Program-made: the position numbers and the translations under genes
Part shown: piece after piece, positions 1-64,000 of the stretch
Position numbering within the stretch: the first letter of the stretch is position 1
Layout: every line of letters starts with the position of its first letter
Notes under the pieces: generated by a model
What the model was told of the DNA's origin: nothing
Seen by the model: the letters and a program-made list of their open reading frames with translations, nothing else
The model's database searches: none
Assembly (NCBI RefSeq): GCF_007753265.1
Contig: NZ_CP036349.1
Location: forward strand, 4,497,363 to 4,561,362
DNA length: 64,000 nucleotides
Reading direction: 5' to 3'
From: Botrimarina mediterranea
Lineage (GTDB): Bacteria; Planctomycetota; Planctomycetia; Pirellulales; Lacipirellulaceae

Positions 1-200
1 CGCACGAAGCTTGCCCGCATCGAGGGAGGGTAACTGAGCAGGCCGCCAGAATGGCGTTCGAACCCTGAGTCGACGACGAAGCGCCGTCGGCGACAAAAAT
101 AGCCTGTCGCCTGCCCGCCACGTCGAGGCCGTGCATCAATACTCGTAACGCAGCGTGGCGAGATCATGGCGAAGCCATGTCGAGACCGCCCAAAAACCAG

Positions 201-283
201 TACCGGAGGTGGGAGTCGAACCCACACGCCCTTGCGGGCAGCGGATTTTGAGTCCGCCGCGTCTGCCATTCCGCCACTCCGGC
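201..283 (-). tRNA. tRNA-Leu (anticodon CAA)
   Basis: Read on the minus strand, an 83-nt cloverleaf is visible. The acceptor arm GCCGGAG pairs with CTCCGGT, the D-arm is TGGCGGAATGGCAGACG, and the anticodon stem-loop GGACTCAAAATCC carries CAA. A long variable arm (TGCCCGCAAGGGCGT) and a T-arm GTGGGTTCGACTCCCAC follow. The long variable arm and the length fit the leucine class. No CCA is encoded after discriminator A. I see no gene in bases 1-200 or between this tRNA and the next CDS. Confidence 0.93.
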
Positions 284-505
284 AAGGCTCGTCGGCCAAA
301 CCCTGTTTGGGCAACGAGTTAGGCCATTATGCATCACGTTCTGGCGACGGCAAGCCGTCCCGCACACAGTGGTGACTACAGCGTGAGAGAGTGAGTTTGC
401 GGTGAAAGTCGTTGCCCATTGACTCCAGGTGGCCGACAACGGGGTTTAGCGGTCGTAGCCGCGGCACTCCTCGCTCTCCTCCCCCTCCTCGACCGGCTAG
501 TCGTC

Positions 506-1756
506 ATGCACTTCCTCATATTGCCCGCTTTATTCCTCGGCTCGCTAGCCCTAACGACGCCGGCGGTGGGGCAACAGGTCTTCAACGTCCGCGACGCAGG
601 CGCGACAGGCGACGGCGAGACGCTCGATACAACCGCGATCCAGAAGTGCCTCAATGACTGTGGCCAGGCGGGCGGCGGCGTTGTGCTGCTGCCCGCAGGA
701 ACCTACTTGAGCGAACCGATCAAGATCCGCACGAAGACAACGCTGCGACTGGAACGCGGCGCCATCCTGCTGGCGACCGGTGATCGGTCGGCGTTTGAGC
801 GTGACAACGAGCCCGGCAAGTTCGATCACTTCCTCACCGGAAAGGACCTCGAGGACGTGACCATTGAGGGCGAGGGGACCATCGACGGCGGCGGGCAGGC
901 GTGGTGGGTGGCGGCCGAGGCGGCACGGCAAGCGAAGTCGGGCTACACCCTGCCGCGCCCGAACCTGATCGTGCTGACGCGGGTGAAGAACCTCACCGTC
1001 CGCGGCGTGACGATCCAGAACGCGCCCAAGTTCCATTTCGTGCCGACCGAATGCGACGGCGTGCTGGTCGAGGACGCGACGTTCCTCGCGCCCGAACGGG
1101 CGCCGAACACCGACGCGATCGACCCCAGCATGTGCGTCGATGTCGTGGTGCGGCGCTGCGTCATCGATGTGGGGGATGACAACATCGCCGTGAAGTCGGG
1201 CAAGCGCGCTGACGGCCGCGAGTTTGCCGCCCACGGGCTCACGGTGACCGACTGCACGTTCAAGCACGGCCACGGCATGTCGATCGGCAGCGAGACCGTC
1301 GGCGGCGTCAAGGATGTCGTTGTCCGCGACTGCACGTTCGAGAACACCGTCAACGGCATTCGCATCAAGAGCGACCGCAAGCGTGGCGGCACGGTCGAGA
1401 ACCTCACGTGTGAGAACATCACGATGAAGAACGTCGCCGGCGCCATCACCATCACCAGCTACTACCCAAAGATCCCCGCGACCGACGAGCCGCAACCGGT
1501 CACAAAGACAACGCCCAAGTACCGCAACATCACGATCCGCAACCTCACCGCCACGAGCACCAAGGACGCGGGCTTCCTCGTCGGCTTGCCCGAAAGCCCA
1601 ATCGAGAACGTGCTGCTAGAGAATGTGACGATCGATTCGCAGCGGGCCGGCCTTGAAATCCGCCACGTGCGGGGCGTCGTGCTACGGAACGTGAACGTCA
1701 CAGCGGCGAAGGGTGAGCCGCTGGTCGTGGGCGACGCCGAGCCGGTTATCGACTGA
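506..1756 (+). CDS. secreted glycoside hydrolase family 28 (polygalacturonase-like)
   Basis: A 416-aa protein with an N-terminal signal peptide (about residues 1-22, ending near ALTTPAVGQQ) and a right-handed beta-helix of the GH28 type. The family hydrolyses alpha-1,4-galacturonosyl or related pectic bonds. All four catalytic motif blocks are visible: NTDAID near residue 191, GDDN near 213, HGHG near 244 and RIKSD near 276. An upstream in-frame ATG at 419 would add 29 residues. I chose 506 because it puts the hydrophobic segment directly at the N-terminus. The gene stands alone, so substrate is inferred from family only; rhamnogalacturonase or xylogalacturonase are alternatives. It converges on the PAP2 gene across a long inverted-repeat element. 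Confidence 0.88.
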   Translation: MHFLILPALFLGSLALTTPAVGQQVFNVRDAGATGDGETLDTTAIQKCLNDCGQAGGGVVLLPAGTYLSEPIKIRTKTTLRLERGAILLATGDRSAFERDNEPGKFDHFLTGKDLEDVTIEGEGTIDGGGQAWWVAAEAARQAKSGYTLPRPNLIVLTRVKNLTVRGVTIQNAPKFHFVPTECDGVLVEDATFLAPERAPNTDAIDPSMCVDVVVRRCVIDVGDDNIAVKSGKRADGREFAAHGLTVTDCTFKHGHGMSIGSETVGGVKDVVVRDCTFENTVNGIRIKSDRKRGGTVENLTCENITMKNVAGAITITSYYPKIPATDEPQPVTKTTPKYRNITIRNLTATSTKDAGFLVGLPESPIENVLLENVTIDSQRAGLEIRHVRGVVLRNVNVTAAKGEPLVVGDAEPVID

Positions 1757-1843
1757 GCTGCCAGAAGAATTCACCACGAAGGGCGCGACGAGTCATTTGG
1801 CGGGGCAAAGTTCTTTCTAGAGCGGACTTCATTTTTCCGTAGC

Positions 1844-2033
1844 GTCTCGCGCAGAGACGCGGAGACGCCGAGGCTAGGCAGCGAAGACTCACGCCAAGCC
1901 GCCAAGGCGCATAGACAAAGTCGTTGAGAAATGAGCGTAGCCGCAAACGATCGCACAGCAACGCGTTCTTTGCGGCTTAGCGCCTTTGCGTGAGTCTTGG
2001 AAAGCATCCAACTCTGCGCCTCTGCGCGAGACT
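1844..2033. repeat. bipartite nested inverted repeat, family A copy 1
   Basis: The outer arms read like GCGCAGAGACGCGGAGACG on the left and its complement CTCTGCGCCTCTGCGCGAG on the right. The inner arms read ACTCACGCCAAGCCGCCAAG and CTTTGCGGCTTAGCGCC. The element fills the 388-bp gap between two convergent genes. The same layout recurs near 3331, 5331 and 10033. Nothing else is seen in this gap. Confidence 0.8.
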
Positions 2034-2144
2034 TCCCCACGTTGCTCCGTGGATCAGAGCGAGGCTAGAAACGTTACGGCCAAGTGAAGCACGCTCTAGA
2101 TAGCATGCCGTCGTGTTCTTCGGGCCCGTCGTGGTGAAGAATCC

Positions 2145-2888
2145 TTAACTCGACATCTGATCGGCGACCTTCTGCATCTCCGACCCATGCTTGTGGCGGG
2201 TGAATCTCGTGATGCCCATCGCTACGAGCCAGACGCCTAGCGCCCAGGCGAGCCCCAGCGCCCAACCGGCGACCACGTCGGTTGGCCAGTGGACCGCCAG
2301 GTAGACGCGGCTGAAGCCAACGGCGACCGTCAGCGCCACGGCCATCGTCAGGATCAACGCCTTCACACGCCACAGCGGCTGGATGCGGGCGAGCATCGCG
2401 CCGAGCGTCAGGTACACCACCGCCGCCGTGGTGGCGTGGCCGCTGGGGAAGCTCTGCGTGTACACGTGCGAGCCGTGCGGCGCGAGGTCGGGCCGCGGCC
2501 GGTCGAAGCCCGCTTTCAGGGCGAGGCTCAGCGCCACACCGCCCACCACGGTCACCACGACATACGCCGCCATGGCTCGTTTGCCGATCATCACCAAGTA
2601 AGCGACCGCACCGGCCGTCACGAGCGTCGTCACGCCGATGCCGCCTAAGGCCGTGAAGTCGCGCATCATTTCTTCCAGCCAGCGCGGGCCGATCGGATCG
2701 GCGAGGTCGTCCGGGTTGCGGAGCGACAGCAGCAGGCCGCTATCAACGCCAAGGATCTCGGCCTCGGCCACCTCGTCCGCCACCTCCAAGAAGACATACG
2801 CCGACAACGCGGCGATGATCCCGACAATGATCGGCAACGCATTGCCCCGGAGGGCCCGGTACCACGATGACAACAGCGACTTGTCCAT
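2145..2888 (-). CDS. PAP2-family membrane phosphatase
   Basis: A 247-aa integral membrane protein of the phosphatidic acid phosphatase type 2 / undecaprenyl-diphosphatase superfamily, which dephosphorylates lipid phosphates at the membrane surface. The three family signatures are intact: KAGFDRPRP near residue 125, PSGH near 149, and SRVYLAVHWPTDV near 194, which contains the nucleophilic histidine and its aspartate. Five to six hydrophobic segments are visible. It is convergent with the GH28 gene and followed by a rhamnose mutarotase gene on the same strand, with no shared pathway evident. It could act on undecaprenyl pyrophosphate, phosphatidate or phosphatidylglycerophosphate; the sequence does not decide. 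Confidence 0.85.
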   Translation of the reverse strand: MDKSLLSSWYRALRGNALPIIVGIIAALSAYVFLEVADEVAEAEILGVDSGLLLSLRNPDDLADPIGPRWLEEMMRDFTALGGIGVTTLVTAGAVAYLVMIGKRAMAAYVVVTVVGGVALSLALKAGFDRPRPDLAPHGSHVYTQSFPSGHATTAAVVYLTLGAMLARIQPLWRVKALILTMAVALTVAVGFSRVYLAVHWPTDVVAGWALGLAWALGVWLVAMGITRFTRHKHGSEMQKVADQMSS

Positions 2889-2920
2889 GCCGCCAGTCTA
2901 CGCAATTGACGCGCCGATCG

Positions 2921-3313
2921 TCACGGCATGAACATCACCAGCTCGGCGTCGGTCCACTCTTCGCCGCGCGGCCGGCCCTGGACGCCCAGCATGCAGCCGT
3001 CAGTGAGCGGCCACCACTTTTCGCGCGTCGTCGGGTCTTCGCCAGCCAGGGCGAAGTCGGCGTCGGGGTCGCTCCCCGTGTACTCGAAGCTGCGGAACAG
3101 GAACTTCCGTGCGCCGATCGTCTGGATCCAGATGTGGTAGTTCTGGATGTTGGCCCGCTTGCAAGCGGCGACGACCTCGGGCCACACATCGGCGTGCAAC
3201 TCGCGGTAGAGCCGCTCCTTCGCCGGGTCCAGCTCAACAAACCCCGCGTAGCGCCGCACACCCGCGGCGACCTGCGACTCGGGCGAGGGATTCGTGGGGC
3301 CGTATGCTGCCAT
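2921..3313 (-). CDS. rhaM: L-rhamnose mutarotase
   Basis: A 130-aa cytosolic protein of the RhaM/RhaU family, a ferredoxin-like fold that interconverts alpha and beta anomers of L-rhamnose. Seen: RRYAGFVELDPAKERLYREL followed by HADVWPEV, which carries the family's conserved histidine, then NYHIWIQ, and a C-terminal WWPLTDGCM segment that resembles the conserved tryptophan region. No rhamnose catabolic genes (rhaA, rhaB, rhaD) lie nearby. The gene sits alone between the PAP2 gene and a family A repeat. The first 15 residues are low in similarity to the family, so a later start is possible. Confidence 0.85.
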   Translation of the reverse strand: MAAYGPTNPSPESQVAAGVRRYAGFVELDPAKERLYRELHADVWPEVVAACKRANIQNYHIWIQTIGARKFLFRSFEYTGSDPDADFALAGEDPTTREKWWPLTDGCMLGVQGRPRGEEWTDAELVMFMP

Positions 3314-3330
3314 GATCAGAAATCCAAAAG

Positions 3331-3490
3331 GTTTCGCGCAGAGACGCGGAGACGGCAGAGAGATAGCGAGCGAGATGACTCACGCAAAGGCGCAAAGCCG
3401 CAAAGGTCCGTAATTCTTTTCTTCTTCGCGGCTTTGCGCCTTTGCGTGAGTCTTAAAGCTGTCTCTCTGCGTCTCCGCGTCTCTGCGCGC
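3331..3490. repeat. bipartite nested inverted repeat, family A copy 2
   Basis: The outer arms GCGCAGAGACGCGGAGACG and CTCTGCGTCTCCGCGTCTCT are nearly perfect complements. The inner arms ACTCACGCAAAGGCGCAAAG and CTTTGCGCCTTTGCGTGAGT are perfect complements, 20 bp each. The element abuts the 3' end of glnS. Confidence 0.85.
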
Positions 3491-3493
3491 AAA

Positions 3494-5212
3494 TTACTTG
3501 CCAGCTTTGCCCCACGCGTCGCGCAGCGTCACGGTGCGGTTGAACACGGGCGCCTCGGCGACGGTGTCGATCGGGTCGGCGTGGAAGTAGCCCAGGCGTT
3601 CAAACTGGTAACGATCGCCGGGCTGGGCGTCGGCGAGCTCGGGTTCGAGCTTCGCGACGACGATCTCCAGCGAGTTCGGGTTCATGTTGTCGAGGAACGT
3701 CTTGCCGTCGGGCACGTCTTCGGGGTCTTCCGCGGCGAACAGGTGGTCGTAGAGTCGCACCTCAGCGTCGAGGCAGTCTTCGGCAGGGACCCAGTGGATG
3801 GTCCCCTTCACCTTCTTGCCATCAACCAACGCCGTCGTATCGGGGTCGAGCGTACACTGCACTTCGGTGATGGCGCCCTCCCCGTCTTTGACGACCTCGA
3901 CACACTTGATGATTCCCGCGCCGCGTAGCCGCACAGCGCCGCCTGGTTGGAGACGGAAGAAGCCCTTGGGGGCCGCTTCCATGAAGTCGTCCGCCTCGAT
4001 CCATAGCTCGCGCGTCAGTTCGATCTCGCGTTTGCCGAGTTCGGGGTGCTGCGGGTGGTTGTCGAGTTCGCAGACCTTGATGACGCCCTCGGGGAGCGGC
4101 GTGCCGTCGGCGTACGACGTGAGCGTCACCTTCAACGGCCGTAGCACGGCCATGCGCCGCTGCGCCGTCTCGTTGAGATGCTCGCGCACCGCGTCTTCGA
4201 GCCACAGCATGTCGATCGTGCTGTTCTGCTTGGTGACGCCGATGCGTTCGCAGAACGCCCGGATCGCCTCGGCCGTGTAGCCGCGGCGACGCAGGCCCCG
4301 GATCGTCGGCATGCGGGGGTCGTCCCAGCCGGAGACGTGCCCCTCTTTCACAAGTTGGAGCAGCTTGCGCTTGCTCATTACCAAGTAGGTGAGGTTGAGC
4401 CGTGCGAACTCAATCTGTCGCGGCCGGTGGTGAGGGAGCAGCTTGAGTTCTTGCAAGCGGTCGAGGAACCAATCGTAGAGCGGGCGGTGGTTCTCGAACT
4501 CAAGCGTGCAGATCGAGTGCGTTATGCCTTCGAGCGCGTCCCCCTGGCCGTGGGCCCAGTCGTACGACGCGTACAAACACCACGCGTCGCCCGTCCGCTG
4601 GTGCGAGACGTGCTTGATGCGGTACATCACCGGGTCGCGCAGGTTGATGATCGGCGAGGCCATATCGATCTTGGCGCGCAGCGTCTTGGCGCCATCGGGG
4701 AACTCGCCCGCGCGCATCAGCGCGAAGAGGTCGAGGTTCTCTTCGACCGAGCGATCACGGAACGGGCTCGGCTTGCCTGGTTCAGTAAGCGTGCCGCGCA
4801 TCTCGCGCACTTCGTCGCCCGTCAGGTCACACACGTAGGCGTGCCCCGCCTTCACCAACGCCGTGGCCCACTCGTAGTAGGTCTCGAAATAGTCGCTGGC
4901 GTGGAACAGCCGATCGTCCCACTCGGCGCCGAGCCAGCGGACGTCGTCCATGATGGCGTCGACGTACTCCTGCTCTTCCTTCGCGGGGTTCGTGTCGTCG
5001 AACCGTAGGTTGAACTGCCCGTTATAATTCCGCGCGAGGCCCGAGTTCAGGCAGATGCTCTTGGCGTGCCCGATGTGCAGGTAGCCGTTGGGCTCCGGCG
5101 GGAACCGCGTGTGGACGTGATCGACACGCCCAGCGGCGAGGTCGGCGTCGATCTGCTGCTCGATGAAATTCTTCGAGGCGGAAGGGTCGGCAGGCGTCTC
5201 GTCCGTGGACAT
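3494..5212 (-). CDS. glnS: glutaminyl-tRNA synthetase
   Basis: A 572-aa class I aminoacyl-tRNA synthetase that charges tRNA-Gln with glutamine. The HIGH motif (LHIGHAKS) is near residue 46 and the KMSKS equivalent VMSKRKL near 278. FPPEPNGYLHIGHAK and RFDDTNP are typical of GlnRS/GluRS, and the C-terminal beta-barrel anticodon-binding region (about 350-560) with FERLGYF near the end matches GlnRS. Longer in-frame starts exist at 5290 and 5239. I chose the ATG at 5212 because the extra residues are proline-rich and unlike the family. Coexistence with gatCAB in this window implies that GatCAB mainly serves tRNA-Asn here (inference). Confidence 0.93.
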   Translation of the reverse strand: MSTDETPADPSASKNFIEQQIDADLAAGRVDHVHTRFPPEPNGYLHIGHAKSICLNSGLARNYNGQFNLRFDDTNPAKEEQEYVDAIMDDVRWLGAEWDDRLFHASDYFETYYEWATALVKAGHAYVCDLTGDEVREMRGTLTEPGKPSPFRDRSVEENLDLFALMRAGEFPDGAKTLRAKIDMASPIINLRDPVMYRIKHVSHQRTGDAWCLYASYDWAHGQGDALEGITHSICTLEFENHRPLYDWFLDRLQELKLLPHHRPRQIEFARLNLTYLVMSKRKLLQLVKEGHVSGWDDPRMPTIRGLRRRGYTAEAIRAFCERIGVTKQNSTIDMLWLEDAVREHLNETAQRRMAVLRPLKVTLTSYADGTPLPEGVIKVCELDNHPQHPELGKREIELTRELWIEADDFMEAAPKGFFRLQPGGAVRLRGAGIIKCVEVVKDGEGAITEVQCTLDPDTTALVDGKKVKGTIHWVPAEDCLDAEVRLYDHLFAAEDPEDVPDGKTFLDNMNPNSLEIVVAKLEPELADAQPGDRYQFERLGYFHADPIDTVAEAPVFNRTVTLRDAWGKAGK

Positions 5213-5330
5213 CGCGGTGGCAAGCTGGCGGGCCAGCATTTTGGTAGGCGGGGTGGGTGGGGCGGGCACGGGAAGGCCGCTAAGCCGCAATCTACCATTC
5301 CGACCGTCCGCCGCAGAGGGCCGTTAATGA

Positions 5331-5428
5331 ATCGCGCAGAGGCGCAGAGACGCAAAGGGCTTTACTTCCCGCCTTCTTTGCGCCTTCGCGCCTTTGCGTG
5401 AGTCTTAAGCCTTTGCGTCTTCGCAAGA
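5331..5428. repeat. inverted repeat, family A copy 3 (shorter)
   Basis: A shortened version of the family A element. The left arm starts CGCGCAGAGGCGCAGAGACG, the centre-right reads CGCCTTTGCGTGAGTCTTAA and the right end reads TTTGCGTCTTCGCAAGACT. It lies between the 5' end of glnS and the 3' end of the next minus-strand gene. Confidence 0.7.
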
Positions 5429-7099
5429 CTATTTCGCCAGCTCCGCCTGCACCTCCGACTTACGCCGCCAGTTTGCCGCCTCGGCCTCGTCGCCGTAGTC
5501 TTCGAACGCCTCCGCCACCGACGCATATAGCTCCGACAGCAACTTCGGGTCGCGGGGGTTCTCGGCCGATTGCAGGCGCTCGCGGAACGCCGTCATCTTC
5601 TCCCGGACGCCGGGCTTCGCGCAGATCTGCCGGCCCTCGCGCGTCGAGCAGCCGAACACGACGCCGGCGAGCTTGTCCCAATCGCCGAGTTGCTCGGTCC
5701 CTTTCTTCTGAACGGTGAGTGTGACATCGATCGTCTGGCCCGGGACGGTTTTGATGTCGTAGTCGCGACGGCCGATGAAGATGGGGAGTTCGTAGTCGTC
5801 GCTATCGACGTAGAGACGCCCGTTGCCTGGGAGCATCGTGACCGTGGCATGGCCCGCAGCGTCGGTAGTGCCATCGAAGGGGTAAGGGTGTCCTTCGTCG
5901 ACCGCATCGGCGTAATCGCGCTCTCTGAGAAGTCGCTCACCGCGGACCAGCGGACTGCAGTAAATCTGTGAGCCGCTGTTCCACCACCCGACATTCGGAT
6001 TAGCGAGCACTCGAACTCCTTCCACCGCCTCACCCGCCGCGTCTCGCACGGTCGCGCGGCACGCTGAAGTTTGTGACATCGCTACGATAATCGGCTCATC
6101 GCCCGGCTCTTCGAATACTTGTGGGCGATTGTAGGGGTCGATCATTGGGTCGCGAGGGTCCTCAACTACCTTCGGTGCAACCCCATTCGTCGCGTAGTGG
6201 CCCCGGCAAAGGGCAATTAGTTGGAGAGCCTCACCTTGAGGCCACCCTTTGATGACGAACGTTCCGTCGGGCTGGATCGGCGCCCAGGTGAACCACTCCT
6301 CGAAGGCTTGGTAGTCGTCGGCGTTCGGGTTGATGGTGCTGACCTTAACACGACCATCCTCTACCGGTCGTGGAACTTCGCCGTCGAGTCGTCCGTAGAC
6401 CGTCGCCGAGGGCTGAAGCTCGATGTCGATCATAGGCGGATCGCTTTTCCCTAATTCAAATCGATTGATGGGGCTAAAGTGCGTGGCATGTTCTCCCTCC
6501 AATCGAACCAGCCGCATGCTAACCGGACCCGGCGCCATTGCCGGGAATCGGAGAGCGCCATCCTCCGTAGGTTCGATCTTCGTACCGGGGCGCCACGATC
6601 GGCCGTCGGACCAGATGGCGTAAATGGATCCAAGATCAGCAGGTTTGCCGTCAATCAGTGGTCGCACGGTTGGTCGAATGCCACGCACGAGCCGTACTTC
6701 GTGCGAAACAACTTCCTCTAGAGGCACATCGATATGCAGGTCATCGACGAAGCCGAAATCCGGCTGGTCGATCCACAACGAAACTTGAAGCGTTGTCACC
6801 TGTTCAACGACGTCACGATATCGCGGGTAGGAAATGTCAGCTCGACCATTGGCATCGGTTTTGACCGACGCCGGGTCGAGACCGCTACGCTCGTCTCCCT
6901 CTCGCCAGAGCCCATGCCCTTGACCCGACCGCAGCGCCCAAGGAATCACCTTCGCGCCGACGACGGGCTCGCCCTTCTCGTCAACCACCCGTACCGGCAG
7001 CTTAAGCATCTGCTGCCCGTCGGGGAGCGTGATCTCGAAGGCGGACGCCGTTGCGACGATGGCGAGGAGCGGCAGCAGCGCTAGCGGGAGGGTTCGCAT
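5429..7099 (-). CDS. secreted hypothetical protein with carboxypeptidase-regulatory/Ig-like repeats
   Basis: A 556-aa protein with a clear Sec signal peptide (MRTLPLALLPLLAIVATASA). Two segments look like transthyretin-type 'carboxypeptidase regulatory-like' or Big-1 beta sandwiches: VRVVDEKGEPVVGAKVIPW near residue 36, ending in KTDANGRADI, and CRATVRDAAGEAVEGVRVLA near 350, ending in TTDAAGHATV. The C-terminal 70 residues are helical and charged. I do not recognise a catalytic domain. It is probably a periplasmic or surface protein. There is no operon partner. The function is unknown. Confidence 0.75.
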   Translation of the reverse strand: MRTLPLALLPLLAIVATASAFEITLPDGQQMLKLPVRVVDEKGEPVVGAKVIPWALRSGQGHGLWREGDERSGLDPASVKTDANGRADISYPRYRDVVEQVTTLQVSLWIDQPDFGFVDDLHIDVPLEEVVSHEVRLVRGIRPTVRPLIDGKPADLGSIYAIWSDGRSWRPGTKIEPTEDGALRFPAMAPGPVSMRLVRLEGEHATHFSPINRFELGKSDPPMIDIELQPSATVYGRLDGEVPRPVEDGRVKVSTINPNADDYQAFEEWFTWAPIQPDGTFVIKGWPQGEALQLIALCRGHYATNGVAPKVVEDPRDPMIDPYNRPQVFEEPGDEPIIVAMSQTSACRATVRDAAGEAVEGVRVLANPNVGWWNSGSQIYCSPLVRGERLLRERDYADAVDEGHPYPFDGTTDAAGHATVTMLPGNGRLYVDSDDYELPIFIGRRDYDIKTVPGQTIDVTLTVQKKGTEQLGDWDKLAGVVFGCSTREGRQICAKPGVREKMTAFRERLQSAENPRDPKLLSELYASVAEAFEDYGDEAEAANWRRKSEVQAELAK

Positions 7100-7191
7100 G
7101 GCGGCGGGTCTCCATTGGGACAGAAAACTGAGGGGCTTTGATTAGTGGGATACGTTGTGAGTCCGGATTTGTCTATGGAAACTGAAGCTTA

Positions 7192-7298
7192 GTAGGGTCC
7201 GCTGTGAGGACCGTGCTTGGTGGTTTGGCGCCAGATCTGGCACGGTGGGCGAGGAGGCGCCGCGCTCGCTCAACTACGGTCCGCACAGCGGACCCTAC
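7192..7298. repeat. inverted repeat with 15-bp perfect arms
   Basis: The left arm GTAGGGTCCGCTGTG and right arm CACAGCGGACCCTAC are perfect complements separated by 77 bp. It lies upstream of cydA. The rest of the 331-bp gap 7100-7430 holds a fragment resembling family A (TTTGCGTCTCTGCACGAGAC, about 7312-7331) and no gene that I can support. Confidence 0.75.
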
Positions 7299-7430
7299 AA
7301 GCCATCGTCCTCTTTGCGTCTCTGCACGAGACTTATCGTGACCGCGACCATCTGCCGCGCTCGCCCCGCGACGGCACGCCGCCGATAGTGTTACGCTGTC
7401 CGAACGCACCGCCACCACGGGAATCGCGGG

Positions 7431-8879
7431 ATGCCCGATGAAACCGCTCTGGGACTCGATGTCGTCATGCTGTCGCGGATTCAGTTCGCGCTGACGATCA
7501 TGTTCCACTACCTGTTCCCGCCCCTCACGATCGGGCTGGGCGTGGTGCTGGTCTATCTCGAAGGCCGCTACCTGTGGACCAAGGAGATCATCTACGAACA
7601 GGCCGCCCGGTTTTGGACGCGGCTGTTCGGGCTCAACTTTGCGCTGGGCGTCGTGACGGGCGTCGTCATGGAGTTCCAGTTCGGCACCAACTGGGCGGCG
7701 TACTCACGGTTCGTCGGCGACGTGTTCGGCTCGGCCCTCGCGGCGGAAGGCATCTTCGCGTTCTTCCTCGAGTCGGGGTTCCTTTCGCTGCTGCTGTTCG
7801 GCTGGGACCGCGTCGGGCCGAAGACGCATTTCTTCGCCACAGTGATGGTCGCGCTGGGCGGGATCTTCTCGAGCGTGTGGATCGTCATCGCCAACAGTTG
7901 GCAGCAAACGCCCACCGGCCATGTGCTCCGTGAGCACGTCGTCGGCGAGCGCACCGCGCTGCGGGCCGAGATCATCGACTTCTGGGCGATGGTCTTTAAC
8001 CCTTCGACCATCCACCGTTTGACGCACGTCTGGCTGGGATCGTTCGTGCTCGGGGCGTGCTTCGTGATGAGCATCTCGGCGTGGTATCTGCTCAAGGGCA
8101 GGCACGTCGATTTCGCGCGGCGGTCGTTCATCGGCGCGCTGATGTTGGCGACCGTGTCGTCGCTCGCCCAAGCCGTGTCGGGGCATTTTAATGCGGAGAT
8201 GGTCGCTCATCATCAGCCCGCCAAGCTTGCGGCGATGGAAGGCCTTTATGAGACGAAAGCCGGAGCGCCGCTGTATCTCTTCGGCTGGCCCAACTCCGCC
8301 GAGCGCCGCGTCGATTGGGGCGTGGCGATCCCTTCGGGGCTAAGCCTCTTGATCCACCAAGACCCGTCGGCTGAGGTGCCGGGGCTCGACCAACTCGGCC
8401 CTGTCTACGGCGAGCCGCCCGTCTGGATCACGTTCCAGGCCTATCACCTGATGGTGGGCATCGGCACGCTGATGATCGGCGCGACGCTCGTTGCGTGGTG
8501 GTTCTATCGCCGCGGCACGCTCTTCGAGCAGCGTTGGCTGCTGTGGTTCTTCGTCGCGTCGGTCGTGCTGGCGATGGTCGCCAACGAAGCGGGCTGGGTC
8601 GCCGCCGAGACGGGCCGCCAGCCTTGGATCGTTTACCCAACAATCGTCGATGGCGTCGCCACCGGCGGCCTCCGCACGGCGGACGGGGTCTCCGAGTCGG
8701 TCCACGCCGACCAGGTGCTCGGCTCGATCATCTTCTTCGGCGTCATCTACGCCACGCTCGGCGTCCTCTGGCTGGTGCTGCTCAACGGCAAGATCCAACA
8801 TGGGCCGGAGCTTGACGAGGGCGACGACGGCGAAACGGTATCGGAACGGCGGCACGACATCGGCATGGCGGATGCTTAA
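7431..8879 (+). CDS. cydA: cytochrome bd ubiquinol oxidase subunit I
   Basis: A 482-aa integral membrane protein that carries the haems of cytochrome bd and the quinol-binding loop. With CydB it reduces oxygen to water at the cytoplasmic membrane. Seen: [20 protein letters not shown] with the conserved early histidine, [27 protein letters not shown] and [19 protein letters not shown], all highly typical of CydA. The length (482) fits the short Q-loop branch that includes cyanide-insensitive oxidases. The start at 7431 places a short N-terminus before the first helix. cydB follows after about 130 bp that contain a small repeat. The next gene downstream on the other strand is for cytochrome c maturation. 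Confidence 0.95.
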
Positions 8880-8882
8880 CGT

Positions 8883-8985
8883 GAATGACGAAGCAAGAAT
8901 GACGAATGACGAACCAGCCGGTGGCGGATAAATCCTCCGACAGGTTCGTCATTCGTGCTTCGTCATTCGTCATTTGCAAGATCCA
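8883..8985. repeat. inverted repeat built on GAATGACGAA units
   Basis: The left side reads GAATGACGAATGACGAACC and the right side reads GGTTCGTCATTCGTGCTTCG, then TCATTCGTCATT. These are complementary arms composed of a short GAATGACGAA-like unit. The element fills the cydA-cydB gap and may form a large hairpin in the transcript (inference). Confidence 0.7.
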
Positions 8986-9008
8986 CTTCCAACTTCCCAC
9001 TTCGCCCC

Positions 9009-10025
9009 ATGGACTACCCCACTCTCTGGTTCGTCCTCCTCGGCGTGTTGCTCACCGGGTACGCGGTGCTGGACGGGTTCGACCTGGGCGTCGCGCTGTG
9101 GCATCCGTTTGCGAAGGACGATGGCGAGCGGCGGCTATTGGTGAACTCGATCGGCCCGTTGTGGGACGGCAACGGTGTGTGGCTCGTGACGTTCGGCGGG
9201 GCGTTGTTTGCGGCGTTTCCTGAGGCGTACGCCACGGCGTTCTCGGGGTTCTATCTGGCTTTCATGGCGGCGCTGGGCGGGCTGATCTTTCGGGCCGTGT
9301 CGATCGAGTTCCGCGGCAAGGTCGATCGCGCGTGGTGGCGGGTGCTGTGGGACACGGTCTTCTTCACGGCGAGCTTCGTCGCAACTGTCGTCTACGGCGC
9401 CGCGGTCGGCGCGGCGATGGCGGGCGTGCCGCTCGATGACCGTGGCATCATGGCGAGCTCGACCCTCGAGCAAATCGGCCTCTTCTCACTGCTCACCGCT
9501 GCGCTGACGCTCTCCGCCTTCGCGCTGCACGGCGCGCTGTTCCTGGGCCTTAAGACCACCGGCGACTTGCAGCGTCGCACACGCACTTGGGCGTGGGGCG
9601 CCTACTTCGCGTACGTTGTGCTGTTCCTGATTACAACGGGCGTCGCCGTCGCTACCATCGACCGGGCCACCAAGAATTTTGACGTCCACCCTTGGGGACT
9701 GATCATCGTGGTGCTCAACTTCCTGGCGGTCGCCAACGTGTCGCGCTGCCTCTACAAGGGGTACGGCGGGCAGGCGTTCATCTCGTCGGGCTGTTCGATC
9801 GCGGCGCTGGTGTTCCTGTTCGGCTTCGCCCTCTTCCCCGACCTCGTGGCGTCTTCGACCGACCCCGCCAACAGCCTGACGATCTACAACTCGGCGTCGT
9901 CCACAGCGACGCTCAAGCTGATGGCCCTCTTCGCCCTGATCGGCATGCCCTTCGTGCTGGCGTACACGTCGGTGGTCTACTGGACCTTCCGAGGCAAAGT
10001 CCGCATCGACAAACACAGCTACTGA
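9009..10025 (+). CDS. cydB: cytochrome bd ubiquinol oxidase subunit II
   Basis: A 338-aa membrane protein with eight to nine predicted helices, the partner of CydA in the bd oxidase. Diagnostic stretches are visible: WFVLLGVLLTGYAVLDGFDL, then GPLWDGNGVWLVTFGGALFA and FPEAYATAFSGFYL. The longer reading frame begins at 8955. I chose the ATG at 9009 (MDYPTLWFVLLG) because CydB proteins start just before the first helix and the upstream part is repeat DNA. No cydX or cydCD was found nearby. The gene ends at a family A repeat that separates it from the convergent resB-ccsA gene. Confidence 0.93.
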   Translation: MDYPTLWFVLLGVLLTGYAVLDGFDLGVALWHPFAKDDGERRLLVNSIGPLWDGNGVWLVTFGGALFAAFPEAYATAFSGFYLAFMAALGGLIFRAVSIEFRGKVDRAWWRVLWDTVFFTASFVATVVYGAAVGAAMAGVPLDDRGIMASSTLEQIGLFSLLTAALTLSAFALHGALFLGLKTTGDLQRRTRTWAWGAYFAYVVLFLITTGVAVATIDRATKNFDVHPWGLIIVVLNFLAVANVSRCLYKGYGGQAFISSGCSIAALVFLFGFALFPDLVASSTDPANSLTIYNSASSTATLKLMALFALIGMPFVLAYTSVVYWTFRGKVRIDKHSY

Positions 10026-10032
10026 TCCATGT

Positions 10033-10186
10033 ATCGCGCAGAGACGCGGAGACGCGGAGACACATTCTTAAGACTCACTCAAAGGCGCTAAGACGCAAAG
10101 AACGAAAGCAATAAAGCCCTTGCGGCTTTGCGTGAGCCATCCCGCTCAGCACTCTTTCTCTGCGTCTCCGCGTCTCTGCGCGAGAC
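10033..10186. repeat. bipartite nested inverted repeat, family A copy 4
   Basis: The outer arms GCGCAGAGACGCGGAGACG and CTCTGCGTCTCCGCGTCTCT match, and the inner arms ACTCACTCAAAGGCGCTAAG and GCGGCTTTGCGTGAGC match partially. The element lies between the convergent cydB and ccs genes and ends at the ccs stop codon. Confidence 0.8.
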
Positions 10187-13100
10187 CTAAGCAACTTGCT
10201 TGTAGCGTGACGGTAAGAGGGCAAGGGTCATTACCAGCAGTTGGCTTGTCGCGAAGAAGAGGAGCATGCTGGCCGTGTTGCTTTCGGAGGCGCCGTAGGC
10301 GTGGAGGCCGACGCCTAGTTCGTTGACGCCGAACCAGCTCCAGGTGGTGACGATGTTGCCGCCGACGGCGAGCGTGGCGAAGCCCACCGGGCCGATCATC
10401 TTGCCCCAGCGGGCGTGCAGCACCAGGGCGTTCCAGAGCACGATGATCAGGGCGCCGTTCTCCTTCGGGTCCCAGCCCCAGAAGCGGCCCCACGAGTCGT
10501 CCGCCCACAAGCCGCCGAGCACGGTGCCGACGAAGCTAAAGAGCAGCGCGAAGCAGAGCGTGCCGTAAGCCATGCGGATGAGTTGGTCGCCAACTTGCTT
10601 GGTGAGCAGACTCTTTGCGCCCACCAGCCGGGGGGCGCCCATCGCGATCAGGTAACCGGCGCCGAGGAAGCCAGCGAGGTACGTCGTCGAGTAACCGAGC
10701 GTCACACAGACGACGTGCGTCGCGAGCCAGAACTGCGTGTCGAGCACCGCGCGGAGGACGGTGTACGTGTCGCCGTCGAGCGACAGGTAGTGAGCCACCA
10801 CCAGCGTCGCGAAGCCCAACAAGCTCGCCACAGCGCTGCCGATGCCGATCTTGTAGATCGCTTCGTACGCCACGCCGAACAGCACCGCGCCCCAGCCGAT
10901 GAACACCGCCGACGAATAGAGGTTCGTCACCGGCGGCCGGCCCGAAATGTAGATACGGCCCACCAAGGCGAACGTGTGCACGAGCAGCGTCACAACGATC
11001 ACCGCGAGCGCCGCACGCCCCAACGCCTTCGTCACGGTCCCCTGACCCAGCCACGACAACGCTGTCAGCACGAACGCCACGAGGTACATCGCCGCGCAGT
11101 AATAGAAAGGGCTAAAGTGGCTGAAGAAGTGCTCGAACCGCACTGCGGCGGCGTCGAGCCTTTCGGACGAGGCGAGTTTCGCCAACACCTCGGGCGAGGA
11201 TTCGAGCGAACGCTCGTACTTCTCGATCGCCGCTTCGATGTCGGTGAGGCTATCGCCGAACTCCTTGGGCATGCCGCGGTTGTACGCCGTGAGGGCGTCG
11301 CTCCAAGCGGCGCCGGCGGGCTCGAGCGGCTGCTTGGTCGCCAGCCGCATCAGGTTCGCCAGGTTCGACTGGAAGAGCGTCGACCACTCGCCATCGGCCT
11401 CGCTCGGCGGCACGGCGAGCACCGCGCCGGAGCGGCTGAGTCTCTCGGCGTTGGCCTGCGCGGCGACGAGCTGCTGCCGCACCTCTTGTTCGTTCTCGCC
11501 GTTGATGCGCGGGTCGCCGAAAGCGCCGGCAAGCTGGTGCACCAGCGTAATCTTGTCCGCCAGGGCGAGCGTCTGTTGCTGGACGAGCGACAAGGGCTCG
11601 GCTTCCTCGCCCGCCTTCTTCGCCTCCTCGATCGCCGCTTGCTGCGCGATCGCGGCGTCGAACTGTTTCGCGAAGCCGGCCTCGGGGTTCATCACTTCTT
11701 CGTAGCTGTAACGGAAGAAGCCCGTGCGGTGTTCGAGACCCAGCGCGTCGAGCAACTCGAGGCTCTCGATGCGGAACACCGGGTGTTGCGCCCAACCCTC
11801 GCGCCCCGAGATCGTTTCGAGCAGCCACTGCGTCGCCGGCAGGCCGTCGCGGTCGTCCTTGTCTTCGAAGACTTCTTGCCGGGCGCTGATCGCCTGCAGC
11901 GTCGTGCGGGCGAGCGTGTCGATCGGTTTGATGCGGCCCCCCTCGGCGACCGGCAACGCGCCGAAGCGCTGGATCGCCATCGCCCCCGCTGCGTCGCTCG
12001 GCGGGCTTGCCTTGCTACCGAAGTAAGCGACCGCCACCACCGCGGCGAGCGCTGGCGCCCACACGATCGGCTGCTTCCAAGCGGCCGCTGAGAGCAGGCT
12101 CGGGCCCGCTTCGTCGGCGGCGTTCGCCTTCGCTAGGCGGTTCGCTTCTTCGACGCGCCGCCGTGCGAAGCGCGTCAGCGTGCCCATGAAGTGCACGAGC
12201 ATTCCCAGGCCGACGTAAACGCAGCTCACATACGGGATCATCCAGCCCGTGTTGCTGACCACCTGGAGGACGGTCCCCTGCTCGGTGACTTCGTCATAGC
12301 CCTGCTGGTAGAGCGTATCGCCGGCGTAGCGCAGCGGGTTGTTCATCCAGATCTTCGCGTCGCGTTCGACGCCGCGCGACGGGTCATTGATCACGACGTC
12401 CGACTGAAAGTTCTTCGGGACGTTGGTCCCCGAGTACCGATCGAACCGGAAGTCTTGCAGCGTGACCGAATAGTCCTTGTAGAGCCGCTTGAAGCGCAGA
12501 TCGACGCCGTACGTCTCGCCACCGGCCTCGATCGGCTGCGAGAGCAGGCCGATACCGCCGCCCCCGGGCGTGCGCATGTACGAGTTTGACACCAGCCACA
12601 CGCCGAGCGACTTGCCGGTCTCCTTGTCGATCGGCTCGACGTAGGCCGAAGGCCGGTTGACGCCGCTGGCGGCCGAGGCGCCCGACACCGAACGATTCGC
12701 TAGCGCGATGCGCTGCAAGCCGGCGCCTTGCGTGGCGGGGTTCTCGGCGACAGGGCCCACCGCGGCGAGCGTCGAGTTTTCGTCGAACCGCACGACCTTG
12801 AGATCGAATGGCAGGTCGGGATGCTTCACGACTTCGCCCGACTTGGCGGCTTTGGCGAGCACGTTCTGTGGCACGACGGTGACGCGCTGCGTGTCTCCTT
12901 CGTCGGCGACGACCGCTAGTTCGACGCTGCGGATGTCCTCGGCATAGTTGGCGGTCGCGCCCTCCTGGATGGACATGACGCCCTCGACGTGGGCGAGGTC
13001 CACCACCAGTTCATTCACCAACAGCAGCGCCACGCCGGCGTGCAGCAGCACGATGCCCGCGCGCTGCTTGAAAGCCAGCAGACAGCCCACGAGGCACAGC

Positions 13101-13846
13101 ACCGCGGCGCCGCAAGACTTCGTGAGTTGCCACAGAATGCGCATGCCCGAGTTGTCAGGCGCGGCCGAGGGATACAAGAACAGGTACGCCGCGACGCCGA
13201 GCAGCACGAGACTCAGCGCCATCGCCAGGCCCCACTCCGCGGTTCGCAATCGCGCGCGGGCTTGTAGCGACCAATACGTCATCACGAGCGCTAGGCCCGC
13301 GATGCCGGCGCGCATGGCTTGCCAGAGGCCGTCACTGAAAGCCGGCGACAGTTCGTCACCGACCGTCTTGTCGCCGAAGATGACCCACGCCGTCGCCGCC
13401 ACGCCCGCCACGACAAGCGCGAGCCCGGCCGCCAGCCGGCCGCCCTTCGACGCGACCTTGAAGCGCACCGAATGCGCGGCGAGCAGGTTGAGGAACATCG
13501 CCACACCGATCAGCTTGCCGCCGGGGAACAAGAAACCCCCCGTGATCGGCTGCGCCTCGCTCTTGGTGAACATCTCCACCAGCCGCGCGAACGCCTGCCA
13601 TTCGATCGTCGCCACCCAGACGCGGAAGTAGTTCTCTTCGACCACGTACCAAACGTCGTGGTCCACCTGGGCAAGCGTCCCCGCGAAGACCAAGAAGATC
13701 GCCAGCGAGAAGAGCACGACCGTCAACCGCAGCGACGCCAACGGCCCGAGCAGCCGCTCCAGCGTCGACGCCTCGCGTCGAGAGCGCGGCGCGTCGGTCG
13801 GTCGTGCCGTCGTGGCACTGGGAGTAGCTTCGAGGGTCGCGCCCAT
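10187..13846 (-). CDS. cytochrome c biogenesis fusion protein ResB-CcsA
   Basis: A 1219-aa polytopic membrane protein combining a ResB/Ccs1-like N-terminal half with a CcsA/ResC C-terminal half. This is the system II machine that moves haem across the membrane and attaches it to apocytochrome c. ResB features: helices in the first 150 residues and an extracytoplasmic beta-rich region with LRFKRLYKDYSVTLQDFRFD near residue 430-460. CcsA features: the haem-handling WWD motif as WGRFWGWDPKENGAL near residue 1119, THVVCVTLGYSTTYLAGFLG before it and VTTWSWFGVNELGVGLHAYG after it. A long helical extracytoplasmic insert (about 650-880) separates the halves. Natural fusions of this kind (CcsBA) are known from epsilonproteobacteria and Bacteroidetes. 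There are no system II partners nearby. Confidence 0.92.
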   Translation of the reverse strand: MGATLEATPSATTARPTDAPRSRREASTLERLLGPLASLRLTVVLFSLAIFLVFAGTLAQVDHDVWYVVEENYFRVWVATIEWQAFARLVEMFTKSEAQPITGGFLFPGGKLIGVAMFLNLLAAHSVRFKVASKGGRLAAGLALVVAGVAATAWVIFGDKTVGDELSPAFSDGLWQAMRAGIAGLALVMTYWSLQARARLRTAEWGLAMALSLVLLGVAAYLFLYPSAAPDNSGMRILWQLTKSCGAAVLCLVGCLLAFKQRAGIVLLHAGVALLLVNELVVDLAHVEGVMSIQEGATANYAEDIRSVELAVVADEGDTQRVTVVPQNVLAKAAKSGEVVKHPDLPFDLKVVRFDENSTLAAVGPVAENPATQGAGLQRIALANRSVSGASAASGVNRPSAYVEPIDKETGKSLGVWLVSNSYMRTPGGGGIGLLSQPIEAGGETYGVDLRFKRLYKDYSVTLQDFRFDRYSGTNVPKNFQSDVVINDPSRGVERDAKIWMNNPLRYAGDTLYQQGYDEVTEQGTVLQVVSNTGWMIPYVSCVYVGLGMLVHFMGTLTRFARRRVEEANRLAKANAADEAGPSLLSAAAWKQPIVWAPALAAVVAVAYFGSKASPPSDAAGAMAIQRFGALPVAEGGRIKPIDTLARTTLQAISARQEVFEDKDDRDGLPATQWLLETISGREGWAQHPVFRIESLELLDALGLEHRTGFFRYSYEEVMNPEAGFAKQFDAAIAQQAAIEEAKKAGEEAEPLSLVQQQTLALADKITLVHQLAGAFGDPRINGENEQEVRQQLVAAQANAERLSRSGAVLAVPPSEADGEWSTLFQSNLANLMRLATKQPLEPAGAAWSDALTAYNRGMPKEFGDSLTDIEAAIEKYERSLESSPEVLAKLASSERLDAAAVRFEHFFSHFSPFYYCAAMYLVAFVLTALSWLGQGTVTKALGRAALAVIVVTLLVHTFALVGRIYISGRPPVTNLYSSAVFIGWGAVLFGVAYEAIYKIGIGSAVASLLGFATLVVAHYLSLDGDTYTVLRAVLDTQFWLATHVVCVTLGYSTTYLAGFLGAGYLIAMGAPRLVGAKSLLTKQVGDQLIRMAYGTLCFALLFSFVGTVLGGLWADDSWGRFWGWDPKENGALIIVLWNALVLHARWGKMIGPVGFATLAVGGNIVTTWSWFGVNELGVGLHAYGASESNTASMLLFFATSQLLVMTLALLPSRYKQVA

Positions 13847-13883
13847 TTAATTCGCCTGCAAGAATGCGATGGCTTCTTCATTA

Positions 13884-13910
13884 CTCCCCTCCCGTTTGTG
13901 GGGAGGGGCA
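13884..13910. repeat. short G/C hairpin, CTCCCCTC/GGGGAGGGG type
   Basis: CTCCCCTCCC pairs with GGGGAGGGG across a TTTGT loop just upstream of the ccs gene. A closely related hairpin sequence occurs inside the bioA coding region near 24743. Confidence 0.6.
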
Positions 13911-13928
13911 TTTCTCACCCGATAATTT

Positions 13929-14012
13929 GCAGGAGGCGTCTCCGACGCCGATGACGCGCACCACGCCGCTGCGGAATGGATGCCGTCATCGGCGTCGTAG
14001 ACGCCTCCTACA
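13929..14012. repeat. inverted repeat, family B copy 1
   Basis: A palindromic element of about 85 bp. The left end AGGAGGCGTCTCCGACGCCG pairs with the right end CGGCGTCGTAGACGCCTCCT, and the inner core GATGACGCGCACCA is shared with the other copies. It is inverted relative to copies at 18616 and 24077. Confidence 0.85.
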
Positions 14013-14019
14013 TGAATTG

Positions 14020-15159
14020 TTATTTCTCGGCGCCTTCAAGCGACAACGACTCAAGCCACTTCTTGAACGCGTCGCGCTCGTTCGCCACCTCTTCGACGGG
14101 ACCGCGGAGCTTGAAGAACCAGACCTGGCCTTCGCGCTCGACCATCGCGGCGTGCGTCGTCTCCGTCTTGCCGACCATCTCGAAGTACGCGCCGTCACTG
14201 CCGAGCAGTTTCATTTCTTCGGTCTGGGCCTCGAGCTCGTCGGCGGTCGTGGGCTCGAGCCCGATCTCGCCGCGCCAACGGTTGACGTTCTCCAAGCGGT
14301 CGCCCATCGCGCCGGTAAGCGGAAACGCGAAGCCCGTCAGCACCGCTCCGCCGGGCGTGCGGAGCGACGCCTTGCGCATCGCGCTGCCGGGCTCTTCGGT
14401 CCAACCGTCGGGCGTCGTCGATTGCAACTCCGACTGGTACTTCATCTCGCGCTGCTCAGCAGCGGGCGCGGCCGGCGCCGCGGGTGGCGTCGCGCTGGCG
14501 AAAGGCGCGGCGCCGCCGGCGAAGGGCGCCATCGTGCCGCCGTCGAACCAGCCGACCGTGTCGAACAGCACCGCGCCCTCGGCCACGTCGGCGAGGGGCT
14601 TCAGCTCGTCCCCAATGGCCTCGGCGGCGAGCGGCGGCTGTTGCAGCTGCTTCCGCCAGCGGTTGGCGTTGTCGAGCACCTGCGCGTCCCAGTCGCCGAC
14701 GAGCGGCAGACCAATGACGCTCATTTCGATCGACTCGGTCCCTTCTTCCGCCGGGACCTTGAGCGTCGCCAGCCGCATGCCGCCGGCCTCCTCCTCGGTC
14801 CAGCCCTCGGGCGTCTCCCACTTCGGCTTGTCGCCTTCGAACCGCACCGAGGCGAGGAACGCGGTGACCGCGTCTGCCGCGTCGTCGATCGCCGCCTTCG
14901 GACCGACGGCCTTGAAGAACCACGCCTGGCTCGGCCCGGGCACGATCGACCCGATCATCCGATCCGTCGGCTCGCCGCTCGGCGGCTTAGCGGCGGTTTC
15001 GGGAGCAACGGGTTGCGGCGTCTCGCTCGCGGCGCTCGGCGCGTCGGCGGGCTTGGCGATCCGGTAGGTGCGGACCTCTTCCTCGGGACGGCACCCAGCA
15101 AGGGCGACAATACACAGGGCGAGCGCGACCACGGGGGCCGCTCGGCGGGTGAAGAGCAC
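14020..15159 (-). CDS. putative lipoprotein with duplicated domain
   Basis: With the GTG start at 15159 this is a 379-aa protein with a lipoprotein signal (hydrophobic run ending VALAGC). That start places the signal peptide at the N-terminus. The in-frame ATG at 15306 would add 49 residues in front of it. I do not recognise the family. Two segments repeat each other: GWTEEEAGGMRLATLKVP (about residue 125) versus GWTEEPGSAMRKASLRTP (about 255), and NANRWRKQLQ versus NVNRWRGEIG. Two WFF(K) blocks, QAWFFKAVGP and QVWFFKLRGP, also repeat. The two halves are joined by an Ala/Pro-rich linker. The function is unknown; it is exported and probably membrane-anchored. Confidence 0.72.
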   Translation of the reverse strand: MLFTRRAAPVVALALCIVALAGCRPEEEVRTYRIAKPADAPSAASETPQPVAPETAAKPPSGEPTDRMIGSIVPGPSQAWFFKAVGPKAAIDDAADAVTAFLASVRFEGDKPKWETPEGWTEEEAGGMRLATLKVPAEEGTESIEMSVIGLPLVGDWDAQVLDNANRWRKQLQQPPLAAEAIGDELKPLADVAEGAVLFDTVGWFDGGTMAPFAGGAAPFASATPPAAPAAPAAEQREMKYQSELQSTTPDGWTEEPGSAMRKASLRTPGGAVLTGFAFPLTGAMGDRLENVNRWRGEIGLEPTTADELEAQTEEMKLLGSDGAYFEMVGKTETTHAAMVEREGQVWFFKLRGPVEEVANERDAFKKWLESLSLEGAEK

Positions 15160-15348
15160 GGGCTTTTTGGGACCGGTGGCGGAGATTGGCGCCGCCAGAC
15201 GTTCTGGCAGCGAGCCCCCTATCTTACGGCCCCGCGGGGAGCGCGGCCTACCCGTATCGCGGACGCCGAGGCGCGGCAAACCGCCGCACAGGGTGGCCCA
15301 CGTCACACCTTCGAGGTCCCTGCGTCCCCGCTTCGACGTGTGGCTAGT

Positions 15349-16776
15349 CTATTGCCCGACGATGCTCAGGAGGCCTTCCATGAGGCCGCTGCTGAACGCG
15401 AAGGGCTCGTCCCAGGACCACATGGTCTGCATCAGGTCCATCGCCATGACGCCGGCCAGCAGCATCGAGAAGAAGCCGGCGATCAACATGCCGAGCACCC
15501 AACCCGGGAACGGAACCTCTTGGGAAGAGCCGACCGCGACCGGGGCGGCGGCCGCCTCGGTCCCGAAGCCGCCGGCGTCGAAACCGCCGCCGAAATCGTC
15601 GTCCCCCTCGCCTTCGTCGATCGCCTCGAAACCGGGGAGGTCCTCGTCCTCCTCACCGACCTCTTCGAGGGCGACGATCTGCGAGCTGTCTTCTTCCTCG
15701 TCGCCGCTGTCGGCAGGGGTGAGTTGGAAGTCTTCGCCACCCAGGCCCGACATCACCGAGCCCATGCCCGACGCGCCCGATCCGGCCGCCGAGAGGGCCG
15801 CCAAGTCCAGGGCCGATCCGATCTGCGAGCCGCCCAGGTCGAGCGGCACCTCGTCCAAGGCAAAGCCGCTGTCCGAGGGGGAGAGGTTGATGCCGCTATC
15901 GCCCGTGGCTAGACCGTCTGAACCGTCCGAGCCGCCGAGCACAAGGTCGTCATCCTCGTCTTCGCCGAGCTGAATGCTGTCGATGCCGCCCAGGCCGCTG
16001 ACGCTACCGGGGCCAGAGAGACCCGGCGAACCGGCCTCGTCGACATCGCCCTTGCCGAGCACGTCCGAGCCACGGACAGCCGAGGCGTCGCCCAGGTCGA
16101 GGTCGATGTCGCTGTCCGAGCCGAGCTTGAGGCTCGACTCTGCCTTGGCAATTTCCTCGGACGCCTTGCGAGCGGCTTCGGCGTGCTTGGCCTCGAAGAC
16201 GCGCGACTCGGTCTCAAGGTCGAGCTCAAGCTCGTCAAGGTCCTCGAACGCACTGGAGCCGGGTTTGGGGCCCGCTTTGGCGGCGGCGTCGCTGCCGCTA
16301 GCGAGCATCAAGTCGTCTTCGAGCGACAGATCGCTCTTGCCGATGATCGTGCTCTGCGGGCGCGGGATGCCCCCTTCGATCTCGTCATCACCGGTGAGCA
16401 GGATCGACTCGGCATCGTCGCCATCGCCCAACGGCTCGACGCCCAGACCGATGTCGTCATCATCGTCCGCCGAACCGCCGATCTCGGTCGGCGGGGCTTC
16501 ATCGGGGGCGTCATCGTCCAGCTTGACCTCGGGTAGGTCGTCGCCCAAATCGCCGAGGCTGTACTCCTCCGCGGCGTCGAGAGTGAAGTCCTCGCCCTCG
16601 TCCTCGGGGGGGATGCCCTCCGATTCGAGCCGCTCGATGTGCTCGGTGCGGAACTTCCAGCTCGTCCCGTCCTTGTAGCCGTTGATCACGTTGGCGTCAC
16701 GAAGGTGATTGAGCCGTTCCTTCGTGATCCCAAGGCGGGCGGCGGCGTCTTCGAGGCTGATGAACTTCTGCGACAT
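15349..16776 (-). CDS. predicted membrane-tethered excisionase-fold DNA-binding protein
   Basis: A 475-aa protein with three clear parts. Residues 1-52 (SLEDAAARLGITKERLNHLR, then GWKFR-like TSWKFRTEHIERLE) form a MerR/excisionase-type helix-turn-helix. Residues about 55-415 are a very acidic Ser/Gly/Asp-rich low-complexity region with repeated DSG motifs (GDSGINLSPSDSGFALDEVP). Residues about 425-446 are one strong hydrophobic helix (GWVLGMLIAGFFSMLLAGVM), followed by a short tail. The architecture suggests a DNA-binding head tied to the cytoplasmic membrane by a disordered acidic linker (inference). I recall similar proteins in other planctomycetes, without a known function. It is followed by a lipoprotein gene on the same strand. 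Confidence 0.78.
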   Translation of the reverse strand: MSQKFISLEDAAARLGITKERLNHLRDANVINGYKDGTSWKFRTEHIERLESEGIPPEDEGEDFTLDAAEEYSLGDLGDDLPEVKLDDDAPDEAPPTEIGGSADDDDDIGLGVEPLGDGDDAESILLTGDDEIEGGIPRPQSTIIGKSDLSLEDDLMLASGSDAAAKAGPKPGSSAFEDLDELELDLETESRVFEAKHAEAARKASEEIAKAESSLKLGSDSDIDLDLGDASAVRGSDVLGKGDVDEAGSPGLSGPGSVSGLGGIDSIQLGEDEDDDLVLGGSDGSDGLATGDSGINLSPSDSGFALDEVPLDLGGSQIGSALDLAALSAAGSGASGMGSVMSGLGGEDFQLTPADSGDEEEDSSQIVALEEVGEEDEDLPGFEAIDEGEGDDDFGGGFDAGGFGTEAAAAPVAVGSSQEVPFPGWVLGMLIAGFFSMLLAGVMAMDLMQTMWSWDEPFAFSSGLMEGLLSIVGQ

Positions 16777-16845
16777 AGCGACGACAGTTCGGGCGGGGAG
16801 AGTTCGGTCGTAAGGCGCTAGCGGCAGCGGGCTAGCGCTATTGCG

Positions 16846-17400
16846 TTAACGGGGACCCCGGGCCTCGTCGAGCATCGCTTGGATGTCTTTCGGGGCGGGG
16901 GCACCGCTGTTGAATTGTTCGAGTCGGAGGTCGGCCGACAAGTTACGGACGGACTTCAGCATAATCTGACCGCTGCCCGCGTCGACGTGGTAAACGGCGA
17001 AGACTTGGCGGACTGGGTCAAAAATCAGGGCCGCGTGCGGGCCGTTCGGATTTTCCAGGATTTTCCACTGGGTCTGCCCCCCCGCCGGCGGCGCCGCCAC
17101 GGCGGGCAGCGGTGGGCTGGCGGCCGCGGTTGTCGATCGGGCGGCGAAACTGAGCGGCTCCTCCGACGGCGGCGGATCGGTCGGCAGCGGATCGGTTTCC
17201 AATGGATTGGTCGGCAGGGGGTCGGCTGCCAAAGGCTGTTCAATGGCTTGAATTCGGCCTGTTTTCGCGCCCCCCGACTGAACCCTTCGGTCCCCCTCAG
17301 CAGGCGGCCAGACGAAGCCCTGGGCCGCCACAGCGGTCGCTACGGCCAACATAAGGACGACAGCCAACCCGCGGCTCGCGGGACGCTGGTGGATGGTCAT
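16846..17400 (-). CDS. small secreted protein, function unknown
   Basis: A 184-aa protein with a signal peptide (LAVVLMLAVATAVAAQ), then a proline-rich stretch with repeated PLPT/PLET units, then a compact C-terminal domain of about 75 residues (WKILENPNGPHAALIFDPVR onward). The ATG at 17400 is preceded by AAGGAG at a spacing of 8, a good ribosome binding site, and is preferred over the in-frame start at 17448. I do not recognise the C-terminal domain. It lies upstream of the HTH protein gene on the same strand, 69 bp away, so the two could be cotranscribed. Confidence 0.65.
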   Translation of the reverse strand: MTIHQRPASRGLAVVLMLAVATAVAAQGFVWPPAEGDRRVQSGGAKTGRIQAIEQPLAADPLPTNPLETDPLPTDPPPSEEPLSFAARSTTAAASPPLPAVAAPPAGGQTQWKILENPNGPHAALIFDPVRQVFAVYHVDAGSGQIMLKSVRNLSADLRLEQFNSGAPAPKDIQAMLDEARGPR

Positions 17401-17538
17401 GGCAGAGGCTCCTTCCTCGGGGAATCGTTGGGAAATCCGGCTCGCCACCGCAACGAGCGGCGATCCAGGTAATTCTACGTAGTTTCGCTAACCACTTCCA
17501 ACAACGCCGGTCGGAAAACTGGCCGAATACGAGTTGCG

Positions 17539-17612
17539 GCGAGCTGGCGACGTGAGTCGTCGGTGGGAAGCGGGTACCAGGCGTCCACCGACGACTCACG
17601 TCGCCGGCTCGC
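17539..17612. repeat. inverted repeat, family C copy 1
   Basis: A near-perfect palindrome. The left side reads GCGACGTGAGTCGTCGGTGG and the right side CCACCGACGACTCACGTCGC, around a short AAGCGGGTACCAGGCGT centre. The other copy is at 23100, after gatB. Confidence 0.85.
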
Positions 17613-17742
17613 TACGGGTCGAGGTAGCGAGCCTAGCTCGGGGGGCTCCCCTACTTTTTCCGCTACGGGTAGTTTGGGTCGTGCCGGACAACCTGCGCCC
17701 AGCGTTGGCGCACTCCCGAACACGGACCCCCTAATCGACGTC

Positions 17743-18606
17743 ATGACGACGCCCGCCGCCGCTTCGCCCGCTACGTACCCTGCCGAGTGGAAGGCCGCCG
17801 CCAATGAGCGGCTCGATTGGGCCCGCCAGATCACGCTCGAAGCGGGCGAGATCACCCAGACCTACTTCCGTTCGCCGACCCTACGGATCGAGTGGAAAGA
17901 GGACCGCACCCCGGTCACCCTGGCCGACCAGGCGGCCGAGCAGCACCTGCGGAAGCGGATCGAGGAGCGGTTCCCCGACGACGGCATCCTCGGCGAGGAG
18001 TACCCCGAAAAGCCCGGAACGTCGGGATACAAGTGGATCCTCGACCCGATCGACGGCACCAAGCCCTTCATGCACGGCGTGCCGCTGTACACCAACTTAG
18101 TGGCGGTGCTCGAAGAAGCCTCCGGCGAGCCGATCCTGGGCGTGATCAACGCCCCGGCGTCGGGCGAGACGATCCACGCCGCCATCGGCGGTGGCGCCTG
18201 GTACCAGAACGGCGGCGGCCAAAACGGCGGTGGGGAGCTGAGCCGAGCGCACGTCTCGGAACTGAAGGACCTGGGTGAGGGCCTCTTCCTAACCGGTGAC
18301 GTCGGCGGCTTCCAGGACCGCGCCGAGGACGCCACGGAGACCTACTTCGCCCTCCAGCAGACGGCCCGCATATCCCGCACCTGGGGCGACGGTTATGGCT
18401 ACATGATGGTCGCCGTCGGCCGAGCCGAGCTCATGGTCGACGCCAAGATGAGCGTCTGGGACGCGGCGTGCCTGAAGCCGATCCTCGAAGAAGCCGGCGG
18501 CACCTTCACCAGCTGGAGCGGCGACCCCACCGTCCACGCCGGCGAAGGCATCGCCACCAACGGGCATGTTTTGAAGCAGGTTTTGGCGATCACGGCTGGG
18601 AAGTAG
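17743..18606 (+). CDS. inositol monophosphatase-family phosphatase (HisN-like)
   Basis: A 287-aa magnesium-dependent phosphatase of the IMPase/FIG superfamily. The metal-binding signatures are complete: GEEYP near residue 84, WILDPIDGTKPFMHG near 99, and WDAACLKPILEEAGG near 240. The 'DPIDGTKPF' form and the length are those of the histidinol-phosphate phosphatase branch (HisN), so a histidine-biosynthetic role is likely but not certain. Inositol monophosphatase or CysQ-type activity are alternatives. I chose the ATG at 17743; the frame is open upstream to 17563 but that part crosses a family C repeat. Confidence 0.85.
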   Translation: MTTPAAASPATYPAEWKAAANERLDWARQITLEAGEITQTYFRSPTLRIEWKEDRTPVTLADQAAEQHLRKRIEERFPDDGILGEEYPEKPGTSGYKWILDPIDGTKPFMHGVPLYTNLVAVLEEASGEPILGVINAPASGETIHAAIGGGAWYQNGGGQNGGGELSRAHVSELKDLGEGLFLTGDVGGFQDRAEDATETYFALQQTARISRTWGDGYGYMMVAVGRAELMVDAKMSVWDAACLKPILEEAGGTFTSWSGDPTVHAGEGIATNGHVLKQVLAITAGK

Positions 18607-18615
18607 GCAGAAATC

Positions 18616-18702
18616 TGTAGGAGGGGTCTCCAGACCCCGATTACGGTATCCATCCCGAATAGGCATGGTGCGCGAAATCGGCGTCTGGAGACGCCTCCCA
18701 CA
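18616..18702. repeat. inverted repeat, family B copy 2
   Basis: The left arm TGTAGGAGGGGTCTCCAGAC and the right arm GTCTGGAGACGCCTCCCACA are largely complementary. The core contains ATTACGGTATCCATCCCGAA and GGCATGGTGCGCG, as in the 24077 copy. It is located between the phosphatase gene and rpmB. Confidence 0.85.
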
Positions 18703-18899
18703 GTTTCCACGTCTCAGCCGGTTTTCCGCCTTTGGGGAGCATTGCCCCCCACGCCTTGGTCCGCTAACCTGTGCGATTCGCCGCGGCAGGAAGGCCACGG
18801 CTAGGGGTCCGTTACCCGACCAGGGGACGGCCTCGACACCCGCACAACGATTCAACACACCAGGCCTGCCCCACCGGCGGCCGACCACGAGGCAATCCG

Positions 18900-19196
18900 A
18901 TGGCTCGCGCTTGTGAACTCTGTGGCAAAGGCCCGCAGATCGGCAACCAGGTCACCATCCGCGGTAAGAAGAAGTACCTCGGCGGCGTCGGCACCAAGGT
19001 CACTGGCATCACCAAGCGGCAGTTCAAGCCGAACTTGCAGCGCGTCAAGGTCGCGGGCGAGGGTGGCAACGCCGCTCACCTTCGAGTTTGCGTGCAGTGC
19101 ATCCGCTCGGGCGCGGTCGTGAAGAAGGTCCGCACGGCGCCGTTCCAGTTGCCCGTGAAGGCCGCTAAGCCGCAAGCGGCTGGCAAGAAGAAGTAA
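18900..19196 (+). CDS. rpmB: 50S ribosomal protein L28
   Basis: A 98-aa ribosomal protein L28 with the N-terminal MARACELCGKGP and the typical RVCVQCIRSG block. The CxxC pairs at residues 5-8 and about 64-67 form the zinc ribbon of the C+ version. The 43 extra residues in the longer frame starting at 18771 do not match L28, so ATG 18900 is the start. gatC follows 21 bp downstream, so rpmB-gatC-gatA-gatB may share a transcript. Confidence 0.95.
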   Translation: MARACELCGKGPQIGNQVTIRGKKKYLGGVGTKVTGITKRQFKPNLQRVKVAGEGGNAAHLRVCVQCIRSGAVVKKVRTAPFQLPVKAAKPQAAGKKK

Positions 19197-19217
19197 TCCT
19201 CTGCGGATGAAGGGGCC

Positions 19218-19508
19218 ATGGCGATCTCTCGGAGCGATGTCGAGCGCGTCGCCCACCTGGCGCGGCTCGACTTGGACGACGCCCAGCTCGAAGCGCTGAC
19301 GCCGCAGATCGCCGGCATCGTGGCGTACGTCGATTCGCTGGCGGCGGTCGATACGGCGGGCGTTGAACCAATGGCCCACGCCGTCGAACTCTACAACGTC
19401 TTGCGGGCCGACGAGGTGCGCGCGGGCCTGTCGCACGAGGCGGCCCTAGCGAACGCCCCGCGGAAGGATGCGGTCGGTTTCAAAGTGCCGGCTGTTCTCG
19501 AAGGTTGA
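19218..19508 (+). CDS. gatC: Asp-tRNA(Asn)/Glu-tRNA(Gln) amidotransferase subunit C
   Basis: A 96-aa GatC, the small belt-like subunit that stabilises the GatA-GatB contact. Seen: ISRSDVERVAHLARLDLDDA at the N-terminus and HAVELYNVLRADEVRAGLSH in the middle, both standard GatC features. It is 21 bp after rpmB and 86 bp before gatA. Because glnS is also encoded in this window, the complex probably amidates Asp-tRNA(Asn) in this organism (inference). Confidence 0.93.
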   Translation: MAISRSDVERVAHLARLDLDDAQLEALTPQIAGIVAYVDSLAAVDTAGVEPMAHAVELYNVLRADEVRAGLSHEAALANAPRKDAVGFKVPAVLEG

Positions 19509-19594
19509 GCCGTTCTCATTGGTACTCCGTCACGGTGACGGCTCGGCGTGTAACAACTCACTGAGCCGCGACCGTCAGGGAGCGACCAAACACG

Positions 19595-21133
19595 ATGGCC
19601 GACCTCACCCGCTTCACCGCCGCCGAGCAGCGTCGCCTCCTCGACGCCGGCGAAGTCTCTTCGGTCGAGCTGACGCAAGCGCACCTCGACCGCATCACGG
19701 CGATCGACGCTAAGGTCGGCGCGTTTCTGCACGTGTCATCGGATCGCGCGCTCCAACAAGCCGCTGCTGCTGACGAGCGTCGCGCCGCCGGCAAGCCGCT
19801 CGGCCCCCTCGATGGCGTTCCGGTCGCCGTGAAGGACGTTCTCTGCGACGAAGGTGAGCTCGTTACCTGCGCGTCGAGGATGCTCGAGCACTTCCGCGCG
19901 CCGTACGACTCGACCGTCGTCGCCAAGCTCAAGGCGGCCGGCGCTGTGCTCGTTGGCCGCACGAACATGGACGAGTTCGCAATGGGCGGCTCGACCGAGA
20001 ACTCGGCGTTCAAGAAGACGCACAACCCCTGGGACCTTACGCGTTCGCCCGGCGGCTCCAGCGGCGGCTCGGCGGCGGCGGTCGCGGCTTGCGAGGCGCC
20101 CCTCGCCATCGGCACCGACACGGGCGGTTCGATCCGCCAGCCCGCCGCGCTGTGCGGCATCGTCGGCATGAAGCCCACTTACGGACGCGTCAGCCGTTAC
20201 GGACTGGTGGCGTTCGCCAGCAGCCTCGACCAAGTCGGGCCGTTCGCCCGCACGGTCGAAGACACGGCCCTGCTCTACGACGCGATCGCCGGCCACTGCG
20301 ACCGCGATTCGACCTCCGCCAACATGGAGGCGAAACCGACGGCGCCAACGATCGACGAGCCGCTCAAGGGTCTGCGTGTCGGCGTCGTTCCCGAGCACTA
20401 CGCCGATGGCCTTGATGCCGAAGTGAAGGCCGCCGTCGATGCGAGCGTTGATCGATATAAGGAACTCGGCGCCGAGATTGTCGAAGTCCACCTACCAAAC
20501 GCCAAGCACGGCGTGGCGACTTACTACGTCATTGCCCCCAGCGAGGCGTCGAGCAACCTCGCGCGTTACGACGGCGTTCACTACGGCCACCGCACCGACG
20601 AAACGGCGATGCACGCCGAGCTCGCCGCCGAGCGCAAGGCAGCGACCGACGCGGGCGACAAAGCGGCGCTGAAGAAGATCGACTCGGCCCTGGTGCGTCT
20701 CTACCGCAAGAGCCGCAGCGAAGGCTTCGGTCCCGAAGTGCAACGCCGCATCATGCTCGGCGTCTACGCGCTGAGCGAAGGCTACGCCGACGCGTATTAC
20801 CTCAAGGGCCTGCAAGTCCGCCGCCTCATCCGCCAGGACTACGACCGCGCGTTTGAGAAGGTGGATGTGATCCTCGGCCCAACAACCCCGGCGCCGGCGT
20901 TCAAACTCGGCGAACTCGTCGACGACCCCCTGTCGATGTACCTCCTGGATCTCTACACCGTCGCCGCCAACCTCGCCGGCCTCCCCGCGATCAGCCTCCC
21001 CTGCGGCATGTCCAAGTCGGGCTTACCGATCGGCATGCAACTAATGGCCCCGCCACTAGAAGAAGAACGGCTCCTCAGAGCAGCACGGATGCACGAAGCG
21101 GCTTTTGGAATGGCGCCCCTCGCTAAGATTTAG
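19595..21133 (+). CDS. gatA: Asp-tRNA(Asn)/Glu-tRNA(Gln) amidotransferase subunit A
   Basis: A 512-aa amidase-signature protein that hydrolyses glutamine to supply ammonia to GatB. The Ser-cisSer-Lys triad is visible: lysine in VPVAVKDVLC near residue 78, the cis-serine in GGSSGGSAAAVAA near 153, and the nucleophilic serine in IGTDTGGSIRQPA near 177. NLAGLPAISLPCGMSKSGLP near the C-terminus is typical. The gene ends at 21133. The left inverted-repeat arm of the inserted GxxExxY unit begins at the next base. Confidence 0.95.
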   Translation: MADLTRFTAAEQRRLLDAGEVSSVELTQAHLDRITAIDAKVGAFLHVSSDRALQQAAAADERRAAGKPLGPLDGVPVAVKDVLCDEGELVTCASRMLEHFRAPYDSTVVAKLKAAGAVLVGRTNMDEFAMGGSTENSAFKKTHNPWDLTRSPGGSSGGSAAAVAACEAPLAIGTDTGGSIRQPAALCGIVGMKPTYGRVSRYGLVAFASSLDQVGPFARTVEDTALLYDAIAGHCDRDSTSANMEAKPTAPTIDEPLKGLRVGVVPEHYADGLDAEVKAAVDASVDRYKELGAEIVEVHLPNAKHGVATYYVIAPSEASSNLARYDGVHYGHRTDETAMHAELAAERKAATDAGDKAALKKIDSALVRLYRKSRSEGFGPEVQRRIMLGVYALSEGYADAYYLKGLQVRRLIRQDYDRAFEKVDVILGPTTPAPAFKLGELVDDPLSMYLLDLYTVAANLAGLPAISLPCGMSKSGLPIGMQLMAPPLEEERLLRAARMHEAAFGMAPLAKI

Positions 21134-21587
21134 TGCCCACGAATTACACGAATTGACTCGAATAGGTCTAAACGATGGCTGAGATCGTTCTTAAGGACGA
21201 GTCATATGCAATCGTGGGGGCTTGCTTCGAGGTATACAACGAACTGGGATGTGGCTTCCTAGAAGCGGTATATCAAGAAGCATTGCAACTTGAGTTAGGC
21301 GCTAAGCAGATTCCGTACGTTCCTCAATCGCCACTGCAAATCCACTACAAAGGTCAGCCGCTGATCCAGGCTTACCGTGCTGACTTGATATGCTATGGGT
21401 CCGTCCTTGTTGAACTGAAGGCTGTGTCATACATCAACGACGATCACCGAGCCCAACTACTGAACTACCTGCACGCTACAAAGATGCCCCTCGGTTTGCT
21501 TATCAACTTCGGGCACAGCAAAGGCCTCCAGCACGAACGATTCCTACCTCGAACTTAATTCGCGTAGATTCGTGTAATTCGTGGGCA
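21134..21587. mobile_element. candidate insertion unit: GxxExxY gene between terminal inverted repeats
   Basis: The left arm TGCCCACGAATTACACGAAT (21134-21153) and the right arm ATTCGTGTAATTCGTGGGCA (21568-21587) are perfect 20-bp complements. The match continues imperfectly for about 13 bp inward. The only gene between them is the GxxExxY ORF. The unit sits exactly between gatA and gatB, which are normally adjacent. No transposase is present and I see no obvious target-site duplication. Confidence 0.55.
21175..21558 (+). CDS. GxxExxY protein (PD-(D/E)XK nuclease-like)
   Basis: A 127-aa protein matching the GxxExxY family (signature GFLEAVY near residue 27). The fold is related to PD-(D/E)XK nucleases: YRADLICYGSVLVELKAVSY near residue 66 supplies the D and ExK residues. 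Its base composition is visibly lower in GC than gatA and gatB on either side. It lies between two genes that normally neighbour each other and is bounded by inverted repeats. The family is known as a widespread protein of unknown role, abundant in planctomycetes, Lentisphaerae and Bacteroidetes. Nuclease activity is inferred from the motif only. Confidence 0.9.
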   Translation: MAEIVLKDESYAIVGACFEVYNELGCGFLEAVYQEALQLELGAKQIPYVPQSPLQIHYKGQPLIQAYRADLICYGSVLVELKAVSYINDDHRAQLLNYLHATKMPLGLLINFGHSKGLQHERFLPRT

Positions 21588-21605
21588 ACCAGCCTTAAGA
21601 AAGTC

Positions 21606-23084
<1,479 letters not shown>

Positions 23085-23099
23085 CGCCAAGCGCTAATG

Positions 23100-23173
23100 G
23101 CGAGCCGGCGACGTTAGTCGTCGGTGGGTAGCGGGTACTAGGCATCCACCGACGACTAACGTCGCCGGCTCGC
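23100..23173. repeat. inverted repeat, family C copy 2
   Basis: The left side GCGACGTTAGTCGTCGGTGG and the right side CCACCGACGACTAACGTCGC are perfect complements. The copy at 17539 has GTGAGTC where this has GTTAGTC, with matching changes in both arms (compensatory). It lies 15 bp after the gatB stop codon. Confidence 0.85.
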
Positions 23174-23292
23174 CACGATACTTGATGGCTGGCGTAACGC
23201 GCCGCACGGTAGCGGGATTCGTCGCGGGTAGACTAGGGTTTCTATCACCACCCTACCGATCTATCGGACTACCCGCCTACCAACCTCCCTCG

Positions 23293-24081
23293 ATGCTCCT
23301 CACCCTCACCACCGACTTCGGCCCCGGCGGCCGCTACGTCGCGCAGATGAAGGGGGTGCTCTACAGCCGCGCGCCCGGCGTGACGGTTGTCGATCTGTCG
23401 CACGACATCCCGCCGCAAGACATCGCCGCGGCGGCGCGGCTCTTGGAAGCGGCGGCGGCTTACTGGCCCGCGGGGACGACGCATCTGGCGGTGATCGATC
23501 CCGGCGTAGGGACCGAGCGGCCGATTGTCGTCGTTGAGGCGCTGAAGCAACGGTTCATCGGTCCGGACAACGGGTTGTTCGGGTGGTTGGAAGGACGCTT
23601 TGATGAATGCGTCGCGTTAAGCCGCGAGCGACTGGCGCCGGCGGGGGATTCGTGTACGTTCCATGGGCGCGACTTGATGGCGCCCGCCGCGGCGCTGCTC
23701 TTGTCGGGAACGCCGCTCAAGGAACTCGGCGCGGCGCACGCTTCTCTTCAGAGGATGCCGATGACGGACGGACCACGCATCGAAAACGAGCGGATCGAAG
23801 GCCGCGTCGCCGAGGTCGATCACTACGGCAACCTGATCACGAACATCAGCGCGGACCTGCTCAAAGAAACGCCGCGCGACGAGCGGCTGCGCGTCACCCT
23901 CGGCGAGCACGAGACCTACGGCCTCTGGCAAACCTACGGCGAGAACCCACCGCAGACGCTAGTGGCGCTCGTTGGCTCGGAGGGCTTCGTCGAAGTCGCC
24001 CTCGTTAATGGCAACGCGGCGGAGATGCTCGGCGCGGGCGTCGGCGACGCCGTTTGTTTGAATTGGAGCGACACCTTGTAG
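23293..24081 (+). CDS. S-adenosyl-L-methionine hydrolase (adenosine-forming), DUF62 family
   Basis: A 262-aa protein of the SAM hydroxide adenosyltransferase family, related to fluorinases and chlorinases, which splits SAM into adenosine and methionine using water. Motifs seen: LTTDFG at the N-terminus, VVDLSHDIPPQD near residue 33, VIDPGVGTERP near 69, GPDNGLFGWL near 90, HGRD near 121 and DHYGNLITNI near 175. The start is the ATG at 23293 because family members begin with MxxLTTDFG; the frame is open upstream to 23182. The TAG stop lies inside a family B repeat that begins at 24077. Confidence 0.88.
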   Translation: MLLTLTTDFGPGGRYVAQMKGVLYSRAPGVTVVDLSHDIPPQDIAAAARLLEAAAAYWPAGTTHLAVIDPGVGTERPIVVVEALKQRFIGPDNGLFGWLEGRFDECVALSRERLAPAGDSCTFHGRDLMAPAAALLLSGTPLKELGAAHASLQRMPMTDGPRIENERIEGRVAEVDHYGNLITNISADLLKETPRDERLRVTLGEHETYGLWQTYGENPPQTLVALVGSEGFVEVALVNGNAAEMLGAGVGDAVCLNWSDTL

Positions 24082-24161
24082 GAGGCGTCTCCGACGCCGA
24101 TTACGGTATCCATTCCGAAACGGCATGGTGCGCGTAATCGGCGTCGGAGACGCCTCCTACA
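24077..24161. repeat. inverted repeat, family B copy 3
   Basis: The left arm TGTAGGAGGCGTCTCCGACG and the right arm CGTCGGAGACGCCTCCTACA are perfect complements. The core ATTACGGTATCCATTCCGAA is followed by GGCATGGTGCGCGTAAT. The upstream gene's stop codon is the TAG inside the left arm. Confidence 0.9.
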
Positions 24162-24173
24162 GATATTTGCGAA

Positions 24174-25490
24174 ATGAACAGTTCAAAGAACGACCAACTC
24201 CGCGAATGGGACCGCGCCCACTACTGGCACTCGTTCACGCCGATGGCGGGGTACGAGCCGCTGGTGATCGCGCGGGCGGAGGGCTCGACGCTCTACGACG
24301 TTGACGGCAACGCCTATCTCGACGCGGCGAGCAGCATGTGGTGCGCGGCGCTGGGGCACGGTCACCCACGCATCAACGCGGCGATCGTCGAACAACTCGG
24401 CAAGATGGCGCACTGCACCAGCCTCGGCATGGGCGCCGACATCGCCGTGCGACTCGCTAAACGCCTCGCCGACCTTGCGCCGGGCGACTTGCAACACGTC
24501 TTCTATTCGAGCGACGGCTCCAGCGCGGTCGAAGTCGCGATGAAGCAAGCGCTGCAGTACTGGCGGCAATGCGACTCGCCGCGAACTAACAAGACAAAGT
24601 ATCTAGCCTTCGGTCAGGCGTACCACGGCGACACAATCGGCGCGACAGCGCTGGGCGGCATCGGACGTTATCACGATGCGTTCGCGCCGGTGCTTTGTGA
24701 AGTGATACGTGTCGCGGCGCCCGATAGCCGCAGCGCCAAAAGCTCCCCTCTACCTGGTGGGGAGGGAGAAATGGCGCGAGCACTCTCTGATGTGCGTACC
24801 GTCCTCGAATCGCAAGCCGACACGATCGCCGCGATTGTCGTTGAACCCCGCGTGCAGTGCGCGGCGGGGATGCTGATGCACCCGCCGGGCTTTCTGGCGG
24901 GGTTGCGAAAACTCTGCGACGAGTACGACGTGCTGCTCGTCGCCGATGAGATCGCCGTCGGACTCGGACGCACGGGCAAGCTCTTCGCCTGCAACCACGA
25001 AGACGTAACGCCCGACTTCTTGTGTTTAGGAAAACACCTGACGGCGGGCTACCTGCCGATGGCGGTGACGATCACCACGCCACGCGTCTACAACGCGTTC
25101 CTCAATCGCGAGCCGACCGACGACAACACGTTCTGGCACGGCCACACGCACAGCGGCAACGCCCTAGCGGCCGCCGCGGCGATGGCGACGCTCGACGAGT
25201 TCGAGTCGGGCCTGATGGACGAACTGCCGGCGAAGATTGCTCACCTCAATAAGCGTTGGCGCGAGATCGCGACAAGTCCGCGCGTCAAACACTCCCGCCA
25301 GTGCGGCATGATCGCGGCGATCGACCTCCACGAACCGAAAGGCCAAGCCATCGCGAGCTACGCACTAGAGCGAGGCGTCTGGCTCCGCGGCCGCGACGAC
25401 CTCGTCTACGTGATGCCCCCGCTCAACATTGATGCGACTGACCTCGATCGCATCCTCGACGTAGTGGCGGCCGCTTTGCAAAAGATTTGA
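24174..25490 (+). CDS. bioA: adenosylmethionine-8-amino-7-oxononanoate aminotransferase
   Basis: A 438-aa class III PLP aminotransferase of biotin synthesis that converts KAPA to DAPA with SAM as amino donor. Seen: WHSFTPMAGYEPLVI near residue 18, SSDGSSAVEVAMKQALQYW near 108, DEIAVGLGRTGKLFACNH near 260, and the PLP lysine in LCLGKHLTAGYLPM near 285. A peptide SSPLPGGEGEMA near residue 190 is encoded by a palindromic DNA element and looks like an in-frame repeat insertion. The preceding SAM hydrolase gene also uses SAM, but I see no other biotin genes. The start at 24174 lies just after a family B repeat. Confidence 0.92.
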   Translation: MNSSKNDQLREWDRAHYWHSFTPMAGYEPLVIARAEGSTLYDVDGNAYLDAASSMWCAALGHGHPRINAAIVEQLGKMAHCTSLGMGADIAVRLAKRLADLAPGDLQHVFYSSDGSSAVEVAMKQALQYWRQCDSPRTNKTKYLAFGQAYHGDTIGATALGGIGRYHDAFAPVLCEVIRVAAPDSRSAKSSPLPGGEGEMARALSDVRTVLESQADTIAAIVVEPRVQCAAGMLMHPPGFLAGLRKLCDEYDVLLVADEIAVGLGRTGKLFACNHEDVTPDFLCLGKHLTAGYLPMAVTITTPRVYNAFLNREPTDDNTFWHGHTHSGNALAAAAAMATLDEFESGLMDELPAKIAHLNKRWREIATSPRVKHSRQCGMIAAIDLHEPKGQAIASYALERGVWLRGRDDLVYVMPPLNIDATDLDRILDVVAAALQKI

Positions 25491-25682
25491 ACCACGAAGG
25501 CACGAAGGAACAAAGAATGAAGACGACGACTTTTCTCTTCGTTAGTTCCTTCGCGGTACAGATTTCTTTCGCTCGTAGGATGGCGCCGAAGGCCCATCAC
25601 TTCTTGATGTCGGCTCCGAAATGAGGCGATGGGCCTACGGCGCCATCCTACTCTTTTTGTTCCTTCGTTCCTTTGTGGTTCA
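25489..25682. repeat. nested inverted repeat between bioA and the activator gene
   Basis: The outer arms AACCACGAAGGCACGAAGGA and TCCTTCGTTCCTTTGTGGTT are near complements. An inner pair, GTAGGATGGCGCCGAAGGCC (from 25576) and GGCCTACGGCGCCATCCTAC (ending 25651), is also complementary. The element covers the whole gap between convergent bioA and the activator gene. Confidence 0.8.
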
Positions 25683-27581
25683 ACCTTCGTCGGTGTCCAT
25701 CCCGAGTTGCTTCATCTTCCGATAAAGATTGGAACGATGAAGCCCGAGCGACCGGGCCGCGGCGGCGACGTTGCCCCTAGCGCGTTCGATCTCTCGATTG
25801 ATGAGGCGGCGTTGGAACTCGCCTGTGGCTTCGGTCAGTTCGCCTTCGATTGCCAGCTCGCCGCCGGCGCCGCGGGTCGGGCCGCGGTCGATGATCGCCA
25901 GGTCGTCGGCTTCGATCATCGGCTCGTCGGTCAGGTACGCGACGCGCTCCATCAGGTTACGCAGTTCGCGGATGTTGCCGGGCCAGTTGTGGGTGGTGAG
26001 CTTGCGTTTGGCCGTCGCAGAGAGCTTCGGCGTCTTGCGGCCGCGCTTCTGGCTGTACTGCTTCAAGAAGTGCTCGGCGAGGAGGATCACGTCGTCGCCA
26101 CGGTCGCGCAACGGCGGCAGCTCGATCGTCACCACGCACAGGCGATAGAAGAGGTCTTCGCGGAACTTGCCCTCGCGCACGCGCTCGGCGAGGTCGCGGT
26201 TGGTGGCGGCGACGACACGCACATCCACCTTGCGTTCTTCGGCGCCGCCGACGCGCACGACGGTTTTGTCTTCGAGCACGCGCAACAACTTCGCTTGTCC
26301 CCCGGGGGACATGTCGCCGATCTCGTCGAGCAGCAGCGTGCCGCCGTCGGCGAGTTCGAACTTGCCGGCCCGCGACTCGCGCGCGTCGGTGAAGGCGCCC
26401 TTCTCATGGCCGAACAGTTCGCTCTCCAAGAGCGACTCGGCGATCGCCGCGCAGTTCACCGCCAGCAGCGGCGCGTTGCGGCGGCGGCTCTGGAAGTGGA
26501 GCGACTGCGCGACAACTTCTTTGCCCGTGCCGTTCTCGCCGAGCACCAGCACCGCCAGGTCGGCGTCGGCGACGCGCTGGATGGTCTTGCGTAACGCGGC
26601 GATCGCCGGCGCCTCGCCGAGCATCCGGACATCGCTGGCGGCCTGCTCCACGAGCGAGTCGCGTTGCCACACGAGGTCTTCGACCTGTTGCGCGTTGGCG
26701 ACGGCGACGGCGGCGAGTCGCGCGAACTCAATCAAGCCGCGTTCGTCGTCGTCGGTGAACTCGCCGGTGCGGTTCTTGTTGATCAGCTCGAAGGCGCCGA
26801 GGCGTTCGCCCCCCGGCGCATCGAGTGGCACGCAGAGCAGCGAGTCAGTTCGATAGCCGCTCGACTTGTCGGTCGCACGATCGACCATCTCCGCGTCACG
26901 CATTGATGTGCGTAAGGCCTTACCTGTTTGCACAACACGGCCGACGACGCCCGCGCTGTCGGGCACGGTGAGCTGATTGCCCGGCATGCCGAGCGCCGGC
27001 CGCCCCACCAATTGCCCCGCCGAGCGGTTCCACAAGAAGACCGTCGCGCGGTCGCAGTCGAACAGGCGCGTCGCCGCCTCGGCCATCCGCTCCAGGAGGG
27101 CGGCCGTGTCGCTCGACTCACCCCACTCCAGCGACAGCGAGACCAGCTCCGCCAGCCGTTCGATCCGGCCGGCCTCGTGATGGGTGGCCCACGCCGCGGT
27201 GCGGGCCGCCTCGACCAGCGCCGCCAGGTCGGCCATCGGCAGGCGCTGGCGCGGTTGGCGGATGGCGAGGATGTCGGGCTGACGGTAGCCCTCTGAGGGC
27301 CCTCCAGGGGCCGCTAGAGGCGTCGCAATCCAGCCCGCCACCTCAACCGTCCGCTCGGCGTCGAGGGCCTCAGGAACGGCTTCTGGGGGCTCTGAGGGGG
27401 TCGTAGGAACCCCCGCCAGATTCCGCCACTGCGGGGCCGCCGGACGCCACAACCCGACGGCCGAAGCCTCACAAGCGTCCCGCACCGCCGCCGCGACACG
27501 GGCGTCGAAAGGCTGGGCGCCCTCCCCCACGGCAGCGATCAGATCGACAGCGAGTTTCGCCAGCGGTTGTGTTGTCATCAT
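25680..27581 (-). CDS. GAF-AAA+-Fis transcriptional activator (sigma-54 activator family)
   Basis: A 633-aa protein from the ATG at 27581 (an in-frame TTG lies at 27617). A GAF-type sensor occupies about residues 145-315, then a bacterial enhancer-binding AAA+ ATPase with Walker A GENGTGKE near 355, the Walker B region GTLLLDEIGDMSP near 425 and the arginine-finger region FREDLFYRL near 480. A C-terminal Fis-type helix-turn-helix (NVAAAARSLGLHRSNLYRKM) closes the protein. The loop that contacts sigma-54, normally GAFTGA, reads GAFTDA here. There is no receiver domain, so it probably senses a small ligand through the GAF domain. No adjacent target operon is obvious. Confidence 0.9.
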   Translation of the reverse strand: MMTTQPLAKLAVDLIAAVGEGAQPFDARVAAAVRDACEASAVGLWRPAAPQWRNLAGVPTTPSEPPEAVPEALDAERTVEVAGWIATPLAAPGGPSEGYRQPDILAIRQPRQRLPMADLAALVEAARTAAWATHHEAGRIERLAELVSLSLEWGESSDTAALLERMAEAATRLFDCDRATVFLWNRSAGQLVGRPALGMPGNQLTVPDSAGVVGRVVQTGKALRTSMRDAEMVDRATDKSSGYRTDSLLCVPLDAPGGERLGAFELINKNRTGEFTDDDERGLIEFARLAAVAVANAQQVEDLVWQRDSLVEQAASDVRMLGEAPAIAALRKTIQRVADADLAVLVLGENGTGKEVVAQSLHFQSRRRNAPLLAVNCAAIAESLLESELFGHEKGAFTDARESRAGKFELADGGTLLLDEIGDMSPGGQAKLLRVLEDKTVVRVGGAEERKVDVRVVAATNRDLAERVREGKFREDLFYRLCVVTIELPPLRDRGDDVILLAEHFLKQYSQKRGRKTPKLSATAKRKLTTHNWPGNIRELRNLMERVAYLTDEPMIEADDLAIIDRGPTRGAGGELAIEGELTEATGEFQRRLINREIERARGNVAAAARSLGLHRSNLYRKMKQLGMDTDEG

Positions 27582-27641
27582 GACATCCGTTGTGACGCGG
27601 GCGGGGCGAGAACGCAACCACAGAGGATGGCGACAGCAATC

Positions 27642-27729
27642 TGTAGGAGGGGTCTCCAGACCCCGATGACGCGCACCATGCCGTATTCGGCCAGGAGACC
27701 GCTATCGGGGTCTGGAGACCCCTCCCACA
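27642..27729. repeat. inverted repeat, family B copy 4
   Basis: The left arm TGTAGGAGGGGTCTCCAGAC and the right arm GTCTGGAGACCCCTCCCACA, with core GATGACGCGCACCATGCCGT. It lies in the divergent gap between the activator gene and fabI. Confidence 0.85.
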
Positions 27730-27862
27730 ATCGATCGGGGCCTCAATCAATTTGGGTCAGCCAGCTCTGATCGCGGCCCCGTTCTCCCCGCCGCTCTTGC
27801 CGGGTAGGATCGCCCGTTTCGCAACGACTGTCCCCTCCAAAACTCACACGGGAGCCGCCGCT

Positions 27863-28693
27863 ATGTCCGGCCTCTTCGCAGGAAAAAAAGGCCTGATTAC
27901 GGGCGTCTTCAACAAGCAGTCGATCGCCTGGGCGATCGCCGAGCAGGTCATGGAGCAAGGGGGCGACTGCGGCTTCACGCACATGCCCGACAAGCCCGAC
28001 GACGAGCGGCGTAAGAACCAGGGCCGCGTCGAGAAGCTCATCGACGGGAACCCGCGCGCCAAGTTCCTCGTGCCGATGGACGTGACGAACGACGAGCACG
28101 TCGCCAGCGTCGCTGAGAAGTGTAAGTCCGAGTTCGGCAACATCGACTTCTTGCTGCACTCGATCGCCTTCGCGCCGCCGGAGGACCTCAAGAAGGACAC
28201 CGTCGACACGAGCCGCGAAGGCTTCAAGCTCGCGATGGCGATCAGCGTTCACAGCCTGATGGCGCTATCGAGCGCGCATAAGGATCTGCTGAGCCCCGGT
28301 TCGAGCATCCTCACGCTCACCTACTTCGGCGGCGAGAAGGCGGTCCCCGGCTACAACGTGATGGGCGTCTGCAAGGCGGCCCTCGACGCGACCGTACGTT
28401 ACCTGGCGTACGACCTCGGCCCCCGCGACATCCGCGTCAACGCCCTGTCGGCCGGCCCCGTGCAAACGATCAGCGGCCGCGGCGCCGGCGTCGACGAGAT
28501 GCTCGGCCTCTACGAAGCGATGGCGCCCCTGGGCCGCAACATCACGCACGAAGAAGTCGGCAAGAGCGGCGTCTATCTCCTCAGCGACATGTCGAGCGGC
28601 GTGACGGGCGAGATCCTGCACGTCGACGCCGGCTACAACGCGATGGGCTCGCCGGGGCGGTTGCTGGATAAGTTCAAGGCGGCGAAGGGTTAA
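27863..28693 (+). CDS. fabI: enoyl-[acyl-carrier-protein] reductase (NADH)
   Basis: A 276-aa short-chain dehydrogenase of the FabI type that reduces trans-2-enoyl-ACP, the last step of each fatty acid elongation cycle. Seen: the cofactor region KGLITGVFNKQSIAWAIAE near residue 9, LLHSIAFAPP near 90, and the catalytic Y-x6-K as GYNVMGVCKAALD near 160. The preceding TYFGGEKAVP is typical of FabI, and SGVTGEILHVDAGYNAMG near the end matches too. The frame is open back to 27752; ATG 27863 is chosen because FabI begins just before the first beta strand. It is monocistronic as far as I can see. Confidence 0.93.
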   Translation: MSGLFAGKKGLITGVFNKQSIAWAIAEQVMEQGGDCGFTHMPDKPDDERRKNQGRVEKLIDGNPRAKFLVPMDVTNDEHVASVAEKCKSEFGNIDFLLHSIAFAPPEDLKKDTVDTSREGFKLAMAISVHSLMALSSAHKDLLSPGSSILTLTYFGGEKAVPGYNVMGVCKAALDATVRYLAYDLGPRDIRVNALSAGPVQTISGRGAGVDEMLGLYEAMAPLGRNITHEEVGKSGVYLLSDMSSGVTGEILHVDAGYNAMGSPGRLLDKFKAAKG

Positions 28694-28749
28694 CCGTGAC
28701 TCGGCTCATCTCAGAGCGCACAAAGCATTAACAGAACGCCCAACGTCAA

Positions 28750-29367
28750 ATGCAACATCTGGACTTTGGGTTCGAGTCGCCACTATCGGAATCGCTTGTG
28801 CTGCGCGACGGGATCGCGACATTTGAATCACAGTTCGAGACCGGTATCCCTTCCGATGTGGAATCGCTATGCGCAGTCCTGCGATCACTCGATGGGCTTA
28901 CTTGCTACGGTGGAGCGTCGGACTTTCCACTACACCCAATGCTGATCGAGTTGCGTGACGGCAGTCGTCTTCGCACTGGACGGGAAGCGCTAGCTGCATT
29001 GATGCCGCGTCATTTCGAAAGTGAACACGTCGTCTCCCTTGATGCGGACTACATCCCCTATCCTGGCTATCGTCCAGGTACCAAGAACGACGAGATCCAC
29101 AGTGATCCTACGGAGCAGTACATTTTCGCGAATGAGTTAGATGGCGAGAACGACCCTCAACGATCGATGACACTTCATGCAAAGCTTAGGAATGTAGCGG
29201 AGGAAGGAAGGCTGTGGTACGTTTTGCTCCACACAGCTCCAACGCGTTTAAGTGACGGATTCGAATTTCGTGAATTCGTCTATCTCGTCGCGATCGGTAA
29301 GGCGCCAGGAAAGCCGATAGCATTCGGAGTGGTAACTGCCCAAGTCTGCCACAATCTTTGTGATTAA
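28750..29367 (+). CDS. hypothetical protein
   Basis: A 205-aa soluble-looking protein with no signal peptide and no membrane segment. I do not recognise the family. It has a mixed alpha/beta appearance, with the motif TCYGGASDFPLHPM near residue 56 and HVVSLDADYIPYPGYRPGTK near 94. Base composition and codon choice are visibly lower in GC than fabI upstream, as for the GxxExxY gene, which suggests separate acquisition. It starts 56 bp after fabI. Confidence 0.55.
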   Translation: MQHLDFGFESPLSESLVLRDGIATFESQFETGIPSDVESLCAVLRSLDGLTCYGGASDFPLHPMLIELRDGSRLRTGREALAALMPRHFESEHVVSLDADYIPYPGYRPGTKNDEIHSDPTEQYIFANELDGENDPQRSMTLHAKLRNVAEEGRLWYVLLHTAPTRLSDGFEFREFVYLVAIGKAPGKPIAFGVVTAQVCHNLCD

Positions 29368-29555
29368 CAGGTGGCCCCGACTGTCGTGAGCGGGAGGGCG
29401 TGCCTGCCGCTAGGCTCATTCGAACGAGTCTCGGGGTTGCGGAGCAACAAGAGGCGTTCGAGTCTCGATCTCATCGTATGCGGCGACCCCATACTTCATG
29501 GGCAAAGCACATAGCTTATGTTTCGAACTTATTCTCCAATCAATGCAAGGCCAAG

Positions 29556-29762
29556 ATGAGAGCTATCGCCCTCAGCATCATTGTTTTTTCGGGCGCCTTC
29601 ATGGCAGTAGGCGGCGCGATCGCCGAGGCGATGCCCTCTTCGCAGGTTGTTTGCTATGCCGATGAGTTTGGTTTGGTGATCGCCGTTGTTGGTGTCTTCA
29701 TGCTGATCCTCGAAATCATGGCGACAGCGAGCCGAGAGTCGCAGAACAAGGCGAAGCCGTAG
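29556..29762 (+). CDS. small membrane protein, hypothetical
   Basis: A 68-aa protein with two hydrophobic segments (AIALSIIVFSGAFMAVGGAI and LVIAVVGVFMLILEIM) separated by a short loop with one cysteine. It ends in a charged tail. ATG 29556 has GCAAGG a few bases upstream. A longer frame from 29400 exists but its first 52 residues do not look like protein. No family is recognised. The hydrophobic pattern supports a real gene, but the case is modest. Confidence 0.4.
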   Translation: MRAIALSIIVFSGAFMAVGGAIAEAMPSSQVVCYADEFGLVIAVVGVFMLILEIMATASRESQNKAKP

Positions 29763-29788
29763 TCTGGAGCGAGCCAACGGGCGTCCGT

Positions 29789-29995
29789 AAGAGCCCCGGA
29801 GGGGCGGCAGCGTGCAGCCAGGGGCGCGAGCCCCTGGTAGACGACGCCTCAAACAGCAAAGCCCCGGAGGGGCGACAGCAACGTTGATCATCACGTTGCT
29901 GTCGCCCCTCCGGGGCTTTCTAGTTCCCTTTTTCCGATGACCAGGGGCTTGCGCCCCTGGCTACGCGCTTTCGCCCCTCCGGGGCTTTCTTTGCT
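29789..29995. repeat. inverted repeat cluster, family D (GCCCCGGAGGGGC)
   Basis: Four GCCCCGGAGGGGC-type units occur in about 200 bp, two in each orientation, with CCAGGGGCGCGAGCCCCTGG and CCAGGGGCTTGCGCCCCTGG hairpins between them. The central palindrome is AGCAACGTTGATCATCACGT and continues to GCTGTCGCCCCTCCGGGGC. This explains most of the gap 29763-30214; the remainder (29996-30214) holds no gene I can support. Confidence 0.85.
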
Positions 29996-30214
29996 CGACA
30001 TCGATCGTTGGGGCCAGGGACTTCACATGACGACGCTCGCTTGGTCGCTACCCTGACGGTCGCGGCTCGGATGCTTCTCTGTGCGTCCTCCGGGTCCTCC
30101 GTGGCTCTGTGGTTAACCAGCACACCGAAGCGCTCTGTACGCCGCCGCGTCTGATAGCGATACTCCGCGCGATTGACTTGCTATCTCCCACGGATGAACG
30201 AGGACCTCGTCGTC

Positions 30215-32101
30215 ATGTCGCCTTGCTTACGCGCCCTCCTCTGCCTGATCGCTGTCACTGCTAGCTCCACCGCTTTTGGTCAGGGCGCGGCGCCGACTCC
30301 CGAGCAGGCGCTCGCTCTGTCGCCGATTCAGAAGGGGGTCGAGTTCGACAAGCCCGCTGGCGACGAGGCCAAGAACTGCACGATCAAGGCCGAGCGCGAC
30401 GGCAAGGGGACCTCGTGGATCGTCCGCGACGGGACCGGCCGCATGCTCCGCCGCTTCGCCGACGCCAACGCCGACAACGTCGTCGACACCTGGTGCTACT
30501 ACCAGAACGGCCTGGAAGTCTACCGCGACATCGACTCGGACTTCGACAACCGCGCCGACCAGTACCGCTGGTTCCACACGGGCGGCTCGCGCTGGGGCAT
30601 CGACGATAACGAAGACACCAAGATCGATTACTGGAAGCGGATCTCGCCGCAGGAAGTTGCCGAGGAGGCGTTCCTCGCTGTGCAGACCAATGACGCCGAA
30701 CGCTTCGAGCGGCTGCTGCTCACGGCCGACGAGGCCAAGTCGCTCGGCCTTGGCAAGGCGCTTGCCGAGAGCTTCGCCGCCAGCCGCGAGCGCGCGGCGA
30801 GCGAGTTCAAGAAGTTCTTGACGACTCAGAAGGCGATCGACGCCAAGGGCAAGTTCGTTGACTTCGGCGCCCCGCGCCCGGGCGTGATCCCCGAAGGGGT
30901 CGATGGGTCGACGAAGGACGTCACCGTTTACGAGAACGCGTCGGCGCTCGTTGACGCCGGCGGCGCTCCGGAGCAACTGTTGCTCGGCTCGATGGTCCAA
31001 GTCGGCGACGGCTGGCGGCTCGTTGAATCGCCGCAGACAGGAGCGACCAGCCCCGAGCTGGCGGCCCTGTTCTCGGTGCCAACGATGAACGGCGGCGCCG
31101 CGACCGTCGGCGCGCCCAGCGACGAGGTGCAGAAGTGGATGACCGATCTAGACAAGCTCGACCAACAAGCGGCGAACGCGAAGCCCGCCGACCGGGCGAA
31201 GCTCACCGACCGCCGTGTCGAACTCTTGCTCAAGCTCGCCGAGAGCGCCGACCGCGCCGATGAGGCGACCGCTTGGTACAAGCAGCTCGCCGGCCTGTTG
31301 AGCGCCGCTGTGCAAGCCGACGGCTACTCCGCCGGCGTCGCCAAGCTCGGCTCGATCGCGCGCTCGCCCGGCGTGCAGCGGATCGGCAAGGACCTCGAGG
31401 CGCACTTCCGCTACCAACAGATCGCCGCCGAGAACGGCCTGGCTTATCAGAACCCCAAGGCCGACTTCGCCAAGGTCCAGCAGAACTGGATCGCGTCGCT
31501 CGAGGGCTTTGTGAAGGCGTACCCCACCAGCCCCGACGCGGCCGACGCGCTGCTGCAGTTGGGCAGCATGGCGGGTGAGTTCGCCGGTGAGAACGACGTC
31601 GCGGTGAAGTGGTACCGCCAAGCGGCCGCCGAGTTCCCACGCACCGTCCAAGGCCAGAAGGCCGCGGGCGCGTTGCGGCGTCTCGACTCGGTCGGCAAGG
31701 CGTTGCCGCTCTCGGGACCGACGCTTTCGGGCAAGCAACTCAACCTCGCCGCGGCGCCGTTCAAGGGCCGCTTCGTGCTGGTCCACTACTGGACGACGTG
31801 GAGCGGTCCGCAATCGGACTTCGCGCAGATCGAGGCGCTGCGGAAGAAGTACCGCGGCAAGTTCGACGCGATCGGCGTCAATCTCGATAGCGACCCGGCG
31901 GTTGCGAAGCAGTTCCTCGCCGCTAACAAGAACGGTTGGGAACACCTCTACGACGCCGAGGGCCTCGACGGCGAGCGTGCGACATCGCTCGGCGTTATCA
32001 ACCTGCCGCTGATGATGCTGGTCGATACCCAAGGCCGCGTCGTGAACCGCAGCCTGACGGCGGGCGAACTCGAAGCCGAGTTGCAGCGAGTGGTGCGCTG
32101 A
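30215..32101 (+). CDS. secreted thioredoxin-fold protein lacking the CXXC cysteines
   Basis: A 628-aa protein with a signal peptide (RALLCLIAVTASSTAFGQ). After it come three acidic loops resembling calcium-binding repeats (DANADNVVD, DIDSDFDNRAD, DDNEDTKID; about residues 75-130), a helical middle part, and a C-terminal TlpA/AhpC-like thioredoxin fold (about 490-628). The active-site position reads YWTTWSGPQSDF where TlpA proteins have W-C-x-x-C, so both redox cysteines are replaced. I chose ATG 30215 because GAGGA precedes it and the signal peptide starts immediately. ATGs at 30194 and 30173 are alternatives. A structural or chaperone-like role is more likely than disulfide chemistry (inference). 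Confidence 0.78.
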   Translation: MSPCLRALLCLIAVTASSTAFGQGAAPTPEQALALSPIQKGVEFDKPAGDEAKNCTIKAERDGKGTSWIVRDGTGRMLRRFADANADNVVDTWCYYQNGLEVYRDIDSDFDNRADQYRWFHTGGSRWGIDDNEDTKIDYWKRISPQEVAEEAFLAVQTNDAERFERLLLTADEAKSLGLGKALAESFAASRERAASEFKKFLTTQKAIDAKGKFVDFGAPRPGVIPEGVDGSTKDVTVYENASALVDAGGAPEQLLLGSMVQVGDGWRLVESPQTGATSPELAALFSVPTMNGGAATVGAPSDEVQKWMTDLDKLDQQAANAKPADRAKLTDRRVELLLKLAESADRADEATAWYKQLAGLLSAAVQADGYSAGVAKLGSIARSPGVQRIGKDLEAHFRYQQIAAENGLAYQNPKADFAKVQQNWIASLEGFVKAYPTSPDAADALLQLGSMAGEFAGENDVAVKWYRQAAAEFPRTVQGQKAAGALRRLDSVGKALPLSGPTLSGKQLNLAAAPFKGRFVLVHYWTTWSGPQSDFAQIEALRKKYRGKFDAIGVNLDSDPAVAKQFLAANKNGWEHLYDAEGLDGERATSLGVINLPLMMLVDTQGRVVNRSLTAGELEAELQRVVR

Positions 32102-32194
32102 CGCGCGGGGTTAGGGACGGGGGACTAGGGACGAGGGGACGGCACGCCCCTGTCCATTGCCTACCCTGCTAACCGCTAACCGCGAATCGCTGCT

Positions 32195-32377
32195 TCACCA
32201 CCCCCAACGGCGGCCGCGGCGGCCGTTGATGGTCATGCCGGGGGTGCTGGTCGTTCGCTTGCGCGAGCGGCGGCGGCTGGAGCGTTGCGAGCGGCGTGCT
32301 CCCGTCTTTTGCGACTCGTCCGAGGCGCGGTCTTCGTAGTGGTCGTAACGGAAGGCGTGATTGGCGTAGGTCTGCAT
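32195..32377 (-). CDS. small basic protein, hypothetical
   Basis: A 60-aa ORF beginning MQTYANHAFRYDHYEDRASD and ending in a very basic tail rich in Arg and Ser that finishes GRRGRRWGW. A CAGGA sequence lies about 9 bases upstream of the ATG. The N-terminal half has protein-like composition and the tail could bind nucleic acid. No family is recognised. It is convergent with the thioredoxin-fold gene. Confidence 0.4.
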   Translation of the reverse strand: MQTYANHAFRYDHYEDRASDESQKTGARRSQRSSRRRSRKRTTSTPGMTINGRRGRRWGW

Positions 32378-33437
32378 GGTGTTAAGTCCTGGTAAGCGAC
32401 GAGCTTTCAGTAGCGCGTTTCCGACGGGTGGAGAGAGCGTGGGCCACAATCGGCGCCACGACACCAATAAGAAAGCAAGCGTCGTGCCAGCAGGGGCGGC
32501 TTCCCGCCGCAACCGCGAAAGGTCGGCATTACGTCGCGAAAAGAATCTCGCGGCGGCGACTTGAGCGAGCCTCTCACCGGCGAACTGCGGCGATACTCTC
32601 ACCACCGCCGTGAAAAGCCCTTAAGCGCCGACGGCTTAGCTGTTTCGAGCGAGTGTCCTGACGGATTCTCGTCGCCAACAGCGAGAAACTTCGTCGCAAC
32701 CGAGGCGTCTGTAAGGCTTTACGGCGACTCACAAGAAGAGGGAGTCGTTTCACCATTTTGGTGAAACGGCGCGCGACCCGGCCGCTGGGTGAAAGAGGCT
32801 CACCAAGCGGGCGGAGTAGCGACTCGAAGCGCTTGCCACGGCTCCCAGAGTGAGGCAACGGCGCTACGGCCGCTTGCCCCGCGTTGCGTTGCGAGTCAGC
32901 CACGCTCTCGGGGCGGGCCGCTCGAAGGTGAACGGAACGGCGGAGTGCGATCCGCCGAGGGTTCGGCCTTGTTGCTGCGGGGCAACGGTTCGGTTGTCTG
33001 CCGTCAACGTCGATCGCGGCGCGGCGAGGTTTCGCCAGCGCCTTCGACGCACGGGGCATGGGGTCGGAGGGCTAGTTCATCAAGCTCCTTAAGCAGAGAT
33101 AGCGGTGGCTGGAACAGTCCTCGCGCGCACGGCGCGCAGGGTCCGCGGCCAGTCAAAGCAACCGCCATGCCACAGCCAGCAGCCGCTTGCGGCTTAGCGG
33201 CGCCAGCAGCCTTCCAACCCCGTCTCTCAGCACAGCTTCTCGGTAAAAGCGAAAAAAGACTCCCCGCCGTGCGTCGGTGCTGCCGAAAGTACCAACCGGA
33301 GCGGTTGTATCAGCCGCGGGGGATGATGGCGCCACGCCCGACGGGGGCGAGCGACCGGGTCCTACCGACCCACCAGCCAGTCACCGGCAATCGTGAGCTA
33401 CCCAGTCGGGAGCGATTCGGTTGGCGGAGCTGTCACA
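32378..33437. other. about 1 kb with no convincing protein gene
   Basis: Several open frames cross this stretch on both strands, but all translate to Arg/Ser/Pro-rich, low-complexity text typical of frame shadows in high-GC DNA. I see no tRNA, tmRNA, SRP or RNase P signature. There is local dyad symmetry: a 10-bp stem at 32746-32768 and CGCGCG-type pairing near 33122-33137. It could hold a structured RNA, a decayed gene or a long 5' leader of the BON gene. Confidence 0.4.
32746..32768. repeat. short perfect hairpin
   Basis: CGTTTCACCA pairs perfectly with TGGTGAAACG around a TTT loop. No T-tract follows on either strand, so it is not a standard intrinsic terminator. Confidence 0.6.
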
Positions 33438-34268
33438 ATGAAAACACAGAGGGGGAGTAAGATGCGTCAGTGGATCGTCGCGGCCGCGGGGGCGGCCCTG
33501 CTCTGGCCGGCGTCGGCCGGGGCAGCATCGCCCGCCGCCGAACAGATGGCCAGCCAAGTCGCGCAGACGTTGCGTGAGAGCGGCCAGCTCAAGAACTATC
33601 GCGTTGGCGTGAAGTTCGAGGACGGGGTGGCCTGGCTTATGGGCTCGGTCACCAGCGCCGAGCAGTCGGCGATTGCCGAACAGCTCGCTAGCGAGGTGGA
33701 GGGCATCTCCCACGTCGTCAACAAGCTCGAGATCGCCGAGCCCGAGGCGCCGGCCACGCCGAAAGCGGACGAGCCGCTGAAGCTGGCCTCGCTCCATCAG
33801 GGCGAACCGGAGTCGTTAGAGGCGCCGTTGCCGCCGAATCCGCAGCCGATGCCCTCGGCCAAGGCCCCGTCGCGCGGCATGCCGCTCGCTATGGGTCGGA
33901 CGGCTGGCATGCCGCAACAGGGCATGCCGCAGCCGGGTATGCCGCATCCGGGTATGCAGCAAGGCGTTCAGCCCGCCCAGTACGGGGCGGCCTACGCCGG
34001 CGGCGGGGCGCCCCAGGGCTATAGCACCGCTGGCGCCCGCGGCGTGAGCTACGACTCGGCCAACATGCCGAACTACGCGTGGCCCAGCTACGCCGCTCAC
34101 CCGAACTACGCCGCGGTCAGCTATCCGCAGCAGTACTCGCCGGCGGCCTGGCCGTACATCGGCCCGTTCCATCCCTATCCGCAGGTCCCGCTGGGATGGC
34201 GGAAGGTGACGCTCGAATGGGACGACGGCTGGTGGTTCCTCGACTTCAGCCACCAAGAGTCGCACTGA
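33438..34268 (+). CDS. exported BON-domain protein with Pro/Gly/Met-rich tail
   Basis: A 276-aa protein with a signal peptide (WIVAAAGAALLWPASAGA), a BON domain at about residues 35-95 (VKFEDGVAWLMGSVTSAEQS, then VEGISHVVNKLEI), and a low-complexity stretch with repeated GMPQ/PGM units. The C-terminal block is conserved-looking and Trp-rich (LGWRKVTLEWDDGWWFLDF). BON domains bind membranes or osmotically related ligands in OsmY-like proteins. ATG 33438 has GGAG at 8-base spacing; ATG 33462 (GGGGGAG just upstream) is the alternative. I recall this architecture mainly from planctomycetes. The role is unknown, likely envelope-associated. Confidence 0.78.
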   Translation: MKTQRGSKMRQWIVAAAGAALLWPASAGAASPAAEQMASQVAQTLRESGQLKNYRVGVKFEDGVAWLMGSVTSAEQSAIAEQLASEVEGISHVVNKLEIAEPEAPATPKADEPLKLASLHQGEPESLEAPLPPNPQPMPSAKAPSRGMPLAMGRTAGMPQQGMPQPGMPHPGMQQGVQPAQYGAAYAGGGAPQGYSTAGARGVSYDSANMPNYAWPSYAAHPNYAAVSYPQQYSPAAWPYIGPFHPYPQVPLGWRKVTLEWDDGWWFLDFSHQESH

Positions 34269-34297
34269 GTACGGCAGGCGGCTACTACACGAACTGG

Positions 34298-34342
34298 CGC
34301 AAGCCCTCGGGGGGAACCTTCCCTCGGGGGCTTGCGGCTTTT
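34298..34342 (+). terminator. intrinsic terminator after the BON gene
   Basis: CGCAAGCCC pairs with GGGCTTGCG, with further CGGGGG/CCCTCG pairing inside the loop, followed by GCTTTTG. It lies 30 bp downstream of the BON stop codon. The rest of the gap to 34562 contains G/C repeats and no gene. Confidence 0.6.
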
Positions 34343-34562
34343 GTGGTGGGGCAGTGGGCGGTCGGTTGTGGGCAGCAAAACGGCTTCGGCTCCGCCGACA
34401 CGGCTACCACTGCTGACTGCTGACTGCCCACTACTCAGTATTTTCAGAATAACCCGCAAGTTCCGCCCAGCTTCACACGATAAGAAGACTATCGAATCAC
34501 GTGGCGTCGGGCGGCGCAGGATCGCGCCCACGTCGCTCGCTATCAGACGAGGGTCCTTTTCG

Positions 34563-35168
34563 ATGGCACGGCAACGCATGATGCTCCGGCCTCAACTCGC
34601 CACCGCGGCACTGCTCGTGGCGGCGGTTACAACGACGAGCACCGGATGCTTCTGGGGACTGGTCAGCGGAGGCCCGAGTCTGGGCATCCTGGCGGTCCCC
34701 ATCCCGATTTCGCCCTACCTTCAGAAGAAGGAAGAGGACAAGTATTGGGAGCACGAACGCTACGACCGCGTGCCGATCCTCGGACCGATCGACGACTCGG
34801 GCGGACCGCCCGTGGCGCTCGACCCGCCGAGCGATGACGAGGTCATCCGCGCCTTGGAAAAGGCCCGGCCGATCGAGGGCGGCATCCCGATGCTCTGGGT
34901 CCGCAACCGCAACAACGTGCGGATCGTCAAGGAGAAGATCGCCGACTACGTCGACCCGGTCCGTGTCTACCCGATGATCGGCCCGGCTCAACAGCACCAC
35001 GCCCACTACAAGTGCACCGTCTACTACGAGGACGTGCGTCGCGTCGGCTGGCCGGTGCCTCACACCATCCGTGACGAGGACGCCCGCGAAGTGCTCTACA
35101 TCGACCACAACCACCTGCACATGGTTGGCGATGTCGATAACGCCGAGTGTCTGCCGCCGCTGAACTAG
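34563..35168 (+). CDS. lipoprotein, function unknown
   Basis: A 201-aa protein with a lipoprotein signal: hydrophobic LATAALLVAAVTTTSTGC, with the lipobox cysteine near residue 31. The mature part is soluble with many charged residues, and its C-terminal half is rich in Tyr/His (YKCTVYYEDVRR, then YIDHNHLHM). I do not recognise the domain, though the pattern is that of a conserved planctomycete lipoprotein. ATG 34563 was chosen because the frame upstream to 34332 encodes repeat-like text. It is followed by exbB at 105 bp on the same strand. Confidence 0.7.
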   Translation: MARQRMMLRPQLATAALLVAAVTTTSTGCFWGLVSGGPSLGILAVPIPISPYLQKKEEDKYWEHERYDRVPILGPIDDSGGPPVALDPPSDDEVIRALEKARPIEGGIPMLWVRNRNNVRIVKEKIADYVDPVRVYPMIGPAQQHHAHYKCTVYYEDVRRVGWPVPHTIRDEDAREVLYIDHNHLHMVGDVDNAECLPPLN

Positions 35169-35273
35169 AGTCGCTGACAATCGAATCGCTCGTCGCCGAC
35201 CGCGCCCCTGTGGCGCCGGTCGGCGGCGGCGTGAATAGGCGCCAACCGTGGACGCTACGACGGGAAATCGTGA

Positions 35274-35951
35274 ATGGCTCAAACCACTCTGCTCGACGCC
35301 GTGCTCAGCGTGGGCCCGCTGCTCGTGCCGATCAGCATCGCCTCGGTCGTCATGGTGCTGTGCGTCATCGAGCGGCTGATGGCGCTGCGTCATAGCCGTG
35401 TCGTTCCGAAGCGGTTCGTTCACTGTGTCCTCACTCAGGTCGAAGAGGGCGCCGTCGATAAGTCGGGCGCGCTCGACTTGTGTGAAGAGAACTCGAGTCT
35501 GATCGCGAACGTCTTCGAGGCGGGCCTGCGCCGTTGGGGACGCCCCGCGGTGGAAGTCGAGCAAGCGATCCTCGACGAGGGCGAACGCGCCGCGGCCGAC
35601 CTCCGCAAGTACGTCCGCGTCATCAGTGGCGTCAGCCAGCTGTGCCCGCTGTTCGGCCTGCTGGGCACGGTGTGGGGCATGCGGACATCGTTCAACGCGA
35701 TCGCCGGTGAATCGGCGATGGGCAAGCCCGAGCTGCTCGCCGGCGGCATCAGCGAAGCGCTGATGTCCACCGCCGCGGGCCTCGCCGTCGCCATCCCCGC
35801 GATGATCGCCTACCTCCACCTCACCGGCCGCATCGACACGCTGGTTGGCCAGATCGACCGCCACGGCCAAGAGCTCGTGAACCTGATCTCGGCCGAAGCG
35901 ATCGAAGAGCGAGGAACCGCGAGACCACGGAAAACCAAACGGGCCGCTTAG
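35274..35951 (+). CDS. MotA/TolQ/ExbB-family proton channel
   Basis: A 225-aa membrane protein of the MotA/TolQ/ExbB family, which with an ExbD/TolR partner uses the proton gradient to drive a third component across the periplasm. An N-terminal helix (LLVPISIASVVMVLCVIERL) and two C-terminal helices with the conserved loop LCPLFGLLGTVWGM near residue 122 and ALMSTAAGLAVAIPAMIAYL near 163 are visible. It is followed by exbD and a TM-anchored toroid protein, all on the same strand, so the three probably form one complex. Confidence 0.9.
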   Translation: MAQTTLLDAVLSVGPLLVPISIASVVMVLCVIERLMALRHSRVVPKRFVHCVLTQVEEGAVDKSGALDLCEENSSLIANVFEAGLRRWGRPAVEVEQAILDEGERAAADLRKYVRVISGVSQLCPLFGLLGTVWGMRTSFNAIAGESAMGKPELLAGGISEALMSTAAGLAVAIPAMIAYLHLTGRIDTLVGQIDRHGQELVNLISAEAIEERGTARPRKTKRAA

Positions 35952-36050
35952 TGGAGGGGTTAGGAGTTGAGGGGCTGAGGGGCTTAGGGCCTCGGGAAAC
36001 AGTTCGCCTCAGCTCCCTTAGCCCCTCAACCCCTTAGCCCCGAACCCCTC
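35952..36050. repeat. imperfect inverted repeat in the exbB-exbD gap
   Basis: The left side GGGGTTAGGAGTTGAGGGGC and the right side GCCCCTCAACCCCTTAGCCC form a long imperfect palindrome built from GGGGTTAG/GGGGCTTAG units. It fills the 102-bp gap between the two channel genes. A related G-rich run (GGGTTAGGGACGGGGGACTA) occurs near 32108. Confidence 0.7.
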
Positions 36051-36053
36051 TGC

Positions 36054-36497
36054 ATGCCTCTCAAACGCGATGCCACCGGCGCCGACCCGTTCGCGTTGAA
36101 CCTGACGCCGATGATCGACGTTGTGTTCCTGCTGGTGATCTTCTTCATGTCGGCGACCCAGTTCGCGGAGGTCGAGCGCGCAGTCGAGCTCGAGTTGCCG
36201 ACCGTTGGATCGGAAGGGACGTCGGTCGCGGCGGTGGTCGAGCCGCGCGTCGTGAGCGTCACGGCGGCGGGCGAGATCACGCTCGATGGCGAGGTGCGAT
36301 CCATTGATGAGTTGAAGGCCGACCTCACGCTGGCGAAAGAGAGCGCGGCCTCGGACGCGGGCCCAGCGGTGCTAATCCACGGCGACGCCCGTTGCGACTT
36401 TCAACACATCGCCGCCGCCCTCACCGCGTGCCGCGCGGCGGGAATCGCCGACGTGGGCGTGTCAGTAGACACGGCCGAAGAAACGATCCGCCGCTAA
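36054..36497 (+). CDS. ExbD/TolR-family biopolymer transport protein
   Basis: A 147-aa protein with a short cytoplasmic N-terminus, one membrane helix beginning NLTPMIDVVFLLVIFFMSAT (the aspartate of the PMID motif is the proton-carrying residue), and a periplasmic domain of about 100 residues. It partners the upstream ExbB-family protein. The stop is 16 bp before the next gene, which has GGGAGAGG upstream of its ATG, so they are likely cotranscribed. Confidence 0.9.
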   Translation: MPLKRDATGADPFALNLTPMIDVVFLLVIFFMSATQFAEVERAVELELPTVGSEGTSVAAVVEPRVVSVTAAGEITLDGEVRSIDELKADLTLAKESAASDAGPAVLIHGDARCDFQHIAAALTACRAAGIADVGVSVDTAEETIRR

Positions 36498-36513
36498 CGG
36501 GAGAGGACGCACG

Positions 36514-38298
36514 ATGTCTCTCTCGACCCTGCTCGCCGCGCTGGCCCTGCTGGCCGCTGGCGGCTGCGCCGCGACGGCGTTCACCGAGTGGGGCAAGCGG
36601 CGACCGCTGCACCGTTACGGGGCGTTGTCGATCTCGGCCCACCTGCTGCTGCTTGCGGCGATGGCGGGCATCCGCCTCGGCGGCCCGCCGCGACCCGGCG
36701 CCGAAGACGCGCCGCTGCAGAAGGTGCGGATCGTACTGCGGACCACCGAGGCGCCCGACCCCAAGGCGGACGCGGTAGAGCCGGTCGCCGCTGAGCCGGT
36801 CGCGGACGCGGAACCAACGGCGTCAAAGGAGACGGCGGAAGTTCCGAGTGTCGTTGTGGCGGAGCCTTCGCCCGCTAAGCCTCAAGCGGCGGACGCGCCT
36901 TCAGAGCAAAAGGCGGAACCGCAACCCGAGTTGGCGGAGGTGGACTCGATGGCGCCGCCGGAGGTTGAACCGTGGGCGCTTCAGGCTGAAGAAGAGAACG
37001 CGGAGCCGACACAGGAATCGCCGCAGGAGTCGGCGACTCGAGAAGTTGAATCGCAAGTCGAATCTGCGCCGGAGCCACTGCTTGAACCGATCCCGCAGCC
37101 CGAACTTACCCCCGTCCCCCGCCCCTCGTCTCTCGTCCCTTCCTCGCTCGCTCCCTCTGCCTACGCCCAGCGCGGCGAGCTCGCCAAGCGGCGGCTCTCG
37201 GCCGACCAGGGCGGTTCGCAAGAGTCGCTCGACGCCGTCGCCGCGGCCGTCGATTGGCTCGCTCGCGCGCAGGCGCCAAATGGCTCGTGGGATAGCCGGC
37301 GTTGGGGAGCGGGGCGCGAGACCTTCACGCTCGGCCAAGACCGCAAGCGCGCCGGCGAAGGCGCTGAGACCGGCCTCTCGGGCCTTGCGTTGCTGGCGAT
37401 GGGCGGTGCGGGGCACACGCACCTGGCGGGGCCGTACCGAGACGTTTACACGCGCGGCTTGCAGTACCTGCTCGACAAGCAAGAACCCAGCGGATCGCTC
37501 GCCGGCGACGCGACGCTGTACGCCAAGACCTACTGCCACTCGATGGCGACGTTCGCGCTCGCCGAGGCGATGGCCGTCAGCGGCGACGAGCGGCTGCGAC
37601 CCGCTGTCGAGGCCGCGGTCGACTATCTGGTCGGCACCCAGAATCGCGCCGATGGCGGCTGGCGCTACCAACCGGGCGACCGCGGCGATATGAGCCAGAT
37701 GGGGTGGGTCGTGATGGCGCTGCGTTCGGCCGAGATCGCCGGCGTCGTCGTGCCCGAGACGACCTGGGCCGGGTGCGAGAAGTTTCTCACGGCGGTCCGT
37801 CGCGGCGATCAAGGCGGGCTCGCTTGCTACCAGCGGCTCGGGCCCACGACCAGCACCATGACCGCGGAGGCCATGTACTGCCGGCAGATCCTCGGCTTGT
37901 CGCGGCGATCGCCCGCGGCCGATAACGAGGCCGCCGCGTGGCTGCTGACCGACATGCCCGGGGCGGAGTGTCGATCGTGCCCGGGCGGAAAGCCGAACCT
38001 CTACTACTGGTACTATGCGACGCTCGCTCTCCACCACCACCGCTCGACGGGCGCCGCTGGCGAGCAATCGTGGCGGCAGTGGAACGACGCCATGCAGCGG
38101 GCCGTCCTCCCCCGCCAAGTCGCCCAGGGCCCCGAGGCGGGCAGCTGGGGCGCCGACACCGTCTGGGGGGGGTATGGCGGCCGGGTTTACGCGACCGCCC
38201 TCGGAGCGATGTGCCTGGAGGTCTACTACCGCTACGACGCCGAAACCATCGGCCGCGACCCCTGGATCGCCTCACGAGAGGGCGTTTTGCGGCGGTAG
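36514..38298 (+). CDS. TonB-like membrane-anchored protein with prenyltransferase/squalene-cyclase-type toroid
   Basis: A 594-aa protein. Two hydrophobic helices lie in the first 55 residues (LLAALALLAAGGCAATAF and ISAHLLLLAAMAGI). A Pro/Glu/Ala-rich extended region follows (about 60-215), as in TonB. Then an alpha/alpha toroid of the prenyltransferase/squalene-oxidase repeat type (about 230-590) shows repeats such as AVDWLARAQAPNGSWD and AVDYLVGTQNRADGGWRYQP. The DxDD acid of true cyclases is not seen, so catalysis is doubtful. In the linker, SSLVPSSLAPSA is encoded by a repeat-like DNA stretch, and a G8 tract lies at 38165. Its position after exbB-exbD suggests it is their driven partner (inference). 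Confidence 0.8.
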   Translation: MSLSTLLAALALLAAGGCAATAFTEWGKRRPLHRYGALSISAHLLLLAAMAGIRLGGPPRPGAEDAPLQKVRIVLRTTEAPDPKADAVEPVAAEPVADAEPTASKETAEVPSVVVAEPSPAKPQAADAPSEQKAEPQPELAEVDSMAPPEVEPWALQAEEENAEPTQESPQESATREVESQVESAPEPLLEPIPQPELTPVPRPSSLVPSSLAPSAYAQRGELAKRRLSADQGGSQESLDAVAAAVDWLARAQAPNGSWDSRRWGAGRETFTLGQDRKRAGEGAETGLSGLALLAMGGAGHTHLAGPYRDVYTRGLQYLLDKQEPSGSLAGDATLYAKTYCHSMATFALAEAMAVSGDERLRPAVEAAVDYLVGTQNRADGGWRYQPGDRGDMSQMGWVVMALRSAEIAGVVVPETTWAGCEKFLTAVRRGDQGGLACYQRLGPTTSTMTAEAMYCRQILGLSRRSPAADNEAAAWLLTDMPGAECRSCPGGKPNLYYWYYATLALHHHRSTGAAGEQSWRQWNDAMQRAVLPRQVAQGPEAGSWGADTVWGGYGGRVYATALGAMCLEVYYRYDAETIGRDPWIASREGVLRR

Positions 38299-38463
38299 AG
38301 GCTGGTATTTCGCCATAGAACTGTAACGCAGTTCGCCCCGCCGGCCATTTGACGCCCCCGACCGTCGGCGTAGACTAGAGAGTGCGCTCTAACTGCCGAG
38401 CGCTCAATGACTTACCCTCCCGGTCGCGGCGTCACTGCGAACGGCACAGCGACCCTTTCCGCC

Positions 38464-38628
38464 ATGTTCGGCATCGGCCCCGTCCAGCTTCTCGTTGTCC
38501 TTGTGATCGCGCTGCTGCTCTTTGGCACGCGATTGCCGTCAATCGCTCGCGCGTTCGGTCAGAGCATCACCGAGTTCAAGAAGGGCGTGAAAGAGGTCGA
38601 GGACCACAGCAACGAACCGCAGAAGTAA
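38464..38628 (+). CDS. tatA: twin-arginine translocase TatA/TatE-family subunit
   Basis: A 54-aa protein with the standard TatA layout: MFGIGPVQLLVVLVIALLLF as the single helix, then FGTRLPSIARAFGQSITEFK as the amphipathic helix with the conserved Phe-Gly hinge. A short charged tail follows. The frame starts at 38407, but ATG 38464 is the family-typical start. A second TatA-family gene follows 54 bp downstream. No tatC lies in the window. Confidence 0.9.
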   Translation: MFGIGPVQLLVVLVIALLLFGTRLPSIARAFGQSITEFKKGVKEVEDHSNEPQK

Positions 38629-38682
38629 CGGCGCCGATAGCGCTGGTTCGTCGCCCCGCTGCCTTGCTGTCAAGACAAAGCC

Positions 38683-39084
38683 ATGTTCGGACTCAACCCC
38701 GTCGAGATGCTGATCGTCGGCGTCGTCGCCATCCTGCTGTTCGGCAGCCGACTGCCGACGGTGGCGCGGTCGCTGGGCAAGAGCATGACCGAGTTCCGCC
38801 GCGGGATGAATGACCTGCAGCACGAGTTCCGCAGCGCGATGAACGAGGCGGATGAGGCGGCCCGGGCCCCGGTGCAAGGCGCCCAAGGCCGGCTCCCCAA
38901 CGCGGCCGAGGTTGCCCACGACGAAGACCCCCCTCGCCGCGACGACAGCGCCAGCGATTCGGCCTACGACTCCCATGTACCAGAGACCGATGCGGTTAGT
39001 GAAGAAGATGCTCTGGCGGCCGTCGATCGTCGTGAAGAGGCTCCAGCTCCGAGTCCGGCGCCCAGTCCGTCCAATGTCGGCTGA
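38683..39084 (+). CDS. TatA/TatB-family translocase subunit, long-tailed
   Basis: A 133-aa protein with the same N-terminal design as its neighbour (MFGLNPVEMLIVGVVAILLF, hinge FGSRLPTVARSLGK, then an amphipathic helix) and an acidic Pro/Ser-rich tail of about 75 residues. The longer second helix region and tail resemble TatB, while the N-terminus is closer to TatA. The pair probably arose by duplication. With TatC encoded elsewhere it could serve as a TatB-like partner (inference). Confidence 0.82.
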   Translation: MFGLNPVEMLIVGVVAILLFGSRLPTVARSLGKSMTEFRRGMNDLQHEFRSAMNEADEAARAPVQGAQGRLPNAAEVAHDEDPPRRDDSASDSAYDSHVPETDAVSEEDALAAVDRREEAPAPSPAPSPSNVG

Positions 39085-39206
39085 GCACCAAGCGGGGGTC
39101 GGCCGCAACCGTCTAGCGGGGCCCTTTGGCTCTGGCTACCATTCGGGCCTCCCGCTAAGATTTGGGGCTCGCCGCTAGACCTAGCTTCTGGCTGGCAAGA
39201 ACACGC

Positions 39207-39280
39207 GGGCGATTAGCTCAGTTGGTTAGAGCGCTGCCTTCACACGGCAGAGGTCACAGATTCGAGTTCTGTATCGCCCA
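39207..39280 (+). tRNA. tRNA-Val (anticodon CAC)
   Basis: A 74-nt cloverleaf: acceptor GGGCGAT pairs with ATCGCCC, the D-arm is TAGCTCAGTTGGTTAGAGC, and the anticodon stem CTGCC/GGCAG encloses TTCACAC with anticodon CAC. The T-arm follows (CACAGATTCGAGTTCTGT), with discriminator A and no encoded CCA. A tyrosine integrase gene begins 124 bp downstream, so the 3' end of this tRNA is a likely attachment site. Confidence 0.95.
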
Positions 39281-39318
39281 CTAGCTGTAACTTCTGCCGA
39301 GTCTTGAGTTTCTGACAC

Positions 39319-39335
39319 CTGCCGACGGTCGGCAG
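39319..39335. promoter_or_regulatory. palindrome upstream of the integrase gene (1)
   Basis: CTGCCGAC and GTCGGCAG are perfect 8-bp arms around one base. It lies between tRNA-Val and the integrase start and could be an operator or arm-type recombinase site. Confidence 0.5.
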
Positions 39336-39354
39336 TGCGGCGTTTCCCGGAGAG

Positions 39355-39378
39355 CCAAAACGGTACCTACCGTTTTGG
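39355..39378. promoter_or_regulatory. palindrome upstream of the integrase gene (2)
   Basis: CCAAAACGGTA and TACCGTTTTGG are perfect 11-bp arms around CC, ending 25 bp before the integrase ATG. No T-tract follows, so an operator for a dimeric repressor or excision factor fits better than a terminator. Confidence 0.55.
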
Positions 39379-39403
39379 GGCTTCAATCCTTGGGAGACCC
39401 GCG

Positions 39404-40585
39404 ATGCCACGTCTAGTAAGTAAGCTGCCGACCTATCGTCGCCACAAGGCGAGCGGCCAAGCTGTCGTCACTCTCTGCGGTGTCGATCACTACCTTGGGC
39501 CCTACGGTTCGAAGCCGAGCCGCGTTCTGTACGACCGGCTGGTCGCGGAGTGGCTGGCAAGCGGCCGCTCGCGGCCAAGCAACGCCGACGCGTCAGCTTT
39601 GACAATTGTCGAACTCGCTGCGCGGTACTGGGAGTTCGCCGTCGGCTACTACCAGAAGGACGGTCGCAGCACCGGTGTCACCCCGGGAATCAAGGCGACG
39701 CTGCGATACCTCAACGACTGGTACGGCCGTGAGCCTGCGGACCAGTTCGGGCCCCTGCGGCTGAAGGCGCTCCGTGACCGGATGATCGCCGACGGGCACA
39801 GCCGCAACTACATCAACGACCACGTGGGCCGCATCAAGCGGATGTTCAAGTGGGCGGTCAGCGAGGAACTGGTCACGGAATCGACCTACCACGCGCTCGC
39901 TGTCGTGGAAGGTTTGAAGCGAGGACGGACAACGGCGCGTGAGACAGCACGTGTCCTCCCGATTGACGACGCGATTGTTCAGCAGACGTTGACATTTCTT
40001 CCCGAAACGGTCGCCGACATGGTCAGACTGCAACGCTTAACAGGCATGCGGCCAGCGGAGGTCTGTCTGCTCCGGCCCTGTGACCTGGACCGATCGAGAC
40101 CGGTTTGGATCTACCGACCCGAAAGCCACAAGACAGAGCATCACGGCCGGGATCGGTGGGTTTTCGTGGGCCCGCAGGGTCAAGAGCTGCTCGACCGTTA
40201 CCTCGATCGTGACCCCGACAGCCGCTGTTTCCAGCCTCGAGACAGCGAGGCACGGCGCCGGCTGGCGGCACATGCGGCTCGGGTAACCCCACCAAATCAA
40301 GGGGACGCGCCGGGCGCCAACCGGGCGCCTCGGCCCAAACGGTCGCCGGGAAGCACTTACCATGTCGCAAGTTACCGGCGGGCAATCCATCGCGCTTGCG
40401 ATAAGGCCGGCGTTGCCCGTTGGAGTCCGAACCGCCTCCGGCACGCCGCCGCGACAGAAGTCCGCGCGAAATTCGGCCTCGAGGCCGCCCAGGTCGTTCT
40501 CGGCCATGCTGGGGCCGATGTCACCCAGATTTACGCCGAGCGGGACCTCGCCAAGGGGCTCGAGGTAGCCGCAAAAATTGGCTAG
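39404..40585 (+). CDS. tyrosine recombinase / integrase
   Basis: A 393-aa site-specific recombinase with an N-terminal SAM-like core-binding domain (about residues 65-165) and a C-terminal catalytic domain. Catalytic residues seen: Arg in LTGMRPAEV (about 216), Lys in SHKTEH (243), the RLRHAAAT block (344-351) whose usual first histidine is Asn, His in VLGHAG (368), and nucleophilic Tyr in TQIYAE (377). ATG 39404 has GGAG at a spacing of 8 and is preferred over the in-frame start at 39335. It sits next to tRNA-Val and most likely integrates this element. Confidence 0.92.
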   Translation: MPRLVSKLPTYRRHKASGQAVVTLCGVDHYLGPYGSKPSRVLYDRLVAEWLASGRSRPSNADASALTIVELAARYWEFAVGYYQKDGRSTGVTPGIKATLRYLNDWYGREPADQFGPLRLKALRDRMIADGHSRNYINDHVGRIKRMFKWAVSEELVTESTYHALAVVEGLKRGRTTARETARVLPIDDAIVQQTLTFLPETVADMVRLQRLTGMRPAEVCLLRPCDLDRSRPVWIYRPESHKTEHHGRDRWVFVGPQGQELLDRYLDRDPDSRCFQPRDSEARRRLAAHAARVTPPNQGDAPGANRAPRPKRSPGSTYHVASYRRAIHRACDKAGVARWSPNRLRHAAATEVRAKFGLEAAQVVLGHAGADVTQIYAERDLAKGLEVAAKIG

Positions 40586-40683
40586 CCCGGGCGCCTTCTT
40601 TTTTGCGACTGCGTTTCTGTCTAATCGTTCGCAGTCCCTCGCACTGGGGACGAGTGAATAGCACGAAGACGCAGGAGGCAGGG

Positions 40684-41808
40684 ATGGTTATTGAGAGTTG
40701 CACGGCGATGATCGTCGCGGAAAAGCTGGATGAGCTGCAACAATGCCTGCTCGGGCTGTCCGAGAACACCGCGTGGATTGAGCGGATCGCGGAGCGCTAC
40801 GCATTTCTCTACGACGAGGAGAATCGCATTTGCGGGCTGGTCGGGTGGTGGCGGTCCAAAGGCGCCTCGATCCCCGAAGTCCATATCCATGATTACTTGC
40901 TCCGCCGTCGGGAGTTGCTCGCGACGGTCAACCTAGCGGAAGGCGTCGATGACGACTCGGTCGCCGGCGAGGAATACGCGCGCACCGAATTCGACGACGC
41001 CTTGCCCTATGGTTGCCTCCCGCGCGCTTTTCCGTTCTCCGCCGACGCAGCAGAGCTCACCGATGATGTTATGCCGTCCCGCGGTGCGATCGCGGCTGCC
41101 AAGGCCAACGAATGCCTGTCAGCCGTACTGGAGGATCTGGCACGGCTCCCCTCGTTGGTGGTGGCGGCGGACCAGTCGCTCGACGGCCTCTCGAAATCCA
41201 CTGTGTTGCAACTCGATGGCTTGAACGGGCGCCCATGGATTCCGCAAGTGCGGCGTCAGTTGCTCGACCATCTGCCGGTATTCCTCACGCTTCGGGGCGT
41301 CAAGAAGTCGGATCCGCCCACTACTGCGATCGATTTTTTGACCGAGCTTTGGCCGGGAGAAACGCAGAAAGCTTGGGCCTCCGCTGCCTATCACGCAGAG
41401 CATTTTGCCGATGACGCCCGTGCGTGCCGCAGCGCGGAGGCTGGGCCATCGGGCCAGCCGCCGGCGATGGATTCTCATGCACGGGACTGTGTCGAGATTG
41501 CGGATGGGCCGATCACGCCAGACTGTTGGCGACACAACGGGCAATTGCTCTACGACCTTAAAGGAGTGCCCTTCCAGCTCGCCTCGACCTTGTACGAAGC
41601 CATGCCTTACGGAGTCCGGTTTGAACAACTGGCGGAGCCGGTCCTTGGGGATCATGCCGCCCCAGTTGATTCCAAGGACGTCCAGAATTGGGCGACACCC
41701 GTTCGCAACTTCTTCAAGAAGCATCGCATCCCGCTTACGGTCACAGTCCGCCAGCCATACGTATCAATCAGGCCCGCTCAGCAAGCCGGCGTCACTGATG
41801 GCGAATAA
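40684..41808 (+). CDS. hypothetical protein of the integrated element
   Basis: A 374-aa protein without signal peptide or membrane helix. I do not recognise it. The N-terminal 60 residues are helical (LDELQQCLLGLSENTAWIER). The C-terminal 110 residues (CWRHNGQLLYDLKGVPFQLA, then NWATPVRNFFKKHRIPLTVT) look like a small helix-turn-helix-type module. ATG 40684 has GGAGG five bases upstream. Base composition is lower in GC than the core genes. It lies between the integrase and the DUF1580 gene, so a role in element regulation or maintenance is plausible but unproven. Confidence 0.65.
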   Translation: MVIESCTAMIVAEKLDELQQCLLGLSENTAWIERIAERYAFLYDEENRICGLVGWWRSKGASIPEVHIHDYLLRRRELLATVNLAEGVDDDSVAGEEYARTEFDDALPYGCLPRAFPFSADAAELTDDVMPSRGAIAAAKANECLSAVLEDLARLPSLVVAADQSLDGLSKSTVLQLDGLNGRPWIPQVRRQLLDHLPVFLTLRGVKKSDPPTTAIDFLTELWPGETQKAWASAAYHAEHFADDARACRSAEAGPSGQPPAMDSHARDCVEIADGPITPDCWRHNGQLLYDLKGVPFQLASTLYEAMPYGVRFEQLAEPVLGDHAAPVDSKDVQNWATPVRNFFKKHRIPLTVTVRQPYVSIRPAQQAGVTDGE

Positions 41809-41919
41809 GTGCCAGATAAGTCTGTCCTAAGACTTCCCTAAGAGTTTCCCACGACACTGCGTCGCCAAACTTCCTCGCACTACTGAACGCATCCAACCGT
41901 TCATCCCTGCGAGGAACCA

Positions 41920-42207
41920 ATGCTGAAGGATAACTCCGGTTACCTGACTCTCCCCGCCGCGTCGGCCACGCTCCCCGGCCGGCCTCACGTCGCGACCCTC
42001 CACCGCTGGCGCACCCGTGGTGTGCGTGGGGTCCGCCTACGGACCTGCCTGATCGGCGGCCGGCGGTACACGACGCGCGAGTGGCTCCGCGAGTTCATCG
42101 AGGCGACCACGGCCGAGGATGCTGGCGCGCCCCGCGCCTCTGATAGCCCCCGCCGCGAATCGGAAATCGCCGCCGCCGAGCGCTGCCTAAAGGCCGCCGG
42201 CATCTAG
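41920..42207 (+). CDS. DUF1580-family helix-turn-helix protein
   Basis: A 95-aa protein matching DUF1580, a family I know mainly from planctomycetes. Seen: SGYLTLPAASATLPGRPHVA, then TLHRWRTRGVRGVRLRTCLI and GGRRYTTREWLREF. This is an excisionase-like winged HTH in which the WRTRGVRGV segment is the recognition region. Such genes often accompany integrases. Here it lies 1.3 kb downstream of one, so an excision or regulatory factor (Xis-like) is a good guess. About 110 bp before it are without a gene. Confidence 0.8.
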   Translation: MLKDNSGYLTLPAASATLPGRPHVATLHRWRTRGVRGVRLRTCLIGGRRYTTREWLREFIEATTAEDAGAPRASDSPRRESEIAAAERCLKAAGI

Positions 42208-42245
42208 TCCCCCCAGCCAAGACCTCGCCGCCGGCGGTGCGCCCT

Positions 42246-42287
42246 AAAAAAAAGGCCCCGCCGAGCGTTGGCGCGCTTCGGCGAGGC
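42246..42287 (-). terminator. minus-strand intrinsic terminator-like hairpin
   Basis: On the minus strand a stem TCGGCG-type/CGCCGA with inner GCG/CGC pairing is followed by a run of eight T. It overlaps the possible TTG start of the next plus-strand gene. No minus-strand gene reads into it, so an antisense transcript is one explanation. Confidence 0.4.
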
Positions 42288-43383
42288 GGAGAATCCATTG
42301 CTCCAGAATTGTAACACACTCGACAAGAAATCGAATCGCCGTTCGGACCCGGGAGATATTGGTGGCAAACAACTAAAGGGTAAGCGGTTCAAGCTGCTCG
42401 AGGCGATCGATCCGCAGAGCCTCGACACACCAATCGGACGTCGCGCTTGGGCAACCGTGGTCAACCTGCTAAAGGCCATCGCGATTTTCTCGAAGGATGG
42501 GCCCTGCGAGGCTTACGTCAGCACTATCGCCCAGTGGATGAGCGAGAGGGTTGGCGTCGATCGGTCGACGGTCCACCGGGCATCGAAGCTGGCCCAGGAA
42601 CTCGGATTGCTCATCATCGAGCCGCGGTACTCGCACGGCGGTCGCACGGCGAATCGGTGGATCGTCTGCTGGGATGTCGTCGAAGAGTTGGCGGAGGCGT
42701 CTGGCCAAGGCAGTCAGTCGCAGGATGCAACAGTGGGGGTCGCACATTGCGACCCACCTGATCGCAATCTGCAGCAAAGTGAGTCGCACGATGCATCAGG
42801 GTGGCTCTCAGTATGCGACTCACCTCGTCGCAGTTTGCAACAAGGTGAGTCGCACAATGCGACAGCTAATAAAGGATTAACCTCTTCATTACCCCTTGAA
42901 GAATCCCCTCCTCTTTCCCCCGCAAACGGCTGGGAGGAGGAGGTCGAAGTTCTTTTGAAACTTGGGGTACGTCAGGCACAGCCTGCCGTGCAGGCCGCGA
43001 TCGCTGCCGACTGCACGATCGACGACTGGCGCCCTCATCGCGAGTTCTGGCACGAGCACTCCGATCTTTGGGACAGTCCCGAAGGCGTGTTATACAGCCG
43101 GCTCTTCTCGCTGCGTCCTGGTCAGGCGTTCGACAAAGGGTGGCCCGAACCCAACGACTCGAAGTTGAAAGCGCGGAAAGTCCGGATCGAGGGTCTCAAC
43201 TACGACCGCAAGAAGCAGGCGAAAAAGCAATGGGAGAGCTACGATCGGGCCAAACATCTTGAGATTCTGCAGGAGGCGGGATTCTCTCCGACCAAGGCCG
43301 AGCAGCTTTACGACTGGAACCCTGCCGCAGCCGAACGCTACGCGATCGCCCACATGGCGCGGCCGCTGAAGCTGCCCTGGTAG
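42268..43383 (+). CDS. winged-helix protein, replication/regulation-like
   Basis: A 371-aa protein from a TTG start; no ATG is available before the conserved part, so the start is uncertain. Residues about 60-140 form a winged helix ([20 protein letters not shown], then [11 protein letters not shown]), as in plasmid and phage replication initiators and in crenarchaeal or GntR-like regulators. Residues 155-200 are encoded by two 50-bp direct repeats and read [16 protein letters not shown] and [16 protein letters not shown]. The C-terminal half is charged and helical ([15 protein letters not shown]). I infer a replication or partition role for the element. No nicking or helicase motif is seen. 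Confidence 0.65.
42745..42860. repeat. two direct repeats, each a dyad, inside the winged-helix gene
   Basis: Two 50-bp units (42745-42794 and 42811-42860) are about 80% identical with a period of 66 bp. The second contains perfect 12-bp inverted arms, TGCGACTCACCT (42814-42825) and AGGTGAGTCGCA (42843-42854). The first has the same arms with two mismatches. A half-site GTCGCACATTGCGAC precedes unit 1. The layout resembles iterons or operators placed inside an initiator gene. Confidence 0.7.
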
Positions 43384-43472
43384 GGTCGATTCTCCCTGCT
43401 CCAAAATGCGCCCGATCGCGGCTATCATCGGGCCCGGCACGACGCCCCTCTCCTCGGACCGACCCCGAATCG

Positions 43473-45196
43473 ATGGCGAAGAAGAAGACGACACGCAAGG
43501 CGAAGGGCGACAACGCTGCGGCCGCCGCTCCTGCCACGCCCACCGACCTCGATTACGCCGACAAGCTCTGGAAAGCGGCCGATACGCTCCGCGGGCAGGT
43601 CGATGCGGCCGAGTACAAGCACGTCGTGCTCGGACTCTTGTTCCTCAAGTACATTAGCGACGCCTTCGCCGCGCGGCGTGACGAGCTGGCCGCCGAGCTC
43701 ACCGCCGACGGCATCCCCGCGGCGCAGCACGCCGGGCTCCTCGAGAGCCGCGACGAGTACGCGGCCGAGAATGTCTTCTGGGTCCCCAAGGCGGCCCGTT
43801 GGGAAGAGCTGCAAGCGCAAGCCACCAGCCCCAAGATCGCCACGCTGATCGACGACGCCGTGCTCGCCGTCGAAGCCGACAACCCCTCGCTGAAAAACAA
43901 GCTGCCGCGCGACTACGCTCGCCGCGGCATCGAGCCGATCAAGCTCAAGTCGCTCGTGGACCTCGTCGCCGACATCGGCTTCAAGGGGGGCCGCGACAAG
44001 GCCCGCGACACGCTCGGCCGCGTCTACGAGTATTTCCTCGGCAAGTTCGCCCAGGCCGAAGGCAAGCTCGGCGGCGAGTTCTATACGCCCCGCTGTGTGG
44101 TGCGCCTGCTCGTCGAGATGCTCGAGCCCTATGAGGGCCGCGTCTACGACCCGTGCTGTGGTTCGGGCGGCATGTTCGTCCAGTCCGAGCGGTTCGTCGA
44201 GGCCCACGGCGGCCGCCGCACCGACATCTCGATCTTCGGCCAAGAGTCGAACCCGACGACGTGGCGCCTCGCCCATATGAACGTCGCGCTGCGTGGCATC
44301 GAGGCGAACCTCGGCGAGAAGCCGGCCGACACGTTCCTCGCCAACCTGCACCCCGACCTGCGGTGCGACTACCTGCTCGCCAACCCGCCGTTCAACGTCA
44401 GCGACTGGTCGGGCCAGCTCTTGCGCGACGATGTCCGCTGGAAGTACGGCGCCCCGCCCGTGGGCAACGCCAACTACGCGTGGATCCAGCACTTCGTCCA
44501 CCACCTGGCGGTCCCTAACGGGAAAGGCGGGGGCGTCGCCGGGTTCGTGATGGCGAACGGCTCGCTATCGAGCAACTCGGGGGGCGAGGGGGACATCCGC
44601 CGCAGCATCGTCGAGGCCGACCTCGTCGATTGCATCGTCGCCCTTCCCGCACAGCTCTTCTACACGACCGGCATCCCGGTCTGCCTCTGGTTCCTGACAC
44701 GCGACAAGACGGGCCGCAACCTGCGCAACGGCTGCCCGAACCGGCCAAGGGCCGTAAGGGCGAGACGCTGTTCATCGACGCCCGCAAGCTCGGCGCGATG
44801 CAGACGCGGACGCTGCGCGTCTTATCGGGCGCGGAGGACGCCGAGCTGTTCGAGGGATCGCACGACCCGGGGCCCGACTCCGATATTGGCCGCATCGCCT
44901 ACGCATTCCGCCAGTGGCGCGGCGAGCCGGCGCCGAAGTGGTGGGATGAGAAGCAACACGGCGAGTGGAAGTACGCCGACCGTCCCGGCTTCTGCAAGGC
45001 GGCGACGATCGCCGACATCGCCAAGCACGCCCACGTCCTCACGCCGGGCCGTTACGTCGGCGCCGAGGATGTCGAGGACGACGGCGAGCCGTTCGCGGAG
45101 AAGTACCCGCGGCTGGTGGCGGAGTTGGAGACGCACTTTGCGGAGGGGGAGCGGCTAACGGTGGTGATCCGCGAGCGACTGAGGTCGTTGGTATGA
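43473..45196 (+). pseudogene. hsdM: type I restriction-modification DNA methyltransferase (HsdM), one-base frameshift
   Basis: An N6-adenine methyltransferase of type I R-M, about 574 aa once the frame is restored. The helical N-domain is at 25-190. The SAM site [10 protein letters not shown] is near residue 226 and the catalytic NPPF ([12 protein letters not shown]) near 304. At 44730-44732 the frame breaks. Upstream it reads [11 protein letters not shown]; the expected continuation [20 protein letters not shown] is in the +1-shifted frame starting at 44732 and runs to the TGA at 45194-45196. One missing G (AACGG-CTG for AACGGGCTG) explains it. If translated without the shift, the product ends at 45158 with a nonsense Arg/Ser-rich tail. 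It may be a real mutation, a phase variant or an assembly error. The end overlaps the hsdS start by ATGA. Confidence 0.88.
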
Positions 45197-46491
45197 ATAG
45201 AGATTGGCGTCAAGTCACGCTGGAAGAAGTCTCCGATCAAATAACGGTAGGCCACGTTGGTTCGATGGCCTCGCGCTATGTCGAAATCGGCATTCCATTT
45301 CTTAGGTCGCAGAACGTAAAGAGACTTCAGCTTGACTTATCGGAGACCAAGTTCATTCCTGAATCCTTCCACGCAGAATTGCAGAAGTCTCGGCTGCGTC
45401 CTGGAGACGTAGTAATCGTGCGAACGGGAGAACCGGGCTCCTGCGCGGTCATCCCGGATACTTTGCCGGACTCAAATTGTTCAGACCTCGTTATCGTGCG
45501 GCCGGGCTCCGAGTTGGATGCTCGCTTTCTTTCCTACTATGTGAACGCAGCGGCACAACACCACGTTGCGTCGCATCTAGTAGGGGCAGTCCAGCAACAC
45601 TTCAATGTTGGTGCAGCCCGGACGCTTCCTCTCAACCTCCCTCCTTTCTTTGAGCAACTGGCGATAGTTGGCGTGCTCGGCGCGCTCGACGACAAGATCG
45701 AGCAGAACCGGCGGACGGCGGAGGGATTGGAGAAGTTGGCGCGGGCGATCTTCCGGGCGTGGTTCGTGGACTTCGAGCCGGTCCACGCCAAGGCGGCCGG
45801 CGCCACGTCCTTCCCCGGCATGCCGCCCGCCGTCTTCGACTCGCTGCCGACCCGGCTGGTGGACTCGGAGCTGGGGCCCATCCCGGAGGGATGGGGAGTG
45901 GAGCGTCTCTCGACGATTTGCGAGGTCAATCCGAAACGAGCGATACGCAAGGGGGATGTCGCACCCTATCTCGACATGAAGGGCATGCCGACTTCTGGAC
46001 ACGCGCCTTCGGATTGGATCGATCGGCCCTTCGGTTCAGGAATGCGGTTCATCAACGGCGATACGCTGGTGGCGCGGATCACGCCTTGCCTAGAGAATGG
46101 CAAGACCGCGTACGTCGATTTCCTCGAACCGGATCAAGTAGCGTGGGGTTCTACCGAGTACATTGTCCTGCGGCCTCTCGATCCAAACCCTCCGATCTTT
46201 GCTTACTGCCTCGCGCGTACGGATGAGTTCCGCGACTTCGCGGTTCAAAATATGAGCGGAACAAGTGGACGGCAACGCGTACCGGCGGAAGCAATGGACC
46301 ACTACCGGCTAGCGAACCCATCGAGAAGTTGCGCCGAGGCTTTCGGCAAGATCGTCGAGCCACTCTTCGCGCGCGTGCGAGCGGGAATCGACGAGTCGCG
46401 AAAGCTTGCGGAGCTGCGGGACTACCTGCTGCCCAAACTGCTGAGCGGCGAGGTGCGGGTGAATCCCACGGCGGACGAGGAGGCAGCGTAA
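45193..46491 (+). CDS. hsdS: type I restriction-modification specificity subunit
   Basis: A 432-aa HsdS with two target recognition domains. The first half starts WRQVTLEEVSDQITVGHVGS and the second starts LGPIPEGWGVERLSTICEVN. The conserved helical spacers are EQLAIVGVLGALDDKIEQNR with LARAIFRAWFVDFEPV after it, and ESRKLAELRDYLLPKLLSGE at the end. It sets the bipartite DNA target for the HsdM and HsdR subunits. ATG 45193 overlaps the hsdM stop by 4 bp, showing translational coupling. The target-domain DNA is lower in GC than hsdM and hsdR, as expected for recombining specificity modules. The stop overlaps the next ATG by one base. Confidence 0.93.
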   Translation: MNRDWRQVTLEEVSDQITVGHVGSMASRYVEIGIPFLRSQNVKRLQLDLSETKFIPESFHAELQKSRLRPGDVVIVRTGEPGSCAVIPDTLPDSNCSDLVIVRPGSELDARFLSYYVNAAAQHHVASHLVGAVQQHFNVGAARTLPLNLPPFFEQLAIVGVLGALDDKIEQNRRTAEGLEKLARAIFRAWFVDFEPVHAKAAGATSFPGMPPAVFDSLPTRLVDSELGPIPEGWGVERLSTICEVNPKRAIRKGDVAPYLDMKGMPTSGHAPSDWIDRPFGSGMRFINGDTLVARITPCLENGKTAYVDFLEPDQVAWGSTEYIVLRPLDPNPPIFAYCLARTDEFRDFAVQNMSGTSGRQRVPAEAMDHYRLANPSRSCAEAFGKIVEPLFARVRAGIDESRKLAELRDYLLPKLLSGEVRVNPTADEEAA

Positions 46492-46991
46492 TGGACCCAA
46501 ATAAGCAAAAAGAAGAGTTCAGCCGGGGATACGTCCAATCGTTAGCGGCTGCGGCTGGTTTCTCGGTCTCGGAACCGAGCGTCGATGATGATAGTATCGA
46601 CCTCACCTTCCATAGGACCGGCGGTAAAGGGACGATACGGTCTCCAAGGTTCGATGCGCAGCTGAAGTGTTCTGCGCAGGCGTTGCCGACGACTGATTTC
46701 GGCTTCTCTCTGAAGCTCAAAAATTACGACGACCTTCGGGTACCCTCAGGCCAATTGGCCGTTCATCGAATACTGGTAGTGGTACTGGTTCCGGACGACC
46801 CTGCCGACTGGGCGAGATACGCCACCGCCCACCTCCCGCTCAAGCACGGGGCGTACTGGCTAAATCTCGCCGGAATGCCGACAAGTACGAATAAGACGGC
46901 GCAATCCGTTACGATTCCCTTCGGTCAATCCTTTACGGTGGATTCGCTATTGGCCATCATGGATGTCGTGGGAAATGGAGGTACTCCGTAA
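46491..46991 (+). CDS. DUF4365-domain protein within the type I R-M operon
   Basis: A 166-aa protein matching the DUF4365 pattern: EEFSRGYVQSLAAAAGFSVS at the N-terminus, DDSIDLTFHR near residue 37, FDAQLKCSAQ near 57 and a C-terminal hydrophobic strand set (HRILVVVLVPDD). The E...D...QxK spacing is that of a PD-(D/E)XK nuclease-like core with Gln in place of Glu. DUF4365 domains are known from several defence contexts. It overlaps hsdS by one base (TAATG) and the next gene by one base, so it is translated with the R-M operon. I infer an accessory nuclease or regulator. The composition is lower in GC than hsdM or hsdR. Confidence 0.75.
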   Translation: MDPNKQKEEFSRGYVQSLAAAAGFSVSEPSVDDDSIDLTFHRTGGKGTIRSPRFDAQLKCSAQALPTTDFGFSLKLKNYDDLRVPSGQLAVHRILVVVLVPDDPADWARYATAHLPLKHGAYWLNLAGMPTSTNKTAQSVTIPFGQSFTVDSLLAIMDVVGNGGTP

Positions 46992-48130
46992 TGCTCGACA
47001 CCTTCTCAAAAGCCGCAATCCGAACTGTTCGGCCCCTCGACGTTGCGCAATACCTCCGGTTCTCTGGCTGGGAGGAGACGCCCCGCCCTGCCAGCTCCGA
47101 TTCACAGTGGCGAGCCTGGCAACGAACTATTGGCGACGACGAATTCGAAGCGATAGTTCCCCGCGCGACGGATCGTGCGGATTATGCGCTCCGAGTCGCG
47201 GAGTTAATCGAGACAATCGCGGTAAGCGAAGGCCGCGAGCGCGAACAAGTCTTTTTTGACTTGCTACATGTCGGCTCGGACGTAATTCGAGTACGGATTT
47301 CTGATCCAGACTTTGAGGACGGCTCCCTACCTATAGAAGAGCATGCAATCGTCGCGCAGAGGACCAGCGATATCGTGCTCGCCGCCGCATGCGCGGCAGT
47401 TAGTCCTAAGCCCGTTTGGCGTTCGCGCCGGCCGGCTGAGGCTGTTGAGCAAGTCCGAGGTATCAGAATTGGGCAAAGCGAAATCGGAAGTTACATCGTC
47501 AAAGTAATCAACAGAATTACTCCAAGCCTAGAGCCAGACAGTCAAGAGACCGAAGAGCCGTTTGATCGTCGTGTCACCACGACGTTGGCCTCCGCTCTCG
47601 TTGCGTTGGACAATGCGTCTGAGCGGGCAGCCGTCTACTCAGAGATGGACGCTTTCAACCGCGCAGTGCAGTCCGGAGTAAGTGCGAATCTTTGCGATGC
47701 CGTCTCTGGCCTTTGGGGGGGGGACGATTCGCAGCGGCAGCTCGAGTTCATGTTCAGCTGGTCGCCAACTCGTCCTGTTGGCGCGACACCAATCCGTCGC
47801 GTTGGTTTCGGTTCCGATCGCGCGAGAGTGATCCGTGAAGCAGGAAGACTATTGCGTGAGAGAGCGCCGGAAGAAGATTTCCAGGTAGGCGGGTATGTCG
47901 TGAAGCTAGACAGAGCACCTGATAACGAGTCCGGATCGGTCGTTGTCGCCTGCGACATAGACGGCGCGACGCGTCGTATAAGTATGGTCCTGTCGGGGAA
48001 TAACTATAGGGCGGCAATCGATGCTCACCGCGACACCAATCTGTTCCGCGCGACCGGTCTTCTCTCCAAAGCTGGACGGACCTATTCGCTTGAACTGCCT
48101 CACAGCATCACGGTAGAGAGCGAGCAGTAA
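46991..48130 (+). CDS. unknown protein between hsdS and hsdR
   Basis: A 379-aa soluble protein with no signal peptide or membrane helix. I recognise no family. The N-terminal part (LDTFSKAAIRTVRPLDVAQY) looks helical. The C-terminal third is beta-rich (EDFQVGGYVVKLDRAPDNES, then SVVVACDIDGATRRISMVLS). The gene begins at the TAATG junction with the DUF4365 gene and precedes hsdR by 29 bp. A run of nine G at 47715-47723 lies in the reading frame (LWGGDD) and is prone to slippage. The coupling and gene order suggest that it works with the DUF4365 protein as a cargo pair inside the R-M locus (inference). Confidence 0.7.
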   Translation: MLDTFSKAAIRTVRPLDVAQYLRFSGWEETPRPASSDSQWRAWQRTIGDDEFEAIVPRATDRADYALRVAELIETIAVSEGREREQVFFDLLHVGSDVIRVRISDPDFEDGSLPIEEHAIVAQRTSDIVLAAACAAVSPKPVWRSRRPAEAVEQVRGIRIGQSEIGSYIVKVINRITPSLEPDSQETEEPFDRRVTTTLASALVALDNASERAAVYSEMDAFNRAVQSGVSANLCDAVSGLWGGDDSQRQLEFMFSWSPTRPVGATPIRRVGFGSDRARVIREAGRLLRERAPEEDFQVGGYVVKLDRAPDNESGSVVVACDIDGATRRISMVLSGNNYRAAIDAHRDTNLFRATGLLSKAGRTYSLELPHSITVESEQ

Positions 48131-48159
48131 ACTCCCAACCTGGTGCATAGGTCGCCGCG

Positions 48160-51100
48160 TTGCACGAATTCGCCGTCGAAGACGATACGCTCGAACTCCT
48201 CGCCGGCCTCGGCTATTCAGCCGCTAGGGGCGTCGATCTATCCGAAGCGGGCGACCGGACGCAGCAAACGGACTGGCTCCTGCGACCGCGGCTGGTGGCG
48301 GCGATCGGGCGGCTCAACCCGCAGCTCTCCGCCGACGATGTCGAGGGCGTCGTGCGGGTAGTCGCCGCGCCACCGCACCCGACGCTCGTCGAGAACAACC
48401 GCTGGCTGCACGGTCTGCTGACGGGGGGCGTCGATGTCGAGTACGCCGACCCGACGACCGGCGAACGCCGTGGCGACAAAGCCCAGCTAATCGATTTCGA
48501 CAACCCAGCGGCTAACGACTGGCTTGTCGTCCGCCAACTGACGATCGCCGGCGCCGGCGGCAAATCCGTCCGCCCCGACCTCGTGGTCTATCTCAACGGC
48601 CTGCCGATCGGCGTCGTCGAACTCAAGGACCCGACCGACACGGTAGCGACGCTCGACCGGGCGATCGACGATCGCCTCCGCAAGTACCAGCGGCTGGTCC
48701 CCGACCTCTACGCCGCGAACCTGCTGTGCGTCGCGTCGGATGGGCTACTGACGCGGGTCGGCTCGTTGACGGCGAATGCCTCGCGTTACATGCCGTGGCG
48801 GCCCGAGGCGGGGGGCGAGCCGTCTCTCGACGCGATGTGCCGCGAGCTGCTCGCGCCCGACCGGCTGCTCGACTACCTGACAAGTTGCGTCACGTTCGAG
48901 GAGGACGAACGCGGCGACATCGTCAAGAAGATCGCCGGCTATCACCAGTTCCGCGCCGTGCGGAAGGCCCGCGAGCGCGTGCTCACCGCGCAGCGGACGC
49001 CCGGCGCGCCGGTGGACGACAACCCACTAGGCCAAGCCGACGGCCGCGGCGGCGTCGTCTGGCATACGCAGGGCTCGGGCAAGTCGCTCTCGATGCTGAT
49101 GCTCGCTGGGGCGCTGGTGCGTCAGCCGGAGATGGCGAACCCGACCGTCGTCATCGTGACGGACCGCAACGACCTCGACGACCAGCTCTTCAGCACGTTC
49201 GCGATGGGGCGTGACCTGTTGCGGCAGGCGCCCATCCAAGCCGAGAGCCGCGAGCACCTGGCGGAGCTGCTGGACCGCGCCAGCGGCGGCGTGATCTTTA
49301 CGACGGTCCACAAGTTCACCGAACGGAAGGACCCCATCAGCGAGCGGCCGAATATCGTCGTCATGGCGGACGAGGCCCACCGCAGCCAGTACGGATTCGT
49401 CGAGGGGGGCGCCCGCTGGATGCGCGACGCGCTGCCGAACGCGACGTTCGTCGGCTTCACCGGCACGCCGCTCGAGCGCGACGACAAGAACACGATCCAC
49501 GTCTTCGGCGAGTACGCCGACGTTTACGACATCCGCCAAGCGGTGCTCGACGGCGCCACCAAGCCGCTCTATTACGAATCGCGGCTGGTGAAGCTCAAGA
49601 TTGACGACGCCGAGGCGGACGCCGCCGAGAAGCTCGTCGATGACCTCGCCGAAGCTGACGCCAGCGGCGCGGAGCCCGCGGGGACGGTGCGGGTGCGTCT
49701 CGAGCAGTTGGTCGGCGCGCCCGACCGGATCAAGGACGTGGCGAAGTTCGTCGTCGAGCACTGGGAGGCCCGCCGCTCCGCGATGGAAGGCAAGGCGATG
49801 CTCGTGACGATGAGCCGTATGATCGCCGCGCGACTCTACGAGGCGATCCGCGAGCTGCGGCCCGAGTGGCACAGCGACGACGACAAGCTCGGCGCGATGA
49901 AGGTGATCGTCACCGGCATGGCCAGCGACGAGGCGCCCCTCGCGCAGCACGGCCGCACCAAGGCGGCGCGGAAGGCGCTGGCGGCGCGGTTCAAGGACCC
50001 GGCCGACGAGTTCCGGTTGGCGATCGTCTGCGATATGTGGCTGACGGGTTTTGACTGCCCGCCGGCGCATACGATGTACCTTGACAAGACGCTCGCCGGC
50101 CACAACCTGATGCAAGCGATCGCGCGAGTGAACCGCGTCTTCGGCGACAAGCCGGGCGGCCTGATCGTCGATATGCTCGGGCTCGTGGACCAGCTCGCCG
50201 ACGCGCTGGAGACCTACACGCGCGAAGGGGGCACCGGCGACGCCGTCCAGAAGGTTCAAGACCGCGCCGTCCCGGTGATGAAGGACGCCTTCGAGACGTT
50301 GCAAAAGTTCCTGCATGGTAGCCGTTACGAGGAGGCCCTCAACCCGGGTTCGCAGTTCCTGCCGATCGCTCTGCGGGTGATCGACCATATCTTCGGCGCC
50401 GACGACGGCTGGAAGCGATACCAGCGCGAGCTAAAGAAGCTCTCGACCGCCTATGCGCTGGTCGTTCCGCGCGAGGAGGCGGAGGCGATCGTCGATCACC
50501 TGCGGTTCTTCCAGCAAGTCGCGGCGATGATCCGCAAGCGACTCGGCGATGACCGCGGCGGCGACCGCTCGAAGCAGCGCGACATCGACGCGGCCGTACG
50601 GCAGGTGGTGGGGGGCGCGGTAGACGCCGACGAGGTGATCGACCTCTTCGCCGTCGCGGGGCTCGAGGACGCCCGGCTCGACATCCTCTCGGACGACTTC
50701 CTGAAGCGCATCTCGGCGCTCGAGCAAAAGAACCTCGCCCTCGAGACGCTCAAGAAACTCCTGGCCGACGAGATCCGCACGACCGAGCGCACGAACTTGG
50801 TCCGCAGCCGCCAGTTCCGCGAGGCTCTTGAGGACGCGATCACCAAGTACACCAACCGGGCGATCGATACGGCGGAGATGATCGCCAAGCTGATCGACCT
50901 GGCGGTGACGATTCGCGACGCCAAGGCCGAGGGGCAGGACCTGGGGCTCTCGTCCGAGGAGGTCGCCTTCTACGACGCCCTCGCCGAGAACGGCTCGGCC
51001 CGCGAGGCAATGAAGTCGGACGACCTTCGATTTATGGCGCGCGAGTTAACGGAGATGGTCAAGAAAATGCCCAAGCTCGACTGGACCGAACGGGAGGCCG

Positions 51101-51225
51101 TCCGGGCGACGCTCCGCCGCAACGTAAGGCGGCTGCTGGCCAAGTACGGCTATCCCCCCGACCTCTCCGAGGACGCGACGCAGCTTGTGCTGAGGCAGGC
51201 GGAGCTATCGACGGAGGGGACGTAG
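48160..51225 (+). CDS. hsdR: type I restriction endonuclease subunit R
   Basis: A 1021-aa motor-nuclease subunit. The N-terminal PD-(D/E)XK nuclease shows Asp near residue 140 (VRPDLVVYLNG) and ELK near 154 (GVVELKD). The SF2 translocase has Walker A HTQGSGKS at 302-309, VTDRNDLDDQL near 334, DEAH at 404-407 (VMADEAHRSQYG), FVGFTGTPLE near 431, and the motif VI region QAIARVNRVFGDKPGG near 650. The C-terminal helical part contacts the methylase. The frame starts with TTG at 48160; an in-frame TAG 12 bp upstream excludes a longer start. Together with HsdM and HsdS it would cut unmodified invading DNA. Confidence 0.93.
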   Translation: MHEFAVEDDTLELLAGLGYSAARGVDLSEAGDRTQQTDWLLRPRLVAAIGRLNPQLSADDVEGVVRVVAAPPHPTLVENNRWLHGLLTGGVDVEYADPTTGERRGDKAQLIDFDNPAANDWLVVRQLTIAGAGGKSVRPDLVVYLNGLPIGVVELKDPTDTVATLDRAIDDRLRKYQRLVPDLYAANLLCVASDGLLTRVGSLTANASRYMPWRPEAGGEPSLDAMCRELLAPDRLLDYLTSCVTFEEDERGDIVKKIAGYHQFRAVRKARERVLTAQRTPGAPVDDNPLGQADGRGGVVWHTQGSGKSLSMLMLAGALVRQPEMANPTVVIVTDRNDLDDQLFSTFAMGRDLLRQAPIQAESREHLAELLDRASGGVIFTTVHKFTERKDPISERPNIVVMADEAHRSQYGFVEGGARWMRDALPNATFVGFTGTPLERDDKNTIHVFGEYADVYDIRQAVLDGATKPLYYESRLVKLKIDDAEADAAEKLVDDLAEADASGAEPAGTVRVRLEQLVGAPDRIKDVAKFVVEHWEARRSAMEGKAMLVTMSRMIAARLYEAIRELRPEWHSDDDKLGAMKVIVTGMASDEAPLAQHGRTKAARKALAARFKDPADEFRLAIVCDMWLTGFDCPPAHTMYLDKTLAGHNLMQAIARVNRVFGDKPGGLIVDMLGLVDQLADALETYTREGGTGDAVQKVQDRAVPVMKDAFETLQKFLHGSRYEEALNPGSQFLPIALRVIDHIFGADDGWKRYQRELKKLSTAYALVVPREEAEAIVDHLRFFQQVAAMIRKRLGDDRGGDRSKQRDIDAAVRQVVGGAVDADEVIDLFAVAGLEDARLDILSDDFLKRISALEQKNLALETLKKLLADEIRTTERTNLVRSRQFREALEDAITKYTNRAIDTAEMIAKLIDLAVTIRDAKAEGQDLGLSSEEVAFYDALAENGSAREAMKSDDLRFMARELTEMVKKMPKLDWTEREAVRATLRRNVRRLLAKYGYPPDLSEDATQLVLRQAELSTEGT

Positions 51226-51814
51226 GGGGCCGCCAGCGGCGTCGATGGGTCCTCCCTGGCAAGATCGGCCAAGCAGGAGCAGCAGACGAGGCAGGGGCGG
51301 TGAAGGGCGTCTCGGACCCGCCCTATCCGCGTCTCAAGCCAGGAGCGGCGTCTAGCAACGCCAGGGGGGCCGGCCTACGAGCATCCCGCCGCCCCGACCC
51401 TGGCGACGACAACCAAACTGGGGCGACGTCAGGGAGAGCCCCGCAAACTGCGTCGAATGATGTAACCGAAGTGGCTTTTGCGGATGTCGAAAGCCGCGCA
51501 GGCGTTTTAGCACCTGCGAAATATAGGGCTGCGACCGCGTTGTTCTTGTAACATCCCCAGCAGTAGCGCGACGACGGGGGCAAGCTTCTCGCTATCGATT
51601 CAACCGCTCAGTCGCAGAGGTTTTCCCCACCTCTCGCAGTTCGGCCAATGCGAAATTACCGACGAATGGTCCACCCGCAGTTCAAACGGGATCAGATCTG
51701 CATCGAGCGGTTCGGCCGACGTCGTGCAAGAGGACAGGCAAGTTCTCGAATGCTTTCGCGTCTTTCTCGCGATCTCCGCACGGCGTATCGATGCTGGCTG
51801 ATGGAGTCGATTCG
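51226..51814. other. 589-bp gap after hsdR without a supported gene
   Basis: Open frames of 65-85 codons on both strands look like shadows with low-complexity content. I saw no repeat of the tRNA-Val 3' end, no tRNA and no clear terminator. The stretch could hold the right boundary of the integrated element. Confidence 0.4.
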
Positions 51815-53257
51815 CTAACGGTTGAAGAACAACGGCGTCGTTTGCATCTCTCGTCCAGCCGTCGATGGCGCGTACGCCTGATCAACGCCTTGGCCAGTGT
51901 CGAGACTGCCCGATAGCAGCATGCCCTCGATCACCACTTCAGAGATTCGCAGGCGGAGAGCGGCGTCGAGGTAGTTGCTCTTGGTCTGGGCATAGGTCCG
52001 TTGCGCCGTCAGCACGTTAAGGTAGTTCGCTTCACCCGCCCCGTACATCTTTCTTGAGAGGGTAAGGGCCTCGTCGGCGGCGGGGAGGATCGTCTCCCGG
52101 TAACGTTCTACTTGGTTGCGGGCGTCGGCGTAGGTTTCATAGACGGGCGCGAGCCGTTGCTGCAGGCTCAGCTCGACTTGATCGATGGCTTGGCGAGCGG
52201 CTGCCACCTCTCGCTCGGCTTGAGCGATGGCGCCTTGGTTGCGGTTCCAGAGCGGGATCGGCACGGTGACCGCCACGCCCCCGTCGGCCTTGCCGCCAAT
52301 GCCGTTGTCCTGCCAGTTCACCAGGCCCATGAAGTTGATGTTGGGGATCGGCTCGACCCGCGCCCGGTCGACGGCGAAGCGGGCTCGGTCTAACTCAGCG
52401 ACCGCGGCGCTGACCTCGGGGCTGCTGCGTCGCAGCCTGGAAAGGGCGATGTCGAACTCGATCTCCTTGGCGGGCGCGGCCGGGTCGCCGCTTAGCGGCC
52501 GGATCGAGAACGTCGGGTCACCAATCACAGCGGCGAGGGAACGCCACGCCGCCTCGTGCCGGTTCCTCGCGCTCTGCAGGGCAATCTGGGCCTGCTCGGA
52601 TTCGAGTTGCGCCTGAAGCATGTCGACGCGGCCCACTTCCTTCGATCGGAACAAGGCGTCGACGGTTTTCGTCCCCTCGCCGCTCACCCGGATCAACTCC
52701 TCCGCCAGCTCGATCTGGCGCTGCGCGATGAGGACTTGATAGAACGCGACGCGGACATCGGTGAGCACGCGTTGTCGCTGGGCGGCGAACTGTTGTTCGG
52801 CGACTTCGATGCGTTTCTGAGCAACGGAACGGCTGAGCCGCAACTTGCCGCCGGTGACGATCTCTTGGCCGAACGCTACGCCGTGCTGTTCGGCCAAGCC
52901 GCCGCTGCCCAGCTGCTGCCCGTCGTAGCCAAGAGACGGGTTCGGGGGCAGGCCCGCTTGGACCCAGGCGCCTTTGGCGGCCCCGACGAGGGCGTAGACG
53001 CGGGCGATCGAAGGGTTCTGCGAGAGCGCGATCGCTTCTAAGTCCTTGAGCGACAGTCCTCCCTCCGACGCCTCGGCGGATGTCAGCGCGGCGGGAGGCG
53101 GCAGTCGCTCGATCGGCGGCGAGGGATCGAGTGGGTTCCTCAATGTCCCCGCCGACTCCTGTGCGGAGACGATTGGCGGCGCCATCGCGGCGATAGCCAT
53201 CATCCCAACGATAGCGACCCCCGCGAGCGAGTGGCCCGTGCGATGGGTTGTTTTCAT
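51815..53257 (-). CDS. TolC-family outer membrane efflux protein (CzcC-like)
   Basis: A 480-aa outer membrane factor of tripartite efflux, with a signal peptide (LAGVAIVGMMAIAAMAPPIV) and two OEP repeats rich in long helices (LSLKDLEAIALSQNPSIARV near residue 55, AIDQVELSLQQRLAPVYETY near 380). It is most like the CzcC/CusC branch: PNPSLGYDGQQLGSGG, then GQEIVTGGKLRLSR. ATG 53257 has AAGGAG at a spacing of 8 and is preferred to the in-frame start at 53320. It is on the same strand as the RND pump genes but lies beyond a strong terminator and a DUF3147 gene, so it may have its own promoter. Confidence 0.88.
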   Translation of the reverse strand: MKTTHRTGHSLAGVAIVGMMAIAAMAPPIVSAQESAGTLRNPLDPSPPIERLPPPAALTSAEASEGGLSLKDLEAIALSQNPSIARVYALVGAAKGAWVQAGLPPNPSLGYDGQQLGSGGLAEQHGVAFGQEIVTGGKLRLSRSVAQKRIEVAEQQFAAQRQRVLTDVRVAFYQVLIAQRQIELAEELIRVSGEGTKTVDALFRSKEVGRVDMLQAQLESEQAQIALQSARNRHEAAWRSLAAVIGDPTFSIRPLSGDPAAPAKEIEFDIALSRLRRSSPEVSAAVAELDRARFAVDRARVEPIPNINFMGLVNWQDNGIGGKADGGVAVTVPIPLWNRNQGAIAQAEREVAAARQAIDQVELSLQQRLAPVYETYADARNQVERYRETILPAADEALTLSRKMYGAGEANYLNVLTAQRTYAQTKSNYLDAALRLRISEVVIEGMLLSGSLDTGQGVDQAYAPSTAGREMQTTPLFFNR

Positions 53258-53347
53258 GCGAGGGACTCCTTCCCCATGCCTCAGCTGGCGGGTTACTACA
53301 GGTTCGATCGACAACGCCATCTACCGGCGCCTATGCAAATCGCCGAG

Positions 53348-53701
53348 TTATGCGTCACTGCACTTGCTAGCACTTATTAACCATGTCCCGATCGTCGCCG
53401 ATGCGAGCAGTAGCCCTGCGGCGAACGCGGCGTAAAAGTTCCATCCGTAGTGCGACGCCAGTGCAAGCGGGACAAAGAACGGCAGGCCCAAAGGCACCAA
53501 TACGAGCGTGTCTTTCGCGAGTGTTGAGATTGACGCGAGGTCCTGGTGCTGTCGCCAGCTGAAAGCGAAGGCGAGGATGCTGGTTAGCGGGAGCGATAGC
53601 AGCAGTGCGCCGTAACGGGGTGAGCGTTTTGACAGCTCCGACACAGCGACGATGATCCCTGCCGCCACAACCACCCGGAGGAGATACGCCATCAGGTTCA
53701 T
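53348..53701 (-). CDS. DUF3147-family small membrane protein
   Basis: A 117-aa protein with four hydrophobic segments (YLLRVVVAAGIIVAVSEL; GALLLSLPLTSILAFAF; TLVLVPLGLPFFVPLAL; YAAFAAGLLLASATIGTWL). The arrangement and the SLPLTS motif fit DUF3147, short inner-membrane proteins of unknown role often seen near metal-resistance genes. The start lies 15 bp downstream of a terminator for the preceding gene, so it either escapes by read-through or is transcribed from within the hairpin region. ATG 53692 is an alternative start. Confidence 0.72.
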   Translation of the reverse strand: MNLMAYLLRVVVAAGIIVAVSELSKRSPRYGALLLSLPLTSILAFAFSWRQHQDLASISTLAKDTLVLVPLGLPFFVPLALASHYGWNFYAAFAAGLLLASATIGTWLISASKCSDA

Positions 53702-53715
53702 GGGCCTTGGTCCTA

Positions 53716-53754
53716 GAAAAAGCCTCCCCCGCGACGAGTCGTCGCGGGGGAGGC
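53716..53754 (-). terminator. strong intrinsic terminator after the efflux lipoprotein gene
   Basis: Perfect 16-bp arms: GCCTCCCCCGCGACGA (53722-53737) and TCGTCGCGGGGGAGGC (53739-53754), with a T5 run on the minus strand at 53717-53721. It is 28 bp after the lipoprotein stop codon. This is the clearest terminator in the window. Confidence 0.85.
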
Positions 53755-53781
53755 ACTGTGTTAAGGCGTACGCCGGAGCCG

Positions 53782-54264
53782 CTATTCCGCAAACTCGCCC
53801 ATCGCGGGCTTGCCGTCGATCTCCCCGGAGACCGTGCCGGCGAAGTCGGCGACATTCCCGATCCCGGGGTCGGTCCCGACAAACTTCGCGGCCTTGCCGT
53901 CAACCGGGTCCACGGGCTGCATCGTGACCGTCATCGGCGCCACCACCGTGCCGTCGGCGGTCTTCGTCTCCTTGATGCGGAGCACGAACTCAGTGGCGGC
54001 GATGGGCGCCGGGGTCTTCTCGTCATCGCCGAGGAAGAGGATCATGCACAGCTTGGCGCCGTGATCGACCGTGAACTCCGCGTGATGACTGCCGAGATCG
54101 AAGACAACGCCACCGCTGGGTCCGGCGCCGTGCGCGTGCTCTTCCGTCGCCGTCGAAGTCGATGCGGCGAGGGGTGATTTCGTCGTCGGCTCGCTCTGGC
54201 CGCATCCGAGTGAGATCGCCCCCACAACTGCGATCGCTGTCAGGTTCCAAGGTGAGCGGTTCAT
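53782..54264 (-). CDS. lipoprotein of the metal-efflux cluster
   Basis: A 160-aa protein with a lipoprotein signal (TAIAVVGAISLGCGQ; the lipobox cysteine is near residue 21). A short His-containing stretch follows (EEHAHGAGPSGG near residue 41), then a beta-rich domain (VVFDLGSHHAEFTVDHGAKL, then TEFVLRIKETKTADGTVVAP). I know no specific family name, though small lipoproteins of this kind often accompany CzcA-type pumps. ATG 54264 has AGGAG at a spacing of 6. It is 68 bp after the pump gene and followed by a strong terminator, so it is the last gene of the pump operon. Confidence 0.72.
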   Translation of the reverse strand: MNRSPWNLTAIAVVGAISLGCGQSEPTTKSPLAASTSTATEEHAHGAGPSGGVVFDLGSHHAEFTVDHGAKLCMILFLGDDEKTPAPIAATEFVLRIKETKTADGTVVAPMTVTMQPVDPVDGKAAKFVGTDPGIGNVADFAGTVSGEIDGKPAMGEFAE

Positions 54265-54332
54265 CACAAGCTCCTAGGGTTCAGAGGTAAGGTTGAAGAT
54301 TGGTTGCGTAGCCAGCTGGATAGCCGGCGTAT

Positions 54333-57300
54333 CTAGAGCTCGTCGAGCAAGTCGGACTCGGCACCGTCGCTGAGCACCAGCCGTTGGGCGTCCTTGCCGC
54401 TGAAGCGCCAGAACAGCCCGGGGTGCAGGAAGAACTCACAGAAAGTCGACGTGGTAAGGCCGCCGAGGATCACCGTGGCGACAGGGTAGAGAATCTCCAG
54501 GCCCGGCTTGGCGCCCCCGGCGACGATCGGCGCCAGGCCGATGCCAGCGGTGAGCGCCGTCATCAGCACCGGGGAGAGCCGTTCGAGGCTGCCGCGGAGG
54601 ATCGTCTCGCGTGAGAAGGGCTGGCCCTCCTCGTTCATCAGGTGGAAGTAGTGGGTAACCAGGAGGATGCCGTTGCGGACGGCGATCCCGCCCAGCGACA
54701 CGAAGCCGACGAGGCTGGCGACCGTTAGCGTTTGCCCCGTCAAGACAAGCGCCAGCACGCCGCCGATGAAAGCGGTGGGGATCGCGTTCAGGATTTGCAG
54801 CGTCACGCGCGTCGAGGGGAAGAGCATCATCAGCACGACAAAAATGCCGACGATCGAGATGCCTGCCAGCCCCGTGATCATCAGCGTGGCCGATCGCTGC
54901 GCCTCGAATTGCCCGCCGAACTCGACGAAGTAGCCTTCCGGCAGGTTCAGTTTCGCACGGACGCGGCGTTCGATCTCTTCGATGGCGCTCGCCAGGTCAC
55001 GGCCGCTGACGTTGCAGCGCACGACCTGTTTGCGCTGCACGTTCTCGCGGTTGATCAGGTTGGGACCGCTCGCGGCGGCTGGGAAATCGGCCACGTCCTT
55101 CAGCCGGACCTGGCCTTGCCCACTCGGCAGGTCGAGACGCAGCTCCTTGAGGAACTCGGGGTCGGAGTGATACGGCTCTTGCAGACGCACCACCAAGTCG
55201 AATCGGCGTTGCCCTTCAAGCACGCGCGAGACCGCTTCGCCTTTCAGAGCCGTCTGTACGAACTCGGCGACGTACGCGCGGCTGAGGCCGTAGACGGACA
55301 GGTCGGCGGGCCGGAGCACGACGTGCAATTCGTCCACTCGTTGCTGGGGATCGACGATCGGCGGGGTGACGCCCTCGATCAGGGACAACTCGTCGCGGGC
55401 CTCTTCGGCCAGCATCCGCAGCTTGTCGAGGTCGGCCCCAAAGATCTTTATCGCTACTTGCGCGTTGACGCCCGAGAGCATGTGGCTGATCAGGTGCGAG
55501 AGGGGCTGCTCGGCGTCGATCTCGACACCCGGCGCCTCGCTGCGGAGATCGACGATCACCTGACGGAGGAACTCGTCGCGGCCGACGCCTGATTCGGGGT
55601 TCATTGTGAGGATGTACTCGCCGACGTTCACGGGCTGGGCGTGCTCGTCGAGTTCTGCCCGGCCGGTCCGACGGGCGAAGTGGAGCACGGGGCCTTCGGG
55701 GTTGTCGGGCGACTTCTGCATGGCGATGAGTCGTCGGTCGATCACCGCCGCCACGTCGTTGGACGCCTTCAGCGACGAACCGCCCGGCAGGGCGACATTG
55801 ATCTGGACGCTCCCCTCGTCAAACTTTGGGAGGAAGTCCGCGCCAAGCTGGGTCAGTTGCCAGACGCTGAAGCCGACGAGCAGCCACGTGATCGCGAGGA
55901 GCGGACCGGCGAACCGCATGCTGAAGCGGATGAGGTAGCAGGCGCCCCACTTCAGCGCCCGCAACATGGCTCCGTCGTGTTGTCGGTGCGTCGCCTGGGA
56001 CTTGGGCAGCAAGTAGTAAGAGAGCACTGGTGTCACGGTCAGCGACACCAAGAGCGAGGCGAGGATTGAGACGATGTACGCCAAGCCCAACGGGATAAAG
56101 AGCCGGCCTTCGACACCCGAGAGGGCGAACAGCGGCAAGAAGGCGAGGATCACGACCGCCGTGCCGAAGACGATCGCCGAGCGGATCTCCCGGCTCGCTT
56201 CGTAGACCACGACGAGGGCGGGTCTTGGGGTCGGTCGGGCGTTGTTCTCGGTGAGCCGGCGGAAGATGTTCTCTACATCGACGATCGCGTCATCGACCAG
56301 CTCGCCCATCGCCACCGCGATGCCGCCGAGCGTCATCACGTTGATTGACAGCTCCACGCTCGAGAGGAAACTGATCAACCGAAACACCAGCGCCGTCACC
56401 ACCAGCGAAAGGGGAATCGCGGTGAGGGTGATGAAAGTCGTGCGCAGGTTGAGCAGGAACAAAAACAAGACGACAACAACCAACGCCGCCCCAATCACCA
56501 GCGCTTCTTCGACGTAGTAGACACCGCGGTCGATAAAGCTCTTCAGTTGAAAGAGGTTGGTGTTGAAGACCACGTCCGCCGGCAAGGTCGCCTTGGTCTC
56601 GCGCAACGCCGCTTTCACTTGATCGGTGAGCAGCCGCGTGTCGGCGTGCGGCTGCTTGACGATCGTGACCACAACGCCCGAGTGACCGTCGATGCTGGCG
56701 TCGCCCCGCTTGGGCGCGGGTCCCTCGACCACCTCCGCGACGTGCCGCAACAGCACCGCCCGGTCGGCGTTGACCTTCACCGGGACGATCAGTAGCTCGT
56801 TGATGACCTGGCGTGGCAGCGGCCCCAGTCGCCCGATGACCCGTACGGGCCGCTCGCTCTGATCTTCTTTGAGAAAGCCGCCGCTCGTGTTGAGGTTGTT
56901 GTCCTGGATCGCCCGCTCTACCTCTTGTAGCGTGACGTCGTATTCCTGCAGACGGCGAGGGTCGATCAGCACTTGGTACTGCTTCACCTCGCCCCCCATG
57001 ATGATCACCTCGGCGATCCCCGGGAGCTTCAGCAGCCGCGGCCGGATGACCCAGTCGGTCATCGTCCGCAGGTCCATCTGCGCTTCGAGCGGCGTGCGGA
57101 ACGTCACCGAGTGTGGCGTGGCGCCGGTCTTGAACGTGGCGGTTGGCCGCTCTTGCGTTCCCTCCCACCGAAGGCTTTCGATGGCGGTGGGCATCCAATA
57201 CTCAAAGTCATCTCGCCTCATCGGATTCCAAACGACGAGGTCGCCCCCCTCGGGCAGCTCGGCGACAAGGTCGGTCCCATCGACCGGCGCCAAGCGTCCA

Positions 57301-57749
57301 CCGCGCGGGCCTGCGCGGTGGTGCACGCCGATGTGCAGGATCTGCCCCATGATCGAGGCGGGGGGCGTCATGATCGGGCGGATGCCCTCGGGCATCGGCA
57401 CGTTCGCCAGCCGCTCCATGACGACTTGGCGGGCGTAGCGCACTTCGGTACGCCAACCGAATTCGACGTAGATGACGTTCATCCCCTGGCTCGATTGGCT
57501 CCGCACCGCTTCGACGCCCGAGGCGCCTAGGATGGCGGTCTCGATCGGGTGCGTGACAAGCGTCTCCACCTCTTCGGGAGACAGACCCGGGCACTCGGTG
57601 AGGATCACCACGCGGGGCCGGTCGAGGTCCGGGAAGACATCGATCGGGATCGTTGTCGTCAGGTAGCCGCCGTACACGAGGACGACGAGCGAGAGGACCA
57701 ACACGAGGGTCCTCTGGCGGAGGGCGGCGCGGATAATGGCGTTGAGCAT
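54333..57749 (-). CDS. heavy-metal-efflux RND transporter (CzcA/CusA superfamily)
   Basis: A 1138-aa inner-membrane proton-driven pump with the RND layout of 12 helices and two periplasmic porter/docking domains. Seen: IPIDVFPDLDRPRVVILTEC near residue 34, and TM4 with VAMGELVDDAIVDVENIFRR near 470. DFLPKFDEGSVQINVALPGG begins the second half (near 655). The TM4 motif differs from the DFG...DGAVVMVEN of CzcA and from CusA. It resembles the group I recall as HME5, whose substrate is not established. About 75 extra residues lie in the first porter domain (between ILHIGVHH and EAQMDLRTM). The membrane fusion gene ends 9 bp upstream, so the two are coupled. Confidence 0.9.
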   Translation of the reverse strand: MLNAIIRAALRQRTLVLVLSLVVLVYGGYLTTTIPIDVFPDLDRPRVVILTECPGLSPEEVETLVTHPIETAILGASGVEAVRSQSSQGMNVIYVEFGWRTEVRYARQVVMERLANVPMPEGIRPIMTPPASIMGQILHIGVHHRAGPRGGRLAPVDGTDLVAELPEGGDLVVWNPMRRDDFEYWMPTAIESLRWEGTQERPTATFKTGATPHSVTFRTPLEAQMDLRTMTDWVIRPRLLKLPGIAEVIIMGGEVKQYQVLIDPRRLQEYDVTLQEVERAIQDNNLNTSGGFLKEDQSERPVRVIGRLGPLPRQVINELLIVPVKVNADRAVLLRHVAEVVEGPAPKRGDASIDGHSGVVVTIVKQPHADTRLLTDQVKAALRETKATLPADVVFNTNLFQLKSFIDRGVYYVEEALVIGAALVVVVLFLFLLNLRTTFITLTAIPLSLVVTALVFRLISFLSSVELSINVMTLGGIAVAMGELVDDAIVDVENIFRRLTENNARPTPRPALVVVYEASREIRSAIVFGTAVVILAFLPLFALSGVEGRLFIPLGLAYIVSILASLLVSLTVTPVLSYYLLPKSQATHRQHDGAMLRALKWGACYLIRFSMRFAGPLLAITWLLVGFSVWQLTQLGADFLPKFDEGSVQINVALPGGSSLKASNDVAAVIDRRLIAMQKSPDNPEGPVLHFARRTGRAELDEHAQPVNVGEYILTMNPESGVGRDEFLRQVIVDLRSEAPGVEIDAEQPLSHLISHMLSGVNAQVAIKIFGADLDKLRMLAEEARDELSLIEGVTPPIVDPQQRVDELHVVLRPADLSVYGLSRAYVAEFVQTALKGEAVSRVLEGQRRFDLVVRLQEPYHSDPEFLKELRLDLPSGQGQVRLKDVADFPAAASGPNLINRENVQRKQVVRCNVSGRDLASAIEEIERRVRAKLNLPEGYFVEFGGQFEAQRSATLMITGLAGISIVGIFVVLMMLFPSTRVTLQILNAIPTAFIGGVLALVLTGQTLTVASLVGFVSLGGIAVRNGILLVTHYFHLMNEEGQPFSRETILRGSLERLSPVLMTALTAGIGLAPIVAGGAKPGLEILYPVATVILGGLTTSTFCEFFLHPGLFWRFSGKDAQRLVLSDGAESDLLDEL

Positions 57750-57758
57750 GCGGTTTCC

Positions 57759-59156
57759 TTACCGTCCCTCGTCTTCGTTCTTGTGCAGGCTTCCGTCCGC
57801 GTGGATGTGGTAGCCGGGAGGGAGCCCGTCGGACTTCGTCTTGGTCATCCGGTTGAGCTGCGCCGCCGCTGTGAGTGTCACCGCCGCGATGGTCCGCTGC
57901 TTGCCATCACGCTCGTACGTCTCCAGTGCCCCGTCGTTCGCCAGCACCACACGATCCCGGTCGCGATGCAGCACGCGGACGCTCACTCTCTGAAACGTGT
58001 TCACGTTCTGGGTGAAGACGTAGTTCTCGGCGCCTTCGGCGACGACCGCATCGGCCGGGAGGGTGAAGACGCCGTCCATCCGCTCGACGCGCACTCGCAG
58101 CAGGACCTTCTGACCGGGGCGGAAACGCCACAGCAGACGCGCGCGCCCCCCCTGCACGACGACTCGATGCTGGTTCTCAAGCGGCAGCCGGAAGCCGAAA
58201 GTCCGGGTTTCTGGGTCGATCGTGTTGTCGATGTAGCGGATCGGCAGCTCGTTCTCGGCAGTGGGCCAGCCGCTGCTCTCCCCCTCCTGGAAATCCACCT
58301 CGACGGGCCACCCTTTCTCGAGGCTCTGCTGCAGTTTCGACGTCTCGTCGCGAAACGCACGGCCCTCGATCGCGAGCAGTTGGTGGTTGGCCAGTCGGCA
58401 AAGCGGCTCTCCAGCACGGACCTGCTGCCCAAGATCCACGAGCAGCTCCTGCAGTTCGAACCCGAGCATTTCTCCGGTCGGCGACTCCTCACCGGCGAAG
58501 ACGAGCGGCGGCGCCGTGACCTGCAACTCACTCAGGAGCTTGCCCCTCTCGATGCCGCCGATTTCCTCATCGGACAGCCCGCGGTTGCGTAGCTCCTGCC
58601 GGTAGCCCTGGGCCGCCACTTTCAGACGGGCGATCTCACTCTCCGCCTCAATAAGGCGGGCCTGCGGGATTCCTTCGCCGGCCTGGGCAAGTCGTTCGCG
58701 ACGCGCCTCGGCAATCTTGAGGTTTTCGCCCGTCTTGAAGAGCTCAGCCTGGGACTGCTGGAGCGACTCACTGGCGAGCCGCAACGTGAAGAGCGATTCT
58801 CCCGGCTCGACGAGGTCGCCGGGCACATGCAAGATGCGGTTGATTACCCCCTCGACGCTGGCGACCACTTCCCGGTCGCTCATTCCCGGCCGGTCGACGA
58901 TCATTCCGGGAACCGTCACCGCCCGCCAGAACTCGCCCGTCTCGATCGCCTTGGAGACGATCCCCAGGTTATGCTGGGCGCGGTCACCAACGATGATCTT
59001 GCCGTCCGGCGTTGCCGCCGCGGTGAGCTGCTCTTCTGCTGCCGAGGAAGTCGCTGCCGGTTCCGGCCGCAGATGCCGGTAACCGAGCCAAGCGGCAAAA
59101 CCGGCAGCGCCAAGCGCGCACAGCGCAGCAAAGGTGACCAGGATGCGACGGAGCAT
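57759..59156 (-). CDS. efflux RND periplasmic adaptor (CzcB/HlyD family)
   Basis: A 465-aa membrane fusion protein with an N-terminal membrane anchor (RILVTFAALCALGAAGFAAW). Next come the barrel-sandwich halves VVASVEGVINRILHVPGDLV near residue 105 and SPTGEMLGFELQELLVDLGQ near 235. A helical hairpin (KTGENLKIAEARRERLAQAG) and a beta-barrel domain (DPETRTFGFRLPLENQHRVV) are visible. A His/Gly-rich tail GYHIHADGSLHKNED ends it. ATG 59156 has GGAG at a spacing of 6; the frame is open to 59231. It pairs with the downstream RND pump. Confidence 0.88.
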   Translation of the reverse strand: MLRRILVTFAALCALGAAGFAAWLGYRHLRPEPAATSSAAEEQLTAAATPDGKIIVGDRAQHNLGIVSKAIETGEFWRAVTVPGMIVDRPGMSDREVVASVEGVINRILHVPGDLVEPGESLFTLRLASESLQQSQAELFKTGENLKIAEARRERLAQAGEGIPQARLIEAESEIARLKVAAQGYRQELRNRGLSDEEIGGIERGKLLSELQVTAPPLVFAGEESPTGEMLGFELQELLVDLGQQVRAGEPLCRLANHQLLAIEGRAFRDETSKLQQSLEKGWPVEVDFQEGESSGWPTAENELPIRYIDNTIDPETRTFGFRLPLENQHRVVVQGGRARLLWRFRPGQKVLLRVRVERMDGVFTLPADAVVAEGAENYVFTQNVNTFQRVSVRVLHRDRDRVVLANDGALETYERDGKQRTIAAVTLTAAAQLNRMTKTKSDGLPPGYHIHADGSLHKNEDEGR

Positions 59157-59281
59157 CGCTATCTCCGAGAGTACCGCCTCAGGGGCGGATGGCCATCGCG
59201 CGGCCACGAGTAAGAAAGGCAGAACCAACACCGCCCCGGCCTAGGCGCGAGACGACATAACAAATGGCGTTGGATGCCAGC

Positions 59282-59773
59282 TCAGATACGCAGATTGCGT
59301 AGAGCTATGAAGAGTGCGCAGCCGCGACCCCCGTGGGGTGGACTCGTATCGAAAGTCGCGGGCCATGGCGCCAAATCCGCGACGATGATGATCGGCGGCC
59401 ATGCCGTCGCGTCGCTGTAGAAACTCCGGCTCTGAACCAAGTCGGTCCCACGCGTCGCGCCGGTTGTCAGCTCCGACAGAAAGACAGCGTTGTCGTCGTG
59501 ATCCGTTGGTGTACTGTGGAATGCCGGCGTCTTCGGCGCCTGATCGTGCTCACGAAACGACCGATGGCGACCCAGGGAATTGTGGCGACCGTGCGAGTGT
59601 CCACAGTGATCGTCCACGTTGTCGTCGACGTGATGGTGGCTCAGATGAACGTGAGCACCTGCCGCGTGTCGGCCCGCACCGTAGTCCCTATCACCATGCA
59701 CGTGCGGCACCGCAACCCAATGGGTAAGGGCGAACGCCGCGAGCAGAAGAGTGGAGACAAATCGCCGGTACAT
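59282..59773 (-). CDS. His-rich secreted protein, probable metal binder
   Basis: A 163-aa protein with a signal peptide (FVSTLLLAAFALTHWVAVPH) followed by a stretch of about 55 residues with around 16 histidines (HVHGDRDYGAGRHAAGAHVH, then SHHHVDDNVDDHCGHSHGRH). The C-terminal 60 residues are not recognisable. Small His-rich periplasmic proteins are common next to Czc/Cnr-type systems, where they buffer or sense divalent metals. It lies directly upstream of the adaptor gene on the same strand. ATG 59773 is preferred over the in-frame start at 59830. Confidence 0.68.
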   Translation of the reverse strand: MYRRFVSTLLLAAFALTHWVAVPHVHGDRDYGAGRHAAGAHVHLSHHHVDDNVDDHCGHSHGRHNSLGRHRSFREHDQAPKTPAFHSTPTDHDDNAVFLSELTTGATRGTDLVQSRSFYSDATAWPPIIIVADLAPWPATFDTSPPHGGRGCALFIALRNLRI

Positions 59774-60143
59774 GGCCGCCAGAGTTGAGGAGCATCGCCC
59801 AGGGCATATCAGGCAAGCGTAGCTGTGCAAATGTGTGGGGGCAATGGCAGCTAACTATTTCGGCGACGCCCCGATTCTTGTTGGAGAGAACCCCGTTCGG
59901 GATGTGTGAGGAATGGGCCAATCTGCCGAGTCCCAAAGCTACTGTACCGGTTCCGAATAGTTGTGCACGTAGGTCGGTCCAACCCGCCCGGCTCCGAGAA
60001 TGAGAAGACGGCTAGGTCCGTAGGTCGATCCGTCCGAAGCAGATTGACCTTAGACCCATCCGCTCGGAGCCTTCGACCGCAGGCACCTTAGCTAGTAACG
60101 CGAACGACACTGTCGAAGGTTGGCCACACCCCTCCCGAGAAGT
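59774..60143. other. 370-bp gap within the efflux cluster
   Basis: It holds the upstream region of the His-rich/adaptor/pump operon and the 3' side of the second outer membrane factor gene. A 72-codon plus-strand frame (59785-60003) overlaps it but has no protein-like features or ribosome binding site. A promoter is expected here, but I could not point to a clear one. Confidence 0.35.
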
Positions 60144-61649
60144 TCACGAGCTGGAATCCGTAGCTTGGGGCGCCGTCGCCACTTCGCAGCCAACGGTCCT
60201 CTTGAGCTGGGCGAGCGATCCGGCGAGCATTGCCTCCGCTCGTACGGCCTGCAGTTCTAGCGTGAACATTTCGGTGAAGCCGTCGGTCACTTCGCGGAAA
60301 TCGACTCGACCGCCGCGGTAATCGGCTGCTGAAAGCTCGATCTGGCGCTTGGCTCGGGGCAGCATCCTCTCGGCGTAGAGGCGTCGTTGCTCTTCGGCGG
60401 CTTCAGCCGTCTGCACCGCTCGGCGGATCTGTCGCAGTGAATCGTCGTGGGCGTCGTTGTAGTCACGGTTCGAGGCGACGGCTTCCCATCGTGCCTCATT
60501 GACCCCCGCGCGGATGCGGTCGCGCCAAATCGGCAAGGTGAGGCCCACCATGAAGCTCACGTTGTCGTGGCCGTTCGCGACGGGTGAGATGGCGTCGGTC
60601 TCGGTGACCGTTTGCCAGCCAGCCCCTAGCGTGAAATCGGGGTATTTCTGTAGTTCGGCGAGCTTCACTTTCTGACGGTCTCGCGACACGGCCCACTGCC
60701 GCTCCCGCAGCCGCGGATTACACCGTTCCGCCGCGGCGACGAGAGCTCCTAATGCTGTCTCAGTGTCTTGGGGCACGAGATTCTCAGTCGTCGCGAATCC
60801 CTCGTCGCTGGGGCGTTGGATCAGGGCCGCCAAATCGGCCTCGGCCAACTCGCGACGGCGACGCAGGTCCACCAGTCGATCGTCGATGCCGTCCACCTGG
60901 AGTTGCGCACGCAGCACGTCTTGCTGACTGCCGCCCGTCGCGTTGCGGGCTTCGGCGAGCTGAACAAGCTCGGCGGCGATTTGACGATTCTTCTCCGTAA
61001 TCGCGATCGACCGATCGGCGAACCAGAGCTCGTAGTACGCAAGTCGGGTGAGCTCTTCAATCTCTAGTTCAACCTGCGCCAGTTTTGCTGCGGCGATCTG
61101 GACCTCGCGACAGGCAATCGCCTCCTTTGTCCAGCGCTTTTCCGGCCAAGGATACATCTGTGACACCATGAGGCCGTTACCCACGCGACCTCCCGCCGTT
61201 TGGAGAGCTTGGTCCGAGATCGGGAAGAAGGTGTTGGTGATCGTCGGGTCTGCGAGCGAACTAGCTTGAAGTGGCCGATTGGTCGCCGCCGCCACTCTCG
61301 CCCGGGCGGCGAGTACCCGCGGATGTCCCGCCAGCGCGGTCTCAACAAAGTACGACTCGGGCTGGCGAAGGACCTCGCCCAGCGGCGCCTCCGCCTCGAT
61401 TGGCTCCGGGAGGATGGTCGCGGCTGACTGCACTCTATCCGGCGGGAGTAGTCCCTCTTCCGACGCTTCAGAATAAGCGGCCTGGACCGTGGGCCCCCCA
61501 CCCGACACACCGGAGGCGAATTGAGGCGCCTGCGGATGAGGGTCGCTCGTCACCGACGCCAGACGATCCCGAACACTGCGACAGCCAGCGGACCCTAGAA
61601 TCAAGCACACCGTTACGAAAAAGCGGCGGCTTGCTCTGGAGATTATCAC
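60144..61649 (-). CDS. TolC-family outer membrane lipoprotein (CusC-like)
   Basis: A 501-aa outer membrane factor with a lipoprotein signal (FFVTVCLILGSAGC; the lipobox cysteine is near residue 23) and OEP repeats: HPRVLAARARVAAATNRPLQ near residue 107, SQMYPWPEKRWTKEAIACRE near 165, and LTLPIWRDRIRAGVNEARWE near 365. The start is GTG 61649 with AAGGAG eight bases upstream. It is divergent from a Cys-rich protein gene and an adaptor gene with metal-binding motifs, and may serve that second efflux pump. Alternatively it is the partner of the CzcB/A pair downstream. Confidence 0.88.
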   Translation of the reverse strand: MIISRASRRFFVTVCLILGSAGCRSVRDRLASVTSDPHPQAPQFASGVSGGGPTVQAAYSEASEEGLLPPDRVQSAATILPEPIEAEAPLGEVLRQPESYFVETALAGHPRVLAARARVAAATNRPLQASSLADPTITNTFFPISDQALQTAGGRVGNGLMVSQMYPWPEKRWTKEAIACREVQIAAAKLAQVELEIEELTRLAYYELWFADRSIAITEKNRQIAAELVQLAEARNATGGSQQDVLRAQLQVDGIDDRLVDLRRRRELAEADLAALIQRPSDEGFATTENLVPQDTETALGALVAAAERCNPRLRERQWAVSRDRQKVKLAELQKYPDFTLGAGWQTVTETDAISPVANGHDNVSFMVGLTLPIWRDRIRAGVNEARWEAVASNRDYNDAHDDSLRQIRRAVQTAEAAEEQRRLYAERMLPRAKRQIELSAADYRGGRVDFREVTDGFTEMFTLELQAVRAEAMLAGSLAQLKRTVGCEVATAPQATDSSS

Positions 61650-61797
61650 TCGGCCGGCTCCTTCCGTACTGGCTATTTCTTCGCTCCCTTCCGGTCGCAG
61701 GACCCCTTCTCAAGGGCCCGATTTCGCTTGCTGCCGTCCTGGGCGCGACGTAACCTTTATCCATGGGGTTCCCCGAATCGTCCTATCGACCCTCCCA

Positions 61798-62331
61798 ATG
61801 CTGCTGTCCCGCTCTTCCCGATTGGCCGTTAGCCTTTGCGCGATCGGAGCACTCTTGCTCCCGCACGCACTGCCGCTAGCGGCACGCGCCTCGGCCTGCC
61901 AGCAGTCGGCGGTTGGCGTCTCCACCTGTGCTTGTTGTGGGAGCTGTCGGGTTTCGGAATCGGGCGCCCGCTGTCGTTGCTGTTGTTCAACGACTTCCAA
62001 GTCACACGACCATGAGCGACCCGTCGCCACTCGCGGCTGCTGCGGCCCCAAGGCAGTGCAGCAATCGAGTCGCTCGGCCGTGAGGGGAGCCTCACCCGTC
62101 AAGGAGTTAGAAGCAGGCGTTTGTCTGTGCGGCAAGGGCCCAACGCCGGCGCCGCCAGCACCCGATTCCCGGACCGCCGCCGAACTGCTCATCACGCTGC
62201 CAGGAAGCGCGCCCACTCTAGGAGTCGTCTCGCTTCAGCCACTAACAGGTCACCGACTTTCTTCGCGTTCGGCGCCGCTGGAGTCCATCCGGCATCCCGT
62301 TCAGCGCCTTCTCTGCATCTGGCTCATCTGA
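61798..62331 (+). CDS. Cys-rich secreted protein, probable metal binder
   Basis: A 177-aa protein with a signal peptide (LAVSLCAIGALLLPHALPLA) and a cysteine cluster: CACCGSC near residue 44, CRCCC near 58, CCGP near 81 and CLCGKG near 109, with HDHE between. The remainder is Ser/Pro-rich. The arrangement suggests metal or thiol chemistry outside the cytoplasm. It is divergent from the CusC-like gene with a 148-bp shared promoter region and precedes the adaptor gene, fitting a metal-responsive regulon. No family is recognised. Confidence 0.6.
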   Translation: MLLSRSSRLAVSLCAIGALLLPHALPLAARASACQQSAVGVSTCACCGSCRVSESGARCRCCCSTTSKSHDHERPVATRGCCGPKAVQQSSRSAVRGASPVKELEAGVCLCGKGPTPAPPAPDSRTAAELLITLPGSAPTLGVVSLQPLTGHRLSSRSAPLESIRHPVQRLLCIWLI

Positions 62332-62480
62332 TGCTCGCGCCACCGATGCGCGCCCACGGTTACTAAATACCGCTGCGCGTCTCAAACCGGTGGTAATTCC
62401 TCGTAGCCGCGCCTGGGCGTATCGATACGTCCCCTTGGCCTGAGGCCGGCGCGCCCCTGCGTCTCGTGCGAGCATGAGCC

Positions 62481-64000
62481 ATGACTTCAGAAGAACCTGT
62501 GGAAAGAGAGCGATCGGTCAGCGGCCGACAGTGGCTGCTGCGAGTCGCTGTTCAATGCGCCGCTTTGCTGGCGACTTTGGCCCTCGCCGTCGCCCTCGTC
62601 GGCGTCGCGCAGCGGACCGGATGGCTCGCCGCCACATCCGGAACAGGGGACCGCTCAGCAGGCCCCGAATCCGCCGTACAGCCCCAGTTCACCTGTCCGA
62701 TGCACCCCGAGATACGCCAAGACGCGCCGGGCAAGTGCCCCATCTGCGGGATGACGCTGGTAGAGGTCGCCGGGCGCAAGACGGCGGCGGCGGAGCCAGT
62801 GGCCGCGGGCGAGGCGGATCGCTACATCTGCCCGATGATGTGCACGCCGCCGCAGGGATCGCCTGGGAGATGCCCTGTGTGCGCGATGGAACTCGTGAAA
62901 GCGCCGAGCGGGCCCGGTAGCGGGAATGAGCGCAGCGTGGTGATCGACGCGGCGACACGCCGTATTGCCGGCATCCGCACCGCCGTGGCGACGCGAAAAA
63001 CGGTCTTCCGATCGGTGCGGGCGGTCGGCGAAATCGCGTACGACCAGCAGCGGGTATCGACGATCTCCGCTTACGTCGATGGGCGCATCGAACAGATGTT
63101 CATCGACTATGAAGGCGCCGTCGTTGATGCAGGGGACGAGCTCGCCGTCGTCTACAGCCCCCAACTCTACTCGGCCCAAGTCGAGTACCTCGCCGCGCAG
63201 CGCTCGCCGGCCCTCGGGGGCGTACTAGGAGACACCGACGGGCTGCGGCGTGTCGCCGAGGACAATCTCCGCGAGCTAGGCATGACGGCGCAGCAGATCG
63301 ACGAGCTGCTGACAACGGAGAAGGCGAGAAAACGATCGACCATCACTTCGCCCCAAAGCGGCACGGTCATCTCCCGGCTGAAGGTCGAAGGCGACTACGT
63401 GAAGACGGGAGACCCGATCTACCGCATCGCCGACCTATCGACCGTCTGGCTGATGCTCGAACTCTACCCGAGCGACGCCGCTCAAGTACGGTACGCTCAA
63501 GAAGTCGATGTCGAGTTGTCGTCGGAGCCCGGCGTAATCTTCCCGGGGCGCGTCGCGTTTATCGATCCGGTCGTGAGCGCAACGACGCGGACCATCCAGG
63601 TACGGGTTGAGCTGTTCAACTCGGACGGGCGCTTCAAGCCGGGAGACTACGCAACCGCGAAGCTACGCCTCCCCGCGGTACAGGGCGACACCGTCTATGA
63701 CGCCGCGCTAGCGGGCGCCTGGATCAGCCCGCGCCACCCGCAGATAGTGCGAGACGAACCGGGAGAGTGCCCCCTGTGCGACACGCCGCTCGTTCCCGCC
63801 AGCGATTTTGGCTACGCAGCGAAACCCACCGCAAACTCAGGTTCGGTCACGGTACCCCGCTCGACGATCCTGCTGGCGGGCGATAACTCTGTCGCTTACG
63901 TGGAAGTCAACGAGGGGGAGTTTGAGCTTCGCAACGTCGTCGTCGCCGCGTTGACCCCGACCGAAGCGGCCCTCGCCGGAGGTATCGCCGAGGGCGAGGT
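62481..64000 (+). CDS. efflux RND adaptor with three heavy-metal-binding motifs (CusB-like), 3' end outside window
   Basis: Translated from ATG 62481 the frame stays open to the last base: 506 codons, incomplete. After a membrane anchor (VAVQCAALLATLALAVALVG) come two heavy-metal-binding motifs, FTCPMHPEIRQDAPGKCPIC near residue 72 and YICPMMCTPPQGSPGRCPVC near 115. The HlyD core follows: barrel-sandwich VDGRIEQMFIDYEGAVVDAG near 200, a helical hairpin, then TSPQSGTVISRLKVEGDYVK near 290. The beta-barrel region is SSEPGVIFPGRVAFIDPVVS near 345. A third, degenerate metal motif, WISPRHPQIVRDEPGECPLC near 413, is inserted between the barrel and the membrane-proximal region. This resembles CusB of Cu/Ag efflux. 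The pump gene should follow beyond the window. Confidence 0.88.
   Translation, partial: MTSEEPVERERSVSGRQWLLRVAVQCAALLATLALAVALVGVAQRTGWLAATSGTGDRSAGPESAVQPQFTCPMHPEIRQDAPGKCPICGMTLVEVAGRKTAAAEPVAAGEADRYICPMMCTPPQGSPGRCPVCAMELVKAPSGPGSGNERSVVIDAATRRIAGIRTAVATRKTVFRSVRAVGEIAYDQQRVSTISAYVDGRIEQMFIDYEGAVVDAGDELAVVYSPQLYSAQVEYLAAQRSPALGGVLGDTDGLRRVAEDNLRELGMTAQQIDELLTTEKARKRSTITSPQSGTVISRLKVEGDYVKTGDPIYRIADLSTVWLMLELYPSDAAQVRYAQEVDVELSSEPGVIFPGRVAFIDPVVSATTRTIQVRVELFNSDGRFKPGDYATAKLRLPAVQGDTVYDAALAGAWISPRHPQIVRDEPGECPLCDTPLVPASDFGYAAKPTANSGSVTVPRSTILLAGDNSVAYVEVNEGEFELRNVVVAALTPTEAALAGGIAEGE

What the first reader, a model, noticed from the sequence alone, without database searches (positions are those of the whole stretch)
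46491..48130. Two-gene cargo (DUF4365 plus unknown 379-aa protein) coupled inside a type I R-M operon
Seen: hsdS, the DUF4365 gene and the 379-aa gene overlap by single TAATG junctions and precede hsdR by 29 bp. Both are lower in GC than hsdM/hsdR. Known: type I operons normally hold only hsdR, M, S and occasionally recognised extras. Inference: the pair is a transferable defence or immunity-control module, with DUF4365 as a PD-(D/E)XK-like effector.
Basis: partly seen in the sequence, partly recalled or inferred. Interest (0 to 1): 0.75.

Follow-up and report, generated by a model that had tools for sequence, protein, structure and literature searches.

The report
Nuclease pair in a restriction cargo slot
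Two overlapping genes for a predicted DNA-cutting enzyme and its likely nucleic-acid-sensing partner, already listed in a database as an untested anti-virus candidate, sit in a swappable cargo slot inside a bacterial restriction system; relatives of that system keep quite different defence genes in the same slot.

Summary
In detail: hsdS, a DUF4365 gene (166 aa) and a 379-aa gene join by two TAATG overlaps, 29 bp before hsdR. PADLOC names the pair: PDC-M02A (5e-55) and PDC-M02B (2.6e-124), an uncharacterised two-gene defence candidate. The DUF4365 protein is predicted to fold like the DREN nuclease of SPARDA (Z 13), with D37/Q57/K59 matching the DREN catalytic residues. The partner has a C-terminal OB fold (SSB/PriB-like) and a 290-aa domain without a PDB match. 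A lies immediately upstream of B at nearly all of 109 loci and the two co-diverge (r = 0.77). The pair is autonomous and mobile: 18 of 84 scorable copies lie inside type I R-M loci, requiring 11-14 label changes on the tree. Three Botrimarina alleles, two in this genome, keep hsdM and hsdR 90-96% identical while the hsdS-hsdR slot holds PDC-M02, a divergent PDC-M02, or an unrelated 560-aa gene. Planctomycete relatives hold PARIS, GmrSD-like, PDC-S19, PDC-M03A or unknown genes there. Most likely mechanism, not shown here: B senses infection, probably through nucleic acid, and releases nuclease A. The kind is known (DarTG2, TgvAB, RloF); the allele trio and slot occupancy are new details.

The parts
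43473..45196 (+). hsdM (N6 MTase), 1-nt frameshift near 44733; N-terminal frame 43473-45158, C-terminal frame ends at 45196
   Evidence: Pfam N6_Mtase 1.9e-83 and HsdM_N; frame switch; same frameshift in the genome's second copy, intact in B. colliarenosi
45193..46491 (+). hsdS specificity subunit, 432 aa; central conserved region 45652-45903 and distal conserved end 46389-46489 are shared with sister alleles, the TRDs are not
   Evidence: Pfam Methylase_S and PADLOC Specificity_I 2.8e-113; blastn blocks
46491..46991 (+). PDC-M02A: DUF4365 / DREN-type PD-(D/E)XK nuclease, 166 aa; catalytic D37, Q57, K59
   Evidence: Pfam DUF4365 2.4e-21; PADLOC PDC-M02A 5e-55; AF2 pLDDT 92.6; fold match to SPARDA DREN Z 13
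46991..48130 (+). PDC-M02B: 379 aa; N-terminal domain (about 1-290) without a PDB fold match, C-terminal OB fold 292-379
   Evidence: PADLOC PDC-M02B 2.6e-124; AF2 pLDDT 94.7; OB-fold matches
46492..48144 (.). cargo slot: the sequence shared by sister alleles ends at the hsdS stop and resumes at 48145, 15 bp before hsdR
   Evidence: blastn and alignment against the second copy in the same genome and B. colliarenosi
48160..51225 (+). hsdR, 1021 aa, TTG start conserved in three alleles
   Evidence: TIGR00348 5e-148; HSDR_N, SWI2_SNF2, T1RH-like_C; alignment
39207..39281 (+). tRNA-Val(CAC), likely attachment site of the element that carries the locus
   Evidence: ARAGORN, Rfam
39335..40585 (+). 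tyrosine recombinase/integrase next to the tRNA
   Evidence: Pfam Phage_integrase 4.2e-12
41920..43383 (+). DUF1580 gene (41920-42207) and a 371-aa gene (42268-43383), part of the same element
   Evidence: Pfam DUF1580 3e-14; 85-90% DNA identity to the genome's second copy

Best explanation
The pair is a member of PDC-M02, an autonomous two-gene anti-phage candidate carried as exchangeable cargo in the hsdS-hsdR slot of a type I R-M system. Gene A makes a DREN-type (DUF4365) PD-(D/E)XK nuclease with D37/Q57/K59. Gene B makes its partner, which holds A inactive or unassembled and senses infection, probably binding nucleic acid (for instance single-stranded phage DNA) through its C-terminal OB fold. 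On sensing, A is released or assembled and degrades DNA, giving phage clearance or abortive infection. Shown here: family membership, gene coupling and co-divergence, predicted folds, catalytic residues, repeated embedding, allele swap at fixed borders. Inferred: nuclease activity, the A-B complex, the trigger, phage defence. The pair does not need the R-M genes; the slot gives it co-transcription and a ride when homologous recombination in the conserved hsdS and hsdR ends exchanges the contents (inferred from the sharp borders).
For: PADLOC PDC-M02A and PDC-M02B. A: fold of SPARDA DREN, Foldseek 1.6e-06 and VIA Z 13.0, rmsd 3.1 over 132 residues; Q57 and K59 in 83 of 84 (one gap), D37 in 83 of 84, matching NbaSPARDA D41/Q60/K62, whose alanine mutants lose or impair collateral nuclease activity (PMC12205087), and TmuRE Q62/K64 (PMC10810196). 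B: OB fold 292-379 like SSB, PriB and RPA. Unit: junctions mostly -4, -1 or -11 nt, Mantel r 0.77 against at most 0.19 in 2000 shuffles. Type I genes are the commonest neighbours; the R-M label needs 14 changes, at least 11 by well-supported branches. Allele swap in the same genome and genus. The slot's other occupants include PARIS- and GmrSD-type proteins. Plasmids and temperate phages carry the pair.
Against: No activity was tested. Most scorable copies lie outside type I loci (66 of 84), with mixed neighbours, few of them obvious defence genes. OB folds bind many ligands, and the OB match is middling (Z about 8). The N-terminal domain of B, about three quarters of the protein, gave no PDB match. 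A few B copies in type I loci lack A altogether, so B may do something without it. No A-B complex was predicted.
Confidence: 0.6

Rival explanations
1. A toxin-antitoxin type abortive module: A is a constitutively toxic nuclease and B its inhibitor, with B lost, degraded or displaced when phage takes over the cell; no specific ligand is sensed by the OB fold.
For: Two overlapping genes with tight co-divergence; frequent on plasmids and in prophages, where addiction modules are common; DarTG2, a TA pair, occupies the same slot in E. coli (PMC12255303).
Against: B (379 aa, two conserved domains) is large for an antitoxin; nearly invariant residues spread over the N-terminal domain suggest more than inhibition; B occurs without A in several type I loci.
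Confidence: 0.22
2. A guard of the R-M system: the pair is triggered when phage inhibits type I restriction (Ocr/ArdA-like proteins), as PARIS reacts to Ocr, and therefore sits inside R-M operons.
For: Repeated embedding in type I loci; PARIS-type AriA/AriB genes occupy the same slot in a relative.
Against: Most scorable copies are not in type I loci; the other occupants of the slot are mechanistically unrelated, which fits general cargo.
Confidence: 0.1
3. An auxiliary part of the type I enzyme, for instance an extra nuclease recruited to HsdR or HsdS complexes.
For: Coupled in one operon with hsdS; the slot contents differ together with the hsdS TRDs in the Botrimarina alleles.
Against: The pair occurs on plasmids, phages and chromosomes without type I genes; the same backbone runs with a wholly different cargo gene in the same genome.
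Confidence: 0.05

Closest known systems
PDC-M02 (PADLOC-DB two-gene phage defence candidate; PDCs come from the guilt-by-embedding study of Payne et al. 2024, a preprint cited in PMC12255303 and PMC12988326)
   Same: Both proteins match the family models over nearly full length, same gene order and coupling
   Different: Nothing essential; this is another member, here with a defined slot and sister alleles
SPARDA (short prokaryotic Argonaute with DREN/DUF4365-APAZ; PMC12205087, PMC10810196)
   Same: Effector nuclease: same fold (Z 13), same D-Q-K catalytic signature and nearly the same spacing; two adjacent genes
   Different: A is DREN alone, without APAZ; B is an OB-fold protein with an unrelated N-terminal domain, not an Argonaute; no guide RNA component seen
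TgvAB inside the V. cholerae VPI-2 type I R-M cluster (PMC11411939)
   Same: Two-gene restriction/defence pair embedded in a type I operon; the same paper notes RloF between hsdR and hsdS and GmrSD homologues frequent in type I loci
   Different: GmrSD-type, modification-dependent enzyme; unrelated proteins
RptR-RMS-DarTG2 island of EPEC (PMC12255303)
   Same: Two-gene defence cargo exactly between hsdS and hsdR; the authors suggest a recombination hotspot
   Different: Cargo is the DarT/DarG toxin-antitoxin pair; a dedicated repressor RptR controls that operon, not looked for here
PARIS (AriA/AriB)
   Same: AriA- and AriB-like genes occupy the same slot of a relative in the same family (L158)
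   Different: ABC ATPase plus DUF4435 protein, a different mechanism

Membership tests
PDC-M02 | A protein matches PDC-M02A model | tested here: met
   5e-55, residues 1-164 of 166
PDC-M02 | B protein matches PDC-M02B model | tested here: met
   2.6e-124, residues 7-378 of 379
PDC-M02 | A and B adjacent in one operon | tested here: met
   TAATG overlap; same across loci
PDC-M02 | Anti-phage activity | not testable with these tools
   No assay; no paper naming PDC-M02 found in the library
DUF4365 / DREN nuclease (PD-(D/E)XK) | Pfam DUF4365 domain over the gathering score | tested here: met
   76.7 bits against cut-off 24.3
DUF4365 / DREN nuclease (PD-(D/E)XK) | D...Q-x-K catalytic residues conserved | tested here: met
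   D37, Q57, K59 nearly invariant in 84 sequences; spacing as NbaSPARDA D41/Q60/K62 within one residue
DUF4365 / DREN nuclease (PD-(D/E)XK) | DREN fold | tested here: met
   VIA Z 13.0 to 9qcc and 9vx6, on a predicted model
DUF4365 / DREN nuclease (PD-(D/E)XK) | Nuclease activity | not testable with these tools
   Needs biochemistry
SPARDA | APAZ domain fused to DREN | tested here: not met
   A is 166 aa and DUF4365 covers 8-159
SPARDA | Short Argonaute partner | tested here: not met
   No Pfam hit in B; its recognisable domain is an OB fold
Type I R-M system | hsdM, hsdS, hsdR in one operon | tested here: met
   Pfam, NCBIfam and PADLOC
Type I R-M system | Intact hsdM reading frame | tested here: not met
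   1-nt frameshift near 44733 in both copies of this genome; a sequencing error cannot be excluded
Toxin-antitoxin system | A toxic alone and neutralised by B | not testable with these tools
   Needs expression tests

The most novel reading that the evidence does not exclude
In this type I R-M subfamily the hsdS-hsdR interval is a standing cargo bay rather than an occasional insertion site: nearly every planctomycete member fills it, with unrelated known, candidate and unknown defence genes, and recombination in the conserved ends of hsdS and hsdR swaps DNA specificity and accessory effector while hsdM and hsdR stay nearly identical. PDC-M02 would be one occupant, an Argonaute-free DREN nuclease gated by an OB-fold sensor. 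The many occupants without any database match would then be a ready list of undiscovered defence systems.
Probability: 0.55. Interest if true: 0.65.

Novelty: new member of a known kind. Interest (0 to 1): 0.5.

Why it matters
It gives an untested database candidate a concrete, testable mechanism (DREN nuclease with named catalytic residues plus an OB-fold partner), and it gives a natural experiment: the same type I backbone in one genome and genus with three different slot contents. If the slot is a general cargo bay, reading it across genomes is a cheap way to find new anti-phage systems; nine of the slot genes scanned here matched nothing in PADLOC (eight of them at a strict cut-off).

Tried and rejected
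Single-protein peptide searches with P0002 in genome and viral contigs found nothing; an alignment of close relatives was needed. PDB sequence search with both profiles gave nothing credible. Foldseek for B gave no PDB hit under 0.001; absence of a match for its N-terminal domain does not show a new fold, as that part was not searched alone. In predicted viral structures B resembles a Leptospira phage LE1 protein (3.4e-23) and a DUF6575 phage protein (2e-8); the DUF6575 lead was not followed. No downstream copy of the tRNA-Val 3' end was found, so the right border of the element is unknown. Considered and rejected: SPARDA membership (no APAZ, no Argonaute) and a part of the R-M enzyme (most scorable copies are away from R-M). 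PDC-M02 is not in the papers library by name, and the founding preprint is not held.

Full report
Check. The gene order and junctions are as described. hsdS stops at 46491 and shares one base with the ATG of the DUF4365 gene; that gene stops at 46991 and shares one base with the 379-aa gene, which stops at 48130; hsdR starts at a TTG at 48160. GC3 is 0.89-0.91 for hsdR and hsdM, 0.68 for hsdS, 0.62 and 0.58 for the pair. One feature was missed: hsdM carries a 1-nt frameshift near 44733, present also in the second copy of the system in this genome and absent in B. colliarenosi.

Identity. PADLOC-DB has models for both: PDC-M02A and PDC-M02B. Pfam knows only DUF4365; NCBIfam has neither; PHROGs has both as unknown. 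PDCs are putative candidates proposed through guilt by embedding, most of them still without experimental validation (PMC12988326).

One unit. B relatives were collected from plasmids, phages, viral contigs, the window's phylum and 80 genome contigs, giving 109 B loci. A was found immediately upstream at nearly all of them. Some of the rest are cut by a contig end or carry a broken A; a smaller set truly lacks A. The junction is -4 nt in 63, -1 in 14 and -11 in 9. A and B distances correlate at r = 0.77 over 84 loci, against at most 0.19 in 2000 shuffles.

Folds. A is predicted at pLDDT 92.6; its best PDB matches are the DREN domains of SPARDA complexes, VIA Z 13.0 with rmsd 3.1 over 132 residues, then archaeal Hjc resolvases. 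D37, Q57 and K59 are nearly invariant. In NbaSPARDA D41, Q60 and K62 are catalytic, and their alanine mutants lose or impair the collateral nuclease activity (PMC12205087). In TmuRE the Q62/K64 pair was mutated to give an inactive enzyme (PMC10810196). B is predicted at pLDDT 94.7. Its residues 292-379 form an OB fold like SSB, PriB and RPA (Z about 8); the first 290 residues gave no PDB match in the whole-protein search.

Context. Of 106 B proteins in a tree, 18 lie in type I loci, 66 do not, and 22 could not be scored (three of the 18 rest on hsdR alone or on distant hsdS, namely L074, L075 and L115). Type I genes are the most common neighbours. The label needs 14 changes, at least 11 by well-supported branches, so copies have entered or left type I loci many times. 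The immediate neighbours of the other copies are mixed, with some defence genes. The sample was drawn by a peptide pattern and by similarity to the window, so these fractions are not population estimates. In several type I loci B stands without A; in three of them a DUF1828/1829 (PDC-M24B) gene lies between hsdS and hsdR or beside B.

Cargo slot. B. colliarenosi, the nearest relative, has HsdM 95.7% and HsdR 93.4% identical but HsdS 44%, A 48% and B 55%. Its contig has the same length as that of a genome the search tool labels 'same genus', so the window is probably a Botrimarina species (inference). A second copy of the system in the window's own genome (HsdR 96%) has the same conserved hsdS end and hsdR start, but a single 560-aa gene of no known family between them. 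Conserved DNA stops at the hsdS stop codon and resumes 15 bp before hsdR.

Occupancy. Among the 25 nearest HsdR relatives in the order with at least 1 kb upstream in view (the window's own locus is one of them), only one has hsdS abutting hsdR (my count). In 24 loci fetched at greater length with both hsdS and hsdR in view, the interval is empty in two (my count from crude ORF calls; many were fetched because hsdS was not close, so this second figure is biased). Occupants with matches are PARIS AriA/AriB, GmrSD-DUF4268, PDC-S19, PDC-M03A, PDC-M04A and PDC-S11. In other phyla the slot occupants include AbiEii, AbiJ-like, PDC-S01 and Mrr-like proteins.

Known precedents. DarTG2 lies between hsdS and hsdR in EPEC, where the authors suggest a recombination hotspot (PMC12255303). 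TgvAB is a two-gene pair inside a V. cholerae type I cluster, and RloF lies between hsdR and hsdS in C. jejuni (PMC11411939). The kind of arrangement is therefore known; what is added here is the allele trio, the sharp borders, the occupancy, and the mechanistic reading of PDC-M02.

Mechanism. Most likely B keeps A inactive and senses infection through its OB fold, releasing a DREN nuclease that degrades DNA. This follows from folds, residues and gene coupling; no step of activity has been shown.

Noticed in passing
window 44690-44830; L150 about 7107-7220: hsdM is frameshifted by one base at the same place in both copies of the system in this genome, while B. colliarenosi is intact; either a real shared lesion (perhaps spread by gene conversion) or a systematic sequencing error. 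If real, both type I enzymes are probably dead.
   Followed up: partly
window 39207-43383; L150 1998-5793: tRNA-Val, integrase, DUF1580 gene and a 371-aa gene precede hsdM; 85-90% similar DNA precedes the second copy, so the system seems to travel on a family of integrative elements. Right border not found.
   Followed up: partly
L150:9183-10862: 560-aa slot occupant with no Pfam or PADLOC match, in the second copy of the R-M system of this genome: a candidate defence gene.
   Followed up: partly
L171, L172, L174, L175, L176, L180, L181, L182 (hsdS-hsdR intervals): Eight further slot genes of 384-715 aa without PADLOC match at 1e-15.
   Followed up: no
L084, L089, L101, L105, L074: B copies in type I loci without A; in L084, L089 and L105 a DUF1828/1829 (PDC-M24B) gene lies near B, which could be a partner swap.
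   Followed up: partly
L169 1932-3610; L018 398-2160: Leptospira phage LE1 (gp38-gp37) and a Mycobacterium abscessus prophage (genes 1-2) carry the pair; the prophage copy is at the left end, a usual place for cargo.
   Followed up: partly
G000:C1:2499037-2499402 (-): A second DUF4365 domain in this genome, inside a 715-codon open frame, with one in-frame TAG in the match.
   Followed up: no
window 29792-29837 (-) and 29941-29986 (+): Two Acido-Lenti-1 RNA matches in opposite orientation about 100 bp apart.
   Followed up: no
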